Shown piece after piece: positions 1 through 64,000 of a stretch of DNA of 64,000 nt. Below the pieces are notes generated by a model. That model searched no databases. It worked only from the letters and a program-made list of their open reading frames with translations, and was not told where the DNA came from. Location: positions 620,001 to 684,000 of the forward strand of contig CP076020.1 of NCBI GenBank assembly GCA_018622675.1. The letters are read 5' to 3'. The translations under genes and the position numbers were made by a program. Every line of letters starts with the position of its first letter. Position 1 is the stretch's first letter. The stretch comes from Mycoplasmatota bacterium. GTDB taxonomy: Bacteria; Bacillota_I; Bacilli_A; Izemoplasmatales; Hujiaoplasmataceae.

Positions 1-1
1 G

Positions 2-76
2 GTAGTTAGAGAAGATTTACTAGAAGCAGTACTAGATAAGTTTTCAATAAATGAATACGAAATAATAGGTGATTAA
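2..76 (+). CDS. C-terminal end of an unidentified protein (truncated by window edge)
   Basis: An open frame enters from the left edge and ends at TAA just before the hydantoinase ATG. The 24 visible residues end in NEYEIIGD. The zero-to-one-base spacing to the next gene puts it in the same purine-degradation operon, so it is probably another member of that pathway or a cofactor-maturation protein. Too little is visible to name it. Confidence 0.6.
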   Translation, partial: VVREDLLEAVLDKFSINEYEIIGD

Positions 77-1366
77 ATGTATGATTTAGCTGTTATAAAC
101 GGTAAGGTATGGATTGATAAAACGTTTGTTGATACTAACGTTTATATTGAGCATGGAAAAATAGTAAAAATAAATAAGAAAGAATTACCATCAAAAAAAG
201 TAATTGATGTGAATAATGATTTAGTAATCCCTGGCCTTATAGACCCACATGTACACTTTAATTTAGATTTAGGACACATTCACTCTAAGGATGATTTTTT
301 GACTGGGAGTAGGCAGGCAGTCTATGGTGGAATAACAACTTATATTGACTTTTTAGATCCAGTAGATAACCCTAGTGATTTAGAAAAAGCATACGATAAA
401 AGAAAAGCAGAAGTAGAAAAGTCTTATGTTGACTACTTTTTTCATGCCACAATAAAAAACCCTCAGTGTGACTTAGAGGAATTTGTAAAAAAGATGTTGT
501 CACTAAATATTCATTCTTTAAAACTTTTTACAACCTATTCAGATTCAAATAGACGTACTTACGATAAAGATATTATTGAATTATTAAAATTATCTGAAAA
601 ATATCATTTTCTTCTTTTGGCACATATAGAAGATGATTCATTAATATATTTAAATGAATCTTTACAGTATAAAGATCTTCTTAAATCTAGACCATCAATA
701 TCTGAAGAAAAAGAAGCATTAAAGCTAGCAAATTATGTTAAACAATACGGTGGTTTTTTATACATGGTTCACTTAAGTTCAGGAAGAACCTTAGATGGAC
801 TGAAAAATGAGTTTTCAGAAATCATTAATTCAAAATTTTTTATAGAAAGTTGCCCACAATATTTCTTATTTACCAATGATTATCTTGAAAGAGAAGATGG
901 ATTTTTATATACTTTAGCACCACCTTTAAGAACACGTGAAGAAAGAAAATTATTGAGAAGATACTTTCCTGATATTTATTCAATAGGCACAGATCATTGT
1001 AGTTTTAATAAGAAAGATAAAATCAACTTACCCTTAGTTAAAATGCCCTTAGGTATAGGAGGAATAGAATTTTCTTTTGATATGATGTATGCCTTGTTTG
1101 GCGAAAATGTCATCAATAAAATGTCAAAAAATATTTCAAAATTATATGAAAAGCTAAACAATCAAGGAAGCATAAAAGAAGGAAATGATGCCAATATAGC
1201 TGTTTATCATTTAGAAGATTGTGTCATAGATGAACATCACGGTAAAACAGATCACAGTTTATATTTAAATAAAAAGAGAAATGGTTATTTTGTTCATTCC
1301 ATTTTAAGAGGGCATATCATACTAGAGGATAAAGTTTTATTAGAACCCATAGGGAAGGAGCTATAA
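77..1366 (+). CDS. hyuA: D-hydantoinase / dihydropyrimidinase-family cyclic amidohydrolase of the purine cluster
   Basis: A 429-residue amidohydrolase-superfamily enzyme that would hydrolyse a cyclic ureide ring. The metal ligands are visible: H58 and H60 in DPHVHF, carboxylated-lysine candidate K149 in LKLF, H183 in LAHIED, H232 in VHLSS and D306 in GTDHC. Length is normal for the dihydropyrimidinase/allantoinase group. The start is ATG 77, preceded by AGGTGAT. It lies directly upstream of ssnA and the xdh genes, which is the hyuA (ygeZ) context of Enterobacteria and purinolytic Clostridia, so the ring is probably a purine-derived intermediate rather than dihydrouracil. The family is certain; the exact substrate is inferred. 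Confidence 0.85.
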   Translation: MYDLAVINGKVWIDKTFVDTNVYIEHGKIVKINKKELPSKKVIDVNNDLVIPGLIDPHVHFNLDLGHIHSKDDFLTGSRQAVYGGITTYIDFLDPVDNPSDLEKAYDKRKAEVEKSYVDYFFHATIKNPQCDLEEFVKKMLSLNIHSLKLFTTYSDSNRRTYDKDIIELLKLSEKYHFLLLAHIEDDSLIYLNESLQYKDLLKSRPSISEEKEALKLANYVKQYGGFLYMVHLSSGRTLDGLKNEFSEIINSKFFIESCPQYFLFTNDYLEREDGFLYTLAPPLRTREERKLLRRYFPDIYSIGTDHCSFNKKDKINLPLVKMPLGIGGIEFSFDMMYALFGENVINKMSKNISKLYEKLNNQGSIKEGNDANIAVYHLEDCVIDEHHGKTDHSLYLNKKRNGYFVHSILRGHIILEDKVLLEPIGKEL

Positions 1367-1368
1367 AG

Positions 1369-2694
1369 ATGTATGCATTAATTAATGCTAAAATATATGA
1401 TTATAGAGAATATATAGACAATGGCTATATCGTTTTTAATCAAAAAATTCTAGATATTGGTCATATGGAAAACTATAAAAAAATAGATGATCTTATTGAA
1501 ATTAACTGTTTTGGAAAATTAATTATACCAGGTTTTGTGACTGGGCATACCCACTTATATTCTACTTTTGCTAGAGGTTTAAGTTTGCCAATTGATCCAA
1601 AAAACTTCTTAGATATTCTAAAGCAAATGTGGTGGAAAATTGATCACTTCTTAGATTTAGATATGATATATTATTCAGCATTAATGGGAGGAATAGATCA
1701 GTTATTAAACGGGACGACTACATTGATTGATCATCATGCAAGTTTTACAATTAGCCATAGCTTGGATAAGATAAAAAAAGCTTTAGTTGATCACCTAGGT
1801 TTAAGAGCTATACTAGCTTTTGAGACAAGTGATAGATTTGATATTGAAGAATCAATTAAAGAAAATTTGAGTTTTATCTCTAATCATCAAAGTGAAAATA
1901 TCTCTGGATTATTTGGCATGCACGCATCCTTATCTTTGTCAGATCATAGTTTGAGCAGCATAAAAGATCAGTTGGATGGTCATGGGATTCACATACATGT
2001 TGCCGAAAGTCTACAGGATGAGGAAGAATGTATAGAAAATTATAAGATGCGAGTTGTTGAACGTTTGGATTATTTTAATTTGATTAATGAAAAATCTCTA
2101 TTAGTTCATTGTACACATATTAATGAAGAAGAGATGGACATAATCAAGAAACGAAATGCAACAATTGCTATTAATCCCACATCTAATTTAAATAATGCTG
2201 TTGGCATTTCTAATGTAAAAAAATTTCTAAATAAAGGTATTAAAGTCATCATTGGAAATGATGGGCTAACGCCATCCCAACCCTATGAATATATGAATAC
2301 TTTGTATTTATCGCATTTAAAAGGTGAATCTCTAGTTGCATTTGGATTAGATGATATAAAGCAATTAATAATCAATACTTATGAATATACAAATCATCGT
2401 TTATCAACCAATTTAGGATGTTTTAAGAAAAATGCTGAAGCTGATTTGCTGGTTGTTCCTTATAAGCCTTATACGCCAATGAATAAAGATAATATATTTG
2501 GTCATATATTTTATGGGATTTATCCGGGTTTTAAACCAGAAAAAGTTTTTGCGAATGGTCAACTATTAGTGGATCACTATTCATTAAATTATATGCATAA
2601 AGAAGATATTGAAGAAGCAAATAGGCAATCAAAAAAATTATGGAGTATTCTAGAGAAGGAAGGTAAAAATTATGAATCTAAAAACAAGTTTTGA
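1369..2694 (+). CDS. ssnA: SsnA-type aminohydrolase
   Basis: A 441-residue metal-dependent aminohydrolase of the SsnA / chlorohydrolase-like amidohydrolase group. Ligands are visible: H60 and H62 in GHTHL, H210 in HIHVAES, H247 in LVHCTH and D298 in GNDG. SsnA is a recognised marker of anaerobic, selenium-linked purine-degradation clusters, where it is thought to deaminate or hydrolyse a purine-derived intermediate. It starts 2 nt after hyuA, and its last 23 nt overlap the next gene, so the three genes are translationally coupled. Family assignment is good; the reaction is inferred from context. Confidence 0.83.
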   Translation: MYALINAKIYDYREYIDNGYIVFNQKILDIGHMENYKKIDDLIEINCFGKLIIPGFVTGHTHLYSTFARGLSLPIDPKNFLDILKQMWWKIDHFLDLDMIYYSALMGGIDQLLNGTTTLIDHHASFTISHSLDKIKKALVDHLGLRAILAFETSDRFDIEESIKENLSFISNHQSENISGLFGMHASLSLSDHSLSSIKDQLDGHGIHIHVAESLQDEEECIENYKMRVVERLDYFNLINEKSLLVHCTHINEEEMDIIKKRNATIAINPTSNLNNAVGISNVKKFLNKGIKVIIGNDGLTPSQPYEYMNTLYLSHLKGESLVAFGLDDIKQLIINTYEYTNHRLSTNLGCFKKNAEADLLVVPYKPYTPMNKDNIFGHIFYGIYPGFKPEKVFANGQLLVDHYSLNYMHKEDIEEANRQSKKLWSILEKEGKNYESKNKF

Positions 2695-3757
2695 TGGTAT
2701 GACTTTTAAAAACCCATTGATGCCGGCAGCAGGACCTCTAAATGGAGATTTAGAAAAACTTAATTTTTTAGTTGAACAGGATTGTGGAGGTATAGTTACC
2801 AAGACTATTTCTAAGGCATTACCTCATATTCCTAAACCATGTATTTATGGTGATAAACAATTTATTATGAATTCAGAATTGTGGAGTGAACACCATTATG
2901 AAACTTGGATGAATGAGTTTTTGCCTAATTTTATAAAAAATAAAGATCGTCCTTTAATAATTAGCTTAGGTTATTCCAAAGAGGACATGGATTTTTTAGT
3001 TCCTAAGTTTAATCAATTTGCTGATGCTTTTGAAATATCAACACACTATGTAGGAACTGATTTAAGTGTGATTAAAGAAACAGTTAGAACAATTAGGTCT
3101 CACACTGATAAACCTATTTATATGAAAATCAGTCCCCATATACCAAACCCTGAAGGTTTTGCAAAAACCATTAAAGAAGCAGGAGCAAATGGAGTAGTTG
3201 CTATAAATTCATTAGGCCCATCTATGAAAATAGATGCTTTAAAAAGAGAAATTATTTATGGAAATGAATCTGGTTTTGTATGGACAAGTGGTCCAGCAAT
3301 CAAGCCTATTGCATTAGCAACTGTTTATAAAATTAAACAAGCAGAGCCATCACTTACTGTGATTGGAGTAGGTGGAATCAAAACCGCTGATGATATCATA
3401 GAATTTTTATTAGCCGGAGCTAGTGCTGTTCAGATGTTATCAAGTGCATTATTAATGGGTAAAACACTATATTCAAAGATAATAGAAGATTTGCCAAAAG
3501 CACTAGAAAAAAACGGTTTTATTAGTATTGAGGATGTTATTAATACAAGTTTAAAAAGTCATGTTCAATATGAAAGAAGTTTACCGATATTAGATGAAGA
3601 TAAATGTATAGAATGTATGTTGTGTGAAAAGATTTGTCCGTATTTTGCGATTGATTTTATAAAGAAAATCACCTTTAATCCAAAAGAATGCTTTGAATGT
3701 GGTTTGTGTATTGCTAAATGCCCTACAGGTGCTATTAGTTTTCAAGAAAATAGGTGA
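2672..3757 (+). CDS. Dihydroorotate dehydrogenase-like flavoprotein with C-terminal 2x[4Fe-4S] ferredoxin (PreA-like)
   Basis: A 361-residue protein with an FMN-binding TIM barrel (about residues 1-300) of the dihydroorotate/dihydropyrimidine dehydrogenase class. The C-terminal ferredoxin has two cluster motifs, C312/C315/C318/C322 and C340/C343/C346/C350. This resembles PreA of the NAD-dependent dihydropyrimidine dehydrogenase, but no PreT partner is visible. In this operon it may do the reductive step that the larger YgfK (DHOD-like plus ferredoxin plus oxidoreductase domains) does elsewhere; that is inference. ATG 2672 has GGAAGG upstream and lies inside the end of ssnA. Confidence 0.75.
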   Translation: MNLKTSFDGMTFKNPLMPAAGPLNGDLEKLNFLVEQDCGGIVTKTISKALPHIPKPCIYGDKQFIMNSELWSEHHYETWMNEFLPNFIKNKDRPLIISLGYSKEDMDFLVPKFNQFADAFEISTHYVGTDLSVIKETVRTIRSHTDKPIYMKISPHIPNPEGFAKTIKEAGANGVVAINSLGPSMKIDALKREIIYGNESGFVWTSGPAIKPIALATVYKIKQAEPSLTVIGVGGIKTADDIIEFLLAGASAVQMLSSALLMGKTLYSKIIEDLPKALEKNGFISIEDVINTSLKSHVQYERSLPILDEDKCIECMLCEKICPYFAIDFIKKITFNPKECFECGLCIAKCPTGAISFQENR

Positions 3758-3761
3758 TTAA

Positions 3762-5846
3762 ATGAAAGATATTTCAAAGTCCATTAATAAAGTTGATAAT
3801 GACGAAAAAATTTCTGGTAGTGCTAAATATATAGCTGATTTTGTGATGGATGGCATGTTATATGCCATGACCAAAAGATCAACAATATCTAAAGGGGAAA
3901 TTGTAAAGATCGATTATCCTCAATTACCAGATGGATATTATATTATTAATCATAAAGATGTTCAGGGAAAAAATGTAATTAAGGTTATCTTTGAAGATTG
4001 GCCAGTATTTACAGATAAGAAAATTTCTTATTTATATGAACCAATTATGTTAGTGATTGGCCCTGATAAAAATATATTAACTCAGTTACTAGATAGTATT
4101 CAAATAACATATAAAGAAGAAACACCCTTATTTGATTGGACAGACAGTGTCATTGACTATCATTTTGATAAAGGAAAAGGAAATAGAATATTTGATCAAG
4201 CAGATAAAGTGATTGAACATACATATCATACCGGTTATCAAGAACAAGCTTATATCGAACCTCAAGGTTTTATTGGTTATCCAGAAGGAGATAAAACAAC
4301 TTTAATAGGTTCCATACAATGTCCTTATTATGTGAAAAATGCAGTTAAACAAGCCATAGGTGAAAAAGACGAAAATGTAAGAGTTATACAATCAACTGTA
4401 GGCGGTGCTTTTGGGGGTAAAGAAGAGTATCCTTCATTAATTGGCTGTCAATTAGCGGTGGCTGTGAAAAAGATTAAAAAACCCATTAAATTAATTTTTG
4501 AAAGAGAAGAAGACATGTCAGTTACGACTAAAAGACATCCTTCAAAAACAGTTTTTAAAGCGGCAATTAAAGATAGAAAAATAATTGGCTTAAAAGCCCA
4601 TGTATCAATTGATGCAGGAGCTACTATAGGGTTAAGTGGTGTTGTTTTATCTAGAGCATTACTAGCGGTGTCTGGAGCATATACTGTTGATCACTTAGAT
4701 GTAAGCGGTAATGTTTTTAGAACAAATACTGTTCCTAACGGAGCTTTTAGAGGTTTTGGCGCCCCACAAATGTTTTTTGCAGTTGACATGTTTGTTGAAC
4801 ATGTAGCTAAAGAATTAAATCAAGATCCTTTAGAGTTTAGAAAGAAAATGCTGGTTAAACAAGGAGATAGAACATCTACAAATGGCTTGTTTAGGGATCC
4901 CGTCCTTATGCCTGAAATGATAGAAAAAGCAATAAAAGAATCAAATTACTTAAAGAAGATTGAAGATTATAGCAAGAAAGGCAACTACAAGGGTATAGGT
5001 ATGAGTTTATTTTATCATGGTTGTGGTTTTACTGGTTCAGGTGAAAAAGATGTTATTAAAGCTAAAGTAAAGTTAAAAAAAGATAAAAATAAAAAGGTTT
5101 ACATTCTTGTGGCCGCTGTCGATATGGGACAGGGTGTAAAAACCACATTTAGAAAACTTATTTCTCATATGTTGGATATTGATATAAAAGATGTAATTTA
5201 TCATAATCCTGATACAGATTTTGTTCCAGATTCTGGACCTACTGTTGCGTCTAGAACAATGATGATTGTGGGAGGCCTTTTGGCAAGAGCTGCAAAAGAA
5301 ATGAAAAAAAGATGGAATGAAGAAGAGTTTATTGTCATGAAGGAATATGAGCAACCTGATTACATTGAATATGATGAGAAACATTTTATTGGTGATGCTT
5401 ATCCCGCTTATTCATGGGGAGTTAATATTGTAGAGGTAGAAGTTGATCCAGTGACTTATCAAGTAGATTTAAAGAAAGCATGGTCTGTATATGATGCTGG
5501 GAAAGCCATTGATGAAAGAGTGGTTTTAGGTCAAGCTGATGGTGGACTAGCTCAAGGTTTAGGATATGGTTATTTAGAAGTCATGAACCATAAAAATGGA
5601 AAAATCATGCAGAAAAATATGACAGATTATATTATTCCTACAGCTATGGATTTGTGTGATATGGATACTTTTTTATTTGATAATCCTTATGCATATGGTC
5701 CTTATGGTGCTAAAGGCGTTGGTGAATTAACATTAATTGGTGGTGCACCTGCTATAGCTAAAGCCATAGAAAATGCAATAGGAAAAAATGTATTTAAAAT
5801 ACCTGTAACACCAGAATATATAATGGAGTTGATAAATCATGACTGA
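3762..5846 (+). CDS. xdhA: Xanthine dehydrogenase, molybdenum-binding subunit
   Basis: A 694-residue molybdopterin subunit of the xanthine oxidase family, oxidising hypoxanthine/xanthine (or running in reverse on urate) in the cytoplasm with the two downstream subunits. Visible motifs are VGGAFGGKEE near residue 215, AFRGFGAPQ near 328, DMGQG near 450, and GAKGVGELTL near the C-terminus, which carries the catalytic glutamate. It is slightly short for the family, with no obvious internal gap. It begins 4 nt after the ferredoxin gene and overlaps xdhC by 8 nt. No in-frame TGA is present, so it is not a selenoprotein; a labile selenium cofactor cannot be judged from sequence. Confidence 0.88.
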   Translation: MKDISKSINKVDNDEKISGSAKYIADFVMDGMLYAMTKRSTISKGEIVKIDYPQLPDGYYIINHKDVQGKNVIKVIFEDWPVFTDKKISYLYEPIMLVIGPDKNILTQLLDSIQITYKEETPLFDWTDSVIDYHFDKGKGNRIFDQADKVIEHTYHTGYQEQAYIEPQGFIGYPEGDKTTLIGSIQCPYYVKNAVKQAIGEKDENVRVIQSTVGGAFGGKEEYPSLIGCQLAVAVKKIKKPIKLIFEREEDMSVTTKRHPSKTVFKAAIKDRKIIGLKAHVSIDAGATIGLSGVVLSRALLAVSGAYTVDHLDVSGNVFRTNTVPNGAFRGFGAPQMFFAVDMFVEHVAKELNQDPLEFRKKMLVKQGDRTSTNGLFRDPVLMPEMIEKAIKESNYLKKIEDYSKKGNYKGIGMSLFYHGCGFTGSGEKDVIKAKVKLKKDKNKKVYILVAAVDMGQGVKTTFRKLISHMLDIDIKDVIYHNPDTDFVPDSGPTVASRTMMIVGGLLARAAKEMKKRWNEEEFIVMKEYEQPDYIEYDEKHFIGDAYPAYSWGVNIVEVEVDPVTYQVDLKKAWSVYDAGKAIDERVVLGQADGGLAQGLGYGYLEVMNHKNGKIMQKNMTDYIIPTAMDLCDMDTFLFDNPYAYGPYGAKGVGELTLIGGAPAIAKAIENAIGKNVFKIPVTPEYIMELINHD

Positions 5847-6312
5847 AATTAAATTTACCTTAAATGGTAAAAAACAAATATTAAATACAGACCCTAATAG
5901 AAGGTTATTGGATGTTATCAGAGAAGATTTTCAACTCACAGGTCCAAAAGAAGGGTGTGGAGAAGGCGAATGTGGTGCTTGCGCTGTTTTGTTAAATGGT
6001 CAAATTGTTAATTCTTGTTCAGTGCCTTTAGCAAATGTAGATGGACAAGATATCGTCACTATTGAAGGATTTTCTTCAACAAAGCAATATCATGTGATTA
6101 AAGAGGCATTTGCTAAAGCAGGTGGTGTTCAGTGTGGTTTTTGTACGCCTGGAATGATTATTGCAACGCAAAGTTTATTAAGTGAAAACCCTCACCCTGA
6201 TGATTATGAAATTAAAATTGGCTTATCAGGTAATCTATGTAGGTGTACGGGCTACAATTTAATCATCAAAGCAGTTAAAACAGCTTCTAAAGATGGTGAT
6301 GGTTTATGGTGA
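5839..6312 (+). CDS. xdhC: Xanthine dehydrogenase, [2Fe-2S] subunit
   Basis: A 157-residue iron-sulfur subunit carrying electrons from the molybdenum site to FAD. All eight cluster cysteines are present: C40, C45, C48 and C60 (plant-ferredoxin-type, CGEGECGAC) and C99, C102, C134 and C136 (CGFC and CRC, the alpha-helical domain). Length is typical. The start overlaps xdhA by 8 nt and the end overlaps xdhB by 7 nt, so the three subunits are translationally coupled in the order A-C-B. Confidence 0.9.
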   Translation: MTEIKFTLNGKKQILNTDPNRRLLDVIREDFQLTGPKEGCGEGECGACAVLLNGQIVNSCSVPLANVDGQDIVTIEGFSSTKQYHVIKEAFAKAGGVQCGFCTPGMIIATQSLLSENPHPDDYEIKIGLSGNLCRCTGYNLIIKAVKTASKDGDGLW

Positions 6313-7145
6313 AGTCATATATTGCAAAAAATCTAGTAAATGCTTTAGAAGTTTTAAATAAGGATGAATGTGAGATAGTGGCTGGCGGTACGGATATGTT
6401 GATTCAAAATAGATCACATACTGGTATGTCTATAGGATATAAGACAAATGTCTTATATATAAGCTTAATTAAAGAATTAGATTATATAAAAGAGGATAGT
6501 CATTATATTTATATTGGTGCGACAACTAAATTAGAATCAATTCTAAAAAATAAAATCACACCCATAATATTAAAAAAAATTATACATGAAATGGCATCTC
6601 CTGCTATTAGACATACCGCAACTTTAATTGGAAACATTGCCAATGCATCTCCGGCGGGTGATTCAATAGTTGGACTATATGCACTGAATGCTAAAGTAAG
6701 ATGTCAATGCATCAATGGAGAAAGAATAGTTCCCTTACATAAATTTATCCGAGGTGTCAGGATAATTGACTTAAAGTTTAATGAAATGATTACTGAAGTT
6801 ATCATTCCAAAGAATGATTTTTCATCGATAGCTTTTAAAAAAGTTGCGCCAAGAAAAAGCGATGCTATCAGTAAAATGTCCTTTGTAGGATTACTGAAGA
6901 TTGAAGATGATTTGCTATTAGATTTGAGAATAGCTTTAGGGGCTGTTTACATAACTGTTGTTAGAAATAAAGATATTGAATCAAAATATATAGGAAAGAA
7001 TATCAAAGAACTGAAAGAAAATATAGATAACATCTTAAAGGATTATGAACCCTTGATTAAACCTATAGATGACCAGCGGTCTAATAAAGAATATAGAAAA
7101 AAAGTGGCTTTAAATTTAATAAAAGATTTTTTGTTAAATGTTTAG
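6306..7145 (+). CDS. xdhB: Xanthine dehydrogenase, FAD-binding subunit
   Basis: A 279-residue FAD-binding domain protein of the CoxM/XdhB family, which hands electrons to NAD or another acceptor. The nucleotide-binding motif AGGTDML is at residues 26-32 and the FAD-loop motif TLIGNIANASPAGDS near residue 105. It overlaps xdhC by 7 nt. An AGGAGGT motif at 7144-7150, overlapping its stop, serves the next gene. Confidence 0.87.
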   Translation: MVKSYIAKNLVNALEVLNKDECEIVAGGTDMLIQNRSHTGMSIGYKTNVLYISLIKELDYIKEDSHYIYIGATTKLESILKNKITPIILKKIIHEMASPAIRHTATLIGNIANASPAGDSIVGLYALNAKVRCQCINGERIVPLHKFIRGVRIIDLKFNEMITEVIIPKNDFSSIAFKKVAPRKSDAISKMSFVGLLKIEDDLLLDLRIALGAVYITVVRNKDIESKYIGKNIKELKENIDNILKDYEPLIKPIDDQRSNKEYRKKVALNLIKDFLLNV

Positions 7146-7157
7146 GAGGTAAATGTT

Positions 7158-8873
7158 TTGGATAAAAATCGGTTGATTAAAATTTCAAGAGGCGATGAAC
7201 CTGCTGAACTTGTTCTTAAAAACGCTAAAGTCATTAATGTATTTTCAAAAACCATTGAAGAGGAAGATATTGCTATCTCAGACGGGATCATTGTTGGTTT
7301 AGGTTCATATACTGGAAAAGAAGAAATTGACTTATCAGGTTATTATATTTCTCCTGGTTTTATTGATGGTCATGTACATATAGAATCAAGTATGTTAACA
7401 CCAAATTACTATGGCGCAGCTACCTTACCTAGAGGCACTACATCAGTAGTGGCTGATTGCCACGAAATAGCTAACGTTGCAGGGAAAAAAGGTATTGACT
7501 ATATGATTAATGCTTCGAAAAATTCAGTTCAAGATGTTTTTATGATGATACCTTCATGTGTCCCATCAACACCATATGAAAGTAATGGAGCGACGCTTTT
7601 AGCAAGCGATATTGAATCTTATGCTGAGGATAGGAATGTATATGGCTTGGGAGAAATGATGGATTATGTTGGTGTTGTTCATGCCAATAAGGAAGTATTA
7701 AAAAAAATTGATAAATATAAGAATTTAATAGTCGACGGACATGCACCTAATCTATCGAAAAAAGAACTTAATGCTTATGTTTTAGCAGGGGTAAAAACTG
7801 ATCATGAATGTGTAAGTCCAGATGAACTTATAGAAAAAGTTAAACGCGGAATGTATGTACATTTAAGACAAGGATCTCAAACTAAAAATCTTGTAGACTT
7901 ACTTCCTGGTTTATCACCGGGTATTTATGATCGAGTGATGTTTTGTTCAGATGATTTACATCCAAATGATATTCTAAATGTTGGACACATGGATGAAAAT
8001 ATAAGACTGGCTATAGCCAATGGCCTAGATCCTATCATCGCTATTTCAATGGCAACGATCAATATAGCTCATTGTTATAGGCTAGATAAATATGGTGCTA
8101 TAGCTCCTGGTTACTATGCAGATTTAGTAGTCTTTAAAGATTTGAAAAATCTTGATGTAGAAAGAGTTTATAAAAAAGGTGTTATTGTCGCTGAAAACCA
8201 TAAGCTTTTATATAAGGTTAAAGATTATATTCCAAAAGATTTATTAGATTCAGTCTATGTACATTTAAAAGATATAAATTTAGAATTAAGATTAAAAAGT
8301 ATAGATGTTTATGTCATGGGATTAATTAAAAACAATATTACAACAAAGAAAGTTAAAGCAAAAGTTATTTTGCGTGATGGTTTATTTTTGCCTAAAGATA
8401 ATCCTGGTCTTTTAAAACTAGCTGTGATTGAAAGACATCATTATTCTGGTAATGTTGGCTTTGGTATCGTTAAAAACTATGGATTAAAAAATAGCGCCAT
8501 TGCTATGACCATAGCTCATGATTCTCATAATATAATCTGTTTAGGTGATAATGATGATGATATGTACCAAGCCATAGAGAAAATCAAAGATATTGGTGGA
8601 GGTATTGTGCTTGTCTCTAATGGTCAAGTATTAGAATACCTTGCACTAGAAGTCGGAGGATTAATGTCATTGAAGGATGTTAAATATGTAGAAAATAAAT
8701 TGATACTTTTAGAAAAAGAAATGAGAAATTTAGGAGTCAAAGAAGATATTGAAGACCCATTCTTACAACTAGCATTTTTATCTTTGGCAGTCATACCAGA
8801 GCTTAAAGTAACCGATAAAGGATTGTTTGATGTAGAACAGTTTAAAATAATACCACTGGAAGTAGGTGAATAA
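7158..8873 (+). CDS. ade: Adenine deaminase
   Basis: A 571-residue amidohydrolase converting adenine to hypoxanthine plus ammonia, which feeds xanthine dehydrogenase upstream. Typical features are the metal motif GHVHIESSM (H72, H74), DCHEIANV, DGHAP, TDHECV, CSDDLHPND and the C-terminal adenine-deaminase domain. Length matches the family. I chose TTG 7158 because AGGAGGT at 7144-7150 sits 7 nt upstream; the nearby ATG at 7153 is out of frame and too close to that site. It is part of the same operon. Confidence 0.9.
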   Translation: MDKNRLIKISRGDEPAELVLKNAKVINVFSKTIEEEDIAISDGIIVGLGSYTGKEEIDLSGYYISPGFIDGHVHIESSMLTPNYYGAATLPRGTTSVVADCHEIANVAGKKGIDYMINASKNSVQDVFMMIPSCVPSTPYESNGATLLASDIESYAEDRNVYGLGEMMDYVGVVHANKEVLKKIDKYKNLIVDGHAPNLSKKELNAYVLAGVKTDHECVSPDELIEKVKRGMYVHLRQGSQTKNLVDLLPGLSPGIYDRVMFCSDDLHPNDILNVGHMDENIRLAIANGLDPIIAISMATINIAHCYRLDKYGAIAPGYYADLVVFKDLKNLDVERVYKKGVIVAENHKLLYKVKDYIPKDLLDSVYVHLKDINLELRLKSIDVYVMGLIKNNITTKKVKAKVILRDGLFLPKDNPGLLKLAVIERHHYSGNVGFGIVKNYGLKNSAIAMTIAHDSHNIICLGDNDDDMYQAIEKIKDIGGGIVLVSNGQVLEYLALEVGGLMSLKDVKYVENKLILLEKEMRNLGVKEDIEDPFLQLAFLSLAVIPELKVTDKGLFDVEQFKIIPLEVGE

Positions 8874-8874
8874 C

Positions 8875-10122
8875 TTGAGTTTTACAAAACAGTTTAAATG
8901 TACTCAATGCGGACAAACATATCCTATTTCTAAAGATATTTTAGTGTGTCCGAATTGTAAAGACCAAGGTATTTTAGATATTGAATATGATTATGAAAAA
9001 ATTAAAGGAATAATGACAAAAGATTATTTTGCCAATAATAATCATTACTCAATATGGAGATATTTACCCTTATTACCTGTTGAAGAAAAATATACTAAAA
9101 ACACTTTAAGAGTGGGATGGACACCACTATATAAAAGTATGCATTTAAAAAATATTTATCATGTTAAAGAACTATATTTTAAGGATGAAGGATTGAATCC
9201 TACACAATCACTAAAAGATAGAGCCTCAGTTATTGCCTGTGTTAAGGCATTAGAAGCTAAACAAGATACTGTAGCATGTTCATCAACTGGTAACGCTGCG
9301 TCTTCCCTAGCTGGTAATGCATCGAAGATGGGCTTGAAGACCGTCATCTTTGTTCCTAAGAGAGCACCTATTGGTAAATTGTCTCAATTGATGATTTTTG
9401 GTTCGAAATTGATCAAAGTTAATGGTGATTATAAGGATGCTTACAATTTATCAAAAAAAGCAATCGAACATTATGGTTGGTATAATCGAAATGCTGCAAT
9501 TAATCCCAATTTAATTGAAGGCAAAAAAACAGTTGCTTTAGAAATATCTGAACAAATGAATTTTGATATTCCTGATTGGGTGATAACATCTGTGGGAGAT
9601 GGTTGTACTATAGGTGGTGTTTATAAGGGGTTTTATGATTTGTATCAATTAGGATTAATCAATCAAATACCAAAGATTTTAGGTGTTCAAAGCGAGGGTT
9701 GTTCGCCATTTTATGATGCTTTTCATAAAGGTTTACCTTTAGAAGAGACAGATGAAAATACCATTGCCGATAGTATCGCAGTGGGTATACCACGAAATCC
9801 TATCAAAGGAATTAATGCTGTGAAATTTTCAAAAGGAACTTATGTAAAAGTATCAGATGATGAAATTAAAGATTCTATGAAATTGCTAGGTAAGGAAGAG
9901 GGTATTTTTGCTGAACCAGCCGCAGCTGCTTCATTGGCAGGATTTATAAAAGCCAGACATGCAGATATTATTTTAAAAAAAGATCGTGTGGTTGTTATAA
10001 TCACAGGCAATGGATTAAAAGATACAAAGAATGCTTTAGAAATTGTTGGAGAACCAGTTCTTTTAGATGCAAATTTAAAAGATTTAATACAATATATAGA
10101 AAGAGGAGAAAGAAATGAGTAA
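8875..10122 (+). CDS. Threonine synthase-like PLP-dependent enzyme with N-terminal zinc ribbon
   Basis: A fold-type II PLP enzyme of about 415 residues. An N-terminal zinc ribbon (C9, C12, C25, C28) precedes the catalytic domain, with PLP lysine K114 in QSLKDRAS and the phosphate loop SSTGNAASS. Sequence type is threonine synthase, but no homoserine or homoserine kinase gene is nearby. Its place in a purine operon suggests a beta-elimination or replacement on a diaminopropionate- or serine-like intermediate. I chose TTG 8875 because AGGTGA ends 5 nt before it; an in-frame GTG at 8866 has no properly spaced site. The substrate is unknown. Confidence 0.75.
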   Translation: MSFTKQFKCTQCGQTYPISKDILVCPNCKDQGILDIEYDYEKIKGIMTKDYFANNNHYSIWRYLPLLPVEEKYTKNTLRVGWTPLYKSMHLKNIYHVKELYFKDEGLNPTQSLKDRASVIACVKALEAKQDTVACSSTGNAASSLAGNASKMGLKTVIFVPKRAPIGKLSQLMIFGSKLIKVNGDYKDAYNLSKKAIEHYGWYNRNAAINPNLIEGKKTVALEISEQMNFDIPDWVITSVGDGCTIGGVYKGFYDLYQLGLINQIPKILGVQSEGCSPFYDAFHKGLPLEETDENTIADSIAVGIPRNPIKGINAVKFSKGTYVKVSDDEIKDSMKLLGKEEGIFAEPAAAASLAGFIKARHADIILKKDRVVVIITGNGLKDTKNALEIVGEPVLLDANLKDLIQYIERGERNE

Positions 10123-11470
10123 AATTCCATTTGGACCGACATATGATGAAATGTTAAATCCTTCACACATCGATCCTAAGATTAGAAAGAAAGCACTTGA
10201 AAGAAAAGAAAAAGAATTGGATCCTATTAACTTATTCAATATAAATTGGAAAGATGAAAAAAATCAGGTCCATAAAGTTGTTTTACCTAAAGAATTAACT
10301 GGAGTAGATGCCAATATTGTTGTGCTCTTAGGTAAATATTTTCCATCGGGGTCACATAAAGTTGGACCAGCATATTCGACCTTAATTGAAGGTTGTGTGG
10401 ATCAAACAATTATTCCAGGAAAACATACGATATTAGGCCCTTCAACAGGTAATTTTGGTATAGGTGTATCATATATTTGTAATTTAATGAAATATGATTC
10501 AATTGTTATTATGCCAGACAATATGAGTAAAGAAAGATATGACAGAATTAAAAGATATGGTGCTAAGTTAGACTTAACACCAGGAACTGAATCTGATGTT
10601 ATTTTAACTTTGGAAAAAACTTTTGAGTTGGCAAAAGATCCTAAAAATAGATCTTTAGCACAGTTTGAATTACTCCCTAATTATAGATTTCATCGTCATG
10701 TGACTGGCAATTCATGTATAGAAGCTATTAAGGGTATCGGTAATGAAAGAATTGCTTGTTTTGCATCAGCTCCTGGATCAGCTGGTACTTTAGGCGCTGG
10801 AGATCAAATAAAAAAAGTATTTCCAGAAGCAAAAATAGCAGCACTTGAACCTTATGAATGCTCTACTTTAATGAACGGTGGGCGCGGACAACATAGAATC
10901 GAAGGTATTGGAGATAAGATGTGTACTTTGATTCATAATGTTATTAATACCGATTTTATCGTCATGATAAAAGATGAAGAAACTGTTCAAGGACTAGAAG
11001 TGATTCATAATGGTAGTGATGTTTTAGTGGAACAAGGTGTTGATAGGGAAGTTGCTGAAAGTTTAAAAGATCTATTTGGGCCATCTGGTATATGTAATAT
11101 CATCGGTGCTATCAAAATGGCCAAATATCTACATTTAGGGCCAGGAGAAAATGTTGTTACTATTGCTACTGATGGATATGATCGTTATAACACAGTTTTA
11201 GATAGTTTAAAACATAGATATTTAGAAACTGAAGACTTTGTTTTAAGAAGATGGTTTAAAGATATTTTTCTAGGGGCAGATACTAAATATATTGCGGATT
11301 ATAGACCAGATTCACAAAAGGAAAAGTTATTTTTACAAAAAGAAAAAGATTGGTTGAAATTTGGTTATAAAAAAGATTATCTTGATGCAATGAAACATAT
11401 GTCTTTTTGGGATGATGAATATAATAAGATTTTCCTTTATGACAAATTAATTAAAGAGATGAGGGAATAA
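10115..11470 (+). CDS. PLP-dependent lyase (cysteine synthase/tryptophan synthase beta fold) of the purine cluster
   Basis: A 451-residue fold-type II PLP enzyme, distinct from the preceding one. Putative PLP lysine K82 lies in [11 protein letters not shown], with a phosphate loop [10 protein letters not shown] near 108-117 and a glycine-rich segment [12 protein letters not shown] near 218. The C-terminal 80 residues after the catalytic domain are charged and family-specific. It overlaps the upstream PLP gene by 8 nt, so the pair is coupled. In most ygeW/ygeY clusters a diaminopropionate ammonia-lyase (YgeX) sits here, and one of these two enzymes may fill that step. Reaction not established. 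Confidence 0.7.
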
Positions 11471-11471
11471 T

Positions 11472-12686
11472 ATGAATTTTAAAGAAATTTTACAGTTAAG
11501 TCAAAGTTATGAAAAAGATATGACAGCTTTTTTAAGAGATATGATTGCTATCCCTAGTGAAAGCTGTAATGAAGAAAAAGTTATTCAACGGATTAAACAA
11601 GAAATGGAAAAGGTAAACTTTGATGAAGTTAGAATAGATCCTATGGGTAACATCATAGGTCGAATTGGAAATGGAAAACATATAATAGCAATGGATGCTC
11701 ATATTGATACAGTAGGTGTGGGTGAAATGAATAACTGGAAGTTTGATCCATATATTGGTTACGAAGATAAAGAAAATATCGGTGGACGCGGTGCTTCAGA
11801 TCAAGAAGGCGGCATGGCATCGATGGTATATGCTGGAAAAATTATAAAAGATTTAGGTTTAGATAAAGAATATACATTGCTTATTACTGGTACCGTTCAG
11901 GAAGAAGATTGTGATGGTTTGTGTTGGCAATATTTAATTGAACAAGAAAATCTAAAGCCAGAATTCGTGGTTATAACTGAACCAACCAATTTAAATATAT
12001 ATAGAGGTCACAGAGGCAGAATGGAAATAAAGGTTTCTACTTCAGGTATTTCATGTCATGGTAGTGCACCTGAAAGAGGAGATAACGCAATTTATAAAAT
12101 GGCGCCTATTTTAATAGAACTTGAACAATTAAATCATAAGTTAATGGATAATGATTTTTTAGGAAAAGGAACATTGACTGTAAGTCAAATTGGTCATTCA
12201 TCACCATCAAGATGTGCAGTAGCAGACGGATGTTGGATTTCAATAGATAGAAGATTAACTGATGGGGAAACTTATATGAGTGCAATTAAAGAAATAGAAG
12301 CTTTAGAATCAGTTATAAAAGCCAAAGCCAAAGTAGAAATGTATGACTATGAAAAAGCATCTTATACTGGATTGGTTTATCCAACCAAAGCATATTTCCC
12401 TACTTGGGTTTTACCTGAAAATCATGTAGTCACAAAAAGTACTGTTAGTGCTTACGAGTCATTATTTGAGAAAAAACCATTAGTTGATAAGTGGACATTT
12501 TCTACTAATGCAGTATCTATCATGGGTAGACATAATATACCTTGTATTGGTTTTGGCCCTGGTAAAGAAGAACAAGCACATGCTCCAAATGAAGTAACTT
12601 ATAAAGACCATTTAATTAAAGCTTGTGCAATGTATGCAACAATACCTACAATGTATGTAAATAATATAGAAGGAGAGAAACAATGA
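11472..12686 (+). CDS. ygeY: YgeY-family (selenium-metabolism-linked) M20 hydrolase
   Basis: A 404-residue di-zinc hydrolase of the peptidase M20 / acetylornithine deacetylase superfamily. Metal and catalytic residues are visible: H77 and D79 in DAHIDT, D110 in [10 protein letters not shown]144/E145 in VQEED, a TEPT motif, and a C-terminal EEQAHAPNE histidine. The YgeY subgroup is recognised by its fixed context beside ygeW and ssnA. It probably hydrolyses an N-carbamoyl or amide bond in a ring-opened purine product. It starts 1 nt after the PLP lyase and overlaps ygeW by 4 nt (ATGA). Confidence 0.84.
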
Positions 12687-13666
12687 AACCAGAATTTAAA
12701 GGGAAACACTTTATAACACTAGATGAATGGAAAAAAGAAGAAATTGAAAGGTTACTGGAAGTATCATTTTTAATGAAAGATAAATTTCATCATAATGAAG
12801 ATACAACATTCTTAAAAAATAAAACCGCATTTTTGATGTTTTTTGAGCAATCAACAAGAACTAGAAATTCTATGGAAGCTGGTATTGCTCAATTAGGTGG
12901 TCATGGTAATTATCTAGACACATCAGGTATGCAAATTTCTCATGGAGAAAGTGCAAAAGATACAGCTGTCATTCTTTCTAGTTACGGTCACGGGATTGCA
13001 TGTAGAAATTGTTTCTGGGAAATAGGAAATAAGTTTCTTAGAGAGATGGCTGAGCATTCAACTGTTCCTGTCATGAATCTTCAATGTGACTTATATCATC
13101 CTATGCAAGGTTTAGCTGATTTAATGACAATAAAAGAAGTTTTCCCAAAAATGGAAAACTTAAAAGTTTCAATTATTTGGGCTTATGCAACAACTCATAA
13201 AAAACCAATATCTGTGCCATTAACTCAAATTTTATTATTCCCTAGATTTGGAATGGATGTGACGCTTGCATATCCAGAAGGCTATGACTTACCAGAATGG
13301 GCAATAGAAAAAGCTAAAAAATATGCTAAAGATAATAATGGAACTTTTACTATTACTCATAAGATCGAAGAAGCATTTGAGAACGCTGATGTTGTTATTC
13401 CAAAAAATTGGGGTAGTTGGGTAAATAATCAGTCTGATGCGGTTGTTGATGATCTTTTAGAATCATATAAATCTTGGAAATGTACAGAAGACTTAATGTC
13501 TTTGGCTAATAAAAATGTTAAATATATGCATGCTTTACCAGCTGACAGAGGTAATGAAGTCGAAGATTCTGTGATAGATGGCAAGCATTCAATTGTTTAC
13601 CAAGAAGCAGAAAATAGACTACATACAGCTAAGGCAGTTATGGCAATGACGATGGGGGATAAATAA
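12683..13666 (+). CDS. ygeW: YgeW-type carbamoyltransferase
   Basis: A 327-residue member of the aspartate/ornithine carbamoyltransferase family, shorter than E. coli YgeW. The carbamoyl-phosphate loop STRTR is at residues 57-61, with [11 protein letters not shown] for the second phosphate site and [11 protein letters not shown] near the C-terminus. In purine clusters YgeW is thought to run in the catabolic direction, moving a carbamoyl group from a ureido intermediate to phosphate for ATP production. No carbamate kinase is in this window. The last purine-specific gene of the operon. Confidence 0.84.
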
Positions 13667-13672
13667 AAGATT

Positions 13673-14206
13673 ATGAGAATCTTTATCGCAATCAATTTTA
13701 TCTCAGCGATAAAGGATGAAATTTCTCAATTGATTGATCTCTTAGAAAATCAAAATTATCATGGGTATAGGACTGCCCATGATAATTTACATATGACTTT
13801 ACATTACTTAGGGGAAACAAAAATAAATATAATACAGGAAATTATTAATCAATTAAAAGAATTAGATTTACCTTCATTTTTAATTAGAACCGATCATTTT
13901 AAATTTTTTGATAAAGGAAAATCAAATAAAATTATGTATCTTGGTATAGAAGAAAACAAAGATTTATATCATTTACATGATCATATAATTGGTTCTTTAA
14001 ATAAACTAGGTTATATGATTGATAAACGCGGGTATACTCCACATATTACTTTATTAAAGCACGTGCATATTGAGAATCAGCACACGATTCGCATTGATGT
14101 TAAATCTTTAACAATCATGGTGGATTCAGTGAGTGTAATGGAATCAAAAAAAATGAATGGAAAATTGATTTATTCTCCAATTGCAAACATTAAATTAAAA
14201 AAATAG
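13673..14206 (+). CDS. thpR: RNA 2',3'-cyclic phosphodiesterase (2H family)
   Basis: A 177-residue 2H phosphoesterase. The two signature HxT motifs are visible, HMTLHYLGE near residue 40 and HITLLKH near 122. ThpR/LigT proteins open 2',3'-cyclic phosphates on RNA ends. It begins 6 nt after ygeW and ends in a strong terminator, so it is probably cotranscribed with the purine genes without taking part in the pathway. The family is clear; its in vivo role is poorly known. Confidence 0.82.
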   Translation: MRIFIAINFISAIKDEISQLIDLLENQNYHGYRTAHDNLHMTLHYLGETKINIIQEIINQLKELDLPSFLIRTDHFKFFDKGKSNKIMYLGIEENKDLYHLHDHIIGSLNKLGYMIDKRGYTPHITLLKHVHIENQHTIRIDVKSLTIMVDSVSVMESKKMNGKLIYSPIANIKLKK

Positions 14207-14236
14207 AATGCAGTTTAAAACTGCATTCCTTTTTTA
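14206..14236. terminator. Bidirectional intrinsic terminator between thpR and guaD
   Basis: An 11-bp stem, GAATGCAGTTT with AAACTGCATTC, followed by CTTTTTT on the plus strand. An A-run precedes it, giving a T-tract on the minus strand. It serves both convergent transcripts. Confidence 0.9.
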
Positions 14237-14716
14237 ATATATTTCCTTGTTTTTATCTTGGTATTCTTTAAAAAGTGTTAGACAAAGATTTCGTTCTTTT
14301 TCTTCTAGATTTAGTATATCAACGTTCTTTCGACCTGTTTCAATAAACTTATAAATAAAATCATCCCTAAAACCAATTTCATCAGCGTCGGTTTCTTGAC
14401 AGCCATAATAAACTTGTTTGATGTTTGACCATATAATAGCACCTAAGCACATTGGGCAAGGGTAAGCTGTGGTGTATAAAGTGCAATTTGAAAGGTCGTG
14501 AGAATTAATTTTTTTTGTTGCCTTTCTAATAGCGTTCATTTCTGCATGTGCAGTAGGATCGTGGTCACCAAGAACCGTGTTTGATACAATAGATAGAATA
14601 TTACCTTTTTGGTCAATAATGATTGCTCCAAAGGGGCCTCCAATATCCAAGTTCATTGTTTTTCTAGCTTCCTCGATGGCTAGACTCATATACTTCTTAT
14701 GCTTAGTATCAGACAT
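14234..14716 (-). CDS. guaD: Guanine deaminase (cytidine/deoxycytidylate deaminase fold)
   Basis: A 160-residue zinc deaminase with HAEMNAIRKA and PCPMCLGAI, the HAE and PCxxC zinc motifs. Length and the ending match Bacillus-type GuaD, converting guanine to xanthine. The close relative TadA (tRNA adenosine deaminase) shares these motifs, but the N-terminal SLAIEEARKTM...GGPFGAII pattern and the purine-operon neighbour favour guanine deaminase. The gene is convergent with the purine operon and has its own promoter. Confidence 0.82.
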   Translation of the reverse strand: MSDTKHKKYMSLAIEEARKTMNLDIGGPFGAIIIDQKGNILSIVSNTVLGDHDPTAHAEMNAIRKATKKINSHDLSNCTLYTTAYPCPMCLGAIIWSNIKQVYYGCQETDADEIGFRDDFIYKFIETGRKNVDILNLEEKERNLCLTLFKEYQDKNKEIY

Positions 14717-14747
14717 ATTTTCTCCTTTTTGTTACTAAAGTACTTAT

Positions 14748-14776
14748 ATTATAATTAATTACCTTTTTAATGTAAA
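14748..14776 (-). promoter_or_regulatory. guaD promoter
   Basis: Reading the minus strand: TTTACA, 17 nt, TATAAT, about 30 nt upstream of the guaD ATG, which has an AAGGAG site. A good sigma-A-type match. Confidence 0.7.
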
Positions 14777-14851
14777 CAGTATATAAAGAATTGACAAAAA
14801 AAAATAAAAAAATTACCGATGTAAAATATGAATAATTTTTAGATAAATCAA

Positions 14852-14880
14852 TTGAATGAAAGGGTTTTCTATGGTATTAT
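14852..14880 (+). promoter_or_regulatory. fic promoter with palindromic element in the spacer
   Basis: TTGAAT (14852-14857), 17-nt spacer, TATTAT (14875-14880) with an extended -10 TG at 14872. The spacer carries TGAAAGGGTTTTCT (14857-14870), closely similar to elements in the ilvE and gdhA promoters. Confidence 0.7.
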
Positions 14881-14898
14881 TTTAATGAGGTGATAAAT

Positions 14899-15624
14899 AT
14901 GAAGTTAGAAGAGGTAGAAGCGCTTAAACAGGAATTACTCAACAAGAAAAGTTCAATGTCTCAAGAAGACATCAAAAAAAGAGAAGAAGCTTTTGACACA
15001 CTATATATTTATGAATCTACAAGCTTTGACAATGATGAATTCACTTACGAGGATGTTGAGTTCTTGTTGGAAGATCACTCGCGTGAATTTCCTGATAAAA
15101 AAAGGAATAGACGCAAAGCGATTATTAATAATTATCATGCTTTACAAATGATCCATCGCTTAACTTCTAAGAAAATAGCTTTTGATGAAGAGATTGTTAA
15201 AGATCTGCATCAAACTCTCGTTGATGGAATTATTAATGGTGGTGTTTATAGGAGTCGAGATTTATTTATACTTGGTGCTAAACACGTTCCGCCTTCTTAT
15301 TTAAAGATTTATAAGAAAATGGATGATTATTTTGAAAGATTAAAAAGTTCTGACTTGAAAGGCCTTGAAAGAGCAGCTTATGCTCATTTACAATTCTTGA
15401 AAATTTATCCTTTTGTTGATGCAAATGGAAGATTAGCAAGATTGTTATTGAATTATGAATTAGAGTTACAAGATTACTTACCAATATCTATTTCTAAAGA
15501 ATTACAGGATGATTATTTTGATGCAATAGATGAATATAAAATTAATAAAAAGATTCAACCATTTATTGACTTCTTAGTTAAAATAGAAATAAAAAGAATT
15601 AAAGAGTATATTAAGGGAGAATAA
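14899..15624 (+). CDS. Fic-domain protein with degenerate catalytic motif
   Basis: A 241-residue Fic-fold protein. The Fic loop reads Y170-P-F-V-D-A-N-G-R178-L-A-R181, where the family consensus is HPFx(D/E)GNGRxxR: the catalytic histidine is tyrosine and the first glycine is alanine. The N-terminal inhibitory helix motif, normally SxxxE(G/N), appears as S40-T-S-F-D44-N, so its glutamate is also changed. Classical AMP transfer is therefore doubtful. ATG 14899 is chosen because AGGTGAT ends 4 nt upstream; an in-frame GTG at 14890 lies inside that site. It is monocistronic or loosely linked to lplA across a weak terminator. Confidence 0.82.
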   Translation: MKLEEVEALKQELLNKKSSMSQEDIKKREEAFDTLYIYESTSFDNDEFTYEDVEFLLEDHSREFPDKKRNRRKAIINNYHALQMIHRLTSKKIAFDEEIVKDLHQTLVDGIINGGVYRSRDLFILGAKHVPPSYLKIYKKMDDYFERLKSSDLKGLERAAYAHLQFLKIYPFVDANGRLARLLLNYELELQDYLPISISKELQDDYFDAIDEYKINKKIQPFIDFLVKIEIKRIKEYIKGE

Positions 15625-15638
15625 TTTTCTCTCTTTTT
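15614..15638 (+). terminator. Weak intrinsic terminator at the fic stop codon
   Basis: AGGGAGAA, a 5-nt loop holding the fic stop codon, then TTCTCTCT and TTTT. One G-U pair is in the 8-bp stem. Read-through into lplA, 20 nt on, is plausible. Confidence 0.55.
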
Positions 15639-15656
15639 ATCGGAAAAGGAGGGCCT

Positions 15657-16628
15657 ATGAAATACGTTAATTACCCATTTAAAGAAACAAAAAGACTTAG
15701 TTTTTATCTTGCGACTGAAGAATATCTAGCCAGGAATTATCCTAAAGATGAATATTTCTTTATGTGGCAAGTAAATCCAACTGTAATTATAGGACGAAAT
15801 CAGTTGATAGATAATGAAGTGAATGTTGAATATGCAAAAGAAAATAACATCGAATTATATAGAAGAAAATCTGGTGGAGGATGTGTGTATGCAGATTTTT
15901 CTAATATTATGTTTTCTTTTATAACACCTAATTTTAATAAAGATTTTGTGTTTAAAACTTACTTATCTAGAATTGTTAACATCCTTAAAGATTTAGGGTT
16001 GAATGCTTATTTTTCTGGTAGAAATGATATATTGATTGACGAACATAAAGTGTCAGGTAATGCTTTTTATCAATTAAATTCAAGATCTATAGTTCATGGA
16101 ACAATGTTATATAATACGGATTTAGAAGAAATGATTAAAGCAATTACACCTGATAATGAAAAACTTGTTTCTAGAGGCATTGACTCTGTAAGAAAAAGAG
16201 TCACAAATATCAAAGACCACTTAGATATTACTATAGAGGATTTTAAAGCCTTTATTAAGAAAAATATTGCAGATGAAGATATTACACTTACAAATGATGA
16301 TATCAAACAAATAGAAGCAATTGAAGCTTCTTCATATTTATTAGACCAGTTTATATATGGGAAAAACCCGAACTATACAATGATAAAAAAAGGCAAAGTT
16401 AAAGCTGGTTTATTCGAAATTAGCTTAGAATTGAAAAATAATGTGATTAAAAAAATGAATATACTAGGTGATTATTTTATAATCAAAGACGAAGATGAAC
16501 TTGTTAAAACGCTCATTAATCAGAATTACGATAGATTATCAATTGAGAAGGTATTAAAGGACATCAATGTTAGTGATTATATTTATGATTTAACTAATGA
16601 GGATTTCCTAGATATATTATTCAATTAA
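15657..16628 (+). CDS. lplA: Lipoate-protein ligase A
   Basis: A 323-residue ligase that activates free lipoate with ATP and attaches it to lipoyl domains such as GcvH. Visible motifs are GRNQLIDNEVN near residue 43, RRKSGGGCVYAD near 68-79 and the lysine loop HKVSGNAF near 131, followed by a C-terminal accessory domain. AAGGAGG precedes ATG 15657. Its position directly before the glycine cleavage operon suggests a dedicated role in lipoylating GcvH. No lipoate synthase is seen, so lipoate may be scavenged. Confidence 0.9.
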   Translation: MKYVNYPFKETKRLSFYLATEEYLARNYPKDEYFFMWQVNPTVIIGRNQLIDNEVNVEYAKENNIELYRRKSGGGCVYADFSNIMFSFITPNFNKDFVFKTYLSRIVNILKDLGLNAYFSGRNDILIDEHKVSGNAFYQLNSRSIVHGTMLYNTDLEEMIKAITPDNEKLVSRGIDSVRKRVTNIKDHLDITIEDFKAFIKKNIADEDITLTNDDIKQIEAIEASSYLLDQFIYGKNPNYTMIKKGKVKAGLFEISLELKNNVIKKMNILGDYFIIKDEDELVKTLINQNYDRLSIEKVLKDINVSDYIYDLTNEDFLDILFN

Positions 16629-16636
16629 TAAATTTA

Positions 16637-16645
16637 TGATATAAT
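16637..16645 (+). promoter_or_regulatory. Extended -10 promoter of the gcv operon
   Basis: TGaTATAAT directly after the lplA stop, 17 nt before the gcvT ATG. No convincing -35 box. No glycine riboswitch fits in the 33-nt gap. Confidence 0.6.
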
Positions 16646-16661
16646 ATTTTTGAGGTGCAAA

Positions 16662-17750
16662 ATGGAAAATTATAAAGTAACTCCGCTACACGAAGAACAT
16701 ATAAAATTGAATGCGAAAATGGTAAATTTTGCTGGTTTTCACATGCCGATATCTTATACGAGTATCAAAGAAGAACATGAAGCGGTTAGAAACAATGTTG
16801 GTATGTTTGATGTCTCACACATGGGAGAAATCATAATCAAAGGAAAAGAAGCGCAAAAATTTGTGGAATACCTTTTTACAAATCATGTTGAGACTCTTAA
16901 AGCGGGCGAAATTAACTATGGAATGATGCTTAATAATGGTGGTACAGTCATTGATGACTTACTTGTGTATAAAATAAACGATGAAGAATTTTTCTTAGTT
17001 GTAAATGCTAGCAATATTGGCAAAGATTATAGTCACATAGTAGAACAAACTGATGGTTTTGATGTGGTTGTAGAAAATGCAAGTGAAGAATATGCTGAAA
17101 TAGCAATTCAAGGGCCCAATACAGAAAAAATGATTCATAAATTACTCGGTATTGATTTGAGTGATTTAAAATTTTTTAATTTTAATAATTATGAGTATCA
17201 TAATCATTCTTTGTTAATATCTAGAACAGGCTATACAGGGGAAGATGGATTTGAAATCTATGGCTCTGATGAAGCAATTATAGAACTATGGAACATATTC
17301 ATTGATCAAAGCATCACACCTTGTGGTTTAGGTTCAAGAGATACATTAAGGTTTGAAGCTAACCTACCTTTATATGGGCATGAGATTTCAAATGAAATTA
17401 CCCCAATTGAAGCAGGGTTAAAGTATTTTGTTAAAATAGATTCAAATATTAACTTTTTAGGCAAAGCCGCTCTAATTGATCAAATGGAAAATTCGTTAAC
17501 AAGAAGAGTTGTTGGTTTGGAGTTAAAACAAAAGTCAATTCCTCGAGAGGGCTATAAGGTGTTTAAAGACGATGAAGAAATTGGTTATATAACAACTGGT
17601 TATTTATCAATTACAACAGGTAAACCTATTGCCTTAGCAATGATTAACCGCCCTTATACAAAAAGAGGAACAGAAGTGTCTGTACAAGTCAGGAATAAAA
17701 TGATTCCTGGGTTTATAAGAAATAAAAAGTTTTTAAAAGAAACGAAATAA
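16662..17750 (+). CDS. gcvT: Aminomethyltransferase (glycine cleavage T protein)
   Basis: A 362-residue T protein that releases ammonia from lipoyl-bound aminomethyl groups and forms 5,10-methylene-tetrahydrofolate. Typical segments are PISYTSIKEEHEAVR...GMFDVSHMGEI, a folate-binding SRTGYTGEDGFEIY and the C-terminal barrel ending in VRNKMIPGFI. I chose ATG 16662 (AGGTG upstream, family-typical start MENYKVTPL) over an in-frame TTG at 16650. It is the first gene of gcvT-gcvH-gcvPA-gcvPB. Confidence 0.92.
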   Translation: MENYKVTPLHEEHIKLNAKMVNFAGFHMPISYTSIKEEHEAVRNNVGMFDVSHMGEIIIKGKEAQKFVEYLFTNHVETLKAGEINYGMMLNNGGTVIDDLLVYKINDEEFFLVVNASNIGKDYSHIVEQTDGFDVVVENASEEYAEIAIQGPNTEKMIHKLLGIDLSDLKFFNFNNYEYHNHSLLISRTGYTGEDGFEIYGSDEAIIELWNIFIDQSITPCGLGSRDTLRFEANLPLYGHEISNEITPIEAGLKYFVKIDSNINFLGKAALIDQMENSLTRRVVGLELKQKSIPREGYKVFKDDEEIGYITTGYLSITTGKPIALAMINRPYTKRGTEVSVQVRNKMIPGFIRNKKFLKETK

Positions 17751-17766
17751 TGAAGGGAGTATTACA

Positions 17767-18150
17767 ATGAGTAAAATTTTAGAAGGATTATATTATTCAG
17801 AAGACCATGAATGGGTTAAAGTTTTAGAAGACAATATTGTTTTAGTAGGAATCACTGATTTTGCACAAGCAGAATTAGGAGATGTTGTTTTTGTTGATTT
17901 GCCTGAAGAGGGAGATGAAATTGTTCAGGGCGAAGAGTTCGGAGCAGTTGAATCAGTAAAAGCAGCTTCAGACTTAGTGGCTCCTGTATCTGGGGAAGTT
18001 ATTGAAATTAATGAAGATTTAGTTGGAGAACCAGAAAAAGTTAATGAGGAACCATATGAAGCATGGTTTATCAAAGTTAAACTTAGTGATCCAAAAGAAT
18101 TAGATAGTTTATTAAATAACAAAGCATATAAAGAAGAAATATCTGAGTAG
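17767..18150 (+). CDS. gcvH: Glycine cleavage H protein
   Basis: A 127-residue lipoyl-carrier protein shuttling the aminomethyl intermediate between P, T and L proteins. The lipoyl lysine is K65 in ESVKAASD and the N-terminus has the usual SEDHEWVK. It would be the substrate of the nearby lipoate ligase. Its stop codon is contiguous with the AGGTGA site of gcvPA. Confidence 0.94.
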   Translation: MSKILEGLYYSEDHEWVKVLEDNIVLVGITDFAQAELGDVVFVDLPEEGDEIVQGEEFGAVESVKAASDLVAPVSGEVIEINEDLVGEPEKVNEEPYEAWFIKVKLSDPKELDSLLNNKAYKEEISE

Positions 18151-18159
18151 GTGAGCAGA

Positions 18160-19497
18160 TTGTTTAAGTATTTCCCTCACACTAAAGCTGATATCGAGAA
18201 AATGCTTAAGAGTTTAAACATAAATTCAATTGATGAATTGTTTAATGAATTACCGGCATCGGTGATTTATAACTCTGACTACGATATACCAAGCTTTATG
18301 TCAGAATCTGAGTTGAGAAATTATTTTGATGGTTTAAATAATCAAAATAAGGAAATGACTCTTTTTTCTGGTTTAGGGGCTTATGATCATTATCAACCAG
18401 CTATAATAGACGCCCTAACATCTCGTCAGGAATTTATGACTTCATATACACCATATCAACCTGAAATTTCACAGGGAACATTACAATATATTTTCGAATA
18501 TCAATCAATGATTCAAACGTTAACTGGTATGGATATATCGAATGCTTCAATGTATGATGGAGCTACTTCTACAGCTGAAGCTTGTTTTATGGCTGCTAGT
18601 ATTAGTAGAAAAAGAAATAAAATACTATTGTCTCGTACAATAAACCCTAATACTATTAAAGTTATTGAAACCTATTTAAAGTTTAAAGGCTTGGAATGGG
18701 ATTTTATAGACTCTAAAAATGGTATTACTGATTTAGGAGATATGAAAAATAAACTTGATGATGATATTGCTGGCGTTGTTGTTCAAAATCCAAATTTTTT
18801 CGGTTTAATTGAAAAATATGAAGGATTTAGCGAATCAATCAAAGAAAATAAGTCATTATTTATTATGAATGCTGATATTTCAACTTTGGGTGTATTAAAA
18901 ACACCATTTGAGCATGGTGCTGATATTGCTTGTGGTGAATGTCAGTCTTTAGGTATGCCTGTGGCTTATGGTGGACCATTCTTAGGATACTTAGCAACAA
19001 ATAAAAAATATGTAAGAAAGATGCCCGGAAGAATTTGTGGTTATACACATGATTTAGAGGGAAAAAGAGCATTTGTCTTAACTTTGCAAGCGAGAGAACA
19101 ACACATAAGACGTTCTAAAGCGAATTCTAATATATGTTCTAATCAATCGCTAATGGCTTTGTTCGTAACTATATATTTGTCAACTATGGGAAAAGAAGGC
19201 TTGAAAAAAGTAAATGAACTTTCATATCAAGGTTCACATTATTTATACGATAAGTTAATAGAAACTGGAAAATTTAGTGATCCTTTTAAACAGTCGTTTT
19301 TAAAAGAATTTACTCTTGAAACTTCACTTTCTCATGATTTAATTCAAGAAGCATTGTTAGAACATAATATATTTGGTGGATATTCGCTTAAGTCATTTGG
19401 TGATCAATATGAAAATTTGATTAATTTCGCCGTAACAGAGAAAAGAACCAAGGCTGAAATAGACAGGCTTGTTGAGATATTGGAGGGCTTATCATGA
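18160..19497 (+). CDS. gcvPA: Glycine dehydrogenase (decarboxylating) subunit 1
   Basis: A 445-residue alpha subunit of the two-gene P protein, which decarboxylates glycine. It carries no PLP lysine, as expected for this half. TTG 18160 is chosen: AGGTGA (18149-18154) ends 5 nt before it, and the resulting start MFKYFPHTKADIEKML matches the family better than the GTG at 18151. The end overlaps gcvPB by 4 nt. Confidence 0.91.
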   Translation: MFKYFPHTKADIEKMLKSLNINSIDELFNELPASVIYNSDYDIPSFMSESELRNYFDGLNNQNKEMTLFSGLGAYDHYQPAIIDALTSRQEFMTSYTPYQPEISQGTLQYIFEYQSMIQTLTGMDISNASMYDGATSTAEACFMAASISRKRNKILLSRTINPNTIKVIETYLKFKGLEWDFIDSKNGITDLGDMKNKLDDDIAGVVVQNPNFFGLIEKYEGFSESIKENKSLFIMNADISTLGVLKTPFEHGADIACGECQSLGMPVAYGGPFLGYLATNKKYVRKMPGRICGYTHDLEGKRAFVLTLQAREQHIRRSKANSNICSNQSLMALFVTIYLSTMGKEGLKKVNELSYQGSHYLYDKLIETGKFSDPFKQSFLKEFTLETSLSHDLIQEALLEHNIFGGYSLKSFGDQYENLINFAVTEKRTKAEIDRLVEILEGLS

Positions 19498-20978
19498 TCC
19501 AATATAATAAAATGATTTTTGAATTATCAAAGAAAGATCGCGTAGGTTATTCATTACCAGAGTCAGCATTTAATCATTATTCTTTAAGTGAACTTGGTAA
19601 TGACTATTTAAGAGTAGAAGAACCCAATTTACCTGAAGTTTCTGAATTGGATGTATTAAGGCATTTTACCAATATTTCTAATAAAAATTTTGGTATTGAA
19701 AATGGTTTTTATCCATTAGGGTCTTGTACAATGAAATATAACCCTAAGATAAATGAAGAAATAGCTGGTCTAAGAGGCTTTAGAAGACTTCACCCTCTAC
19801 AGCCAGTATCAACCGTTCAAGGAGCTTTAAAGGTCTATTATGAACTCCAAAGAATATTATCAGAAATATCTGGATTATATGAGTTTACGCTTAACTCTTA
19901 TGCTGGTGCTCATGGAGAACTGGTTGGTTTAATGATTATTAAACAATATCATGAATCTAGACAAGACTTTAAACGCAATAAAATTATTATTCCTGATTCA
20001 GCGCATGGTACAAATCCTGCGTCAGTAGTTGTATGTGGGATGGAAGTCATTGAAATAGCTTCTAATAAAAGAGGCCGAGTCAGTTTACAGTCTTTAAAAG
20101 AAGCTGTTGAAGGCAGAGATGATATTGCTGGAATGATGTTAACAAACCCTAATACCTTAGGGATATTTGAAGATGACATATGCGAAATAACTAAAGTTAT
20201 TCATGAGGCCGGAGGAAAAATGTATTATGACGGCGCTAATCTGAACGCACTATTAGGAAAAGTACGACCTGGTGATATGGGATTTGATGTGATGCATATA
20301 AACTTACATAAAACTTTTTCAACACCTCATGGCGGTGGTGGACCAGGATCTGGCCCAGTTGGTGTCACTGAAGAATTAGAGAAATTCTTACCTAATCCAC
20401 GAATCAAAAAGATGGATAATCATTATTTTATTGAAGAAAATGGCGATGCCATTGGTAGGATATCAAGTTTTTATGGGAATTATTTAGTTGCTTTAAGAGC
20501 TTATGTTTACTTACTGACATTAGGAAAAGAAAACTTAAAACTTGTCGGTCCATATGCAACTTTAAATGCTAATTATATTAAGAATGCTTTAAAAACTGCT
20601 TATCAATTACCAATCGATGGTAACTGTATGCATGAAGTGGTTTTCAATGGATTAATAAATAAGGACAATGATATTAAAACTTTGGATATAGCAAAAAGAT
20701 TACTTGATTATGGTATGCATGCTCCAACAGTTTATTTCCCACTATTATTTCCTCAAGCTATTATGATAGAACCCACTGAAACAGAATCTTTACAAACACT
20801 AGATGAATTTATTAATATTATGCATAAGATTGCTATAGAAGCTAAAGAAGATCCTGATAAATTAAAAGATGCGCCAACAAAAACACCAATCAGAAGAACT
20901 GATGAAGTTTTTGCAGCAAAAGAAATGATTTTCTCATATAAAGATTATTTAGCTTATAGAGAAGAAAGAGACCAGTAA
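19494..20978 (+). CDS. gcvPB: Glycine dehydrogenase (decarboxylating) subunit 2
   Basis: A 494-residue PLP-bearing beta subunit of glycine decarboxylase. The PLP lysine is K273 in NLHKTFSTPHGGGGPGSGP, with the typical YPLGSCTMKYNP segment near residue 73. It is translationally coupled to gcvPA by an ATGA overlap. The L protein (dihydrolipoyl dehydrogenase) is not in this window and must be encoded elsewhere. Confidence 0.94.
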   Translation: MIQYNKMIFELSKKDRVGYSLPESAFNHYSLSELGNDYLRVEEPNLPEVSELDVLRHFTNISNKNFGIENGFYPLGSCTMKYNPKINEEIAGLRGFRRLHPLQPVSTVQGALKVYYELQRILSEISGLYEFTLNSYAGAHGELVGLMIIKQYHESRQDFKRNKIIIPDSAHGTNPASVVVCGMEVIEIASNKRGRVSLQSLKEAVEGRDDIAGMMLTNPNTLGIFEDDICEITKVIHEAGGKMYYDGANLNALLGKVRPGDMGFDVMHINLHKTFSTPHGGGGPGSGPVGVTEELEKFLPNPRIKKMDNHYFIEENGDAIGRISSFYGNYLVALRAYVYLLTLGKENLKLVGPYATLNANYIKNALKTAYQLPIDGNCMHEVVFNGLINKDNDIKTLDIAKRLLDYGMHAPTVYFPLLFPQAIMIEPTETESLQTLDEFINIMHKIAIEAKEDPDKLKDAPTKTPIRRTDEVFAAKEMIFSYKDYLAYREERDQ

Positions 20979-20980
20979 CC

Positions 20981-21724
20981 GTGAACTTTTTGAATCTTTT
21001 TGGACTTTTTGATATATTAATCATCATTAGTGTTATTGCGATGGTAATGATAGGATGGCAAAAAGGATTCTTACTTAAAATTGTTGAATTAGCATCAACT
21101 TTATTTGGTTTGATTGCTTCTTTACTTTTGACTAGACCCTTTTCTAAGTTGCTAGATAAATGGTTTGGTTCAAACATTGAATTAAAAATAAATGAGTATT
21201 TTTTAGAAAAAAATCCTGAACTTAGTCAAAATCTCGATAGTCTCGGTAGAGAAGAATTAAAGTCGATACTAGAAGATATGAGTATGCCAAATTTTATATC
21301 TAAATGGATAGTTGAATCAGTAGATTTTCAAGCTATATCTCAATCTGTAATTGATGCTATTACACCTTTATTTAAAACAATGGTGTTAATAGTGATTGCA
21401 TTTATTAGTCTTTTCATTGGTTCAATGATCATATTCTTTTTCTTAAAAATTTTATCGAGAATGATTACAAAAATTCCTATTATTAAACAAATTGACAAAG
21501 TTTTAGGTGCTATATTTGGCTTATTTAAAGTTACAATGATTATTTATATTCTATTACTCATTTTAAGTTTTGCCTTAGCTATTCCAGCGATAAACAGTAT
21601 GATAGGGGATTTTGTTTATATTGATATGCAATTAGATTCAAGTAGTTTTAGATTGTCAAAATGGCTGTATGATAATAATATATTTAGATTTATCATTAAT
21701 ATTTTTGCAGCTGTTATAGGTTAA
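20981..21724 (+). CDS. CvpA-family membrane protein
   Basis: A 247-residue membrane protein resembling the CvpA / colicin V production family. Hydrophobic segments lie near residues 10-28, 32-50, 128-158 and 180-200, separated by a charged soluble stretch (about 55-120). The N-terminal pattern of a short helix followed by GWQKGFLLKIVELAS is family-typical. GTG start 2 nt after gcvPB, so it is probably cotranscribed with the glycine genes although no functional link is known. Confidence 0.72.
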   Translation: MNFLNLFGLFDILIIISVIAMVMIGWQKGFLLKIVELASTLFGLIASLLLTRPFSKLLDKWFGSNIELKINEYFLEKNPELSQNLDSLGREELKSILEDMSMPNFISKWIVESVDFQAISQSVIDAITPLFKTMVLIVIAFISLFIGSMIIFFFLKILSRMITKIPIIKQIDKVLGAIFGLFKVTMIIYILLLILSFALAIPAINSMIGDFVYIDMQLDSSSFRLSKWLYDNNIFRFIINIFAAVIG

Positions 21725-21742
21725 TCTTGACATATAAAAATA

Positions 21743-21771
21743 ACACAGGCACGATTTATGCCTGTGTTTTA
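21743..21771. terminator. Bidirectional intrinsic terminator
   Basis: ACACAGGCA, a 7-nt loop, TGCCTGTGT and a T-run. It lies between cvpA and the convergent diguanylate cyclase gene, whose stop codon is in the loop. Confidence 0.88.
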
Positions 21772-23399
21772 TTTGTGAATTTGTCACTATACATTTCTTT
21801 ATCCGCTCTAGCAATCAAGTCAGAAGGTTTTTTATCGTTTTTAAAATCTATTTTTGTATAACCTATAGAAATACTCATAGAAATTTCGTTATTCCCTTGA
21901 ACTTTTTTTAGAGATGATTTGAATTTGTTTTTTAACTTATTGAATAGAATAAGGTCTACTTGATGGGTGATACAGGCAAATTCATCACCGCCTATACGGT
22001 AACATTGTCCATACTTGCCAAATATTTGTGTGATAATATTATAACCATTGATTAAAACATGATCCCCTTCTAGATGGCCAAAATGATCATTGATATATTT
22101 TAAATCATCAAAGTCAAAATATATTAATGCAATATCTTCATCAGTATTATAGAATAAAAAATCAAAATCTTTTTCAAAAGCAAATCTACTACCAGCTTTT
22201 GTTAATTGGTCTGTATTGGCAATCTCTTCATATATTTGTTGTTCTAAGCTATTTCTTAATTTTTTTATTAAGTTGATCACGTTCACAACAAATAATATAA
22301 GGAAAACAATGGCTATACCAGTTGATGCGAAATTTGCTGTTTCTGAAAAATCCTTATTAGCAAATATGATGACTTCCAATAAAATAAAAATTGAAAAAGC
22401 TGAAAGTAAAAGAATATAGTTTCTGTATTTTAATTCCTTGTTTTTTAAATACTCAATAATTAAATATATGAATGTAATGACAAAACCAATAGCGATAAGA
22501 GAGACTGTTATCATTACACTTTCAAAGAAAGCAAATAAACCAAATACATGCAATAAAGTTATCATGATTAGGTTAAGTGAATAGGTGATACATAGATATG
22601 AAAATAGAACTTTTTCATTATTGAAAATATAGTATTTAATATAAGCAGTTGCTGCAATAGGAGCCGTGGCTAAAGACAGATAAGCAAGAGAACCGATTAA
22701 AAAATCGTTATTAAAATATATTTGAACAATCCTACTTTCAGCAAAAAGCCATAATCCTATAAATAAGCCAAAAACACCTAAATATATTTGGTAAGATTGC
22801 TGTTTACTAAAGAACAAATGACTGACTAAAATAAAAATTATAGAAATAGAAATAGTAAATAATGAAATATATAATTTAAATTCATGACGCTCTAGTAGAG
22901 AGTCTCTTAATGTAGATTGACTGCCGTAATATATTTCATTTAAAGTTCCTGACATATTTTTATATGGAGAAATTAAAATAATTTCAATTTGTTTGCCATT
23001 AGAATCTTTGGGAATGCTAACGAAATGATATAAACTAGCATAAGTGTTAAAAGCATTCTCTTCAAAATCTTTAATATATATAAGCTGATCATCCAATAGT
23101 ACTTTAACTTCTTGCAAAGAGCCTCTAATCATGATTACTTGACTTTGCTCAAAATCATTATTCAAAGTATTTTGGATTTTGATTTCATCATATTTGTCAG
23201 CCTCAAGTTTATAGGGCAATGAGACATCTTTTACATAGTCACCATTAATAAAAGCCATCCATTCATTATTATATTCAATGGAATGACTAGTGTTAATTCT
23301 TTGGTTATATGTGGAAAAAAATATAGAGATAATGACAATAAAGGTTAATACAACTGTGAATAAAGACAACCTTAGTCTTCTAGATATTTTTTCGTTCAC
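21756..23399 (-). CDS. Membrane-bound diguanylate cyclase (7TM-type sensor plus GGDEF)
   Basis: A 547-residue protein. It has an N-terminal membrane helix (about 11-28), an extracytoplasmic beta-rich region (30-175), seven or so hydrophobic helices (about 178-375) and a C-terminal GGDEF domain (385-545). The active-site motif RIGGDEF is intact, so c-di-GMP synthesis is expected. No RxxD inhibitory site is seen at the usual place. The layout resembles 7TMR-DISM receptors. It starts with GTG 5 nt after AGGAGG and lies 9 nt downstream of ispG, probably in one transcript. Confidence 0.83.
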   Translation of the reverse strand: MNEKISRRLRLSLFTVVLTFIVIISIFFSTYNQRINTSHSIEYNNEWMAFINGDYVKDVSLPYKLEADKYDEIKIQNTLNNDFEQSQVIMIRGSLQEVKVLLDDQLIYIKDFEENAFNTYASLYHFVSIPKDSNGKQIEIILISPYKNMSGTLNEIYYGSQSTLRDSLLERHEFKLYISLFTISISIIFILVSHLFFSKQQSYQIYLGVFGLFIGLWLFAESRIVQIYFNNDFLIGSLAYLSLATAPIAATAYIKYYIFNNEKVLFSYLCITYSLNLIMITLLHVFGLFAFFESVMITVSLIAIGFVITFIYLIIEYLKNKELKYRNYILLLSAFSIFILLEVIIFANKDFSETANFASTGIAIVFLILFVVNVINLIKKLRNSLEQQIYEEIANTDQLTKAGSRFAFEKDFDFLFYNTDEDIALIYFDFDDLKYINDHFGHLEGDHVLINGYNIITQIFGKYGQCYRIGGDEFACITHQVDLILFNKLKNKFKSSLKKVQGNNEISMSISIGYTKIDFKNDKKPSDLIARADKEMYSDKFTNKTQA

Positions 23400-23408
23400 C
23401 TTTGCCTC

Positions 23409-24458
23409 CTAATAATTAGCGATAAGATCTTTTAAAACATGAACTAAGTCTTCTTGTTTAACTTTTTTTATTTTTTTTCCTTGAATAAATAATAAAGCTT
23501 CATTTTTACCACCAGCTACGGCTATATCTGCTTCTTTAGCTTCTCCTGGCCCATTGACAATACACCCCATGATTGCGACAGTAATATCTTTATTAATGGT
23601 TTGTAAAAACTTCTCAATTTCTGTAACAATTGGAATCATATCATATTGAATTCTACCACAAGTTGGACATGAGATTAATTTAGGTTTTTTATATAAGTTT
23701 AAATTTGATAAAATTTCTTTAGCAACAAAAATTTCTTCCTCAGGTTTTGCTGTTAAAGAAACTCTGATTGTAGAACCAATACCTTCATTTAATAATATTC
23801 CTAGGCCTATAGAAGAAGAAATGGTTCCAGAAAAGTTTGTTCCTGCTTCAGTGATTCCTAGATGCAAAGGATATTTAAATGTTTGTGCTGCTAAACGATT
23901 GGCTTCGATTGTAGTTAAAACATTCGAAGCTTTTAATGAAATGATGATATCATAAAAATCAAATTTTTCTAATAAATCAACATGATATTTTGCGGATTCT
24001 ACCATTGCTTGTGGTGTTGGCTTACCATATTTTTCTAAGATATGCTTTTCTAAAGACCCAGAATTTATACCTATTCTAATAGGTATGTGATTTCTTTTGC
24101 ATGCATCTACTACAGCTTTAATACGTTCATTATCGCCTATATTACCTGGGTTAATCCTAATCTTGTCAACGCCTGATTCTATGGCTCTTAGTGCTAACTT
24201 GTAATCAAAATGTATGTCAGCAACGATAGGAATATTAATTTGCTTTTTAATTTCTTTAATGGCATCTGCATCTGCATAAGTCAATACAGCTACTCTAACT
24301 AATTGACAGCCCACTTTTTCAAGCCTTTTGATTTGATCAACTGTAGCATTGATATCTTTAGTTTTTGTATTGGTCATTGACTGAATAACAACTGGGTTGT
24401 TGCCACCGATTTTTATATCTTTAATAAAAATTTCTTTTGTAATATTTCTAGTAAACAT
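23409..24458 (-). CDS. ispG: 4-hydroxy-3-methylbut-2-en-1-yl diphosphate synthase (flavodoxin/ferredoxin)
   Basis: A 349-residue [4Fe-4S] enzyme of the MEP isoprenoid pathway, converting methylerythritol cyclodiphosphate to HMBPP. Cluster cysteines C264 and C267 (SCPTCGR) and C299 ([11 protein letters not shown]) are present, as is the N-terminal VVIQSMTNT. Normal length for the bacterial short form. Its presence shows isoprenoids are made by the MEP route here. An AAAGGA site precedes the ATG. Confidence 0.93.
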
Positions 24459-24487
24459 AATGATTTCCTTTCAAAAATTGATAATTT

Positions 24488-24516
24488 ATTATACCAAATT
24501 GTAAACATTAATGAAA
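24488..24516 (-). promoter_or_regulatory. ispG promoter
   Basis: Minus strand: TTTCAT, 17 nt, TATAAT with an extended TGg immediately before it, about 30 nt upstream of the ispG ATG. Confidence 0.65.
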
Positions 24517-24569
24517 GTGAATGTGATTGTAAGAATATTGATTATATAAAAAATAATCTTGCTTAGGGG

Positions 24570-24598
24570 TTGAAGAAAGGGCTTTCATAGCATATAAT
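24570..24598 (+). promoter_or_regulatory. ilvE promoter with palindromic element in the spacer
   Basis: TTGAAG (24570-24575), 17 nt, TATAAT (24593-24598). The spacer holds AGAAAGGGCTTTCA (24574-24587), with the perfect inverted repeat GAAAG-GG-CTTTC. Confidence 0.75.
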
Positions 24599-24631
24599 AT
24601 AAATGAATAAAAAATACTGGAGGTAGTGATA

Positions 24632-25642
24632 TTGGAGAATTATAAAAATTTAGGTTTTAAAGTACAAGATACAAATGGAAATTACATTTCATATTACAAA
24701 GATGGAAAGTGGGATGAAGGTAAAATTCAAAAGGAAGATACCATAACGATTTCAGCTTTTTCAACTGCTTTACATTATGGACAACAAGCTTTTGAAGGTT
24801 TAAAAGCTTTTAGAACAAAAGAAGGTAAGATTCATATATTTAGACCAGATGAAAATGCAAAGAGACTACAAAGGTCTTGCGAAAAAATATTAATGCCTAA
24901 AATTTCAGAAGAAAAATTTTTGGATGCTATTAAACAAGTTGTTAAAGCCAATGAAGATTTGATACCACCATATGGGCATGGAGCTTCGTTATATTTAAGA
25001 CCATACGTTATAGGTGTTGGGAGAAATTTAGGAGTTAAACCTGCACCTGAATATATTTTTGGAGTCTTGTGCTCACCTGTAGGTAGTTATTTTAAAGGAG
25101 GACTAGAACCTGTTAAATTCACTGTAACTGATAGAGACAGAGCTGCCCCAAATGGAACAGGTGATGTTAAAGTCGGTGGTAACTATGCTGCAAGTTTATT
25201 AAGCCATCAAAAAGCTGTTGAACAAGGCTATGCCGATTGTATATATCTTGATCCTTTAACTCATACAAAGATCGATGAAGTAGGAGCAGCAAACTTTTTT
25301 GCAATTACTAAGGATAATAAGTTTGTCACACCAGTATCTAGTTCTATATTGCCAAGTATTACAAAGAAAAGTCTTATTCATATAGCTCAAAATTACTTAG
25401 ATATGGAAGTTGAAATCAGAGATGCCAATATCAATAATTTAGATGAATTTAAAGAAGCTGGAGCGTGTGGAACAGCTGCAGCAATTACACCTATCGGTAG
25501 AATAGATTATCATGGAAATAAACATGTATTTTATAGTGAAACAGAAGTTGGACCAATAACGAAAAAACTATATGATACTTTAACTGGAATTTACTATGGT
25601 GACGTAAAAGCTCCTGATGGATGGATTATGGTAATTGAATAG
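24632..25642 (+). CDS. ilvE: Branched-chain amino acid aminotransferase
   Basis: A 336-residue class IV PLP aminotransferase exchanging amino groups between leucine, isoleucine or valine and 2-oxoglutarate. The PLP lysine is in [11 protein letters not shown] near residue 183. [14 protein letters not shown] is family-typical. I chose TTG 24632 because GGAGGT (24619-24624) is 7 nt upstream; an in-frame GTG at 24626 is too close. It is monocistronic with a strong terminator. No other branched-chain biosynthesis gene is nearby, so a catabolic role is as likely as synthesis. Confidence 0.9.
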
Positions 25643-25647
25643 ACTAT

Positions 25648-25673
25648 AGGAACGGTTTTCCGTTCCTTTTTTT
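25648..25673 (+). terminator. Intrinsic terminator after ilvE
   Basis: AGGAACGG, loop TTTT, CCGTTCCT and a run of seven T. Confidence 0.93.
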
Positions 25674-25754
25674 ATTAAAAATATGGCTAAAAATTAGTTA
25701 TTTTTTATAAAATTAAAATACTAAAAAATAATTTGAATAATTATGATTTTACCC

Positions 25755-25783
25755 TTGTTTTAAAAGCGCTTTCATTGTATAAT
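25755..25783 (+). promoter_or_regulatory. gdhA promoter with cre-like operator in the spacer
   Basis: TTGTTT (25755-25760), 17 nt, TATAAT (25778-25783). Within the spacer, TAAAAGCGCTTTCA (25761-25774) matches the Bacillus catabolite-responsive element TGWAANCGNTNWCA at 13 of 14 positions. The leader to the start codon is about 130 nt and contains a small hairpin (25876-25894) without a following T-run. Confidence 0.72.
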
Positions 25784-25920
25784 CATAAATGGTTAAACAA
25801 AAGAATCAATTATTTAAATTATAGACTAAAAAAGTTTATTGTTTTTTTTGTTTGATTATCAATATTCTTGACTATAAACAACAAAAAGTTGTTTAAATAA
25901 AAAAAAGTGAGGCGAAGAAA

Positions 25921-27267
25921 TTGTTTAAGAGTAAGTATTTAAAAAATTTGTTTGAGGCGACCAAAGAGCGTTATGCTACACAGCCTGAATTTTTACAAGC
26001 AGTAGAAGAGTTTTTCGATGCCATGGATCCAATTGTAATTGAAGATCCAAATATTGAAAAAAATGCAATTATGGAAAGATTAATTGAACCTGAAAGAATT
26101 ATTAAGTTCCGAGTAACTTGGGTTGGTGATGATGGAAAAATTAACGTAAATAGAGGTTATAGAGTACAATTTAACTCTGCTATAGGACCTTATAAAGGCG
26201 GCATTAGATTTCATCCATCAGTTAATGAATCTATTTTAAAATTTTTAGGCTTTGAACAAACATTTAAAAACTCATTGACTGGGTTACCAATGGGTGGCGG
26301 AAAAGGTGGAGCTGACTTTGATTCTAGAGGAAAAAGCGACGCTGAAATCATGAGATTCTGTCAAAACTTTATGCAAGAACTTTATCGTCATATTGGACCA
26401 GATACAGATGTTCCTGCCGGAGATATTGGTGTAGGATACAGAGAAATCGGTTATATGTACGGAATGTATAGAAAAATAAGAAATGAAAATACTGGTGTTT
26501 TAACTGGTAAAGGATTAACTTACGGTGGTTCACTAGTTAGAAAAGAAGCTACAGGATATGGTTTGCTTTATTTTGTAGAAGAAATGCTAAATAAATATCG
26601 TGATGAAAAAATTGAAGGTAAAAGAGTCGTGATTTCTGGCGCTGGAAAAGTTGCAACACATGCAGCCATGAAAGCAAGAGAATTAGGTGCTACAGTTGTT
26701 GCAATGTCTGATATTAATGGATATGTATATCATAAAAACGGATTGGATATTTCTTTAATTACAAAATTAACTGAAAATTCACCTGAATTCTCAACTCAAT
26801 ACAAAGATTATCATAGTGGTGCTGAGTATGGCGAAAATCCGACAGATATATGGACAAAACCAACGGACATAGCATTACCATGTGCTACACAAAATGAGTT
26901 GCCATTAGAATCTGCTAAATCACTTGTTAAAAATGGATGTTACTTAGTGTGTGAAGGTGCAAACATGCCTACAACACTTGATGCAACACATTATCTTCAA
27001 GAAAAAGATATTTTATTCGGACCTGGTAAAGCAGCTAATGCTGGTGGAGTTGCAGTTTCTGGATTAGAAATGACTCAAAATGCAATGCACACACCTTGGA
27101 CTTATAAAGAATTAGATGAAAAATTAAAACTTACAATGAAGCAAATCTTTGAAAAATCATATGAATCTGCTGAAAAATACGCTGATCCACGTAATCTAGT
27201 TGTAGGGGCTAACGTTGCTGGATTCTTACGAGTATATGAAGCAATGGTTGCACAAGGAGTCATCTAA
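25921..27267 (+). CDS. gdhA: Glutamate dehydrogenase (NADP-type)
   Basis: A 448-residue hexameric glutamate dehydrogenase interconverting 2-oxoglutarate plus ammonia and glutamate. Conserved segments include PYKGGIRFHPSVN, the catalytic-lysine motif LPMGGGKGG near residue 125 and DVPAGDIGVG. The length and sequence type are those of the NADP-dependent assimilatory enzyme, but cofactor use is inferred. It starts at TTG 25921 behind GTGAGGCG. It opens the gdhA-DUF1015-serC-serA cluster and could capture ammonia released by purine degradation. Confidence 0.93.
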   Translation: MFKSKYLKNLFEATKERYATQPEFLQAVEEFFDAMDPIVIEDPNIEKNAIMERLIEPERIIKFRVTWVGDDGKINVNRGYRVQFNSAIGPYKGGIRFHPSVNESILKFLGFEQTFKNSLTGLPMGGGKGGADFDSRGKSDAEIMRFCQNFMQELYRHIGPDTDVPAGDIGVGYREIGYMYGMYRKIRNENTGVLTGKGLTYGGSLVRKEATGYGLLYFVEEMLNKYRDEKIEGKRVVISGAGKVATHAAMKARELGATVVAMSDINGYVYHKNGLDISLITKLTENSPEFSTQYKDYHSGAEYGENPTDIWTKPTDIALPCATQNELPLESAKSLVKNGCYLVCEGANMPTTLDATHYLQEKDILFGPGKAANAGGVAVSGLEMTQNAMHTPWTYKELDEKLKLTMKQIFEKSYESAEKYADPRNLVVGANVAGFLRVYEAMVAQGVI

Positions 27268-28460
27268 TGTCTTACATAGTCACCCCTAACATACTATTAC
27301 CGGTATCTTCAATAGACAAAGAAAAGTGGGCTGTTATCGCTTGTGATCAGTTTACATCTGAACCGGAATATTGGGATGAACTAAAAACTTTGGTGGATAA
27401 TGTACCTTCAACTTATCATTTGATTTTACCTGAAGCTTATCTAAATGATGATCCTGCTCATAAAGTTGAAAAAGTTAATTATAATATGAACTTATACTTA
27501 AAAAATCACCTATTTGAAGAACATAAGGGTTTTATACTAGTCGATAGACAAACACCGCATGTTAAGAGACGATTAGGCTTAGTTATTGCCATTGATTTAG
27601 AGCAGTATGAGTATGAAGTAGGAAAAGAAGGAAAAATCAAAGCAACTGAAATGACAGTTGCTGAAAGAATTCCACCACGTGTAAAAATTAGAGAAAAAGC
27701 CCCGATTGAATTGCCACATGTTCTTGTATTGTTAGATGATAAGGATGAATCTATTATTACTAATTTATATAAGAATAAGAATAAATTAGATAAAGTATAT
27801 GATTTTAAATTAAATATGAATGGCGGTCATCTTAGAGGTTATGAAGTAAAAGATACCAAACCAATCATAGATAAAATTGAAAACTTATCAGAAGATTTAA
27901 ATTTAATTGTTGGTGATGGAAATCACTCATTAGCATCGGCTAAAGTATGTTGGGAAAATATCAAAAAAGATTTACCTGACACTGAGAAAGAAAACCATCC
28001 TGCAAGATTTGCATTGGTAGAATTGATTAGTTTATATGATGATGGTTTAACTTTTGAACCGATTCATAGGGTCTTATTCAATGCGGATATCAACTTAATT
28101 AAAACTTTACAAAACAATTTATTTGGTGGTTCGAGTTTAGAGCTATATTATGATAATCATACATACACTGTAAATGTTCCAGATAATCCATTTTTAGCTA
28201 TTCAACAAATTCAAGATATATTGGATGAATATATTTCAAGAAACAAATATATTGAAATAGATTTTGTTCATGGGATTGATAGTCTTAAAAAAATAGTTAA
28301 AAATAATCGTGAAAGTGTTGGTATCACTATGCCAACTTTAAAAAGAGAAATGCTTTTACCATATATTCGTGAAAATGGCGTTTTACCAAGGAAATCATTT
28401 TCTTTGGGAGAAGCTGTCGAGAAAAGATATTATATGGAAAGTAAAAAAATTTTAAAATAG
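27267..28460 (+). CDS. DUF1015 family protein
   Basis: A 397-residue member of the DUF1015 family (uncharacterised, sometimes labelled HTH-like or serine-related). VGDGNHSLASAK near residue 213 and the N-terminal PVSSIDKEKWAVIACDQFTSEPEYW are family-typical. It overlaps gdhA by one base (TAATG) and precedes serC. The same DUF1015-serC-serA order recurs in Clostridia, which suggests a link to serine metabolism. One published proposal for relatives is a serine kinase activity; I cannot confirm that here. Confidence 0.8.
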   Translation: MSYIVTPNILLPVSSIDKEKWAVIACDQFTSEPEYWDELKTLVDNVPSTYHLILPEAYLNDDPAHKVEKVNYNMNLYLKNHLFEEHKGFILVDRQTPHVKRRLGLVIAIDLEQYEYEVGKEGKIKATEMTVAERIPPRVKIREKAPIELPHVLVLLDDKDESIITNLYKNKNKLDKVYDFKLNMNGGHLRGYEVKDTKPIIDKIENLSEDLNLIVGDGNHSLASAKVCWENIKKDLPDTEKENHPARFALVELISLYDDGLTFEPIHRVLFNADINLIKTLQNNLFGGSSLELYYDNHTYTVNVPDNPFLAIQQIQDILDEYISRNKYIEIDFVHGIDSLKKIVKNNRESVGITMPTLKREMLLPYIRENGVLPRKSFSLGEAVEKRYYMESKKILK

Positions 28461-28471
28461 GAGTGATTTTA

Positions 28472-29557
28472 ATGAAAAGAGTGTATAACTTTTCAGCAGG
28501 ACCAGCAGTCCTTCCTGAAGCTGTATTAAAGCAAGCTGCAGAAGAATTATTTATTTATAAGAATACTGGTATGTCTGTAATGGAAATGTCACATCGATCA
28601 AAAGACTTTCTTGAAATTATCACTGAAGCTGAAGCGAATTTAAGAAAACTGATGAATGTACCTAAAAATTACAAAATATTATTTTTACAAGGCGGGGCAC
28701 ATACCCAATTTTCAATGATTCCTTTAAACTTAATGAAAAACAAAAAAGCTGATTTTATTACAACAGGTAGTTGGGCAAAAAAAGCTTTAAAAGAGGCAAA
28801 AAAATATCTTAAGACAAATGAGTTAGCAAGTTCTGAAGACAAAATGTTTTCTTATATTCCTAGCTTTAATAATTTAAGTTTTGATCCTGAAGCTGATTAT
28901 GTTCATATTTGTGAAAATAATACTATTTATGGTACTAAATACCATGAATTACCAGATACAAATGGCGTAGATTTAGTTTCAGATATGTCATCTTGTATTT
29001 TGTCTGAGCCTGTTGACGTAAGTAAATATGCTTTGATTTATGCTGGTGCACAAAAAAATATTGGCCCAGCCGGGACAACAATTGTCATTATTAGAGAAGA
29101 TTTGATTACAGAAAACTATCCAGACTACACACCTTTAATGTTGCAATATAAAACACATGCTGATAAAGATTCAATGTTTAATACTCCACCTACATATGGC
29201 ATATATATGTGTGGACTAGTATTTAAACACTTACTTGATAATGGTGGTGTTGAAGCTATCTATGAACATAATAAAACAAAAGCAGCAATATTATATGATT
29301 ATTTAGATCAATCTAAATTATTTAAACCAACCGTTGTTAAAAAAGATCGCTCTTTAATGAATGTAACCTTTAATACAGGTCATGATGAACTTAATAAAAA
29401 ATTTATTGAAGAGGCAAAAAATCAAGGGTTAGTTAATTTAAAAGGACATCGTTCAGTTGGTGGAATGAGAGCTTCAATATATAACGCTATGTCAGTAGAG
29501 GGTGTTCAAGCTCTAGTTGATTTTATGAAAAAATTTGAAGAGGAGAATTCACTATGA
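28472..29557 (+). CDS. serC: Phosphoserine aminotransferase
   Basis: A 361-residue class V PLP aminotransferase forming 3-phosphoserine from 3-phosphohydroxypyruvate. The start RVYNFSAGPAVLPE and the PLP-lysine motif GAQKNIGPAG near residue 195 are diagnostic. ATG 28472 is chosen with AGGAGTG 6 nt upstream; an in-frame GTG at 28463 lies within that site. The end overlaps serA (ATGA). No serB phosphatase is in view. Confidence 0.93.
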   Translation: MKRVYNFSAGPAVLPEAVLKQAAEELFIYKNTGMSVMEMSHRSKDFLEIITEAEANLRKLMNVPKNYKILFLQGGAHTQFSMIPLNLMKNKKADFITTGSWAKKALKEAKKYLKTNELASSEDKMFSYIPSFNNLSFDPEADYVHICENNTIYGTKYHELPDTNGVDLVSDMSSCILSEPVDVSKYALIYAGAQKNIGPAGTTIVIIREDLITENYPDYTPLMLQYKTHADKDSMFNTPPTYGIYMCGLVFKHLLDNGGVEAIYEHNKTKAAILYDYLDQSKLFKPTVVKKDRSLMNVTFNTGHDELNKKFIEEAKNQGLVNLKGHRSVGGMRASIYNAMSVEGVQALVDFMKKFEEENSL

Positions 29558-30714
29558 AAGTAAGTTGTTTAAATAATATTTCAAAAATAGGATTAAAACA
29601 TTTTACTTCTCAATATCAAGTTGTTGATGATAATAACGATAGTGATTTAATTCTTGTAAGAAGTGCTAAAATGCATGATTATGAGATCAATGATAATTTG
29701 CTTGCTGTAGCAAGAGCTGGGGCTGGAGTTAATAATATTCCACTTGATAAAATGGCCAAATCTGGTGTAGTTGTGTTTAATACACCTGGGGCTAATAGCA
29801 ACGCTGTAAAAGAATTGGTTGTTGCTGGGATGTTAATGTCTTCACGAGATTTAATTGGCGGAAGTCAGTGGGTTAGAGATAATAAATCTGATAAGGATAT
29901 TTTAAAAAGCATAGAAAAAGCTAAAAAAGCTTATGGTGGAAATGAAATACTTGGGAAAAGTTTATTAGTTATTGGACTTGGAGCTATTGGTGGTAAAGTT
30001 GCTAATGTAGGCGTTTCTCTTGGTATGAAGGTATACGGTTATGATCCATATTTAAGTGAAAATGCTAGAAGAATGCTAGATAACAAAGTAGAATTAATTG
30101 AAGATTTAAATAAAGTATATCCAGAAGCTGACTTTATAAGTTTACATCTACCTTTATTAGATTCTACAATGTATTTTATTGATGAAAAAGTTTTTGACTT
30201 ATGTAAGCCTGGCGTAGTGATTTTGAATTATGCTCGAGATTTATTAGTTAAAAATGAAGATTTAAAAATTGCAATCGAAAAAGGTATTGTAAAAAAATAT
30301 GTAACAGATTTTCCTAATCATTATGTTGCTAATTTAGATAATGTGATATACTTTCCACATTTAGGAGCTTCAACAGCGGAATCAGAGGAAAACTGTGCGA
30401 CCATGGCTGTCCATCAATTAATGAATTACGTTGATAAAGGTGAAATTGTTAATTCAGTAAACTATCCTAATATTAAATTGGAACGTTTAGAAGATAAGGA
30501 AAGATTAACGATTTTGGCTAAAAATGATCCATCTAGCGCAAGGGTGATTGATGGCGTTATGAATAAACTAAGTGATGCTATTAAATCTAAAGCTTCAAAA
30601 GTTAGAGGAGATTATGCATACTATGTATTTGATTTAGATAAGCATATGCCAAATGACTTATTAGATGAATTATATAAGACTGAGGGCATCTATAAAATTA
30701 GAACTATAAAATAG
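29554..30714 (+). CDS. serA: D-3-phosphoglycerate dehydrogenase
   Basis: A 386-residue NAD-dependent 2-hydroxyacid dehydrogenase, the first step of serine synthesis. The substrate loop ARAGAGVNNIP, Rossmann motif GLGAIGGKVANVG near residue 144 and catalytic-histidine segment PHLGASTAESEENCA near residue 269 are present. The last 60 or so residues look like a reduced ACT-type tail rather than a full regulatory domain. It is coupled to serC by a 4-nt overlap. Confidence 0.92.
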   Translation: MKVSCLNNISKIGLKHFTSQYQVVDDNNDSDLILVRSAKMHDYEINDNLLAVARAGAGVNNIPLDKMAKSGVVVFNTPGANSNAVKELVVAGMLMSSRDLIGGSQWVRDNKSDKDILKSIEKAKKAYGGNEILGKSLLVIGLGAIGGKVANVGVSLGMKVYGYDPYLSENARRMLDNKVELIEDLNKVYPEADFISLHLPLLDSTMYFIDEKVFDLCKPGVVILNYARDLLVKNEDLKIAIEKGIVKKYVTDFPNHYVANLDNVIYFPHLGASTAESEENCATMAVHQLMNYVDKGEIVNSVNYPNIKLERLEDKERLTILAKNDPSSARVIDGVMNKLSDAIKSKASKVRGDYAYYVFDLDKHMPNDLLDELYKTEGIYKIRTIK

Positions 30715-30722
30715 ATATATTA

Positions 30723-30752
30723 AATGCCTAATTGATTATTAGGCATTTTTTA
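30723..30752 (+). terminator. Intrinsic terminator after serA
   Basis: AATGCCTAAT, 5-nt loop, ATTAGGCATT and a T-run. Confidence 0.92.
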
Positions 30753-30771
30753 TTTATTTTTTACCAAGTTA

Positions 30772-30798
30772 TTTACTTTTTTTAACATTTATTATAAT
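30772..30798 (+). promoter_or_regulatory. Promoter of the tandem-PAS gene
   Basis: A clear TATAAT at 30793-30798, 24 nt before the start codon. The -35 (TTTACT at 30772, 15-nt spacing) is weak. Confidence 0.5.
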
Positions 30799-30822
30799 GT
30801 ATTTATTGGTGAGGTGTTACAC

Positions 30823-31545
30823 ATGAGTTTAGAATCAAGAGAGTCCATAAGATTCGATAAGCATTTATCCTATGTCATTGATCATATTAAGTCAGGTTTT
30901 ATTTTCTTTGATAAAGATGGAAAGATTTTATATTTTAATCACTTTTTTGAAATGTTATTTGAAGAAATAAAATCTTCTAAGGACCTAAATTTTATTGAAA
31001 TCTTAGATTTGAACAAATCCATTCTTAATCATTTAGTCACTCAGAATAAGATAGAGTTCACTAAAACATTAGATATACGCGATAATAATGTTTTATTTAA
31101 TATTTCAATTACAAAAATAAAGGACAATTCAGATAAAGTTTTTGGATATGTAATTATTAATTCCTTATCTAGTATGGAAAAGCAAGTTGACGATTTATTG
31201 ATAAGAGAATTAGATACTCAAACCCTAATTAATGATGCTCTAATAGGCGTTTTTATGGTGGATAAAAAACATCGAATCATTAGAACAAATAAAACTTTTT
31301 GTAAACTTCTTGGTTATAAACCATATGAATTACACAAAACATATTCTTGGACTATTTTAAATGATTATACTAAAGAAAGCATAGAAAAGTCTTTTGGTCA
31401 TATGGAAAATGCAATTAATAGTGTCAAGACAGATTTCATTAAAAAAAATGGAGAACTACTAAATTTAAAGGTAATGGGTAAGGGTGGTAAAATCAAAGGC
31501 GAACCTGTTATGATATATTTTGTAGATACTTTCCCTAAGGGATGA
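30823..31545 (+). CDS. Tandem PAS-domain protein without output domain
   Basis: About 240 residues that can be read as two PAS folds, near residues 17-110 (DHIKSGFIFFDKDGKILYFN) and 127-237 (DALIGVFMVDKKHRIIRTN). No kinase, GGDEF, HD or DNA-binding segment and no membrane helix are seen. It probably acts as a soluble sensor or adaptor that binds a ligand and a partner protein. ATG 30823 has GAGGTG 6 nt upstream; an in-frame GTG at 30814 is inside that site. It sits among c-di-GMP genes, but a link is only contextual. Confidence 0.75.
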   Translation: MSLESRESIRFDKHLSYVIDHIKSGFIFFDKDGKILYFNHFFEMLFEEIKSSKDLNFIEILDLNKSILNHLVTQNKIEFTKTLDIRDNNVLFNISITKIKDNSDKVFGYVIINSLSSMEKQVDDLLIRELDTQTLINDALIGVFMVDKKHRIIRTNKTFCKLLGYKPYELHKTYSWTILNDYTKESIEKSFGHMENAINSVKTDFIKKNGELLNLKVMGKGGKIKGEPVMIYFVDTFPKG

Positions 31546-31552
31546 AAAATAC

Positions 31553-31581
31553 TTGATTTTTTAGCAAAATAATTATACAAT
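31553..31581 (+). promoter_or_regulatory. rpmG promoter
   Basis: TTGATT (31553-31558), 17 nt, TACAAT (31576-31581), 25 nt before the rpmG start. Confidence 0.72.
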
Positions 31582-31606
31582 AGATACGTTGATTGGAGGA
31601 ATGATT

Positions 31607-31756
31607 ATGGAACAACAATTCACTTTGAGATGTGAAGAATGTAAATCGGAAAATTACCGTTATAGAAAAAATAAAACCACACATCCTGATAAAATGGAAG
31701 TAAAAAAATACTGTCCTACTTGTAAAAAGCACACAGTACATAAAGAAAGAAAATAA
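31607..31756 (+). CDS. rpmG: 50S ribosomal protein L33
   Basis: A 49-residue zinc-ribbon ribosomal protein starting [19 protein letters not shown] and ending [14 protein letters not shown]. Both CxxC pairs (C9/C12 and C36/C39) are present, so this is the zinc-binding C+ form. ATG 31607 is chosen because GGAGGA ends 6 nt upstream; an in-frame ATG at 31601 abuts it. The gene has its own promoter and terminator and is not next to secE-nusG, its frequent neighbours. Confidence 0.93.
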
Positions 31757-31763
31757 CTTTAAA

Positions 31764-31789
31764 GGGTATCCACTATGGATACTTTTTCT
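31764..31789 (+). terminator. Intrinsic terminator after rpmG
   Basis: GTATCC, loop ACTAT, GGATAC plus flanking wobble pairs, then TTTTTCTT. Confidence 0.8.
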
Positions 31790-31813
31790 TTATAAATATA
31801 AAGGGGAATTAAA

Positions 31814-32437
31814 ATGTTTAAACTTAAAACGATAAAAAATCAAAAAATGGATATGAATTCTTATTTGTTAATAAAAAAGAAGCATGTAATTCTTATCGAT
31901 CCAGGTTTTAATGGTCATGAGATTTTAAATGTTATTGAAGAAAATCATTATACAATAGAAGCTATTTTATTAACACATGGGCATTATGACCATATTAGAG
32001 ACATTAAATTAATATATCAAAATGCTGATTATCCTATCTATATTCATTCCAATGACTATAAGTCATTGTATGATCCTAATATGAATTATTCAAAAGCTTT
32101 TAATCAGAACTTCATTTTAGATAAAGATATGGTTGTAAAAAAGTTGAATGATGAAACAAGTATTAATCTTTTAAATGAGAATATTAATGTCATTCACACT
32201 CCCGGTCATACATTTGGATCGGTGATGTTTGAATATAACAAATATATTTTTTCTGGTGATACAATATTTTACGATAGTATTGGAAGAACTGATTTATTTA
32301 GTGGGAATTTTAATGCTATCAGGCGTTCAATTAATATGATTAAAGATAAAATTTCTAATAATAAGATAATTTTACCGGGTCATGGACAATCAGGCTCTTT
32401 TGAAGAAATCAAAAAAATAAACAGATTTTTTCAATGA
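31814..32437 (+). CDS. Metallo-beta-lactamase-fold hydrolase (glyoxalase II-like)
   Basis: A 207-residue single-domain metallo-hydrolase. The metal motif THGHYDH is near residue 55, followed by HTPGHTFGS, FSGDTIF and LPGHG, the usual order for the family. The short size matches the YcbL-type subgroup of glyoxalase II-like thioesterases. Cytoplasmic, no signal peptide. Substrate unknown. An AAGGGGA site precedes the ATG. Confidence 0.82.
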   Translation: MFKLKTIKNQKMDMNSYLLIKKKHVILIDPGFNGHEILNVIEENHYTIEAILLTHGHYDHIRDIKLIYQNADYPIYIHSNDYKSLYDPNMNYSKAFNQNFILDKDMVVKKLNDETSINLLNENINVIHTPGHTFGSVMFEYNKYIFSGDTIFYDSIGRTDLFSGNFNAIRRSINMIKDKISNNKIILPGHGQSGSFEEIKKINRFFQ

Positions 32438-32451
32438 TGGTTTTCTTTTAA

Positions 32452-32480
32452 TTGTTTTAATTAAGGTATTTATATATAAT
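32452..32480 (+). promoter_or_regulatory. Promoter of the GGDEF/HD-GYP gene
   Basis: TTGTTT (32452-32457), 17 nt, TATAAT (32475-32480), 28 nt before the start. Confidence 0.72.
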
Positions 32481-32508
32481 ATAAACATATTTTACACGGA
32501 GGATTTTT

Positions 32509-34518
32509 ATGGTGAGTTTCTCAATGGCAATATTTTCTTACGTTGATTTTCAAGCTTTATTTATTAATGCCATGGTTTTAGTTTGGATTGCAACTATATA
32601 CGCTGCCTTTACGGGGAATTTTTTGAAAAGCAGTGTGATGGAAAAAATAATTATATCCTTTTTCTTTAGTTTAGTTGTTGTACTCTTAATGACTATTCCT
32701 TTTGAAATATCACAAGGATATATCTTTGATACCAGAACGGTACTTTTAAGCTTGTCTGGTATGTTTTTAGGTTTTATACCTACTGTTGTAGTCACAATAA
32801 TAGCCTTAATTTATAGGGTTATCATTGGCTCTAATGGAGTTTTCTTAGGCTTCTTGTTGATTTTAAGCTCTGCCTCTTATGGTTTATTATGGAGGTTTTA
32901 CATATCAAAGAAAATTAAAATTAAACGTATTTTTGAACTCTTGGTTTTTTCATCATTATCAGGTCTTATTCCATTATTTCTCATTATAAGTTTTGAGAGA
33001 GTATTGTTTAAAGAGTTTTGGGCCTTTTTTACTTTATTCTATTTGTTTGCTTTACCCCTTTTAACTTTTATTTTATCCCTTATTATTAACAGGCAAGACG
33101 AAACTGCCAATCTCTCTAAAATAATTAAAGACCAAAAGAAATTATTACAGGCTTCTATTGATAGTCCTAAGGTTATGGAAATTTATGTTCTAGATAAAGA
33201 TTTTAATTATTTAGCCTTTAATTCATATCATAAATATTGTATGAATTTATATTACGGGCAAAATATTAAAGTCGGTGATTCGTTTTTGGAATATATTAAA
33301 AATTCAGAGATGTACTCTAGATTTAGATCACAAATTTCTAAGGCACTACAAGGCGTTGAATATTCAACTGTAGATGAGGTTGAAACAACGAAAGATAAGT
33401 ACTATGAAAGTATGTTCACACCTATCAGAGATGATAATCAAGAAGTAATAGGTGTAGGCATATTTGCTTATGATGTAACAAAGAAGAAGCAATATGAAAG
33501 AAACTTAGAGTATTTAAACTACCACGATGCATTAACTGAGGTTTTTAATCGTAGATATTATAACGAAAAATTATTAAAATATGAAAGATTAGAAAACTAC
33601 CCATTATGTATCATTTTAGCTGATGTAGATTCTTTAAAAACTGTTAATGATGCCTTTGGACACGAAAAAGGTGATGAACTTTTAGTAGAGGCAGCCAATA
33701 TTCTTAAAAACATCGTTCAAGATAGAGGCTTTGTTTCAAGAATTGGTGGAGATGAGTTTGTAGCTGTATTAAAAAACACAAATACACAAATGGCTGAAAA
33801 TATTATTTCTGATATTACCAAACAGTTAGAAATGAAATCAGTTGCGGGTGTTAAGTTGTCCATGTCTATTGGCTATGATATTATTGATGTTGATAATCCA
33901 TTTGAAGAAGCTTTTAAAACTGCAGAAGATAATATGTATAAAAACAAACTTTTTGATCAATCTGGAACTAATAATGAAACAATTAATACCATTATGAAGA
34001 GCTTATATGAAAAAAACCCTAGAGAAGAATCTCATTCTCAAAGGGTATCAAAATATTGTATAATGGTAGGGGAAGCACTTAATCTATCTAAAGACAAAGT
34101 CAATTCTCTAAGAGTAGCTGGTATGTTACATGATATTGGAAAAATAGCAATAGCAGATAGTATTTTAGACAAACCTGGAAAATTAACTGACCATGAGTAT
34201 GAAAGAATTAAAAAACATCCGGAAATTGGATATAGGATTTTATCTGCCTCATCTCAGTATATAGATGTAGCTAAAGACATTTTATATCACCACGAACATT
34301 ATGATGGGAAAGGTTATCCAAGAGGCTTAGTAGGAGAAGATATTCCACTTAACTCAAGAATTATTTCTGTCGTGGATGCTTATGATGCGATGACATTAAG
34401 TAGACCATATAGATCTTCATTCACTAAAGAAGAAGCTCTAAAGGAACTAGAAAGATGCTCTGGAACGCAATTTGATCCAACTGTTGCTAAAGTATTTGTT
34501 GAGATTATGAGTCGATAA
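32509..34518 (+). CDS. 5TM-receptor, PAS, GGDEF and HD-GYP protein (c-di-GMP turnover)
   Basis: A 669-residue membrane protein. An N-terminal block of five or six hydrophobic helices (about 15-195) resembles the 5TM LytS/YhcK receptor module. A PAS-like region (about 205-320), a GGDEF domain (335-490, intact RIGGDEF) and an HD-GYP domain (500-669, with LHDIGK and HHEHYDGKGYP) follow. Both catalytic motifs look intact, so it could make and degrade c-di-GMP, or the GGDEF part could only sense GTP. GGAGG lies 6 nt before ATG 32509. No terminator lies directly after the gene. Confidence 0.88.
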   Translation: MVSFSMAIFSYVDFQALFINAMVLVWIATIYAAFTGNFLKSSVMEKIIISFFFSLVVVLLMTIPFEISQGYIFDTRTVLLSLSGMFLGFIPTVVVTIIALIYRVIIGSNGVFLGFLLILSSASYGLLWRFYISKKIKIKRIFELLVFSSLSGLIPLFLIISFERVLFKEFWAFFTLFYLFALPLLTFILSLIINRQDETANLSKIIKDQKKLLQASIDSPKVMEIYVLDKDFNYLAFNSYHKYCMNLYYGQNIKVGDSFLEYIKNSEMYSRFRSQISKALQGVEYSTVDEVETTKDKYYESMFTPIRDDNQEVIGVGIFAYDVTKKKQYERNLEYLNYHDALTEVFNRRYYNEKLLKYERLENYPLCIILADVDSLKTVNDAFGHEKGDELLVEAANILKNIVQDRGFVSRIGGDEFVAVLKNTNTQMAENIISDITKQLEMKSVAGVKLSMSIGYDIIDVDNPFEEAFKTAEDNMYKNKLFDQSGTNNETINTIMKSLYEKNPREESHSQRVSKYCIMVGEALNLSKDKVNSLRVAGMLHDIGKIAIADSILDKPGKLTDHEYERIKKHPEIGYRILSASSQYIDVAKDILYHHEHYDGKGYPRGLVGEDIPLNSRIISVVDAYDAMTLSRPYRSSFTKEEALKELERCSGTQFDPTVAKVFVEIMSR

Positions 34519-34542
34519 AAATCTAAAAAATAACACCTATAA

Positions 34543-34668
34543 TTTAAAGAAAAAGCAATGATTGATGCAAGGGCTGATATTCAAATATGTGATGAACTTC
34601 ATTTAGCGATAAATATGGATAAAGCACATTTCTTTGATGTGAAAACTCAATTTAGAATAAAAAAATAA
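34543..34668 (+). pseudogene. C-terminal remnant of a sugar ABC transporter ATPase (MsmK/UgpC/MsmX type)
   Basis: An open stretch of about 41 codons ends at TAA 34668. From 34558 it reads MIDARADIQICDEL followed by HLAINMDKAHFFD, which matches the conserved C-terminal beta-domain of MsmK/UgpC-type ATPases (ARGDIHxGDxI...FDxNKxHFFD). All nucleotide-binding parts are missing and an in-frame stop lies at 34540-34542. It is a relic of a deleted gene just upstream of an insertion element. Confidence 0.75.
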
Positions 34669-34673
34669 TAGAT

Positions 34674-34681
34674 TATTAAAA
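34674..34681 (+). repeat. Left copy of 8-bp target-site duplication
   Basis: TATTAAAA directly before the left end of the insertion element; an identical copy lies at 36158-36165. Confidence 0.88.
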
Positions 34682-34735
34682 GGTTCTATAATTTTCTTAG
34701 GGGTGTTAATAAAAAGATGTTTATAAATTAAAAGT

Positions 34736-34802
34736 GCATGAATAGGAATCATCCTTTATAATTAAGTTACCTACTCCCAATCGAAAGGGGTCCTATTCAT
34801 GC
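34736..34802 (+). promoter_or_regulatory. Inverted repeat sequestering the transposase start codon
   Basis: GCATGAATAGGA (34736-34747) and TCCTATTCATGC (34791-34802) are perfect 12-bp complements. The right arm contains the transposase ATG (34799-34801) and abuts the AAAGGGG site. RNA that starts outside the element would fold and hide the start codon. Such structures limit transposase synthesis in other IS families. Confidence 0.75.
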
Positions 34803-36067
34803 ATGAACATTATATCAGTAAATTATTTAATTTGAAAGATGAAGATATTATTATTAAAGATATTTCTATAGAAAGAGGGACTAAGTATATTAAATTAGAA
34901 CTTCCTATTAGAGAACATGTCTGTCCTCACTGTGGTTGTTTAACCAAGAGGGTTCATGATTACAGGATAAGAAAGATAAAACATCAATTTGATTTAGGAT
35001 ATAAAGTGATACTTCTATATAGGCGGCGAAGATATTTATGTAAAGATTGTCATAAACGTTTTCCTGAAGAGAATCAATTTGTAAGAAAATATCATAAGAT
35101 AAGTAATTATACGAAACAACTAATTATCAAAGAATATGGATTTAAACAATCAATCACAGATGTTGGTAGACATTTAAATATATCATTTCACACAGTTATG
35201 AGACACATTAAAACTCATATTAGACCTAGGAGGCAAGTTTTACCTGAAGTCTTGAGTATAGATGAGTTTAAAAATTTATCTCATGGCTATGGTAAATATG
35301 CTTTTCTTATGACTGATCCAGTCAATAAAAAACTGATTGACGTTTTCCCTAACAGAAGAAAACATAACCTAGAGTATTACTTCTCCCATATTGACAAAAA
35401 AGAGCGAGATAAGGTCAAATGCATCATATCAGACTTATGGGATCCTTATAGACAACTGGTTCACAAATACTTTCCTAAGGCCAAATTAATCGCTGATAAG
35501 TATCATTTTATTAGACAGATGTATTGGGCCGTTCAAGATGTTAGATTAAGGGTTATGAAGAAATATCGAAAAGGTACTTATGAATATCATTATTTAAAGA
35601 AATATTGGAAACATATATTGGCTTATACTTATAATCTTTCAACCAAGCATTTTAAAGATTATAAGCTTGGTTATCACATTACAGCGAGAGAGATTATTGA
35701 TAAAGTAAGACACTTTGATCTAGATATGAAAAAGGCGATTGATTTAAAGGATTCCTTCTATGAAATGATGCATAGCACATCTTATTATGAAGCTAGAGAT
35801 GTAATAAATCAATTTATAGATGACTTATATCAAACAAAGTTACCTGAATTCAAAACAGTCGCTAGGACTTATAAAAACTGGAAAGAAGAAATTATTAATT
35901 CATTTATTACCTATGACAAAAAACAATTAACCAATGGCTTTATTGAAGGTTTGAACAATAAAATCAAAGTGATTAAACGCATAGCCTTTGGCTATAGAAA
36001 CTTTGATCACTTTAGATTAAGAATATTTGCATTAACTCATAATGATTGCCCTATTACTTCACTTTAA
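34799..36067 (+). CDS. tnp: ISL3-family transposase
   Basis: A 422-residue transposase. It has an N-terminal zinc ribbon (C42, C45, C81, C84), a helix-turn-helix (about 105-135) and a DDE catalytic domain with D155 (SIDEFK), D212 (SDLWDPY) and E383 (FIEGLNNKIK). The C-terminal signature IKRIAFGYRNFDHFRLRI is typical of the ISL3 / IS204-IS1001-IS1096-IS1165 group. Reading frame and catalytic residues are intact, so it is probably active. Confidence 0.93.
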   Translation: MHEHYISKLFNLKDEDIIIKDISIERGTKYIKLELPIREHVCPHCGCLTKRVHDYRIRKIKHQFDLGYKVILLYRRRRYLCKDCHKRFPEENQFVRKYHKISNYTKQLIIKEYGFKQSITDVGRHLNISFHTVMRHIKTHIRPRRQVLPEVLSIDEFKNLSHGYGKYAFLMTDPVNKKLIDVFPNRRKHNLEYYFSHIDKKERDKVKCIISDLWDPYRQLVHKYFPKAKLIADKYHFIRQMYWAVQDVRLRVMKKYRKGTYEYHYLKKYWKHILAYTYNLSTKHFKDYKLGYHITAREIIDKVRHFDLDMKKAIDLKDSFYEMMHSTSYYEARDVINQFIDDLYQTKLPEFKTVARTYKNWKEEIINSFITYDKKQLTNGFIEGLNNKIKVIKRIAFGYRNFDHFRLRIFALTHNDCPITSL

Positions 36068-36157
36068 AACAAAAAGAAAAAGACGATACTTCAAACGAAA
36101 TATCATCTTTAAATTCTTTTCTTAAACATCAAAGACCCCTATCCTTGACATTCAACC

Positions 36158-36165
36158 TATTAAAA
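36158..36165 (+). repeat. Right copy of 8-bp target-site duplication
   Basis: TATTAAAA immediately after the right inverted repeat, identical to 34674-34681. Confidence 0.88.
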
Positions 36166-36193
36166 AAAGTCTCCAATTTCGGAGACTTTTTCT
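36164..36193. terminator. Bidirectional intrinsic terminator
   Basis: AAAAAGTCTCC, 6-nt loop, GGAGACTTTTT. It ends the convergent kinase gene and, before the IS arrived, would have ended the upstream plus-strand transcript. Confidence 0.9.
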
Positions 36194-36194
36194 C

Positions 36195-37316
36195 TTATAT
36201 ATTATTATTATTCCAATCGTCTATAAACTTAATAAGTTCATTAAAATTAGGACTGTCAGCATTTCTCACATAGTATCCACTGGTTGACATACCGGTTAAT
36301 AATGCTTCATTAGGTTTTAAACCTAATAGTAAGCCTGTCACAAAACCTGCATTAAAGTTATCACCTGCACCTGTTGTTAATTTAGGTTCAGCGATGTAAG
36401 GGCCAGATTCTTCATAATATACGCCATCATAAACAACACTAGAACGTTCAACGGGATGAACAACTACATAATCTATTTTTAAGTAATGATATAAAGCCTC
36501 ATTGACATCTTGTAGTGATTTGTCATTAATCTCATCTTTATTAAACAAACCTAATATTACAGCTACATCATAGGCTTCTTTTTTGTTAAGGCCAAGAGCA
36601 ACTCTAAAAAATGATCGGAATTCTTTTAGTAGATTTAAAGCTTCAATAATATCAGAATCTTCTCTTTTTTCAGGATCGGCTAAATCGATAAACATAATTG
36701 GTGATATTTCTTTTTTATCAAGTTTAGGCAGTATGTGTGCGATAATGTTTTTCCATATATCAGTCATATAAGGTATCATTGACCAGTTTACAGTCGCAAA
36801 TAAATCTGCTTCATTTAATAAATCTGTAAGTGTTTCTTCAGTGACTATATCCAGTAAATGATCATAGTTTACATTCGTTAAAGTATTCATTTTACCAACG
36901 ATTAATTTGCCATCATTAAATTCAACAGCCTGAGTATCACCATATTTTTCAATGGTATATACTTTTGCTTTTTCTTTTAAAGGTAAGAATACAGGATGAA
37001 TACTAGGATATCCTAAAGTTCCAATATAGGTCATACTAGGGTTATGTTTAGTAAGAGCATTACACATGATAGGACCATTACCACCTAGTTTAGTGTTTAT
37101 TGGAACGAACTCAATATTAGATGATAGTCCGCTTGCTCTTTCGATTTTTTTAGCAAAATCTTTTATTGTTTTCACACGAGTGAAATTTTTAGGGTCTTGT
37201 CTTTTATCTACTACATGGATAATTTCATCAACAAATCCATCAAATCCTAGTAACATATTAAACTTGCTTGGATCTTTAACTTTTAATTTATTAATTAGAT
37301 CAATTTTCTTTTTCAT
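36195..37316 (-). CDS. PfkB-family carbohydrate kinase
   Basis: A 373-residue ribokinase/PfkB-fold kinase. The N-terminal GFDGFVDEIIHVV and LGGNGPIMCNAL segments and the catalytic motif TTGAGDNFNAGF near residue 316 (GAGD with the base aspartate) support a sugar or nucleoside kinase. The substrate cannot be read from sequence. It is longer than typical ribokinases (about 310). It lies downstream of galM on the same strand but has its own strong promoter. Confidence 0.82.
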   Translation of the reverse strand: MKKKIDLINKLKVKDPSKFNMLLGFDGFVDEIIHVVDKRQDPKNFTRVKTIKDFAKKIERASGLSSNIEFVPINTKLGGNGPIMCNALTKHNPSMTYIGTLGYPSIHPVFLPLKEKAKVYTIEKYGDTQAVEFNDGKLIVGKMNTLTNVNYDHLLDIVTEETLTDLLNEADLFATVNWSMIPYMTDIWKNIIAHILPKLDKKEISPIMFIDLADPEKREDSDIIEALNLLKEFRSFFRVALGLNKKEAYDVAVILGLFNKDEINDKSLQDVNEALYHYLKIDYVVVHPVERSSVVYDGVYYEESGPYIAEPKLTTGAGDNFNAGFVTGLLLGLKPNEALLTGMSTSGYYVRNADSPNFNELIKFIDDWNNNNI

Positions 37317-37345
37317 AGTAACCTCACTTATTTTAACTTAATTTT

Positions 37346-37374
37346 ATTATAAACAATAATGAAAGATATATCAA
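37346..37374 (-). promoter_or_regulatory. Promoter of the PfkB kinase gene
   Basis: Minus strand: TTGATA, 17 nt, TATAAT, about 30 nt before the ATG. Confidence 0.8.
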
Positions 37375-37388
37375 ATTAATATGACAGC

Positions 37389-38399
37389 TTATTTCTTTAA
37401 AGAAAATTTAAAAATAATTTCTTCGTTATATGCTTGGGTTTTACTTAAATATGTTTTTGATGCATTATTATATGAAAATAAGTGTGGGCTTTTTTGGAAT
37501 TCAAAACAAACCCCATAATGCATTTTGTGATCATTTAAATGTTTAAGCGGTTGATCAGATATGTTATTGTGAGTGTAAAAAACCATGTGATCATAAGTCG
37601 AAAATATTTCTAATAACCTTTTGCTTGAAGGGTCATACATTGATGCTTTTGCATTGTCATTTATGTCCTTATCAAAATAAAAAATATCATCATAGCCTTG
37701 GTTTGGTGTGTTTTTCAATTTTTCTAAACATTTATCTAAAGCTTTAGATTTAGTAAAATCAAATAATTGATTTTCTAATAAAGTATGGGTACTTATTAAA
37801 TCTTTATCTAATTGATGAAATTTTTTGGTTTGAATATTGACGATATGATTTTTGATATCTGATTTTAAATTTCCAGAAAGATTAAAATAAGCATGATTAG
37901 TTAAATTGAAGAAGAAGTCGTTATGAGTTTCAACTTGGAAATTTATTTTGATTTGATTTTCTAAAATAGTGTAAATCACTTTAACTTCATATTGTAAATT
38001 AGAGAGAGAATCTTCAACATAAGTAAAAACAACTTCATGTTGATGGTTGTCATAGTTTATATCATAATTAAAATTTTTATATGATAAGGCTAGATTCGAA
38101 CTATGTAGTGTATGTTTTCCATCTTGGTTTTTATCTAGATTATAATGGTGGTTCTCAGTAATAAGTTCGCCGTTTCTTACTCTTCCAGCAATGGGACCTA
38201 TAGTTGCGTTTAAGAAAATAGAGTTATTAATATAATCTTCATCATTCTTGTATTCAAGTAAAATATCTTCAAATTCGCCCTTATAATTTTTAGTTTGAAT
38301 TTGTTTTATAGTTGCACCATAATTAATCAATTCAACTTTAATGAATTCATTTTCAATAAGTATACTATCAAAAAGCTCTCTTTTAACTACATGATACAT
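37389..38399 (-). CDS. galM: Aldose 1-epimerase (galactose mutarotase)
   Basis: A 336-residue mutarotase interconverting alpha and beta anomers of aldoses. The catalytic histidine segment FFNLTNHAYFNLSG near residue 166, HTLHSS, and a C-terminal GVCFEFQKSPH carrying the catalytic glutamate are visible. Its place among xylose and other sugar genes suggests a general role in sugar entry. It begins 16 nt after the upstream membrane-protein gene, so the two form an operon. Confidence 0.88.
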   Translation of the reverse strand: MYHVVKRELFDSILIENEFIKVELINYGATIKQIQTKNYKGEFEDILLEYKNDEDYINNSIFLNATIGPIAGRVRNGELITENHHYNLDKNQDGKHTLHSSNLALSYKNFNYDINYDNHQHEVVFTYVEDSLSNLQYEVKVIYTILENQIKINFQVETHNDFFFNLTNHAYFNLSGNLKSDIKNHIVNIQTKKFHQLDKDLISTHTLLENQLFDFTKSKALDKCLEKLKNTPNQGYDDIFYFDKDINDNAKASMYDPSSKRLLEIFSTYDHMVFYTHNNISDQPLKHLNDHKMHYGVCFEFQKSPHLFSYNNASKTYLSKTQAYNEEIIFKFSLKK

Positions 38400-38415
38400 T
38401 TAACTCTCTCCTCCT

Positions 38416-39096
38416 TTAAGAATCACTATCTATAGATAATATTTTAAAATAGAAAGCCATAATTGGACTTAAAGCAATGGTTAGTATAAAACTTCCTATA
38501 TCAACAGCCCCAAAAGATTGATCAATGTGATAGTAAGTTAAGAAACCAAATAATCCACCGATTCCAATACCTATAAGTTCAATAGTTAATCGTACGTAAG
38601 TAATCTTTTTTGCCTTGGTTATTTTCACAAACATTAGCATTAACTCGTCGAATACAAATGCAGGAAACTTCGATTTGACTATGAGTGTTAATCCAAGCGG
38701 TAATAAGAAAACCCCTATTATATAAAAGATGATTTGATAAACCAGTTGAGAAGCTTCACGGTCGTAAAATAATACAAAATTCCAAAAGTCAATAATAATA
38801 GCAACTAAGAAAATAGGCAAAAGCATAAATAGATATTTAAGATTTTTTCGATATGATATGACAATAGTCATGATGATGATGCTAACTAGAAAGGATACCA
38901 TTCCCATAGTTACCCATTCTAAACCTACATTCATATTCAAAAAATCTCTTACATTAATTGTCACAGTATCCCATGCACCATTACCTAATGTTGATGCTTT
39001 CATTAAATTGATTGCGAATCCAAGAACAAAGAAACCAGATAGATAGAAAATAATACTTGATTTTTTATCCTTTAAAAAATATTTTAATTTTAACAT
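38416..39096 (-). CDS. YczE/YyaS/YitT-type integral membrane protein
   Basis: A 226-residue protein with about five to six hydrophobic helices and no signal peptide. STLGNGAWDTVTINV in the first loop and the overall layout resemble the YczE/YyaS family of uncharacterised membrane proteins, whose function is unknown. It is the first gene of a two-gene transcript with galM. CGGAGG precedes the ATG. Confidence 0.65.
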   Translation of the reverse strand: MLKLKYFLKDKKSSIIFYLSGFFVLGFAINLMKASTLGNGAWDTVTINVRDFLNMNVGLEWVTMGMVSFLVSIIIMTIVISYRKNLKYLFMLLPIFLVAIIIDFWNFVLFYDREASQLVYQIIFYIIGVFLLPLGLTLIVKSKFPAFVFDELMLMFVKITKAKKITYVRLTIELIGIGIGGLFGFLTYYHIDQSFGAVDIGSFILTIALSPIMAFYFKILSIDSDS

Positions 39097-39148
39097 GTTA
39101 ACCTCCGATGTTATTTTTTCACTATATCAATGATATCATAAAACGATG

Positions 39149-39193
39149 AAAAAAAATAAAAAAAAGACTATTTAGTCATAACTAAATAATCTT
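39149..39193 (-). terminator. Intrinsic terminator of the aldo/keto reductase transcript
   Basis: On the minus strand, a 12-bp stem with one mismatch (arms around ACTAAATA / TATTTAGT, loop 4 nt) is followed by a long T-run (complement of 39149-39165). Confidence 0.85.
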
Positions 39194-39217
39194 AATGATA
39201 AAAAATTTTTTTAAATG

Positions 39218-40201
39218 TTACCAAAGGTGATGGACTGGTTTTTTAATGTATGTATCATATATTCTTTTTACTTCATCCATTTGTTCTTTAGTTAAATCAG
39301 GCATATCTACTGTTTCTACATTATTTACAATATGTGATTCCTTACTAGCACCAGGTATAACAGTACTCACAGCATCAAACATTAAAATATATTTTAGGGC
39401 ATATGGTGCTAAATTATCAGTTTTAAAGACTTTTTTCAGTTCAGAAACGGCTTTTAAACCTTGTTTAAAATCTACGCCACTAAAAGTTTCACCCTTATCA
39501 AAGGCTTCACCGTTACGATTGAAAGTGCGGTGATCATCTGGTCCGAAAGTAGTGTTTTCATCAAATTTACCAGTTAATAAGCCACTCGCTAATGGAACTC
39601 GAACAATGACTCCAATATTATTTTTTTTAGCTTCTTCAAAAAATAGTTCAGAAGGTCTAAGTCTAAACATATTAAAAATAATTTCAATGGCTTCTACACC
39701 AGGATAATTCATAGCTTTTAATCCTTCTTCAATACGTTCTACACTGACACCATAGTGTTTGATTAATCCTTCTTCTTTAAACTTATCCATGAAATCAAAA
39801 ACTTCAGGATTATAATAAACATCAGTTGGTGGACAATGCAATAATACCATGTCTAAAGCTTCAACATCTAATCTCTGACGGGATTGATTAATGAAGTCTC
39901 TAATGTTTTTTTCATTGTATCCTTCTGCATTATGGGGATCTAGTTGTCTTCCCGATTTAGTGATAATAAAAGGTTTTTTATCAACTGTTTTAATAAATTT
40001 TCCAATTGCTTTTTCACTATTTTGGTCTTGGTAGACATCAGCAGTATCAAAACAGTTAATACCTTTGTTGGTTGCAGAAGAAAGTGTGTTCTGAGCAACT
40101 TCATTATTAAAATCGTCACCCCATTTACCACCTAATTGCCATGTTCCTAATGAAATTTCTGAAATTTCTATACCTATTTTTCCGAATTTTCTATACTTCA
40201 T
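39218..40201 (-). CDS. Aldo/keto reductase
   Basis: A TIM-barrel NAD(P)H oxidoreductase of about 327 residues. The N-terminal ISLGTWQLGGKWG, the catalytic CFDTADVY (aspartate and tyrosine) near residue 50, the KSGRQ lysine and LLHCPP histidine are the usual tetrad context. It probably acts on a sugar or small aldehyde. I chose the second ATG (MKYRKFGKIG, family-typical) because AAAGGAG directly abuts the first ATG at 40213, leaving no spacing. Confidence 0.85.
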   Translation of the reverse strand: MKYRKFGKIGIEISEISLGTWQLGGKWGDDFNNEVAQNTLSSATNKGINCFDTADVYQDQNSEKAIGKFIKTVDKKPFIITKSGRQLDPHNAEGYNEKNIRDFINQSRQRLDVEALDMVLLHCPPTDVYYNPEVFDFMDKFKEEGLIKHYGVSVERIEEGLKAMNYPGVEAIEIIFNMFRLRPSELFFEEAKKNNIGVIVRVPLASGLLTGKFDENTTFGPDDHRTFNRNGEAFDKGETFSGVDFKQGLKAVSELKKVFKTDNLAPYALKYILMFDAVSTVIPGASKESHIVNNVETVDMPDLTKEQMDEVKRIYDTYIKKPVHHLW

Positions 40202-40232
40202 TTTATTATTCATCTCCTTTGTCTATAAATAA

Positions 40233-40261
40233 ATAATAACATAGTTGTATTTGATTATCAA
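40233..40261 (-). promoter_or_regulatory. Promoter of the aldo/keto reductase gene
   Basis: Minus strand: TTGATA, 17 nt, TATTAT with an extended TGt. A perfect TTGATATCAA palindrome lies just upstream at 40271-40280. Confidence 0.72.
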
Positions 40262-40378
40262 TTTTTTGAATTGATATCAAACGCTTATAATGAAAATTCA
40301 TCTTATAAATTTATTTTTAATGTCTTTGAAATGTTTATTAAAAAAACCATATTTACAAAACTTAATTTAAATGATAAA

Positions 40379-41548
40379 CTAAGTTGTGTTATTGTTCCTT
40401 TGAGGGACTTTGTAATTATCAATATCCAAGAATTCTTGGATTAAAATATGAGTCAAACCTAAGACATTAGTTTTCTTTTGAAAAGAAGATGTTGTTAAAA
40501 CTTCAAGATTCATTATTTGTGATTTTAAGTTATTTTTAATCATTGATATTGATTCAGGTATTCTATTGATTATTTTACTTTTAAGAATAATTGCTTGAGG
40601 GTTTAAGAATAAACTAATATTGTTGATGGCTGCACTGAGATAATTTATAAATTCCTTATAAACAATGATAGCGCTTTTATCGTTATTAAGATATTTGTCT
40701 ATAATTTCGTTTATACTTAGTTTTATATTTGTTAATTCTTTGTATTTTTCGATAATTGCCGTATCAGATATGTATCTTTCAAGGCACCCTTTATTACCGC
40801 AGACACATTGCTTGCCATTAGGAACGAGTACTGTATGTCCGATTTCACCTGCGTAACCGTCGTGTCCTGTATAAAGTTTATCTTCAATTACAATACCGGC
40901 ACCTACACCAATACCAATATTTAACGTGACTAGGTTAGGATAGTGAAAAGCGATCGTTTTTTCACCTAAAGCAGAGATATTAGCTTCATTTTCTACATGA
41001 GTTTTTAAACCAGTGTAGTCCTCTATTATTTTTTGTAGCTCAATATCCTTCCAAGAAGTGAAAGTTGCATACTTAATCTTTTTATTTTTTGATAAGATAC
41101 CATAGATTGCAACACCTACACCAATAACGCCGTATGTAGAATCATATGTATTTCTTTTTAGTTCATCTATTGTAGAAAGGATGTTTTTCAGATAGTCATT
41201 AAAATCTGTACTTAATGCTTTAGTTGAAATTTCAAAAAGAATTTCTCCATATAGATTGGCAACAACACCATATATAACATCAGTTAATAACTCAATACTG
41301 ATGATTCGACCGGCGTTTTTATTTAAAGCAATTACTTTTGCACTTCGACCACTCGTTTTATAACGTTCATCAGTTTCAATGACAATGTTTTTCTCAATCA
41401 ATTCATTAATGATTGATGATACAGTTGCTTTGTTTAAAGTCGTTTTTTTAGATAATTGTACTCGTGAAGTTTCTCTTAATTCAACAAGTTTTTCTATAAC
41501 AAGTTTTTTGTTTTGAACTTTATTGAATTTTGAGTTATGTGTTTTCAT
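40379..41548 (-). CDS. xylR: ROK-family transcriptional repressor (XylR-type)
   Basis: A 389-residue ROK regulator. It has an N-terminal winged helix (about 15-65, LNKATVSSIINELIEKN) and a sugar-kinase-like domain with GIGVGAGIVIEDKLYTGHDGYAGEIGH and the zinc motif CVCGNKGCLE near residue 253. It is divergent from xylA, which is the standard XylR arrangement, so it should repress the xyl operon until xylose binds. AAAGGAT precedes the ATG. Confidence 0.87.
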   Translation of the reverse strand: MKTHNSKFNKVQNKKLVIEKLVELRETSRVQLSKKTTLNKATVSSIINELIEKNIVIETDERYKTSGRSAKVIALNKNAGRIISIELLTDVIYGVVANLYGEILFEISTKALSTDFNDYLKNILSTIDELKRNTYDSTYGVIGVGVAIYGILSKNKKIKYATFTSWKDIELQKIIEDYTGLKTHVENEANISALGEKTIAFHYPNLVTLNIGIGVGAGIVIEDKLYTGHDGYAGEIGHTVLVPNGKQCVCGNKGCLERYISDTAIIEKYKELTNIKLSINEIIDKYLNNDKSAIIVYKEFINYLSAAINNISLFLNPQAIILKSKIINRIPESISMIKNNLKSQIMNLEVLTTSSFQKKTNVLGLTHILIQEFLDIDNYKVPQRNNNTT

Positions 41549-41584
41549 AAAATCAATCCTTTCTAGAGACTGCTTGATAAAGTG

Positions 41585-41613
41585 AATATATCATAAAAAA
41601 ATAAGTTATTCAA
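41585..41613 (-). promoter_or_regulatory. xylR promoter
   Basis: Minus strand: TTGAAT, 17 nt, TATATT with an extended TGa. It overlaps the upstream region of xylA. Confidence 0.72.
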
Positions 41614-41629
41614 TTATAAAAATATAATT
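41612..41629 (+). promoter_or_regulatory. Candidate XylR operator at the xylA -10 region
   Basis: AATTATA-AAAA-TATAATT, a perfect 7-bp inverted repeat. It overlaps the only TATAAT (41623-41628) before xylA and abuts the xylR -35 box. AT-rich, so chance symmetry is possible. Confidence 0.45.
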
Positions 41630-41647
41630 TTAAAAGGAGATTTAAAA

Positions 41648-42967
41648 ATGGAATATTTAAAAGAAATACCAAAAATTAATTATGAAGGTTCTAAAAGTAA
41701 GAACCCTTTAGCTTACAAGTATTACAATCCTGAAGAAGTAATCTTAGGAAAGAAAATGAAAGATCATCTTAAGTTTTCTATGGCATATTGGCACACGCTA
41801 GTAGCTGATGGAACTGATCCTTTTGGGGATGGAACCATGGAAAGACCTTGGGATGAAGAAACAACAGATCCGTTAGAACGAGCTAAAATTCGTGTTAGAG
41901 TAGCATTTGAATTTATGGAAAAAATGGGCATCGAATATTTTGCTTTTCATGACAGAGACATTGCACCTGAAGGAGAAACTTTAGAGGAATCTAATAAAAA
42001 CTTAGATGTAGTTGTAGATGTTATTGAAAAAGAAATGAAGAGAACAGGTATTAAGCTATTATGGGGAACAGCAAACCTTTTTGCAAATAAAAGATTTGTA
42101 AATGGTGCTTCAACTAGCCCTAATGCTGATATATTTGCTTTTGCTGCTGCTCAAGTGAAAAAAGCGATGGAAATCACTCATCGTCTAGGTGGTGCTGGTT
42201 ATACATTCTGGGGTGGTAGAGAAGGTTATGAAACTCTATTAAATACAGATATGAAATTGGAACAAGATAATTTTGCAAGATTTTTACATATGGCTGTAGA
42301 TTATGCTAAAGAAATTGGTTTCAAAGGACAATTTTATATTGAACCTAAACCAAAAGAACCAACTAAACACCAATATGATTTCGATAGTGCAACTGTTCTT
42401 TCTTTCTTAAGAAAATATGACTTAATGGGCCATTTCAAGCTAAATATTGAAACAAATCATGCAACATTAGCTGGTCACACAATGAATCATGAAGTTAGAT
42501 TAGCTGTAGATAATGATTCGTTAGGAAGTGTAGATGCTAATCAAGGTGACTTATTACTTGGATGGGATACAGATCAATTCCCTACTAATGTATATGATAC
42601 AACTTTGACTATGTATGAAATTATAAGAGGTGGCGGATTCACTACTGGTGGTTTAAACTTTGATTCAAAAGTGCGAAGAGCTTCATTTACTGTTGAAGAT
42701 TTAGCATATGCACATATCGCCGGAATGGATACTTATGCAATTGGATTAAGAGTTGCTGCTAAATTATGGGAAGACAAAGCCATCGAAGATATTCTTGATA
42801 AAAGATATGCATCATATAAAGATGGTATTGGATTAGACATCGTAAATAAAAAAGTAGGATTTAAAGAACTAGAAGAATACATTTTGAATAAAAAAGAATT
42901 AGATAGTAACGACTCTGGTAGACAAGAATTAATTGAATCTATAATTAATCAATACATAATAGGATAA
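41648..42967 (+). CDS. xylA: Xylose isomerase
   Basis: A 439-residue isomerase converting D-xylose to D-xylulose. The catalytic [12 protein letters not shown] near residue 99, [12 protein letters not shown] near 192, [14 protein letters not shown] near 234 and metal-site DTDQFPTN are all present. Length matches the group II enzymes of Bacillota and Thermotoga. AAAGGAG precedes the ATG. First gene of xylABGHF. Confidence 0.96.
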
Positions 42968-42972
42968 TAAAG

Positions 42973-44442
42973 ATGTATATTGGTATAGATTTAGGAACTT
43001 CTAGTGTAAAACTTATTTTAGTAAATAAGTTTGGTGAGGTTATAAAATCTGTAATAAGAGATTATGATTTAATTATACCGAAAAGTTCTTGGGCTGAACA
43101 AGATCCAAATCTTTGGTATAGCCAAAGTATAGATGGATTAAAAGAACTAGTAAGTGGTTATGAAAACCAAATTGAAGCTGTAAGTTTCTCAGGACAAATG
43201 CATGGACTTGTCATTTTAGATGAAAATGACAATGTATTAAGACCTGCAATCTTATGGAATGACCAAAGAACGTTGGAAGAAGTAGATTTTCTAAACAATG
43301 AGGTTGGAGTAGATACACTTATTAATGAGACTGGTAATATTGCTTTAACTGGCTTAACAGCACCTAAGATATTATGGGTAAAAAAACATGAACCTGAAAT
43401 ATTTAAAAAGATATCGAAAATTATGTTACCCAAAGATTATTTAGCTTATAAATTATCTGGTGTGTTTGCCACAGATGTCTCTGATGTATCAGGTACTCTA
43501 TATTATGATGTAAAAAACAAAAAATATAGTCAACAAATATTAGACATTATGGGGGTTGTTCCTTCTCAACTCCCAAAAGTCTATGAAAGTTTCGAAAAAA
43601 TTGGTAGTTTAAAGAAGGATATAATAAAGAATGTTCATTTTGAAAAAGATGTAAGCGTTATTATTGGCGGTGGTGACCAAGCGGTAGGCGCTGTGGGCGT
43701 TGGAATAGTTGAAGGGGGAAAAGCAAGCATTTCTCTAGGGACTAGTGGAGTTATTTTTGTCGCTTCCGATAAATTCAAAGTAGATACACAAAGTCATTTT
43801 CAGTCTTATTGCCACACAAATGGTAATTATCATATAATGAGTGTCATGTTAAATGCAGCTGGCGCTTTAAAATGGTGGTCTGAAAAGGTTTTTAATGATA
43901 AAAACTATGATTTATATTTTAAAGGTGTTAATGAATCTGATATAAATAATAATTTATTTTTCCTTCCTTATTTAAGTGGGGAAAGAGCACCTATAAATGA
44001 TCCTAAAGCTCAAGGTGTTTTTCTTGGACTTGATTTATCTCACTCTAAAAAAGATTTAGATAGAGCGGTTATTGAGGGTATCACTTTTGCTCTTAAACAA
44101 TCATTTATGAAAATACAAGACTTAGGCATTGACATACCATCAGTGAGAATCACAGGTGGGGGAGCTAAAAGTGAAATTTGGGCACAAATGATTGCAGATA
44201 TACTTGGTGTTGAAGTATATACGATGGAAAACGAAGAAGGTCCTGCTTTAGGTGCTGCAATATTAGCAATGGTAGGAGACGGAGTATATAAAAATGTACA
44301 AGAAGCTTGTCAAAATATTGTAAAATTAGGCAAGCATTATGCACAAAACGAAAAAAACTTTAAAATTTATGAAAAAAAATATAAAAAATTTGTTATAATA
44401 TACCCAAGAGTGAAAACGCTTTTCTTGAGTGATGATGAATAG
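42973..44442 (+). CDS. xylB: Xylulokinase
   Basis: A 489-residue FGGY-family kinase phosphorylating xylulose for the pentose phosphate pathway. The phosphate motif IGIDLGTSSVK, SFSGQMHGLV, ILWNDQR and ITGGGAKSEIW are present. It begins 5 nt after xylA. Its last 60 nt carry a promoter-like extended -10 and a cre-like sequence that may drive the transporter genes separately. Confidence 0.94.
   Translation: MYIGIDLGTSSVKLILVNKFGEVIKSVIRDYDLIIPKSSWAEQDPNLWYSQSIDGLKELVSGYENQIEAVSFSGQMHGLVILDENDNVLRPAILWNDQRTLEEVDFLNNEVGVDTLINETGNIALTGLTAPKILWVKKHEPEIFKKISKIMLPKDYLAYKLSGVFATDVSDVSGTLYYDVKNKKYSQQILDIMGVVPSQLPKVYESFEKIGSLKKDIIKNVHFEKDVSVIIGGGDQAVGAVGVGIVEGGKASISLGTSGVIFVASDKFKVDTQSHFQSYCHTNGNYHIMSVMLNAAGALKWWSEKVFNDKNYDLYFKGVNESDINNNLFFLPYLSGERAPINDPKAQGVFLGLDLSHSKKDLDRAVIEGITFALKQSFMKIQDLGIDIPSVRITGGGAKSEIWAQMIADILGVEVYTMENEEGPALGAAILAMVGDGVYKNVQEACQNIVKLGKHYAQNEKNFKIYEKKYKKFVIIYPRVKTLFLSDDE
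44391..44424 (+). promoter_or_regulatory. Internal promoter-like element with downstream cre-like site, upstream of xylG
   Basis: TGtTATAAT (44391-44399) inside the xylB 3' end has no good -35. TGAAAACGCTTTTC (44411-44424) matches the cre consensus at 12 of 14 positions and would lie at about +5 to +18 of such a promoter. Confidence 0.5.
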
Positions 44443-44453
44443 AGGTGAATTAA

Positions 44454-45983
44454 TTGTCTGAAAATAATAAAATACTAGTAATGAGATCTATCACAAAAAC
44501 ATTTCCAGGGGTAAGGGCTTTAGACGAAGTTGATATTCATGTCGATAAAGGTGAAATACATTTTATTGTAGGCGAAAATGGTGCAGGAAAATCAACATTA
44601 ATGAAAGTTCTTAGTGGTATTTATCCTCATGGAACATATTCAGGCGACATTGTTTATGATAATGAGATTCAAACCTTTAGTGGCATTAAAGAATCCGTTA
44701 ATAAAGGTATCGTTATTATAAACCAAGAGTTAGCTTTGTTTCCCGATCTTTCAGTATTCGAAAATGTTTATGTTGGACACGAAGTAACAAATGGTAATGG
44801 TATTATAGATTGGATAAAAACCAAAAGTTTAGCTAAAGAGTATCTTGATATGGTTGGACTAAAGGTTGATTTAGATCAGTTGGTTGGAACACTTGGAGTT
44901 GGTAAACAACAATTGATAGAAATTGCTAAGGCGCTTAGTCAAGATGTTAAGTTACTCATACTTGATGAACCAACTGCTGCATTAAATGAAAATGATAGTG
45001 AAAAATTACTTAATTTACTCTGTGAACTAAAAAATAAAAAAGGTATTACTTCAATTATGATTTCTCATAAATTAAAAGAAGTAGAAGCCATAGCTGATTC
45101 TGTCACTGTTATTCGAGATGGAAAAGTAATAACACGGATGGATCAAAGTGAAATTAATCAGAATGAAATCATCAAACACATGGTTGGTAGAGAAATCGAT
45201 GATATATATCCTAAAAGAAAAAAATTTGTAGATGGTGATGTTGTTTTAGAAACAGTCCACTTCAGTGCATTTGATAATGGTTTAAATAGATATATCATAA
45301 ATGATGTTAATATAAAATTAAAAAAAGGAGAAGTTGTTGGGCTGGCCGGATTAATGGGTGCTGGACGAACTGAGCTTGCTCATAGTATTTTTGGCAATGT
45401 AAACAAATACACTTTATCAGGTGGTATACTTGTAAATGGGAATGCCGTTAAAATGCACCATCCACAAGATGCTATTAAAAATGGTATTGCTTATGTTTCT
45501 GAGGATAGAAAAACCGATGGTTTAATTTTGATTGAAGACTTAGGTCAAAACATTACATTATCAAATTTATTTAAAATTTCCAAAAGAGGAATTATAGACT
45601 ATTTTAAACAATCTTTCTATGCTGATAAATATGTAAAGGATTTAAATATTAAAACACCTTCTATTTATCAAAAACTAAGAAATTTGAGTGGTGGTAACCA
45701 ACAAAAAGTACAGGTAGCTAAATGGTTGTTTGCTAATCCTAACATTTTAATTTTAGATGAACCGACTCGAGGGATTGATGTTGGAGCTAAATATGAGATT
45801 TACACAATTATCAATGAATTAGTAGAACAAGGAATGAGTATTTTAGTTATATCTTCTGAATTGCCTGAAATTTTAGGTATATGTGATAGAATATATGTAA
45901 TCGCAGAAGGAAATCAAACTGCTGAATTTAATATAGATGATGCAACGCCAGAAGAGATTATGAAAAAGGCTACTTTAGTATAG
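44454..45983 (+). CDS. xylG: Xylose ABC transporter, ATP-binding protein
   Basis: A 509-residue protein with two fused ABC domains, the form used by monosaccharide importers. Domain 1: GENGAGKST, LGVGKQQ signature, LLILDEPTAAL. Domain 2: degenerate Walker A GLMGAGRTE, LSGGNQQK signature, LILDEPTRGIDVGAK. It starts at TTG 44454, 5 nt after AGGTGA, the same start pattern as elsewhere in this window. Between xylB and xylH. Confidence 0.9.
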   Translation: MSENNKILVMRSITKTFPGVRALDEVDIHVDKGEIHFIVGENGAGKSTLMKVLSGIYPHGTYSGDIVYDNEIQTFSGIKESVNKGIVIINQELALFPDLSVFENVYVGHEVTNGNGIIDWIKTKSLAKEYLDMVGLKVDLDQLVGTLGVGKQQLIEIAKALSQDVKLLILDEPTAALNENDSEKLLNLLCELKNKKGITSIMISHKLKEVEAIADSVTVIRDGKVITRMDQSEINQNEIIKHMVGREIDDIYPKRKKFVDGDVVLETVHFSAFDNGLNRYIINDVNIKLKKGEVVGLAGLMGAGRTELAHSIFGNVNKYTLSGGILVNGNAVKMHHPQDAIKNGIAYVSEDRKTDGLILIEDLGQNITLSNLFKISKRGIIDYFKQSFYADKYVKDLNIKTPSIYQKLRNLSGGNQQKVQVAKWLFANPNILILDEPTRGIDVGAKYEIYTIINELVEQGMSILVISSELPEILGICDRIYVIAEGNQTAEFNIDDATPEEIMKKATLV

Positions 45984-45995
45984 GAGGATCAGAAA

Positions 45996-47438
45996 ATGAA
46001 TGAAAAAACAGAATTAAAGAAAATTAATCCTATTTTAAGATATTTTTATGTTATCACTTCAATGTTCAGAACAAATATCCGTGAATATGGAATGTATATC
46101 GCACTAGCAGCTATATTTTTAGTTTTTACTATTTACACTAATGGGTTATTTTTATCACCCCGAAACTTTACTAACCTGTTAAACCAAACAGCATATGTAT
46201 CTGTATTAGCGATAGGTATGACGCTTGTGATTGTCACACGACAAATTGACTTATCTGTTGGGTTTTTGAGTGCTTTTCTAGGAGCTTATGTGATTGTTGC
46301 TATAGAAAATCAAGGCCAAGCTATTTGGTTAGCATTGCTCGTTGCTTTGTTCCTTACAGTTGCAATTGGAGCTATCAAAGGTTTCTTTGTTGCTAAAATT
46401 AAAGTTCCATCATTTGTTGTTACATTAGCGGGTATGTTTATTTTCAAAGGTTTATTAATGATAGAAACAGGAAATAGAACGATTCCTGTATCAAGCTCAT
46501 TTTTTAAATCAATCGGAGTAGGATATATTAGTACTGGCGAAGTAGGTGGATTAAACTTAGTGACGGTTATACTTGGGGTTTTAATGGTCGCTTTGATAGT
46601 CGTTTCTTCTATCACCAAGAGAAGAAAAAACAATAAATTAAACATTGAAAATGAGTCAATGCAAATATACATAACAAAAACTGTGTTTTTAATTGGTATA
46701 TTAACTTATTTAGCGCTTAATTTAGCTTCTTATAGAGGAATTTCTTATCAATTACTTATTACATTAGTTGTTATGGTGATTTATATATTTATAACCACTA
46801 AAACTACTGTAGGTCGAAGAGTTTATGCAGTTGGGGGAAATCCGGAGGCTGCTGAATTATCAGGTATTAAAGTTACGACAATTCTAATAATTGTATTTAT
46901 ATCTATGGGCGTTATGTCATTAATTGCTGGAACAATGTATGCATCATACGTTCAAAATACTTCACCAAATCATGGTGTATCATGGGAGTTATATGCCATT
47001 GCAGCAACATTTATAGGCGGAGCTTCTGCTAGTGGTGGTGTTGGAAAAATTGTTAACTCTGTTATTGGGTCTATTGCAATCATGTCATTAAGAAACGGAA
47101 TGGCTTTGGCTGGATTTAGTTCAAATATTGAACCGATTGTTTTAGGGTCAGTATTATTATTGGCTGTAGTATTTGATATTTATACTCGTAACGTACGTCC
47201 TGTTGATCTAGTGGGTATGTATTATGCAAAACGTCTACATAAGAAAGATTTAGCTGAAGCAAAAGAAGCGCTTAAAGAGGCTAAAGCAAAGCTTAAAGAA
47301 GCACAATCTAGTGCAGACGGTAAAGATATTATTGATTATGAATATGCATTAACTAATGCAGAATCTACATATACAAGAATCAAAAATGAAATTAGATCTT
47401 CTCAAGAAGAAGATTTTGAAGACATTATTATTGCTTAA
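45996..47438 (+). CDS. xylH: Xylose ABC transporter, permease, with C-terminal coiled-coil extension
   Basis: A 480-residue permease of the monosaccharide (BPD_transp_2) type with about ten hydrophobic helices (roughly 35-395). It contains the family signatures ELSGIKV near residue 287 and ATFIGGASASGGVGK near 337. It is about 85 residues longer than typical XylH. After the last helix there is a charged, probably coiled-coil tail (about 400-480, EAKEALKEAKAKLKEAQ) with an acidic end. AGGAGG precedes the ATG. Confidence 0.88.
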   Translation: MNEKTELKKINPILRYFYVITSMFRTNIREYGMYIALAAIFLVFTIYTNGLFLSPRNFTNLLNQTAYVSVLAIGMTLVIVTRQIDLSVGFLSAFLGAYVIVAIENQGQAIWLALLVALFLTVAIGAIKGFFVAKIKVPSFVVTLAGMFIFKGLLMIETGNRTIPVSSSFFKSIGVGYISTGEVGGLNLVTVILGVLMVALIVVSSITKRRKNNKLNIENESMQIYITKTVFLIGILTYLALNLASYRGISYQLLITLVVMVIYIFITTKTTVGRRVYAVGGNPEAAELSGIKVTTILIIVFISMGVMSLIAGTMYASYVQNTSPNHGVSWELYAIAATFIGGASASGGVGKIVNSVIGSIAIMSLRNGMALAGFSSNIEPIVLGSVLLLAVVFDIYTRNVRPVDLVGMYYAKRLHKKDLAEAKEALKEAKAKLKEAQSSADGKDIIDYEYALTNAESTYTRIKNEIRSSQEEDFEDIIIA

Positions 47439-47499
47439 GTTTTGTGATTTTAAAAAATAAGTCACACTTAAAATAAAAAATTTTTTAAAGGAGAGAAAA

Positions 47500-48696
47500 A
47501 TGAAAAAATTTATTGCATTACTGTTTACAGCTTTCTTAATTCTTCCATTAATTGGATGTAATCAAGAAACAATTAAAATTGGTGTAGTATTACCAGATGC
47601 TTCTGAAGAGAGATGGGCTAATCAAGATGGTCGTTTCTTCAAAGAAGAATTAGATGCTCTAGGAGAAGGATATGAATATGAAATTCTTTTCTCAGATGGT
47701 GATGAAGGTAAAGAAAAAACTAACGTTGAATCTTTAATTTCTAGAGGCGCTGAAGTTATTATCATTACTGTTGAAGGATCTGGAGCTGCTGCTGCACAAG
47801 CTGCAAACGATGCTGGCGTTACTTTAATTGCTCATGATAGAATGGCAAAAGGTGACTCTGCAATCGCTGACTATTATACAACATTTAATAGTTGGGAAGT
47901 TGGAAAAGCTCAAGGACAACATTTAGTTGATATGGCTGATGAAAATGGATGTTCAGCAACAGATAAATGTGATCTAGCATTATTTGCTGGTAGAACTGCT
48001 GACTGGCCAAACGCTACATATTTCTTTGGTGGAGCAATGGAAGCACTTTATGATGATATCGATATGTTCAATATTATCAACATCGAAACAGAAGCTATTG
48101 AAGCGATTTTCGATGCAGCAAAAATTACTGAAGCAAACTTTGATGATGATGCAGCTACTTTATTACAAGCAGCTATGGCAAACATCGATACAGACTGGAA
48201 TGCTGGTACTGCTGGTACATTAGCTGACGCATTAGTTGCAACTATAGATGGAGATAAATCAGATGAAGACGTTTATGTTTTAGCGCCTAATGATGATACT
48301 TCAGCAGCAATTCGTTTAAAATTTGCTGATATGGGTGACAATGCTTATGGTAATTACTATACTACAGGACAAGATGCATCAGACGTTGCATTAGCTTCAT
48401 TAATGGGAGACGCTGACAAAGGTCAAGGAACTCAAACTATGACTGTATTTAAAGATACTTCAAAATTAGTTGAAAACTCAGTTGCTATCGCTAAAAATGT
48501 TATCGATGGTAAAGATGGATTAGATGGATTAAATGATGGTCCAAAAATTGATGGCGTTGATACAGCTTATACTGCTATTGACACATTAACTGCTGACAAT
48601 CCTCAACATACTTATGATTTAATCTTCGCTACTGGATACAAAGATGAAACAGATAATGTATTTAGTAACATTAATTTTGATCCTTACAAAGACTAG
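47500..48696 (+). CDS. xylF: Xylose ABC transporter, substrate-binding lipoprotein
   Basis: A 398-residue periplasmic-binding-protein-fold lipoprotein. The signal peptide ends in the lipobox LIGC20, so the protein is lipid-anchored at the cell surface. Mature features such as KIGVVLPDASEERWANQDGRF and the DDTSAAI segment fit the XylF/RbsB group. It is the last gene of the operon behind a 61-nt gap and AAAGGAGAG, a position that often gives higher translation of the binding protein. Xylose specificity is inferred from the operon. Confidence 0.88.
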   Translation: MKKFIALLFTAFLILPLIGCNQETIKIGVVLPDASEERWANQDGRFFKEELDALGEGYEYEILFSDGDEGKEKTNVESLISRGAEVIIITVEGSGAAAAQAANDAGVTLIAHDRMAKGDSAIADYYTTFNSWEVGKAQGQHLVDMADENGCSATDKCDLALFAGRTADWPNATYFFGGAMEALYDDIDMFNIINIETEAIEAIFDAAKITEANFDDDAATLLQAAMANIDTDWNAGTAGTLADALVATIDGDKSDEDVYVLAPNDDTSAAIRLKFADMGDNAYGNYYTTGQDASDVALASLMGDADKGQGTQTMTVFKDTSKLVENSVAIAKNVIDGKDGLDGLNDGPKIDGVDTAYTAIDTLTADNPQHTYDLIFATGYKDETDNVFSNINFDPYKD

Positions 48697-48717
48697 AAAA
48701 TAGTTTATGATTTAAAT

Positions 48718-48750
48718 AAAACCGCCAGTTAAAACTGGCGGTTTATTTTT
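48718..48750. terminator. Bidirectional intrinsic terminator after xylF
   Basis: AAACCGCCAGTT and AACTGGCGGTTT form a 12-bp GC-rich stem, with T-rich sequence on both strands. Confidence 0.93.
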
Positions 48751-48758
48751 ATGTGAAT

Positions 48759-49739
48759 TTATTTTTCAATTGGGTATTGGAAATTCCAATCTTTTCTTAT
48801 TTGATCCATTTGCTCTAATACAGAAATTGTTACTTGATGACTTACAATATCACTTTCTAGTTTGTTTGCTTTTATACAATCAATAGCTTCTTTAATTTCA
48901 TATTCAAAACCATTGGTATCATGTTGTATTTTAATATCTTTAATAAGCTTGTCATTCTTATCATAAACTTTTGCGGATTCAGTTTCATGTAAGCCTTCTA
49001 CAATGATTTTGCCTTTATTGCCAACAATAGTTGCTAGTAAAGGTTTTTCTTTAACGATTGATGCATTTAATATAGCTTTACCATGTTCATAATGATAAAT
49101 AATGTTTTCTGTTGCATCAACACCTGTTTCATACATCTCAACAGTAGAGGTTATTTTTTTAGGGCTTCCCATAAAAATATTGGCAAAAGTTATTGGGTAG
49201 ATACCTACATCTAATAAAGCGCCCCCACCAAGTTTAGGTTGGTATAATCTATGATCAATCGCTTTATTAGGGTAGAAACAAAAATCTGATTCTAATAAAT
49301 TGATGTCACCAATAAGATTATTTTCGATTTCTTTTTGAACTTCTTGAATCACTGGTAAGAATCTTGTCCACATGGCTTCCATTACAAACACTTGTTTTTC
49401 TTTAGCTTTTTTAAATACTTTTTTGGCGAGCTCGGCATTTATGGTAAATGGTTTCTCACAAAGAATATTCTTGCTATAATCAAGTGCTTTCATCATTTGG
49501 TCATAATGAAAAGCATGAGGAACAGCTATATAGACTAAGTCTACATTAGGATCTTGATATAGTTCTTCATATGAACCATATGCTTTTAAAAAATTGTAAT
49601 TGTTTTTAAATTTTTCTGCTTTTTCTAAATTTCTTGAAGCAACAGCGTATAATTCTCCATCAACTAGTTTGCTTTCTTTTACAGCTTCACTAAATTTTTG
49701 TGCAATGTTTCCTGCACCTATAACTCCTATTTTTATCAT
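48759..49739 (-). CDS. Gfo/Idh/MocA-family oxidoreductase
   Basis: A 326-residue NAD(P)-dependent oxidoreductase. The Rossmann motif GVIGAGNIAQKF is at the start, the EKPF motif near residue 94, and the catalytic GGGALLDVGIYPI near 169. Family members oxidise sugars, inositols or sugar derivatives; this subgroup resembles dimeric dihydrodiol / D-xylose dehydrogenase-like proteins. It is convergent with xylF and downstream of a second family member. Confidence 0.85.
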   Translation of the reverse strand: MIKIGVIGAGNIAQKFSEAVKESKLVDGELYAVASRNLEKAEKFKNNYNFLKAYGSYEELYQDPNVDLVYIAVPHAFHYDQMMKALDYSKNILCEKPFTINAELAKKVFKKAKEKQVFVMEAMWTRFLPVIQEVQKEIENNLIGDINLLESDFCFYPNKAIDHRLYQPKLGGGALLDVGIYPITFANIFMGSPKKITSTVEMYETGVDATENIIYHYEHGKAILNASIVKEKPLLATIVGNKGKIIVEGLHETESAKVYDKNDKLIKDIKIQHDTNGFEYEIKEAIDCIKANKLESDIVSHQVTISVLEQMDQIRKDWNFQYPIEK

Positions 49740-49802
49740 TATATCACCTCATCAATATTATATAACATTATAGACAATTTTTACAGTTTTTAAGCTGTTA
49801 TA

Positions 49803-50924
49803 TTAGATTTTAACCCATTGATGCTTATTTGCACTTTCAAATATTTTTTCGCACAATATCATTTGTCTTAAACCATCTTCAAAAGTAGCGTAATAAGAAC
49901 TTATTGAATCATGGTTTTGATAAACCTCTTTGAATACTTGTTTGATAGAATCTGGATACCCTTCCATATGTCCAGCAGGGTAATCAATCATATTTTTGGC
50001 TTGAGGGGTGAGTAAGTAATCTTTAGCGATTGTTTGGTTTGGTGAATCTCGGTGTCCAATTTTTATGTTTTCTAGATCTTGCAAGGACCAATGAATGGAT
50101 GATTTTGACCCTAATATATTAACTTCTAAATTATTTTTATTACCTGCAGCCATTTGTGATATTGTCAAATTACCAATTGAATGATTACTAAATCTAAAAA
50201 ATATCATCGCAACATCTTCAGTGTCAATATTCATTTCTTCATAATGATTAGGTTTATTTATTGAAAAAGATTCTGTAGGACCCATTGGTTTTTTTCTTTT
50301 CTTATAATGTGTTTTAAATTCAGCAAAAACCTCAGTGATTTTTAGATTAGTTAAATATTCAACTAAATCCATCCAGTGAGTTCCTAAATCAGCAACTGCT
50401 CTAGTGTTACCAGATTCTTTTTTGTTAAGTCGCCAAGAGTAATCGGTGTCATAGAGTAACCAATCTTGTAGGTAATGTCCATGAATAGAAATAATATCTC
50501 CTATTTGACCTTGATTAATCAAATGTTTCATTTGAATACTTGTTGGGTACAGTCTGTTTTGAAAATTAATAACATTTACTAGTCTTTTTTTATTAGCGAG
50601 ATCAGTGAGTATCTGAGCTTCATCAGCAGTCATAGTCATAGGTTTTTCTAAGACAACATTAATGTCATTTTCTAACGCGTATTTTGCCATTTCAAAATGT
50701 GTATTGTTTGGCGTACATATATGGACAAAATCTAATTTTTCTTCTGTAATCATTTCTTTATAGTCTGTATAGTGGTGTTCAACATATAATTGATTAGCTT
50801 TATCTTTAATATGATGTCTGCCGCAAATAGCAACAACTTCAACGTTGCCAAGTCTCCTAAGTGCTTCTATGTGGGCAACGCCTACAAAGCCTATCCCTAT
50901 GATTCCAACTTTAAATTTTTCCAT
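49803..50924 (-). CDS. Gfo/Idh/MocA-family oxidoreductase
   Basis: A 373-residue paralogue of the downstream gene. The Rossmann motif GIIGIGFVGVAH is at the start, VLEKPMT near residue 91, and the catalytic DLGTHWMDL near 178. The C-terminal segment is longer and closer to the inositol 2-dehydrogenase-like subgroup. Probable sugar or polyol oxidation; substrate unknown. AGAGGGG precedes the ATG. A 63-nt gap with a TATAAT-like sequence separates it from its neighbour. Confidence 0.84.
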   Translation of the reverse strand: MEKFKVGIIGIGFVGVAHIEALRRLGNVEVVAICGRHHIKDKANQLYVEHHYTDYKEMITEEKLDFVHICTPNNTHFEMAKYALENDINVVLEKPMTMTADEAQILTDLANKKRLVNVINFQNRLYPTSIQMKHLINQGQIGDIISIHGHYLQDWLLYDTDYSWRLNKKESGNTRAVADLGTHWMDLVEYLTNLKITEVFAEFKTHYKKRKKPMGPTESFSINKPNHYEEMNIDTEDVAMIFFRFSNHSIGNLTISQMAAGNKNNLEVNILGSKSSIHWSLQDLENIKIGHRDSPNQTIAKDYLLTPQAKNMIDYPAGHMEGYPDSIKQVFKEVYQNHDSISSYYATFEDGLRQMILCEKIFESANKHQWVKI

Positions 50925-51009
50925 ATTTACCCCTCTTTTCTATATGAATATTATACAAAGAAAATCACTTCTTTTCAACGCAATCATTATTTAATATTTT
51001 TTAGATATT

Positions 51010-51036
51010 TTAGCACTCAAAACTTGACATTGCTAA
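51010..51036 (+). promoter_or_regulatory. Upstream CIRCE-like HrcA operator
   Basis: TTAGCACTC-N9-CATTGCTAA: a perfect left arm and 7 of 9 matches in the right arm. It overlaps the -35 box. Confidence 0.75.
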
Positions 51037-51052
51037 AGGTCTTTAGTATAAT
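51024..51052 (+). promoter_or_regulatory. hrcA operon promoter
   Basis: TTGACA (51024-51029), 17 nt, TATAAT (51047-51052): consensus boxes at ideal spacing. Confidence 0.92.
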
Positions 51053-51056
51053 ATCA

Positions 51057-51083
51057 TTAGCATTCAAAAACACAGAGTGCTAA
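51057..51083 (+). promoter_or_regulatory. CIRCE HrcA operator
   Basis: TTAGCATTC-N9-GAGTGCTAA: 17 of 18 consensus positions. It covers the expected transcription start and ends just before the hrcA ribosome-binding site. Confidence 0.93.
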
Positions 51084-51095
51084 AGGGGTATTTTT

Positions 51096-52106
51096 ATGAC
51101 TGAAAGACAGGATAAAATATTAAAATTAATAGTTGATGAATATGTAAGGACCGCAGAACCTATTGGTTCAAAGTCGTTATCAAAAATTTTAAAGGTATCA
51201 TCAGCAACAATTCGAAACGACATGAGTTCTTTAGAAGATGATGGTTTCATTGAGAAAACACATACTTCATCAGGAAGAATTCCGTCTGAAAAAGGTTATA
51301 GATATTATATCGAAACAGTTGCTAAAACAATAGAAGAAGATACTGATGGCTTTTTTGAGTTTGAACAAATTTTTTCAAATAAGGAAGCGAATAGAGATAT
51401 CATTATAAAAGAAGCTATTAATTTATTATCTGAAGCCACAAATTGTACCGCTATTTCATTAGGTCCTAATGCCTATAATTCTAAGGTTAAGAAAGTTCAA
51501 TTAGTTCAATTGAGTCTTACACATGGTTTAATATTAGTGATTACTAATTATGGACATGTTGAATCTAATGAAATTAATTTAGATGAAAAAATAGACGTTG
51601 ATGAATTAACAAAAGTCATTGATTTGCTTAATGAATTGCTAAGAGATACGCCGATTTCTAAAGTATCTGAAAAATTACATTATGAAATTGAACATAATCA
51701 AATTAAAGAATTATTGAAATACCGTGAAACAATTGTTGATTCATTTATAGAAGCCTTTTCTAAATTTGCACAATCAAGATATTATTTAACTGGACAAGCT
51801 AATATGTTGTATCAACCAGAGTTTAATGATATTGATAAATTAAGAGAATTTATTTCTACAATCGAAAATAAAGAGATTTTTAAAATAGTAAATTCAGAAG
51901 AGGAAGGTATGTCAGTGAAAATTGGTACAGAAAACCAAATCACTTCACTTAATGATATAACTGTTATCTCTTCGACTTATGATACGATTGATGGTGAAAA
52001 GGGAACTGTTTCATTAGTGGGTCCTAAACGAATGGATTATAGAAAAGCAATCCCGTTAATCAAATATATTGCTAAACATATACAAAAATTATACGAAGAG
52101 GAGTAG
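51096..52106 (+). CDS. hrcA: Heat-inducible transcription repressor HrcA
   Basis: A 336-residue repressor of class I heat-shock genes. The N-terminal winged helix (residues 1-75, starting MTERQDKILKLIVDEYVRTAEPIGSKSL) binds the CIRCE elements immediately upstream. The GAF-like core and a C-terminal segment ending YIAKHIQKLYEE follow. First gene of hrcA-grpE-dnaK-dnaJ, so it is autoregulated. Confidence 0.95.
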   Translation: MTERQDKILKLIVDEYVRTAEPIGSKSLSKILKVSSATIRNDMSSLEDDGFIEKTHTSSGRIPSEKGYRYYIETVAKTIEEDTDGFFEFEQIFSNKEANRDIIIKEAINLLSEATNCTAISLGPNAYNSKVKKVQLVQLSLTHGLILVITNYGHVESNEINLDEKIDVDELTKVIDLLNELLRDTPISKVSEKLHYEIEHNQIKELLKYRETIVDSFIEAFSKFAQSRYYLTGQANMLYQPEFNDIDKLREFISTIENKEIFKIVNSEEEGMSVKIGTENQITSLNDITVISSTYDTIDGEKGTVSLVGPKRMDYRKAIPLIKYIAKHIQKLYEEE

Positions 52107-52112
52107 ATAAAT

Positions 52113-52760
52113 ATGTCGGAGAAAGATTTAGAAAAAGAGTTGTTTGATAAAGAAGAAAAAACAAAAAATAAAACAGATGAATCAAATGACACTAAGAAAG
52201 AGACAAAACAAGAAGAACCAAAAAAGAAAAAAACAAAGAAAGCTAAAATTGAAAATCAATTAGAAGAAATCGAAGAGGAATTAAAAGAGTTTAAAGATAA
52301 ATATTATCGTAATTTAGCTGAGATGGAAAACTATAAAAAGAGGACATCTAATGAGTTAATTAAAGAAAGAAAATATGCGTCTCAGTCACTTGCTGATAAA
52401 TTAATTGATTCTTTAGAAGTTTTCACTCAAGCTTTAAATACGAAAACTGATGATAAGCAAATGCAAAATTTCCTTTATGGCTTTAAGATGATAAAAGATA
52501 TGATCTATAATGCTTTGAAAGATGAAGGCGTTAGTGCAATAGAAACCAAAGTCGGGGATGAATTTAACCCCAATATTCATGAAGCAATGGATACTGAATA
52601 TCACCCAGATAAACCAGAACATACAATTTTAAAAATTACAAAAACTGGTTATAAATTTAAAGATAGAGTTTTAAGACCTGCATTTGTAATTATCAATTTA
52701 AAACCAGATGATGAAATAGAAGATATGAATGAAAATATAGAAAATGGAAAGGAAGAATAA
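52113..52760 (+). CDS. grpE: Nucleotide exchange factor GrpE
   Basis: A 215-residue GrpE. A highly charged, lysine/glutamate-rich N-terminus (1-65) leads into a long helix with YYRNLAEMENYKKRT, then the beta domain with VGDEFNPNIHEAMDTEYHPDKPEHTI. It stimulates ADP release from DnaK. It begins 6 nt after hrcA and ends 3 nt before dnaK. Confidence 0.95.
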   Translation: MSEKDLEKELFDKEEKTKNKTDESNDTKKETKQEEPKKKKTKKAKIENQLEEIEEELKEFKDKYYRNLAEMENYKKRTSNELIKERKYASQSLADKLIDSLEVFTQALNTKTDDKQMQNFLYGFKMIKDMIYNALKDEGVSAIETKVGDEFNPNIHEAMDTEYHPDKPEHTILKITKTGYKFKDRVLRPAFVIINLKPDDEIEDMNENIENGKEE

Positions 52761-54584
<1,824 letters not shown>

Positions 54585-54617
54585 TAAAATTAATATTAGA
54601 AAGTTAGGGGTGATTGC

Positions 54618-55745
54618 ATGAGCAAGAGAGATTATTATGAAGTTTTAGGGCTGGATAAATCCGCTAGTCCTGAAGAAATAAAAAAGGCTTATAGGAAGCT
54701 TGCTAAGAAATATCACCCCGATGTTTCTACTGAAAAAGATGCAGAGACTAAATTTAAAGAAGTTCAAGAAGCTTATGATGTGTTATCTGATTCACAAAAG
54801 AAAGCACAATATGATCAATTTGGACATCAAGCACCTGGTGGTGGATTTGGTCAAGGCGGCTTTGGTGGAAGCGGCGGCTTTGGAGATTTTGATTTTAATG
54901 ACATTTTCAGTTCGTTCTTTGGTGGTGGTGGACAAAGAACTCAGTCTACTAGAAACCAACCAAGAAAAGGTTCAGATATAAGAAAAGTTATGAATATCAC
55001 CTTTGAAGAGGCTGTATTTGGTAAAAAAGAAAAGATTAAAGTTCCTGTTTATGATGAATGCCGTGTTTGTCATGGTAGTGGAGCAGAATCAAAAAGCGAC
55101 ATAAAAACATGTTCTCAATGTCATGGTAATGGAACTGTAATTATGGAACAACAAACTATTTTTGGACGAACAAGAACTCAAACAACTTGTCCAAAATGTG
55201 GTGGAACAGGTAAAGAGATTAAAAATAAGTGTTCTAACTGTCAAGGTGAGGGTGTTGAAAAGATTATAAAAACTGTAGAAGTTAAAGTTCCTGCAGGTAT
55301 AGATAACAATCAACATATACGCTTACAAGGTTATGGTAACAAGGGTTCAAATAATGGACCAAATGGTGACTTATACATATTGATAAAGATCAAACAAAGC
55401 GATACTTATGTGCGTCAAGGAGATGACCTTATCATTACATATCCTATTACTTTCTCTCAAGCAGCCTTAGGTGCTGAGGTAAAAGTTCCTACAGTGTATG
55501 GGGATGTCATGTTAACAATTCCAGCCGGTACTCAATCTGATTCTAAATTCAGATTGAAAGGAAAAGGAATGACAAACGTTAGGACAAAACAAAAAGGTGA
55601 TCAACATGTCATTATCACGGTTGTGACACCTAAAAAACTATCGTCTGAACAAAAGAAACTATTTGAACAATTATCAAAAATTGAAGATAGTCCTGATGAA
55701 AACAAAGGGTTCTGGCAAAAATTTAAATCTAATTTTTCAAAATAA
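54618..55745 (+). CDS. dnaJ: Chaperone DnaJ (Hsp40)
   Basis: A 375-residue type I J-protein. The J domain has the HPD motif (KYHPDVS near residue 33), followed by a Gly/Phe-rich linker. The zinc domain has four CxxCxGxG-type repeats ([32 protein letters not shown]), with C-terminal beta domains after it. It delivers substrates to DnaK and stimulates its ATPase. Last gene of the operon. Confidence 0.97.
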
Positions 55746-55771
55746 TACTGGATATTTCCAGTATTTTTTTT
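55744..55771 (+). terminator. Intrinsic terminator after dnaJ
   Basis: AATACTGGA, loop TATT, TCCAGTATT and eight T in total. Confidence 0.92.
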
Positions 55772-55780
55772 GACTATCTA

Positions 55781-55809
55781 TTTACAAATAGTACTTGTTG
55801 TATTATAAT
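55781..55809 (+). promoter_or_regulatory. Promoter of the padR-jetABC operon
   Basis: TTTACA (55781-55786), 17 nt, TATAAT (55804-55809), 65 nt before the first start codon. Confidence 0.75.
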
Positions 55810-55818
55810 ATAAACAGA

Positions 55819-55856
55819 TTAAGTATAAATGGTTTATGTATAAATAAGTTAAGTAT
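55819..55856 (+). repeat. Three direct repeats with 15-bp period in the padR leader
   Basis: TTAAGTATAAAT at 55819, TTATGTATAAAT at 55834 and TTAAGTATTGTG at 55849 start exactly 15 bp apart. A fourth, weaker copy in the same phase covers the -10 box (55804). They are likely binding sites for a regulator, with PadR the obvious candidate. Confidence 0.65.
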
Positions 55857-55874
55857 TGTGAGGAGGTGATGATA

Positions 55875-56225
55875 ATGGCTAATTCTAGTGAACATATAAG
55901 AGGTTTTACTGATTATATTATTCTATCAATATTAGAAAAATATGATAGTTACGGATATGAAATTGCTAAGATAATTGAAGAAGTAAGTCGTCAAAATATT
56001 AATTTAAATGAAGCAACTTTATATATTGCATTAAAAAGATTGCAAAAAGATGGTAAAATAACTAGTTATAAGCAAAAAAATAAAAAAGGTATGCTGCGTC
56101 GTTATTATCGTCTAAATGATACAGGAAAAAAATCATTAAAGCAATTTAGAAAAGACTGGCTTATATTAGAGAATACATTAACCACACTTGTAAGTGGTAA
56201 GTTTAAATATAAACGATATGAATAG
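55875..56225 (+). CDS. PadR-family transcriptional regulator
   Basis: A 116-residue winged-helix protein. FTDYIILSILEKYDSYGYEIAKII...LNEATLYIALKRLQKDGKI...RRYYRLNDTGKKSL is the PadR pattern, and the dimerisation helix at the end is short. ATG 55875 is chosen with AGGAGGTGAT upstream; GTG 55866 and ATG 55869 overlap that site. It ends 11 nt before jetA, so it is the first gene of the SMC operon and probably controls it. Confidence 0.85.
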   Translation: MANSSEHIRGFTDYIILSILEKYDSYGYEIAKIIEEVSRQNINLNEATLYIALKRLQKDGKITSYKQKNKKGMLRRYYRLNDTGKKSLKQFRKDWLILENTLTTLVSGKFKYKRYE

Positions 56226-56236
56226 GAAGTGATGAT

Positions 56237-57640
56237 ATGGATGTTTTTGAAATTATACCTAATAATTTTTTTAATTTATTATCAGGTAAGAATAGGTCGA
56301 TTTATGTTAATTGTCTACTAGAACTCTTTAGGGTTTATGAACAAGGATCAATATTAGGAATGGATAAGGAGATTGCAAGACAAGCTTTAGAGGATTATTT
56401 AGATCTTAATCCATTAGAAGAAGAAATTGAAACTGATGATGAAGAAACTGAATGGACCAATCGTGACCGTGCAAATCAAATTTTAAGACGTTTAGAAAAA
56501 ACTGAATGGATTGATATAGATATCAATAATAATTATGAGGAAATTATTAATTTTAGAGATTATGCTATAACAATCATTGAAGCTTTACAAGAAATATCTA
56601 ATGATAGTTTTTATGAAAACACTGAAGATGATGGTCATGAGTTTAGAGGGTACATTTATACTTCATATTCATTATTGAATAGCGATTATGGCGAATACGG
56701 GATGGTGCTAGACCAAGTATATAAAAATACTTTAGCTTTTGTTAGAGAAATTAGAAAATTAGATTCTAGGTTAAAGTATTATATTAAATCTATAGTTGAT
56801 CATTCTGAGATAAAAGATTTAATTAATTATTTAATTAATTATAAATCAGAACTGATGGATAAAGCTTATAGAAGACTAAAGACTTCAGACAATATTAATA
56901 AATATCGAGCTGATATTGTTCGAAAACTAGAAAAAATACAAGAAGATAAGTTTGTGATGGAGATACTAGCAAAAGAACATCTTGTAAAATCTCATAATAA
57001 TTATGAGATGGCAATGATGAAAGTGAATAAAAAAATCGATGATATTATTGATATATATAATTCTGTATCTTATATTATTGATGAAATTGATAATAAAAAT
57101 AAAGTATATGTAAACACAACCATTGCCAAAATTAAATTTTTATTATCCGATGATGAAAATGTGATAAGTAAATTAACGAAAATTTTAAGTTTTACAGCCG
57201 AAAGTGTTAAAAACAACCAAAGCAAAAAAGCTTTAAATATAATAAGACCGATGTTTACCTTATCGACATATCAACAAATTTCGAAAGATTCATTGTATAC
57301 ACCAAGAGGTATATATAAACATATCGAAAATCAATTTTTAGAAGAAAATGATCATGGCTTTGATCAAACATTAAGAGATGAGTTTTACAGAGAATTTGAA
57401 ATTCATTATTCAGAAGAAGTTATTCAAAAGTATTTAGATGAATATTTTAGAAAAAACTCACTAATAAAGGCTAGTGATATAATAAATGCTGATATGAGTG
57501 ATGAAGCCATATTAAGGCTATTATATATCCTGGTTTATGCTGGGGATGAAATGAATTATTATATTCAACCATTGAACAACAAGATAAATAACTCAAGATT
57601 TATTATTGATGATTTTGAAATCATTAAGGGGGAAAATTAA
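56237..57640 (+). CDS. jetA: JetA-family (MukF/kleisin-like) subunit of a Wadjet-type SMC complex
   Basis: A 467-residue protein recognised as Wadjet JetA-like from its N-terminal segment (FEIIPNNFFNLLSGKNRSIYVNCLLELFRVYEQGS), predominantly helical sequence and place before jetB-jetC. By analogy with MukF it would bridge the SMC heads through N- and C-terminal winged-helix regions. An acidic patch lies near residues 55-72. AGGAAG precedes the ATG. It is followed without a gap by jetB. Family call is from pattern recognition, not a database search. Confidence 0.75.
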   Translation: MDVFEIIPNNFFNLLSGKNRSIYVNCLLELFRVYEQGSILGMDKEIARQALEDYLDLNPLEEEIETDDEETEWTNRDRANQILRRLEKTEWIDIDINNNYEEIINFRDYAITIIEALQEISNDSFYENTEDDGHEFRGYIYTSYSLLNSDYGEYGMVLDQVYKNTLAFVREIRKLDSRLKYYIKSIVDHSEIKDLINYLINYKSELMDKAYRRLKTSDNINKYRADIVRKLEKIQEDKFVMEILAKEHLVKSHNNYEMAMMKVNKKIDDIIDIYNSVSYIIDEIDNKNKVYVNTTIAKIKFLLSDDENVISKLTKILSFTAESVKNNQSKKALNIIRPMFTLSTYQQISKDSLYTPRGIYKHIENQFLEENDHGFDQTLRDEFYREFEIHYSEEVIQKYLDEYFRKNSLIKASDIINADMSDEAILRLLYILVYAGDEMNYYIQPLNNKINNSRFIIDDFEIIKGEN

Positions 57641-58246
57641 ATGATATTAGAAAATTTTGACGAACTAAATGTAGGACAAAAGAAACTATTTGCTAAAACT
57701 TGCTTAAGGCTTTTATCAAACAGTTTTCTAGCTAAAGACAAAGAAGATAATAAAGAAATGTATTACTTTATTATCAGCTTTAAACAATACTTTGATGAGT
57801 ATTTTGATGTCATGGATTATGAATTGATTTTAGATAGAGAAATGGGCGCAGTTCAATTGATTCATAGAGATAATAATAATTTATTAAGATTAAAGAAAGA
57901 TGAGTCAATCGTTTTGTTAATTTTAAGAATTTTGTTCCATGAACATTTAGTTAAAACCTCTGTAAATGATAATGTGATTATTAAGGTTGATGAAATTCAT
58001 GATTACTATGATTCTTTAGAGTTGAAGAAAAAAATTAATAAAACCGATTTAGTTAAAATATTAAGGTTGTTTAAAAGAAATAACTTAATTGAAACGCTTG
58101 GAGATATAACAAAAACTTCAACACCAATTATCATCTATCCAACGATTTTACTTGCAATTAATACACAGACAATTAATGATGTATATAATATTATTAACCA
58201 TATTGAAAACAAAACAGGAAGTGACACTAATGAAGAAGTTAACTAG
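57641..58246 (+). CDS. jetB: JetB-family (MukE-like, DUF4194) subunit
   Basis: A 201-residue protein resembling DUF4194/JetB. The N-terminal helix LNVGQKKLFAKTCLRLLSNSFLAKDKEDN, a YYFIISFKQYFDEYF segment and a winged-helix C-terminal half (RLFKRNNLIETLG...IYPTILLAI) are the usual parts. In Wadjet and MukBEF complexes this subunit binds the kleisin and DNA near the SMC heads. The ATG directly follows the jetA stop. The end overlaps jetC by 17 nt. Confidence 0.75.
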   Translation: MILENFDELNVGQKKLFAKTCLRLLSNSFLAKDKEDNKEMYYFIISFKQYFDEYFDVMDYELILDREMGAVQLIHRDNNNLLRLKKDESIVLLILRILFHEHLVKTSVNDNVIIKVDEIHDYYDSLELKKKINKTDLVKILRLFKRNNLIETLGDITKTSTPIIIYPTILLAINTQTINDVYNIINHIENKTGSDTNEEVN

Positions 58247-61200
58247 AGTAAGATTAATTAATTGGCACTATTTCGCTAATGAAACAATCGATATTAAAAA
58301 CAACACCTTAATAACGGGTCAAAATGCTACTGGAAAATCAACAATTGTAGATGCTATAGCATTTGTGTTAACTGCAGGTGACCAAATATTCAACTTAGCT
58401 GCTAATGATAAAAGTAAACGTGACTTAAGAGGTTATGTTAAGTGTAAACTAGGAATAGACAATCAAGAATATTTAAGAGCGGGAGATACTACTGGTCACA
58501 TTGCATTAGAATTTTATGATGAAGTAAAGCAAAATTACTTTACTGTTGGGACTATCATTGACATAGTAGGAGAGATTATACCACCGAAAGTTCTATTCTA
58601 TGAGTATGATGACCAAATTAATGAAAATTTGTTTGTTGATGATGAAGGAGTTATTCTAACAACAATCAATTTCAAGAAAACTAAGCAAGCTCAAAAAGTA
58701 CATTTAACTAGAAAAGAGGCAAAATACTCTTTTAGAAAAAAATTTGGTTCAATCAACGAAAACTACTTTTCACTATTACCAAAAGCTTTAGCATTTAAAC
58801 CGATTTCGGATGTTAAAGAATTTATATATAAATATCTACTAGAAGAAAGAGTGTTAGATGTAGAATCTATTAAAGAATCTATTCGATCTTATAAAGATTT
58901 AGAAGCTACATTGAAAATCATTAAAGAAAAAGTAAGTGACTTAGATGATATTGCGAAAACTTACGAAGAGATACAGGAAAATATTTCTCAAAAAGAATTT
59001 TATGAATATTTTCTTCAATTGTTAGAAATTGAGAATATCAAGGATTCAATTGACAAAGAAAATAAAAAATTAGAAAAAGTTATTTTAGATAAAGAGCAAA
59101 ACAATAATCTTTTGGCTGAGTTGGAAGAACAGCTTGAGTTATTAGATGAACGCTCTAAAGAAGTATATTCAATGTTGTCAAATAATGATACCTTCAAAGC
59201 GGATGAAATATATGATAAAGAAATGAGCAACCTTACAAAGAAAATAAATGAACAAACGGAAATGCGTGATTATGCGAAGACCAAAGCGAAAGCGATGAAG
59301 GAAGTAATTGAAGATTTAAATGGTGAATTTAATCAAAAAGCATATAAACAATTATCAAAAATTGATTTAATTAATATTGATGATGAGAATTATGAAAGCA
59401 CAAAATTAAAGCTGATTCAAATTGAAAAAGACTTAAACAATATCGTTGACAATAACCGTTCTGAATACGGGAAATATCAACATGTTAAACAAGGTTTAGT
59501 AAATGATATAAATGATGTTTATCAGACTCTTAAAGGACTAGAAAACAATAAACTTAAATATGATCCTATGACTTTGAAACTACAAAGTGCAATCATAGAG
59601 GGAGTTAAACAACAATACAACGTCGATATCAATGTCCATATTTTATGTGAATTACTTGAGATTACTGATCCTAAGTGGCAAGATACTATAGAAGATTATT
59701 TAGGTAGACAAAGATTTAATTTAATCGTAGAACCGAGATATTTTGATTTAGCCCTTAGTGTCTATAATCAAATTAAAGACTCTTTAAATATTTATGGTAT
59801 TGGCTTGGTCAACACAAAAAAAATACAAAAATTTGATCAATATAGGCCTAACTCATTAGCATCAATCATCGACTCAGATAATAAAGATGCAAAACACTTT
59901 ATTAACATGACATGTGGAAATTTAATCATGGTTGATCAAGTATCAGAATTAGAAAATTATTCTCAAGCAATAACTTTAAGTGGAATGGTCTATAGATCTT
60001 TTACAGTTCGTTCCCTATATAAACTAAAAGACAAACCATTTATTGGTAAAAATGCAAAAACAGCCCAATTAGATACATGGAGAAAAAAAGCAAAAGAGCT
60101 TAGTCTTGAACACCAAAGAATTAATAATATGATGTCTAATATAAATGAAGAAAATTTATTAATTAAAAAGTTGAATTTAGGACATTATATTTCAATGTTG
60201 AAAAACTATTATTCAGTAGATAGTTTAAAAGAGAAGAGAAAAACATTAGCTGAAAAGAAAAGAAACCTTCCACAAGAGAGTTTAAAAGACTTAAGAGTCG
60301 AGTATGAAAATATCAGGGAAGAAATTAGAAATTATAATGTTAGTCGACAAAAAGCATATGAAAAGAATGGTTCTCTAAATAATAAAGAAAGCAATATTCA
60401 TGATAAGTTATTAGAATACGAAACTTCATTACGTGATGTAAATCAAGTGATTAACGAACAAACTGAAGAAAATCCTGGACTTAGAGAAAAAGCTGAAGCT
60501 CTATTCAAAGAGGAACTCTCTCAATTAAGTATTCAGGATATTTTAGAGAGTTATTCTCATAAAATCACAAGAGAATTAAATAATATTAACCACTTAGAAG
60601 ATTCTTTACGAACAAAACAAATCCAATACACTCAAAAATATAACTTAAGTTATCAGTTTGGTTTAGATTATATTGATGAATATTTAGACGAAAGGAATAA
60701 ATTAGTTAAATCTGAATTAGTTAAATATGAATCTAAAGTAAGAGAAGCAAGAGAAGTGGCCGAAAAATTATTCAAAGAAGATTTTATGTCTAAGTTACGT
60801 AATTATATTATTTCTGCTCAAGAAGAGATCAAAAAAATTAATGAAACTTTAGAAAATATTCGTTTTGGTGAAGATAGTTATGAATTTATTTTTCCAAAAA
60901 GTAAAGAGTATGGCGACTATTATGATATGGTTTTATCTGATGAAGCGATTAAATCGGGTGAAGAGATATTTAACTATGACTTTGAGATGAAATATCAAAG
61001 ACAGTTAGAAGAGTTGTTTATTAACCTAGCATCTGAGGATTTGAATTCTAAGGGTAGCGTAAACAAATTCACTGATTACCGTACTTATATGGATTATGAT
61101 ATATTAATTACTAATAAATCTGGTGATAAAATTAATTATTCAAAAGTATTTAAAGAAAAATCAGGTGGAGAAACTCAAGTTCCGTTTTATGTAGCTACTT

Positions 61201-61472
61201 TAGCATCTTTTGTAAGAGTGTTTGAGCAAGCTTCAAGAAAAGTTAATCAAGAATCAATAGGTTTAATTTTATTTGATGAGGTATTCGATAAAATGGATTC
61301 ATCGAGAATTAAAGCAATGATGAAGTTTATCCAAAAATTGCCAGTTCAGATTATGCTTTCAACACCACCGCAAAAAATGGAAATCTTACAAAAGTATACA
61401 GATACAACTGTGATTACGTTGAGAGATGGAAAAAAAGCAAGAACAATGCAATTAAATAAACAAGACGCTTAA
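58230..61472 (+). CDS. jetC: JetC-family (MukB-like) SMC ATPase
   Basis: A 1080-residue SMC/SbcC-type ATPase. Walker A GQNATGKST lies at residues 30-38, the signature SGGETQ near 978 and Walker B LILFDE near 1012-1017, at opposite ends as in all SMC proteins. Long charged coiled-coil arms (about 230-450 and 620-880) flank a hinge-like region (about 465-610). I chose ATG 58230 (AGGAAG 7 nt upstream, start MKKLTRVRLINWHYF), not the 26 codons open upstream. A strong terminator follows, with no jetD. Confidence 0.85.
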   Translation: MKKLTRVRLINWHYFANETIDIKNNTLITGQNATGKSTIVDAIAFVLTAGDQIFNLAANDKSKRDLRGYVKCKLGIDNQEYLRAGDTTGHIALEFYDEVKQNYFTVGTIIDIVGEIIPPKVLFYEYDDQINENLFVDDEGVILTTINFKKTKQAQKVHLTRKEAKYSFRKKFGSINENYFSLLPKALAFKPISDVKEFIYKYLLEERVLDVESIKESIRSYKDLEATLKIIKEKVSDLDDIAKTYEEIQENISQKEFYEYFLQLLEIENIKDSIDKENKKLEKVILDKEQNNNLLAELEEQLELLDERSKEVYSMLSNNDTFKADEIYDKEMSNLTKKINEQTEMRDYAKTKAKAMKEVIEDLNGEFNQKAYKQLSKIDLINIDDENYESTKLKLIQIEKDLNNIVDNNRSEYGKYQHVKQGLVNDINDVYQTLKGLENNKLKYDPMTLKLQSAIIEGVKQQYNVDINVHILCELLEITDPKWQDTIEDYLGRQRFNLIVEPRYFDLALSVYNQIKDSLNIYGIGLVNTKKIQKFDQYRPNSLASIIDSDNKDAKHFINMTCGNLIMVDQVSELENYSQAITLSGMVYRSFTVRSLYKLKDKPFIGKNAKTAQLDTWRKKAKELSLEHQRINNMMSNINEENLLIKKLNLGHYISMLKNYYSVDSLKEKRKTLAEKKRNLPQESLKDLRVEYENIREEIRNYNVSRQKAYEKNGSLNNKESNIHDKLLEYETSLRDVNQVINEQTEENPGLREKAEALFKEELSQLSIQDILESYSHKITRELNNINHLEDSLRTKQIQYTQKYNLSYQFGLDYIDEYLDERNKLVKSELVKYESKVREAREVAEKLFKEDFMSKLRNYIISAQEEIKKINETLENIRFGEDSYEFIFPKSKEYGDYYDMVLSDEAIKSGEEIFNYDFEMKYQRQLEELFINLASEDLNSKGSVNKFTDYRTYMDYDILITNKSGDKINYSKVFKEKSGGETQVPFYVATLASFVRVFEQASRKVNQESIGLILFDEVFDKMDSSRIKAMMKFIQKLPVQIMLSTPPQKMEILQKYTDTTVITLRDGKKARTMQLNKQDA

Positions 61473-61480
61473 TACTTATT

Positions 61481-61518
61481 AGAGTTGATTCCTTTAAGAA
61501 ATCAACTCTATTTTTTTG
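61481..61518 (+). terminator. Intrinsic terminator closing the jetABC operon
   Basis: TAGAGTTGATT, 9-nt loop, AATCAACTCTA and TTTTTTT, starting 8 nt after jetC. Confidence 0.92.
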
Positions 61519-61587
61519 TATATTTTTTTATTATTTATATATTTTATGTTATGATAATCTAGTGTAATCATTCATATGGGGGCTAAT

Positions 61588-62313
61588 ATGCAAAGATATT
61601 TTATAGAAAAAGAGCAAATTCATGATCAGTCAATAACTATCAGCAATGGTGATTTCCATCATATTAAAAATGTGATGAGATATAATATTAATGATAAAGT
61701 CATTGTTAACACAAATGATGGCCATATTTTTTTGTGTAAGATTGTCGCTTTTCAAGTTGATAAAGTTGTTTTGAATATAATTAATGAAGTTGAATCACAA
61801 AATAATATTTTAAATTTAGATTTAGGTCTAAGTTTGACTAAGAAGGATCATTTTGAACTTGCATTAAAGAAAATAACTGAATTAGGAGTTTCAGGTATTA
61901 TCCCACTAGAGACTGAAAGATCAATCATCAAAATTAAAGACTTTCAAAAGAAGAAAGAGAGATATACTTTGATTTGTAAAGAAAGTTCTGAACAATCTGA
62001 ACGTACTATTTTACCTGAAATTTATCATTTACAGACAATAGATTCATTAAATCTTGAATCATATGATCATTTATTTGTTGCATATGCTAGGGAAGAAAGT
62101 AAGTCTTTAAAATCATATTTTAACAATATCAATAAATCTGATCGTACAATTGTTTTAATTGGACCTGAAGGTGGATTTACTCAAAAAGAAATTAGTAGAT
62201 TAATTGATAAGGGTTTTAAAACCGTTTCCTTAGGGAAGACAATATTAAGGGCAGAGACAGCTGCAATATATTTAACATCAGTATTTAGATATACAATGGA
62301 GGAAGAATCATGA
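61588..62313 (+). CDS. rsmE: 16S rRNA (uracil(1498)-N(3))-methyltransferase
   Basis: A 241-residue SPOUT-fold methyltransferase modifying U1498 of 16S rRNA. The N-terminal PUA-like part starts MQRYFIE. The knotted SAM site has LIGPEGGFTQKEI near residue 192 and VSLGKTILRAETA near 215. ATG 61588 is chosen over in-frame ATG 61576 because GGGGGC lies between them and the family starts MQRYF. The end overlaps mtaB by 4 nt. Confidence 0.93.
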   Translation: MQRYFIEKEQIHDQSITISNGDFHHIKNVMRYNINDKVIVNTNDGHIFLCKIVAFQVDKVVLNIINEVESQNNILNLDLGLSLTKKDHFELALKKITELGVSGIIPLETERSIIKIKDFQKKKERYTLICKESSEQSERTILPEIYHLQTIDSLNLESYDHLFVAYAREESKSLKSYFNNINKSDRTIVLIGPEGGFTQKEISRLIDKGFKTVSLGKTILRAETAAIYLTSVFRYTMEEES

Positions 62314-63602
62314 AAGTAGCATTTCATACATTAGGATGCAAAGTGAATGCATATGAAACAGAAGCCATTATGGAACTGTTTATGGAAAAAGGATTTGAAA
62401 TAGTAGATTATGAAGAGTTTAGTGATGTATATATTGTTAATTCATGTATGGTTACAAACTCAGGTGAAAGAAAATCAAAACAAATGATAAGAAGGCCTAT
62501 ATCCATTAATCCAAATGCAATTATTATTGTAATGGGTTGTTTATCTCAATTGAAAGCAAAAGCAATGCTTGACATTCCTGGTGTAAAAATTGTTTTAGGG
62601 ACAAAAAATAGACATTTAATTATAGATTATTTAAATGAATATCTTAATAACAAAGTACCTTTAGACAAATCTGAAAAACTTGAAAAAGATGAAAGTTTTG
62701 AAAATTTAGAAATCAATCGTTTTAAAAATCACAAGCGCGCTTTTTTGAAAATACAAGATGGATGTAATAATTTTTGTACTTATTGCATCATTCCTTATAC
62801 TAGAGGTAGAATTCGTTCAAAAACAAAAGATATTATTCTAGAAGAGGTTAAAGAGTTAGTTGCTAATGGACATATAGAAATAGTTCTTACAGGTATACAC
62901 ACTGGTGGATATGGTGAAGATTTAAAAGATTATAGTTTTGCAGATTTATTAAAAGATCTTGAAGTAATTGATGGTTTGAAGAGAATTCGAATATCATCAA
63001 TAGAAATAACTGAGCTGGATGAAAAAGTTTTAGAGGTCATTGCTAATTCTCATAAAATAGTTAATCATTTACATATACCATTACAAAGTGGTAGTGAAAA
63101 GATATTAAAACTTATGAATAGAAAATATACTAAAAAAGAATTTTTATCTAAAATCAGAGAAATAAGAAGTGTTTTTAAAGAAGTTGCAATTACAACTGAT
63201 GTTATCGTTGGTTTTCCTGGAGAAACTGACCAAGACTTTAAGGAAGCTTACGACTTTATAAAAGAAGTTAATTTTCAAGAACTCCATGTCTTTCCTTATT
63301 CTAGAAGACAAGGAACACCTGCTGATAAAATGAAAAATCAGGTGAATGGTAAAGTCAAAAAAGAACGTGTTCACCAACTACTTGAATTAAGTGATATTTT
63401 AAAAGAAAAGTATATGAAATCTCAAATTAATAAGACAAAATCCGTTATTATTGAACAAGAAAAAGATGGTTGGTATTTTGGACATTCCAAAGACTATTTA
63501 TCAGTTAAAATTAAATCTGATATAGATATTATTGGCAAAGAAAAACTAGTTGTCTTAAATCAAATTGATTTTCCAAATATAGTTGCAACCATTAAAAAAT
63601 AG
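62310..63602 (+). CDS. mtaB: tRNA t6A37 methylthiotransferase
   Basis: A 430-residue radical-SAM methylthiotransferase forming ms2t6A37. The N-terminal cluster cysteines are C10, C46 and C77, the radical-SAM motif is C152-x3-C156-x2-C159, and a TRAM-like tail follows. The start KVAFHTLGCKVNAYETEA identifies MtaB rather than MiaB or RimO. It is coupled to rsmE by an ATGA overlap, a common pairing in Bacillota. Confidence 0.94.
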   Translation: MKVAFHTLGCKVNAYETEAIMELFMEKGFEIVDYEEFSDVYIVNSCMVTNSGERKSKQMIRRPISINPNAIIIVMGCLSQLKAKAMLDIPGVKIVLGTKNRHLIIDYLNEYLNNKVPLDKSEKLEKDESFENLEINRFKNHKRAFLKIQDGCNNFCTYCIIPYTRGRIRSKTKDIILEEVKELVANGHIEIVLTGIHTGGYGEDLKDYSFADLLKDLEVIDGLKRIRISSIEITELDEKVLEVIANSHKIVNHLHIPLQSGSEKILKLMNRKYTKKEFLSKIREIRSVFKEVAITTDVIVGFPGETDQDFKEAYDFIKEVNFQELHVFPYSRRQGTPADKMKNQVNGKVKKERVHQLLELSDILKEKYMKSQINKTKSVIIEQEKDGWYFGHSKDYLSVKIKSDIDIIGKEKLVVLNQIDFPNIVATIKK

Positions 63603-63626
63603 CATTCAACAAGAATGCTATTTTTT
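63600..63626. terminator. Bidirectional intrinsic terminator after mtaB
   Basis: TAGCATTC, loop AACAA, GAATGCTA and TTTTTT. An A-run precedes it, so it can also end the convergent gene whose stop lies in the right arm. Confidence 0.88.
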
Positions 63627-64000
63627 GATTTCATCAACTATTTGGTAGGTGATTACATTTTCATTATCATGGTTTTCTAAATGATAAGCTTTTTTAGAAT
63701 CAATGTATTGTGGTAGTTCATAGAGATATGCAATCATATCAAACAAAATTTGATGTTTATCAATCAATTTTCTTAGTTTTTTGAACTTTTGGGATATATA
63801 ATATTTACCAATATTTTGGTTGCTTTTGTTTTTGAATAGAAAAACTAATTTATTTTGTTTTTTATTAGGAGAAATATTGCTTTTAGCTTGAACTAGATCA
63901 TTTAAGTGTTTTTGATAAAACTTAATATACTTTTTTACTTTTCTTTTGCCTTTCTTTTTTAAAGAACTATAGGTATTTGTGTCATCAGTTATATAATTGT
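63618..64000 (-). CDS. Unknown protein, C-terminal part (truncated by window edge)
   Basis: A minus-strand frame is open from the right edge to TAG at 63618-63620, giving 126 or so residues. The visible part is very lysine-rich (KKKGKRKVKKYIKFYQKHL near the edge) and ends YQIVDEIKK. Predicted soluble and helical, with no membrane segment or motif I recognise. The uninterrupted frame in AT-rich sequence and the shared terminator support a real gene. Confidence 0.65.
   Translation of the reverse strand, partial: NYITDDTNTYSSLKKKGKRKVKKYIKFYQKHLNDLVQAKSNISPNKKQNKLVFLFKNKSNQNIGKYYISQKFKKLRKLIDKHQILFDMIAYLYELPQYIDSKKAYHLENHDNENVITYQIVDEIKK

Follow-up and report, generated by a model that had tools for sequence, protein, structure and literature searches.

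A JetABC operon lacking the JetD nuclease is core to the Hujiaoplasmataceae and probably encodes their only SMC condensin

Introduction

In the described Wadjet systems, the nuclease JetD cuts plasmid DNA that is extruded by JetABC. MukBEF of E. coli serves in chromosome folding and segregation. For JetABCD systems, no chromosomal activity had been documented at the time of review; MksBEF of Pseudomonas aeruginosa, which is related to Wadjet, has no nuclease and has a documented role on the chromosome, probably originated by loss of JetD, and MukBEF may itself descend from Wadjet (PMC10586767). In Borrelia burgdorferi, which has Smc and an orphan MksB, an SMC protein of the Mks type has an effect on chromosome contacts (PMC10406323).

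The locus analyzed here is encoded in a window of 64,000 nt (positions 620001-684000 of contig CP076020.1, assembly GCA_018622675.1) from a one-contig genome of 1,648,168 bp. It shares with Wadjet type I (JetABCD, also EptABCD or MksBEFG) the JetA, JetB and JetC families, the A-B-C gene order, the gene sizes and the ATPase motifs. It differs from this type in that JetD is missing, in being core and vertically inherited in bacteria without Smc-ScpAB, and in its genetic context, with putative PadR control in the host family and a link to sepF in Anaeroplasmataceae-like bacteria. With MukBEF of the gammaproteobacteria it has in common the kleisin-KITE-SMC trio, the absence of a nuclease and the occurrence in lineages without Smc-ScpAB, but the sequence families differ and the complex has a separate origin here, from a Firmicutes JetC branch. 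P. aeruginosa retains Smc in addition to MksBEF (PMC7485682), whereas no SMC complex other than JetABC was seen here. The Borrelia case differs as well, as MksE and MksF are missing and Smc is retained there, while in our case the A-B-C complex is full and Smc has been lost. A literature search of open-licence papers revealed no published report of a JetABC clade that lacks both JetD and Smc.

Results

At positions 55781-61518 of the window, four co-directional genes in the order padR-jetA-jetB-jetC have their own promoter and their own terminator (Table 1). An earlier note on this DNA had described tightly packed JetABC-like genes behind a PadR gene, closed by a terminator after jetC. This description is borne out: profile searches matched all three proteins (JetA as PF18982/DUF5716, JetB as DUF4194, and PADLOC JetC1), jetA is followed by jetB without any gap, the jetB and jetC frames share 17 nt, and a hairpin with a T run follows. 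The terminator was missed by a simple terminator scan and was found by its folding energy. The operon lies between hrcA-grpE-dnaK-dnaJ (upstream) and rsmE-mtaB (downstream), all named from their translations. As the padR-jetABC arrangement is conserved across the Hujiaoplasmataceae, it is not due to chance.

Table 1. Features of the padR-jetABC operon (window coordinates).
Feature	Start	End	Strand	Evidence or remarks
Promoter	55781	55809	+	-35 TTTACA, 17-nt spacer, -10 TATAAT; matches the consensus at 11/12 positions; alignment covers nine related loci
Tandem array located between the -10 box and the RBS, likely operators for PadR	55810	55857	+	15-bp period (ATAAACAxxTTAxxT); role inferred
padR, winged-helix regulator of the PadR family	55875	56225	+	PF03551 E=4.4e-20
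jetA, kleisin subunit	56237	57640	+	PF18982 JetA E=1.4e-70; PADLOC JetA1 7.9e-108
jetB, KITE subunit (DUF4194, MukE/MksE-like)	57641	58246	+	PF13835 E=1.6e-28; PF21980 MksE 28.3 bits; PADLOC JetB1 3e-57
jetC, MukB-like SMC ATPase	58230	61472	+	PADLOC JetC1 2.9e-299
Intrinsic terminator	61480	61517	+	Hairpin 61480-61510, then T run; -12.8 kcal/mol, z=-4.59

The ATPase motifs of JetC are intact (Walker A at residues 30-38, signature SGGE at 978-981, Walker B at about 1012-1017), and their residues are invariant across 17 JetC sequences. A pattern search retrieved the motifs from 73 of 74 JetD-less JetC proteins. The exception is a longer frame (1160 aa) in which an upstream-extended start probably moves Walker A outside the searched part. 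Models of JetABC are the best ones for the host proteins, which reach only 11.7 bits with the MukB Pfam model (cut-off 23). They are assigned to JetA1, JetB1 and JetC1 and not to an already described nuclease-free family, a placement which the earlier note had considered. Within the PDB, the JetC profile matched solved JetC chains only, and a relative of JetA was not found by sequence search. The predicted JetA model (pLDDT 69.5) resembles MukF in a Foldseek comparison (9gm7, E=4.5e-5), followed by JetA from E. coli (8q72, 1.1e-4), yet the TM-scores are low (about 0.2). An 'IFDR' motif in JetB is the reported contact to JetD in type I systems. It was considered as a marker of the nuclease-less state, but it is absent from JetD-bearing and JetD-less JetB proteins of this branch alike and so does not discriminate between them.

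According to the earlier note, the operon and its flanks lack jetD. Inspection of the locus agrees with this, and the proposed genome-wide search gave the same picture, with zero matches to JetD_C (PF09983) and DUF3322 (PF11795) in the whole 1.648-Mb sequence. Among the 34 genomes from Hujiaoplasmataceae, JetD_C was never found above the cut-off. The only match below it (G014, 17.7 bits) is part of a separate and divergent JetABCD-like set (locus L096; JetD1 1.5e-7), and detection of this set indicates that a nuclease-bearing system is recognisable when it is present. In addition, a custom profile was built from six JetD proteins of Clostridia and run over 225 loci. Apart from the six themselves, it matched only a divergent second JetABCD of G119. 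G014 and G119 each have, in another part of the genome, a further Wadjet-like system that includes JetD.

The distribution of JetABC was analyzed in 90 genomes from the order Izemoplasmatales (Hujiaoplasmataceae, the host family, 34; Izemoplasmataceae, 49; a third family, 7). JetA is present in 30 of the 34 genomes from the host family, and either JetA or JetC in 32 of them as well as in all seven of the third family. JetABC was not found in any of the 49 Izemoplasmataceae genomes; absence counts rest in part on incomplete MAGs, though several of these 49 are nearly complete. In the host family the locus is fixed as hrcA-grpE-dnaK-dnaJ-(padR)-jetABC with rsmE-mtaB, and the position after the dnaK-dnaJ operon is also kept in most of the loci examined from the third family, with short insertions in some genera. 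The neighbourhood survey suggested in the earlier note thus recovers a JetD-less padR-jetABC unit that is conserved across the host family. JetC distances follow those of DnaK (Spearman 0.87), as do the DnaJ distances (0.85). Within the genus, dN/dS against two clean relatives is 0.02-0.07 for jetA, jetB and jetC and 0.03-0.07 for dnaK, and the jetABC values are lower than those for rsmE and mtaB; the values are rough, because dS is near saturation. One member of the genus (G007) has a disrupted jetA frame, perhaps an assembly error. A patchy, horizontal spread as for Wadjet was not seen, given the occurrence in 32/34 and 7/7 genomes, the fixed synteny and the DnaK-tracking distances. JetABC in Hujiaoplasmataceae is core, vertically inherited and under purifying selection.

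The padR gene was found in all 18 loci of the host family for which the upstream side is covered, but in none of the loci examined from the third family or from Anaeroplasmataceae-like bacteria. The tandem array, located downstream of the -10 box and ahead of the padR ribosome site, has a best period of exactly 15 bp in each of the nine loci that were aligned (shuffle p 0 to 0.04). The same test detected a 15-bp array in further genera of the host family (L141, L142, L144, L152). It is seen by eye in L137, L138, L140 and L147 after shifting the start codon, and L146 prefers a period of 17. Loci without padR do not have a 15-bp array upstream of jetA. The natural reading of this pattern is that the array is a PadR operator, likely used in cooperative autorepression. 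That PadR adds a control which is atypical of defence operons, as stated in the earlier note, applies to the Hujiaoplasmataceae; it does not hold in general, as the third family and the Anaeroplasmataceae-like bacteria have JetABC without padR.

Searches for the canonical Smc-ScpAB complex, with controls that came out as expected, found no ScpA in the 90 Izemoplasmatales genomes and, in the 34 Hujiaoplasmataceae genomes, no ScpB above the cut-off. Smc is absent from 89 of the 90 genomes. Its sole match (G076) is on a 4.6-kb contig with 43.7% GC (30.1% in our 64-kb window), adjoining an ftsY-like start. Because of the short contig and the deviant GC we did not accept it as a genuine member of the order and judged it a probable, though not proven, contamination. 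In the host genome, the best SMC_N matches are frames of 364 aa and 563 aa (the size of RecF and RecN) and short ABC-type frames; among the matches, only jetC exceeds 1000 aa.

We had predicted that Izemoplasmataceae contain Smc-ScpAB in place of JetABC. This prediction failed, as neither complex was found in the 49 genomes. A frame of 1082 aa in one of these (G079) was checked as an SMC candidate and proved to be an extracellular binding-protein-like sequence. Either this family has an SMC protein that escapes all profiles used, or it lives without one. The order may thus be able to do without an SMC complex, and the work of Smc need not fall to JetABC, which weakens the word 'replaced'.

A genome scan with a JetC alignment resulted in 80 loci. 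Of these, 45 are from Anaeroplasmataceae/Acholeplasmatales-like bacteria and six from Clostridia, and the others are from Izemoplasmatales and two isolated lineages. In each of the Clostridia, jetC is directly followed by a gene for 402-442 aa, which is JetD according to Pfam in the four that were scanned, and all six match one profile. JetD was not found in any of the other loci. Canonical Smc was then examined in 39 of these genomes. It is present in all six Clostridia with JetABCD (E 0 to 9e-217) and absent from all 33 genomes with a JetD-less JetABC, which represent at least two orders. In the JetC tree, which has long branches among the outgroups, a branch with an SH-aLRT of 100 sets the 51 JetD-less rows apart. 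The nuclease-less JetC proteins are a single clade, and for this reason the 33 genomes are not independent counts: loss of JetD and loss of Smc each appear to go back to a small number of ancient events, not to 33. JetD appears to have been lost and not gained later, since near and distant outgroups both have it. Only distant relatives of JetC were encountered in a plasmid collection.

In the Anaeroplasmataceae-like bacteria, sepF (PF04472) follows directly after jetC in all 45 loci, the frames often overlapping or abutting. The script had counted 44; locus L200 was added because a spurious short JetC match had misplaced the jetC end. A 366-aa gene upstream in these loci, initially taken for a possible ftsZ, is ychF. 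In another lineage (L153), jetABC is followed by groES and a GroEL-like gene. That the neighbours are housekeeping genes which differ by lineage argues against a defence island.

Discussion

Judged from the genomes, a Wadjet-type motor appears to have lost JetD and to have become the one SMC condensin that can be recognised in these lineages. As the usual chromosome organiser has been lost in these wall-less bacteria, JetABC probably took over that housekeeping job. We assign a probability of roughly 0.7 to the reading that JetABC is the sole condensin of the cell, a nuclease-free extruder of chromosomal DNA loops. Among the three options of the earlier note, the MukBEF-like chromosome role is the best supported, while there is no positive evidence for a different effector. 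Following what is known of the protein families, JetA, the kleisin, and JetB, the KITE protein, would bridge JetC dimers, and ATP hydrolysis would drive the extrusion of chromosomal DNA loops, leading to chromosome folding and segregation as for MukBEF. The complex would thereby stand in for the lost Smc-ScpAB. In the host family, PadR would repress its own operon via the array with the 15-bp period and so set the dosage of the complex. JetABC may in addition restrict circular DNA without cutting it.

JetABC could instead still serve in defence without JetD, trapping, compacting or silencing plasmid or phage DNA by loop extrusion, or passing it to an unrelated nuclease. The proteins do belong to a defence family, and Smc5/6 silences viral DNA by compaction and not by cutting (PMC10586767). 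However, the genes are core and vertical rather than patchy, they have a fixed locus adjoining housekeeping genes and are linked to sepF in relatives, and the absence of Smc coincides with that of JetD. In the two genomes with a separate JetD-bearing system, defence looks like a task of its own. We therefore consider this unlikely. Slightly less likely still is a narrower chromosomal task (e.g. DNA repair or terminus handling), with Smc-ScpAB lost by genome reduction and not replaced. The Izemoplasmataceae, which seem to live without either complex, would fit, but Smc is missing from every tested genome with a JetD-less JetABC, across at least two orders, and the constraint on JetC equals that on its housekeeping neighbours. 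An ordinary Wadjet with a remote or unrecognised nuclease, also proposed in the earlier note, is highly improbable: a divergent JetD can fall under the Pfam cut-off, as in G014, but neither JetD_C nor DUF3322 gave a candidate in the one-contig genome, the Clostridia loci that were examined have JetD immediately behind jetC, and the whole JetD-less clade is without it.

Returning to the role as a chromosomal condensin, we favour, with somewhat less confidence than for the role itself, a wider scenario in which JetD was lost a single time, leaving a defence SMC motor without its weapon. In at least two wall-less orders, this motor would then have replaced Smc-ScpAB as the only condensin. This would be an independent replay of the proposed route from Wadjet to MukBEF, which the JetD-less clade fits. 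The jetABC-sepF operon would tie the motor to division in Anaeroplasmataceae-like bacteria, and PadR would control it in Hujiaoplasmataceae.

The clade, which has Wadjet-type proteins with neither a nuclease nor another SMC, includes the cultured Hujiaoplasma nucleasis zrk29 and Anaeroplasma bactoclasticum ATCC 27112. It is also a warning that annotation pipelines can mistake a housekeeping condensin for a defence system. The clade renders an origin of MukBEF and MksBEF by nuclease loss directly testable, and it suggests that JetABC alone can fold chromosomes.

Neighbours and variants of the jetABC loci

The repeat array ahead of padR is kept across the Hujiaoplasmataceae and goes with the presence of this regulator gene. 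At the other end of the operon, several genera of the family, but not the window, have a small lipoprotein-like gene (about 156 aa, with a weak thioredoxin match) that separates jetC from rsmE. In one MAG of the host genus (G007, locus L133), the jetA frame is split into two ORFs, which may be an assembly error or a real inactivation. The Erysipelotrichales bin carrying locus L153, where chaperonin genes follow jetABC, also lacks Smc.

Coordinates of features at jetABC loci
Feature	Locus	Position	Remark
Tandem array, 15-bp period	window	55810-55857	between -10 and RBS
Small lipoprotein-like gene	L147	13318-13788
jetABC with chaperonin genes	L153	4955-12133	jetABC followed directly by groES and a GroEL-like gene
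JetABCD-like set	L226 (G119:C1)	7621-13944
JetABCD-like set	L096 (G014:C40)

Additional and possibly absent SMC complexes

In two genomes of the JetD-less group, a further and divergent gene set resembling JetABCD lies apart from the main locus and includes a JetD homologue (L096 and L226). Existing JetC and JetD models score poorly on L096, which may represent an undescribed Wadjet subtype. Neither JetA, JetC, ScpA nor Smc was seen in 49 Izemoplasmataceae genomes (G034-G082, e.g. G079, zrk13), one probable contaminant aside; this family possibly has no recognisable SMC complex at all, or else an undescribed one.

Association with sepF

In the Anaeroplasmataceae-like loci (L155-L212), ychF (366 aa) is a frequent upstream gene, and sepF lies immediately 3′ of jetC in all 45 of 45. 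Together, jetC and sepF are predicted to form a condensin-division operon.
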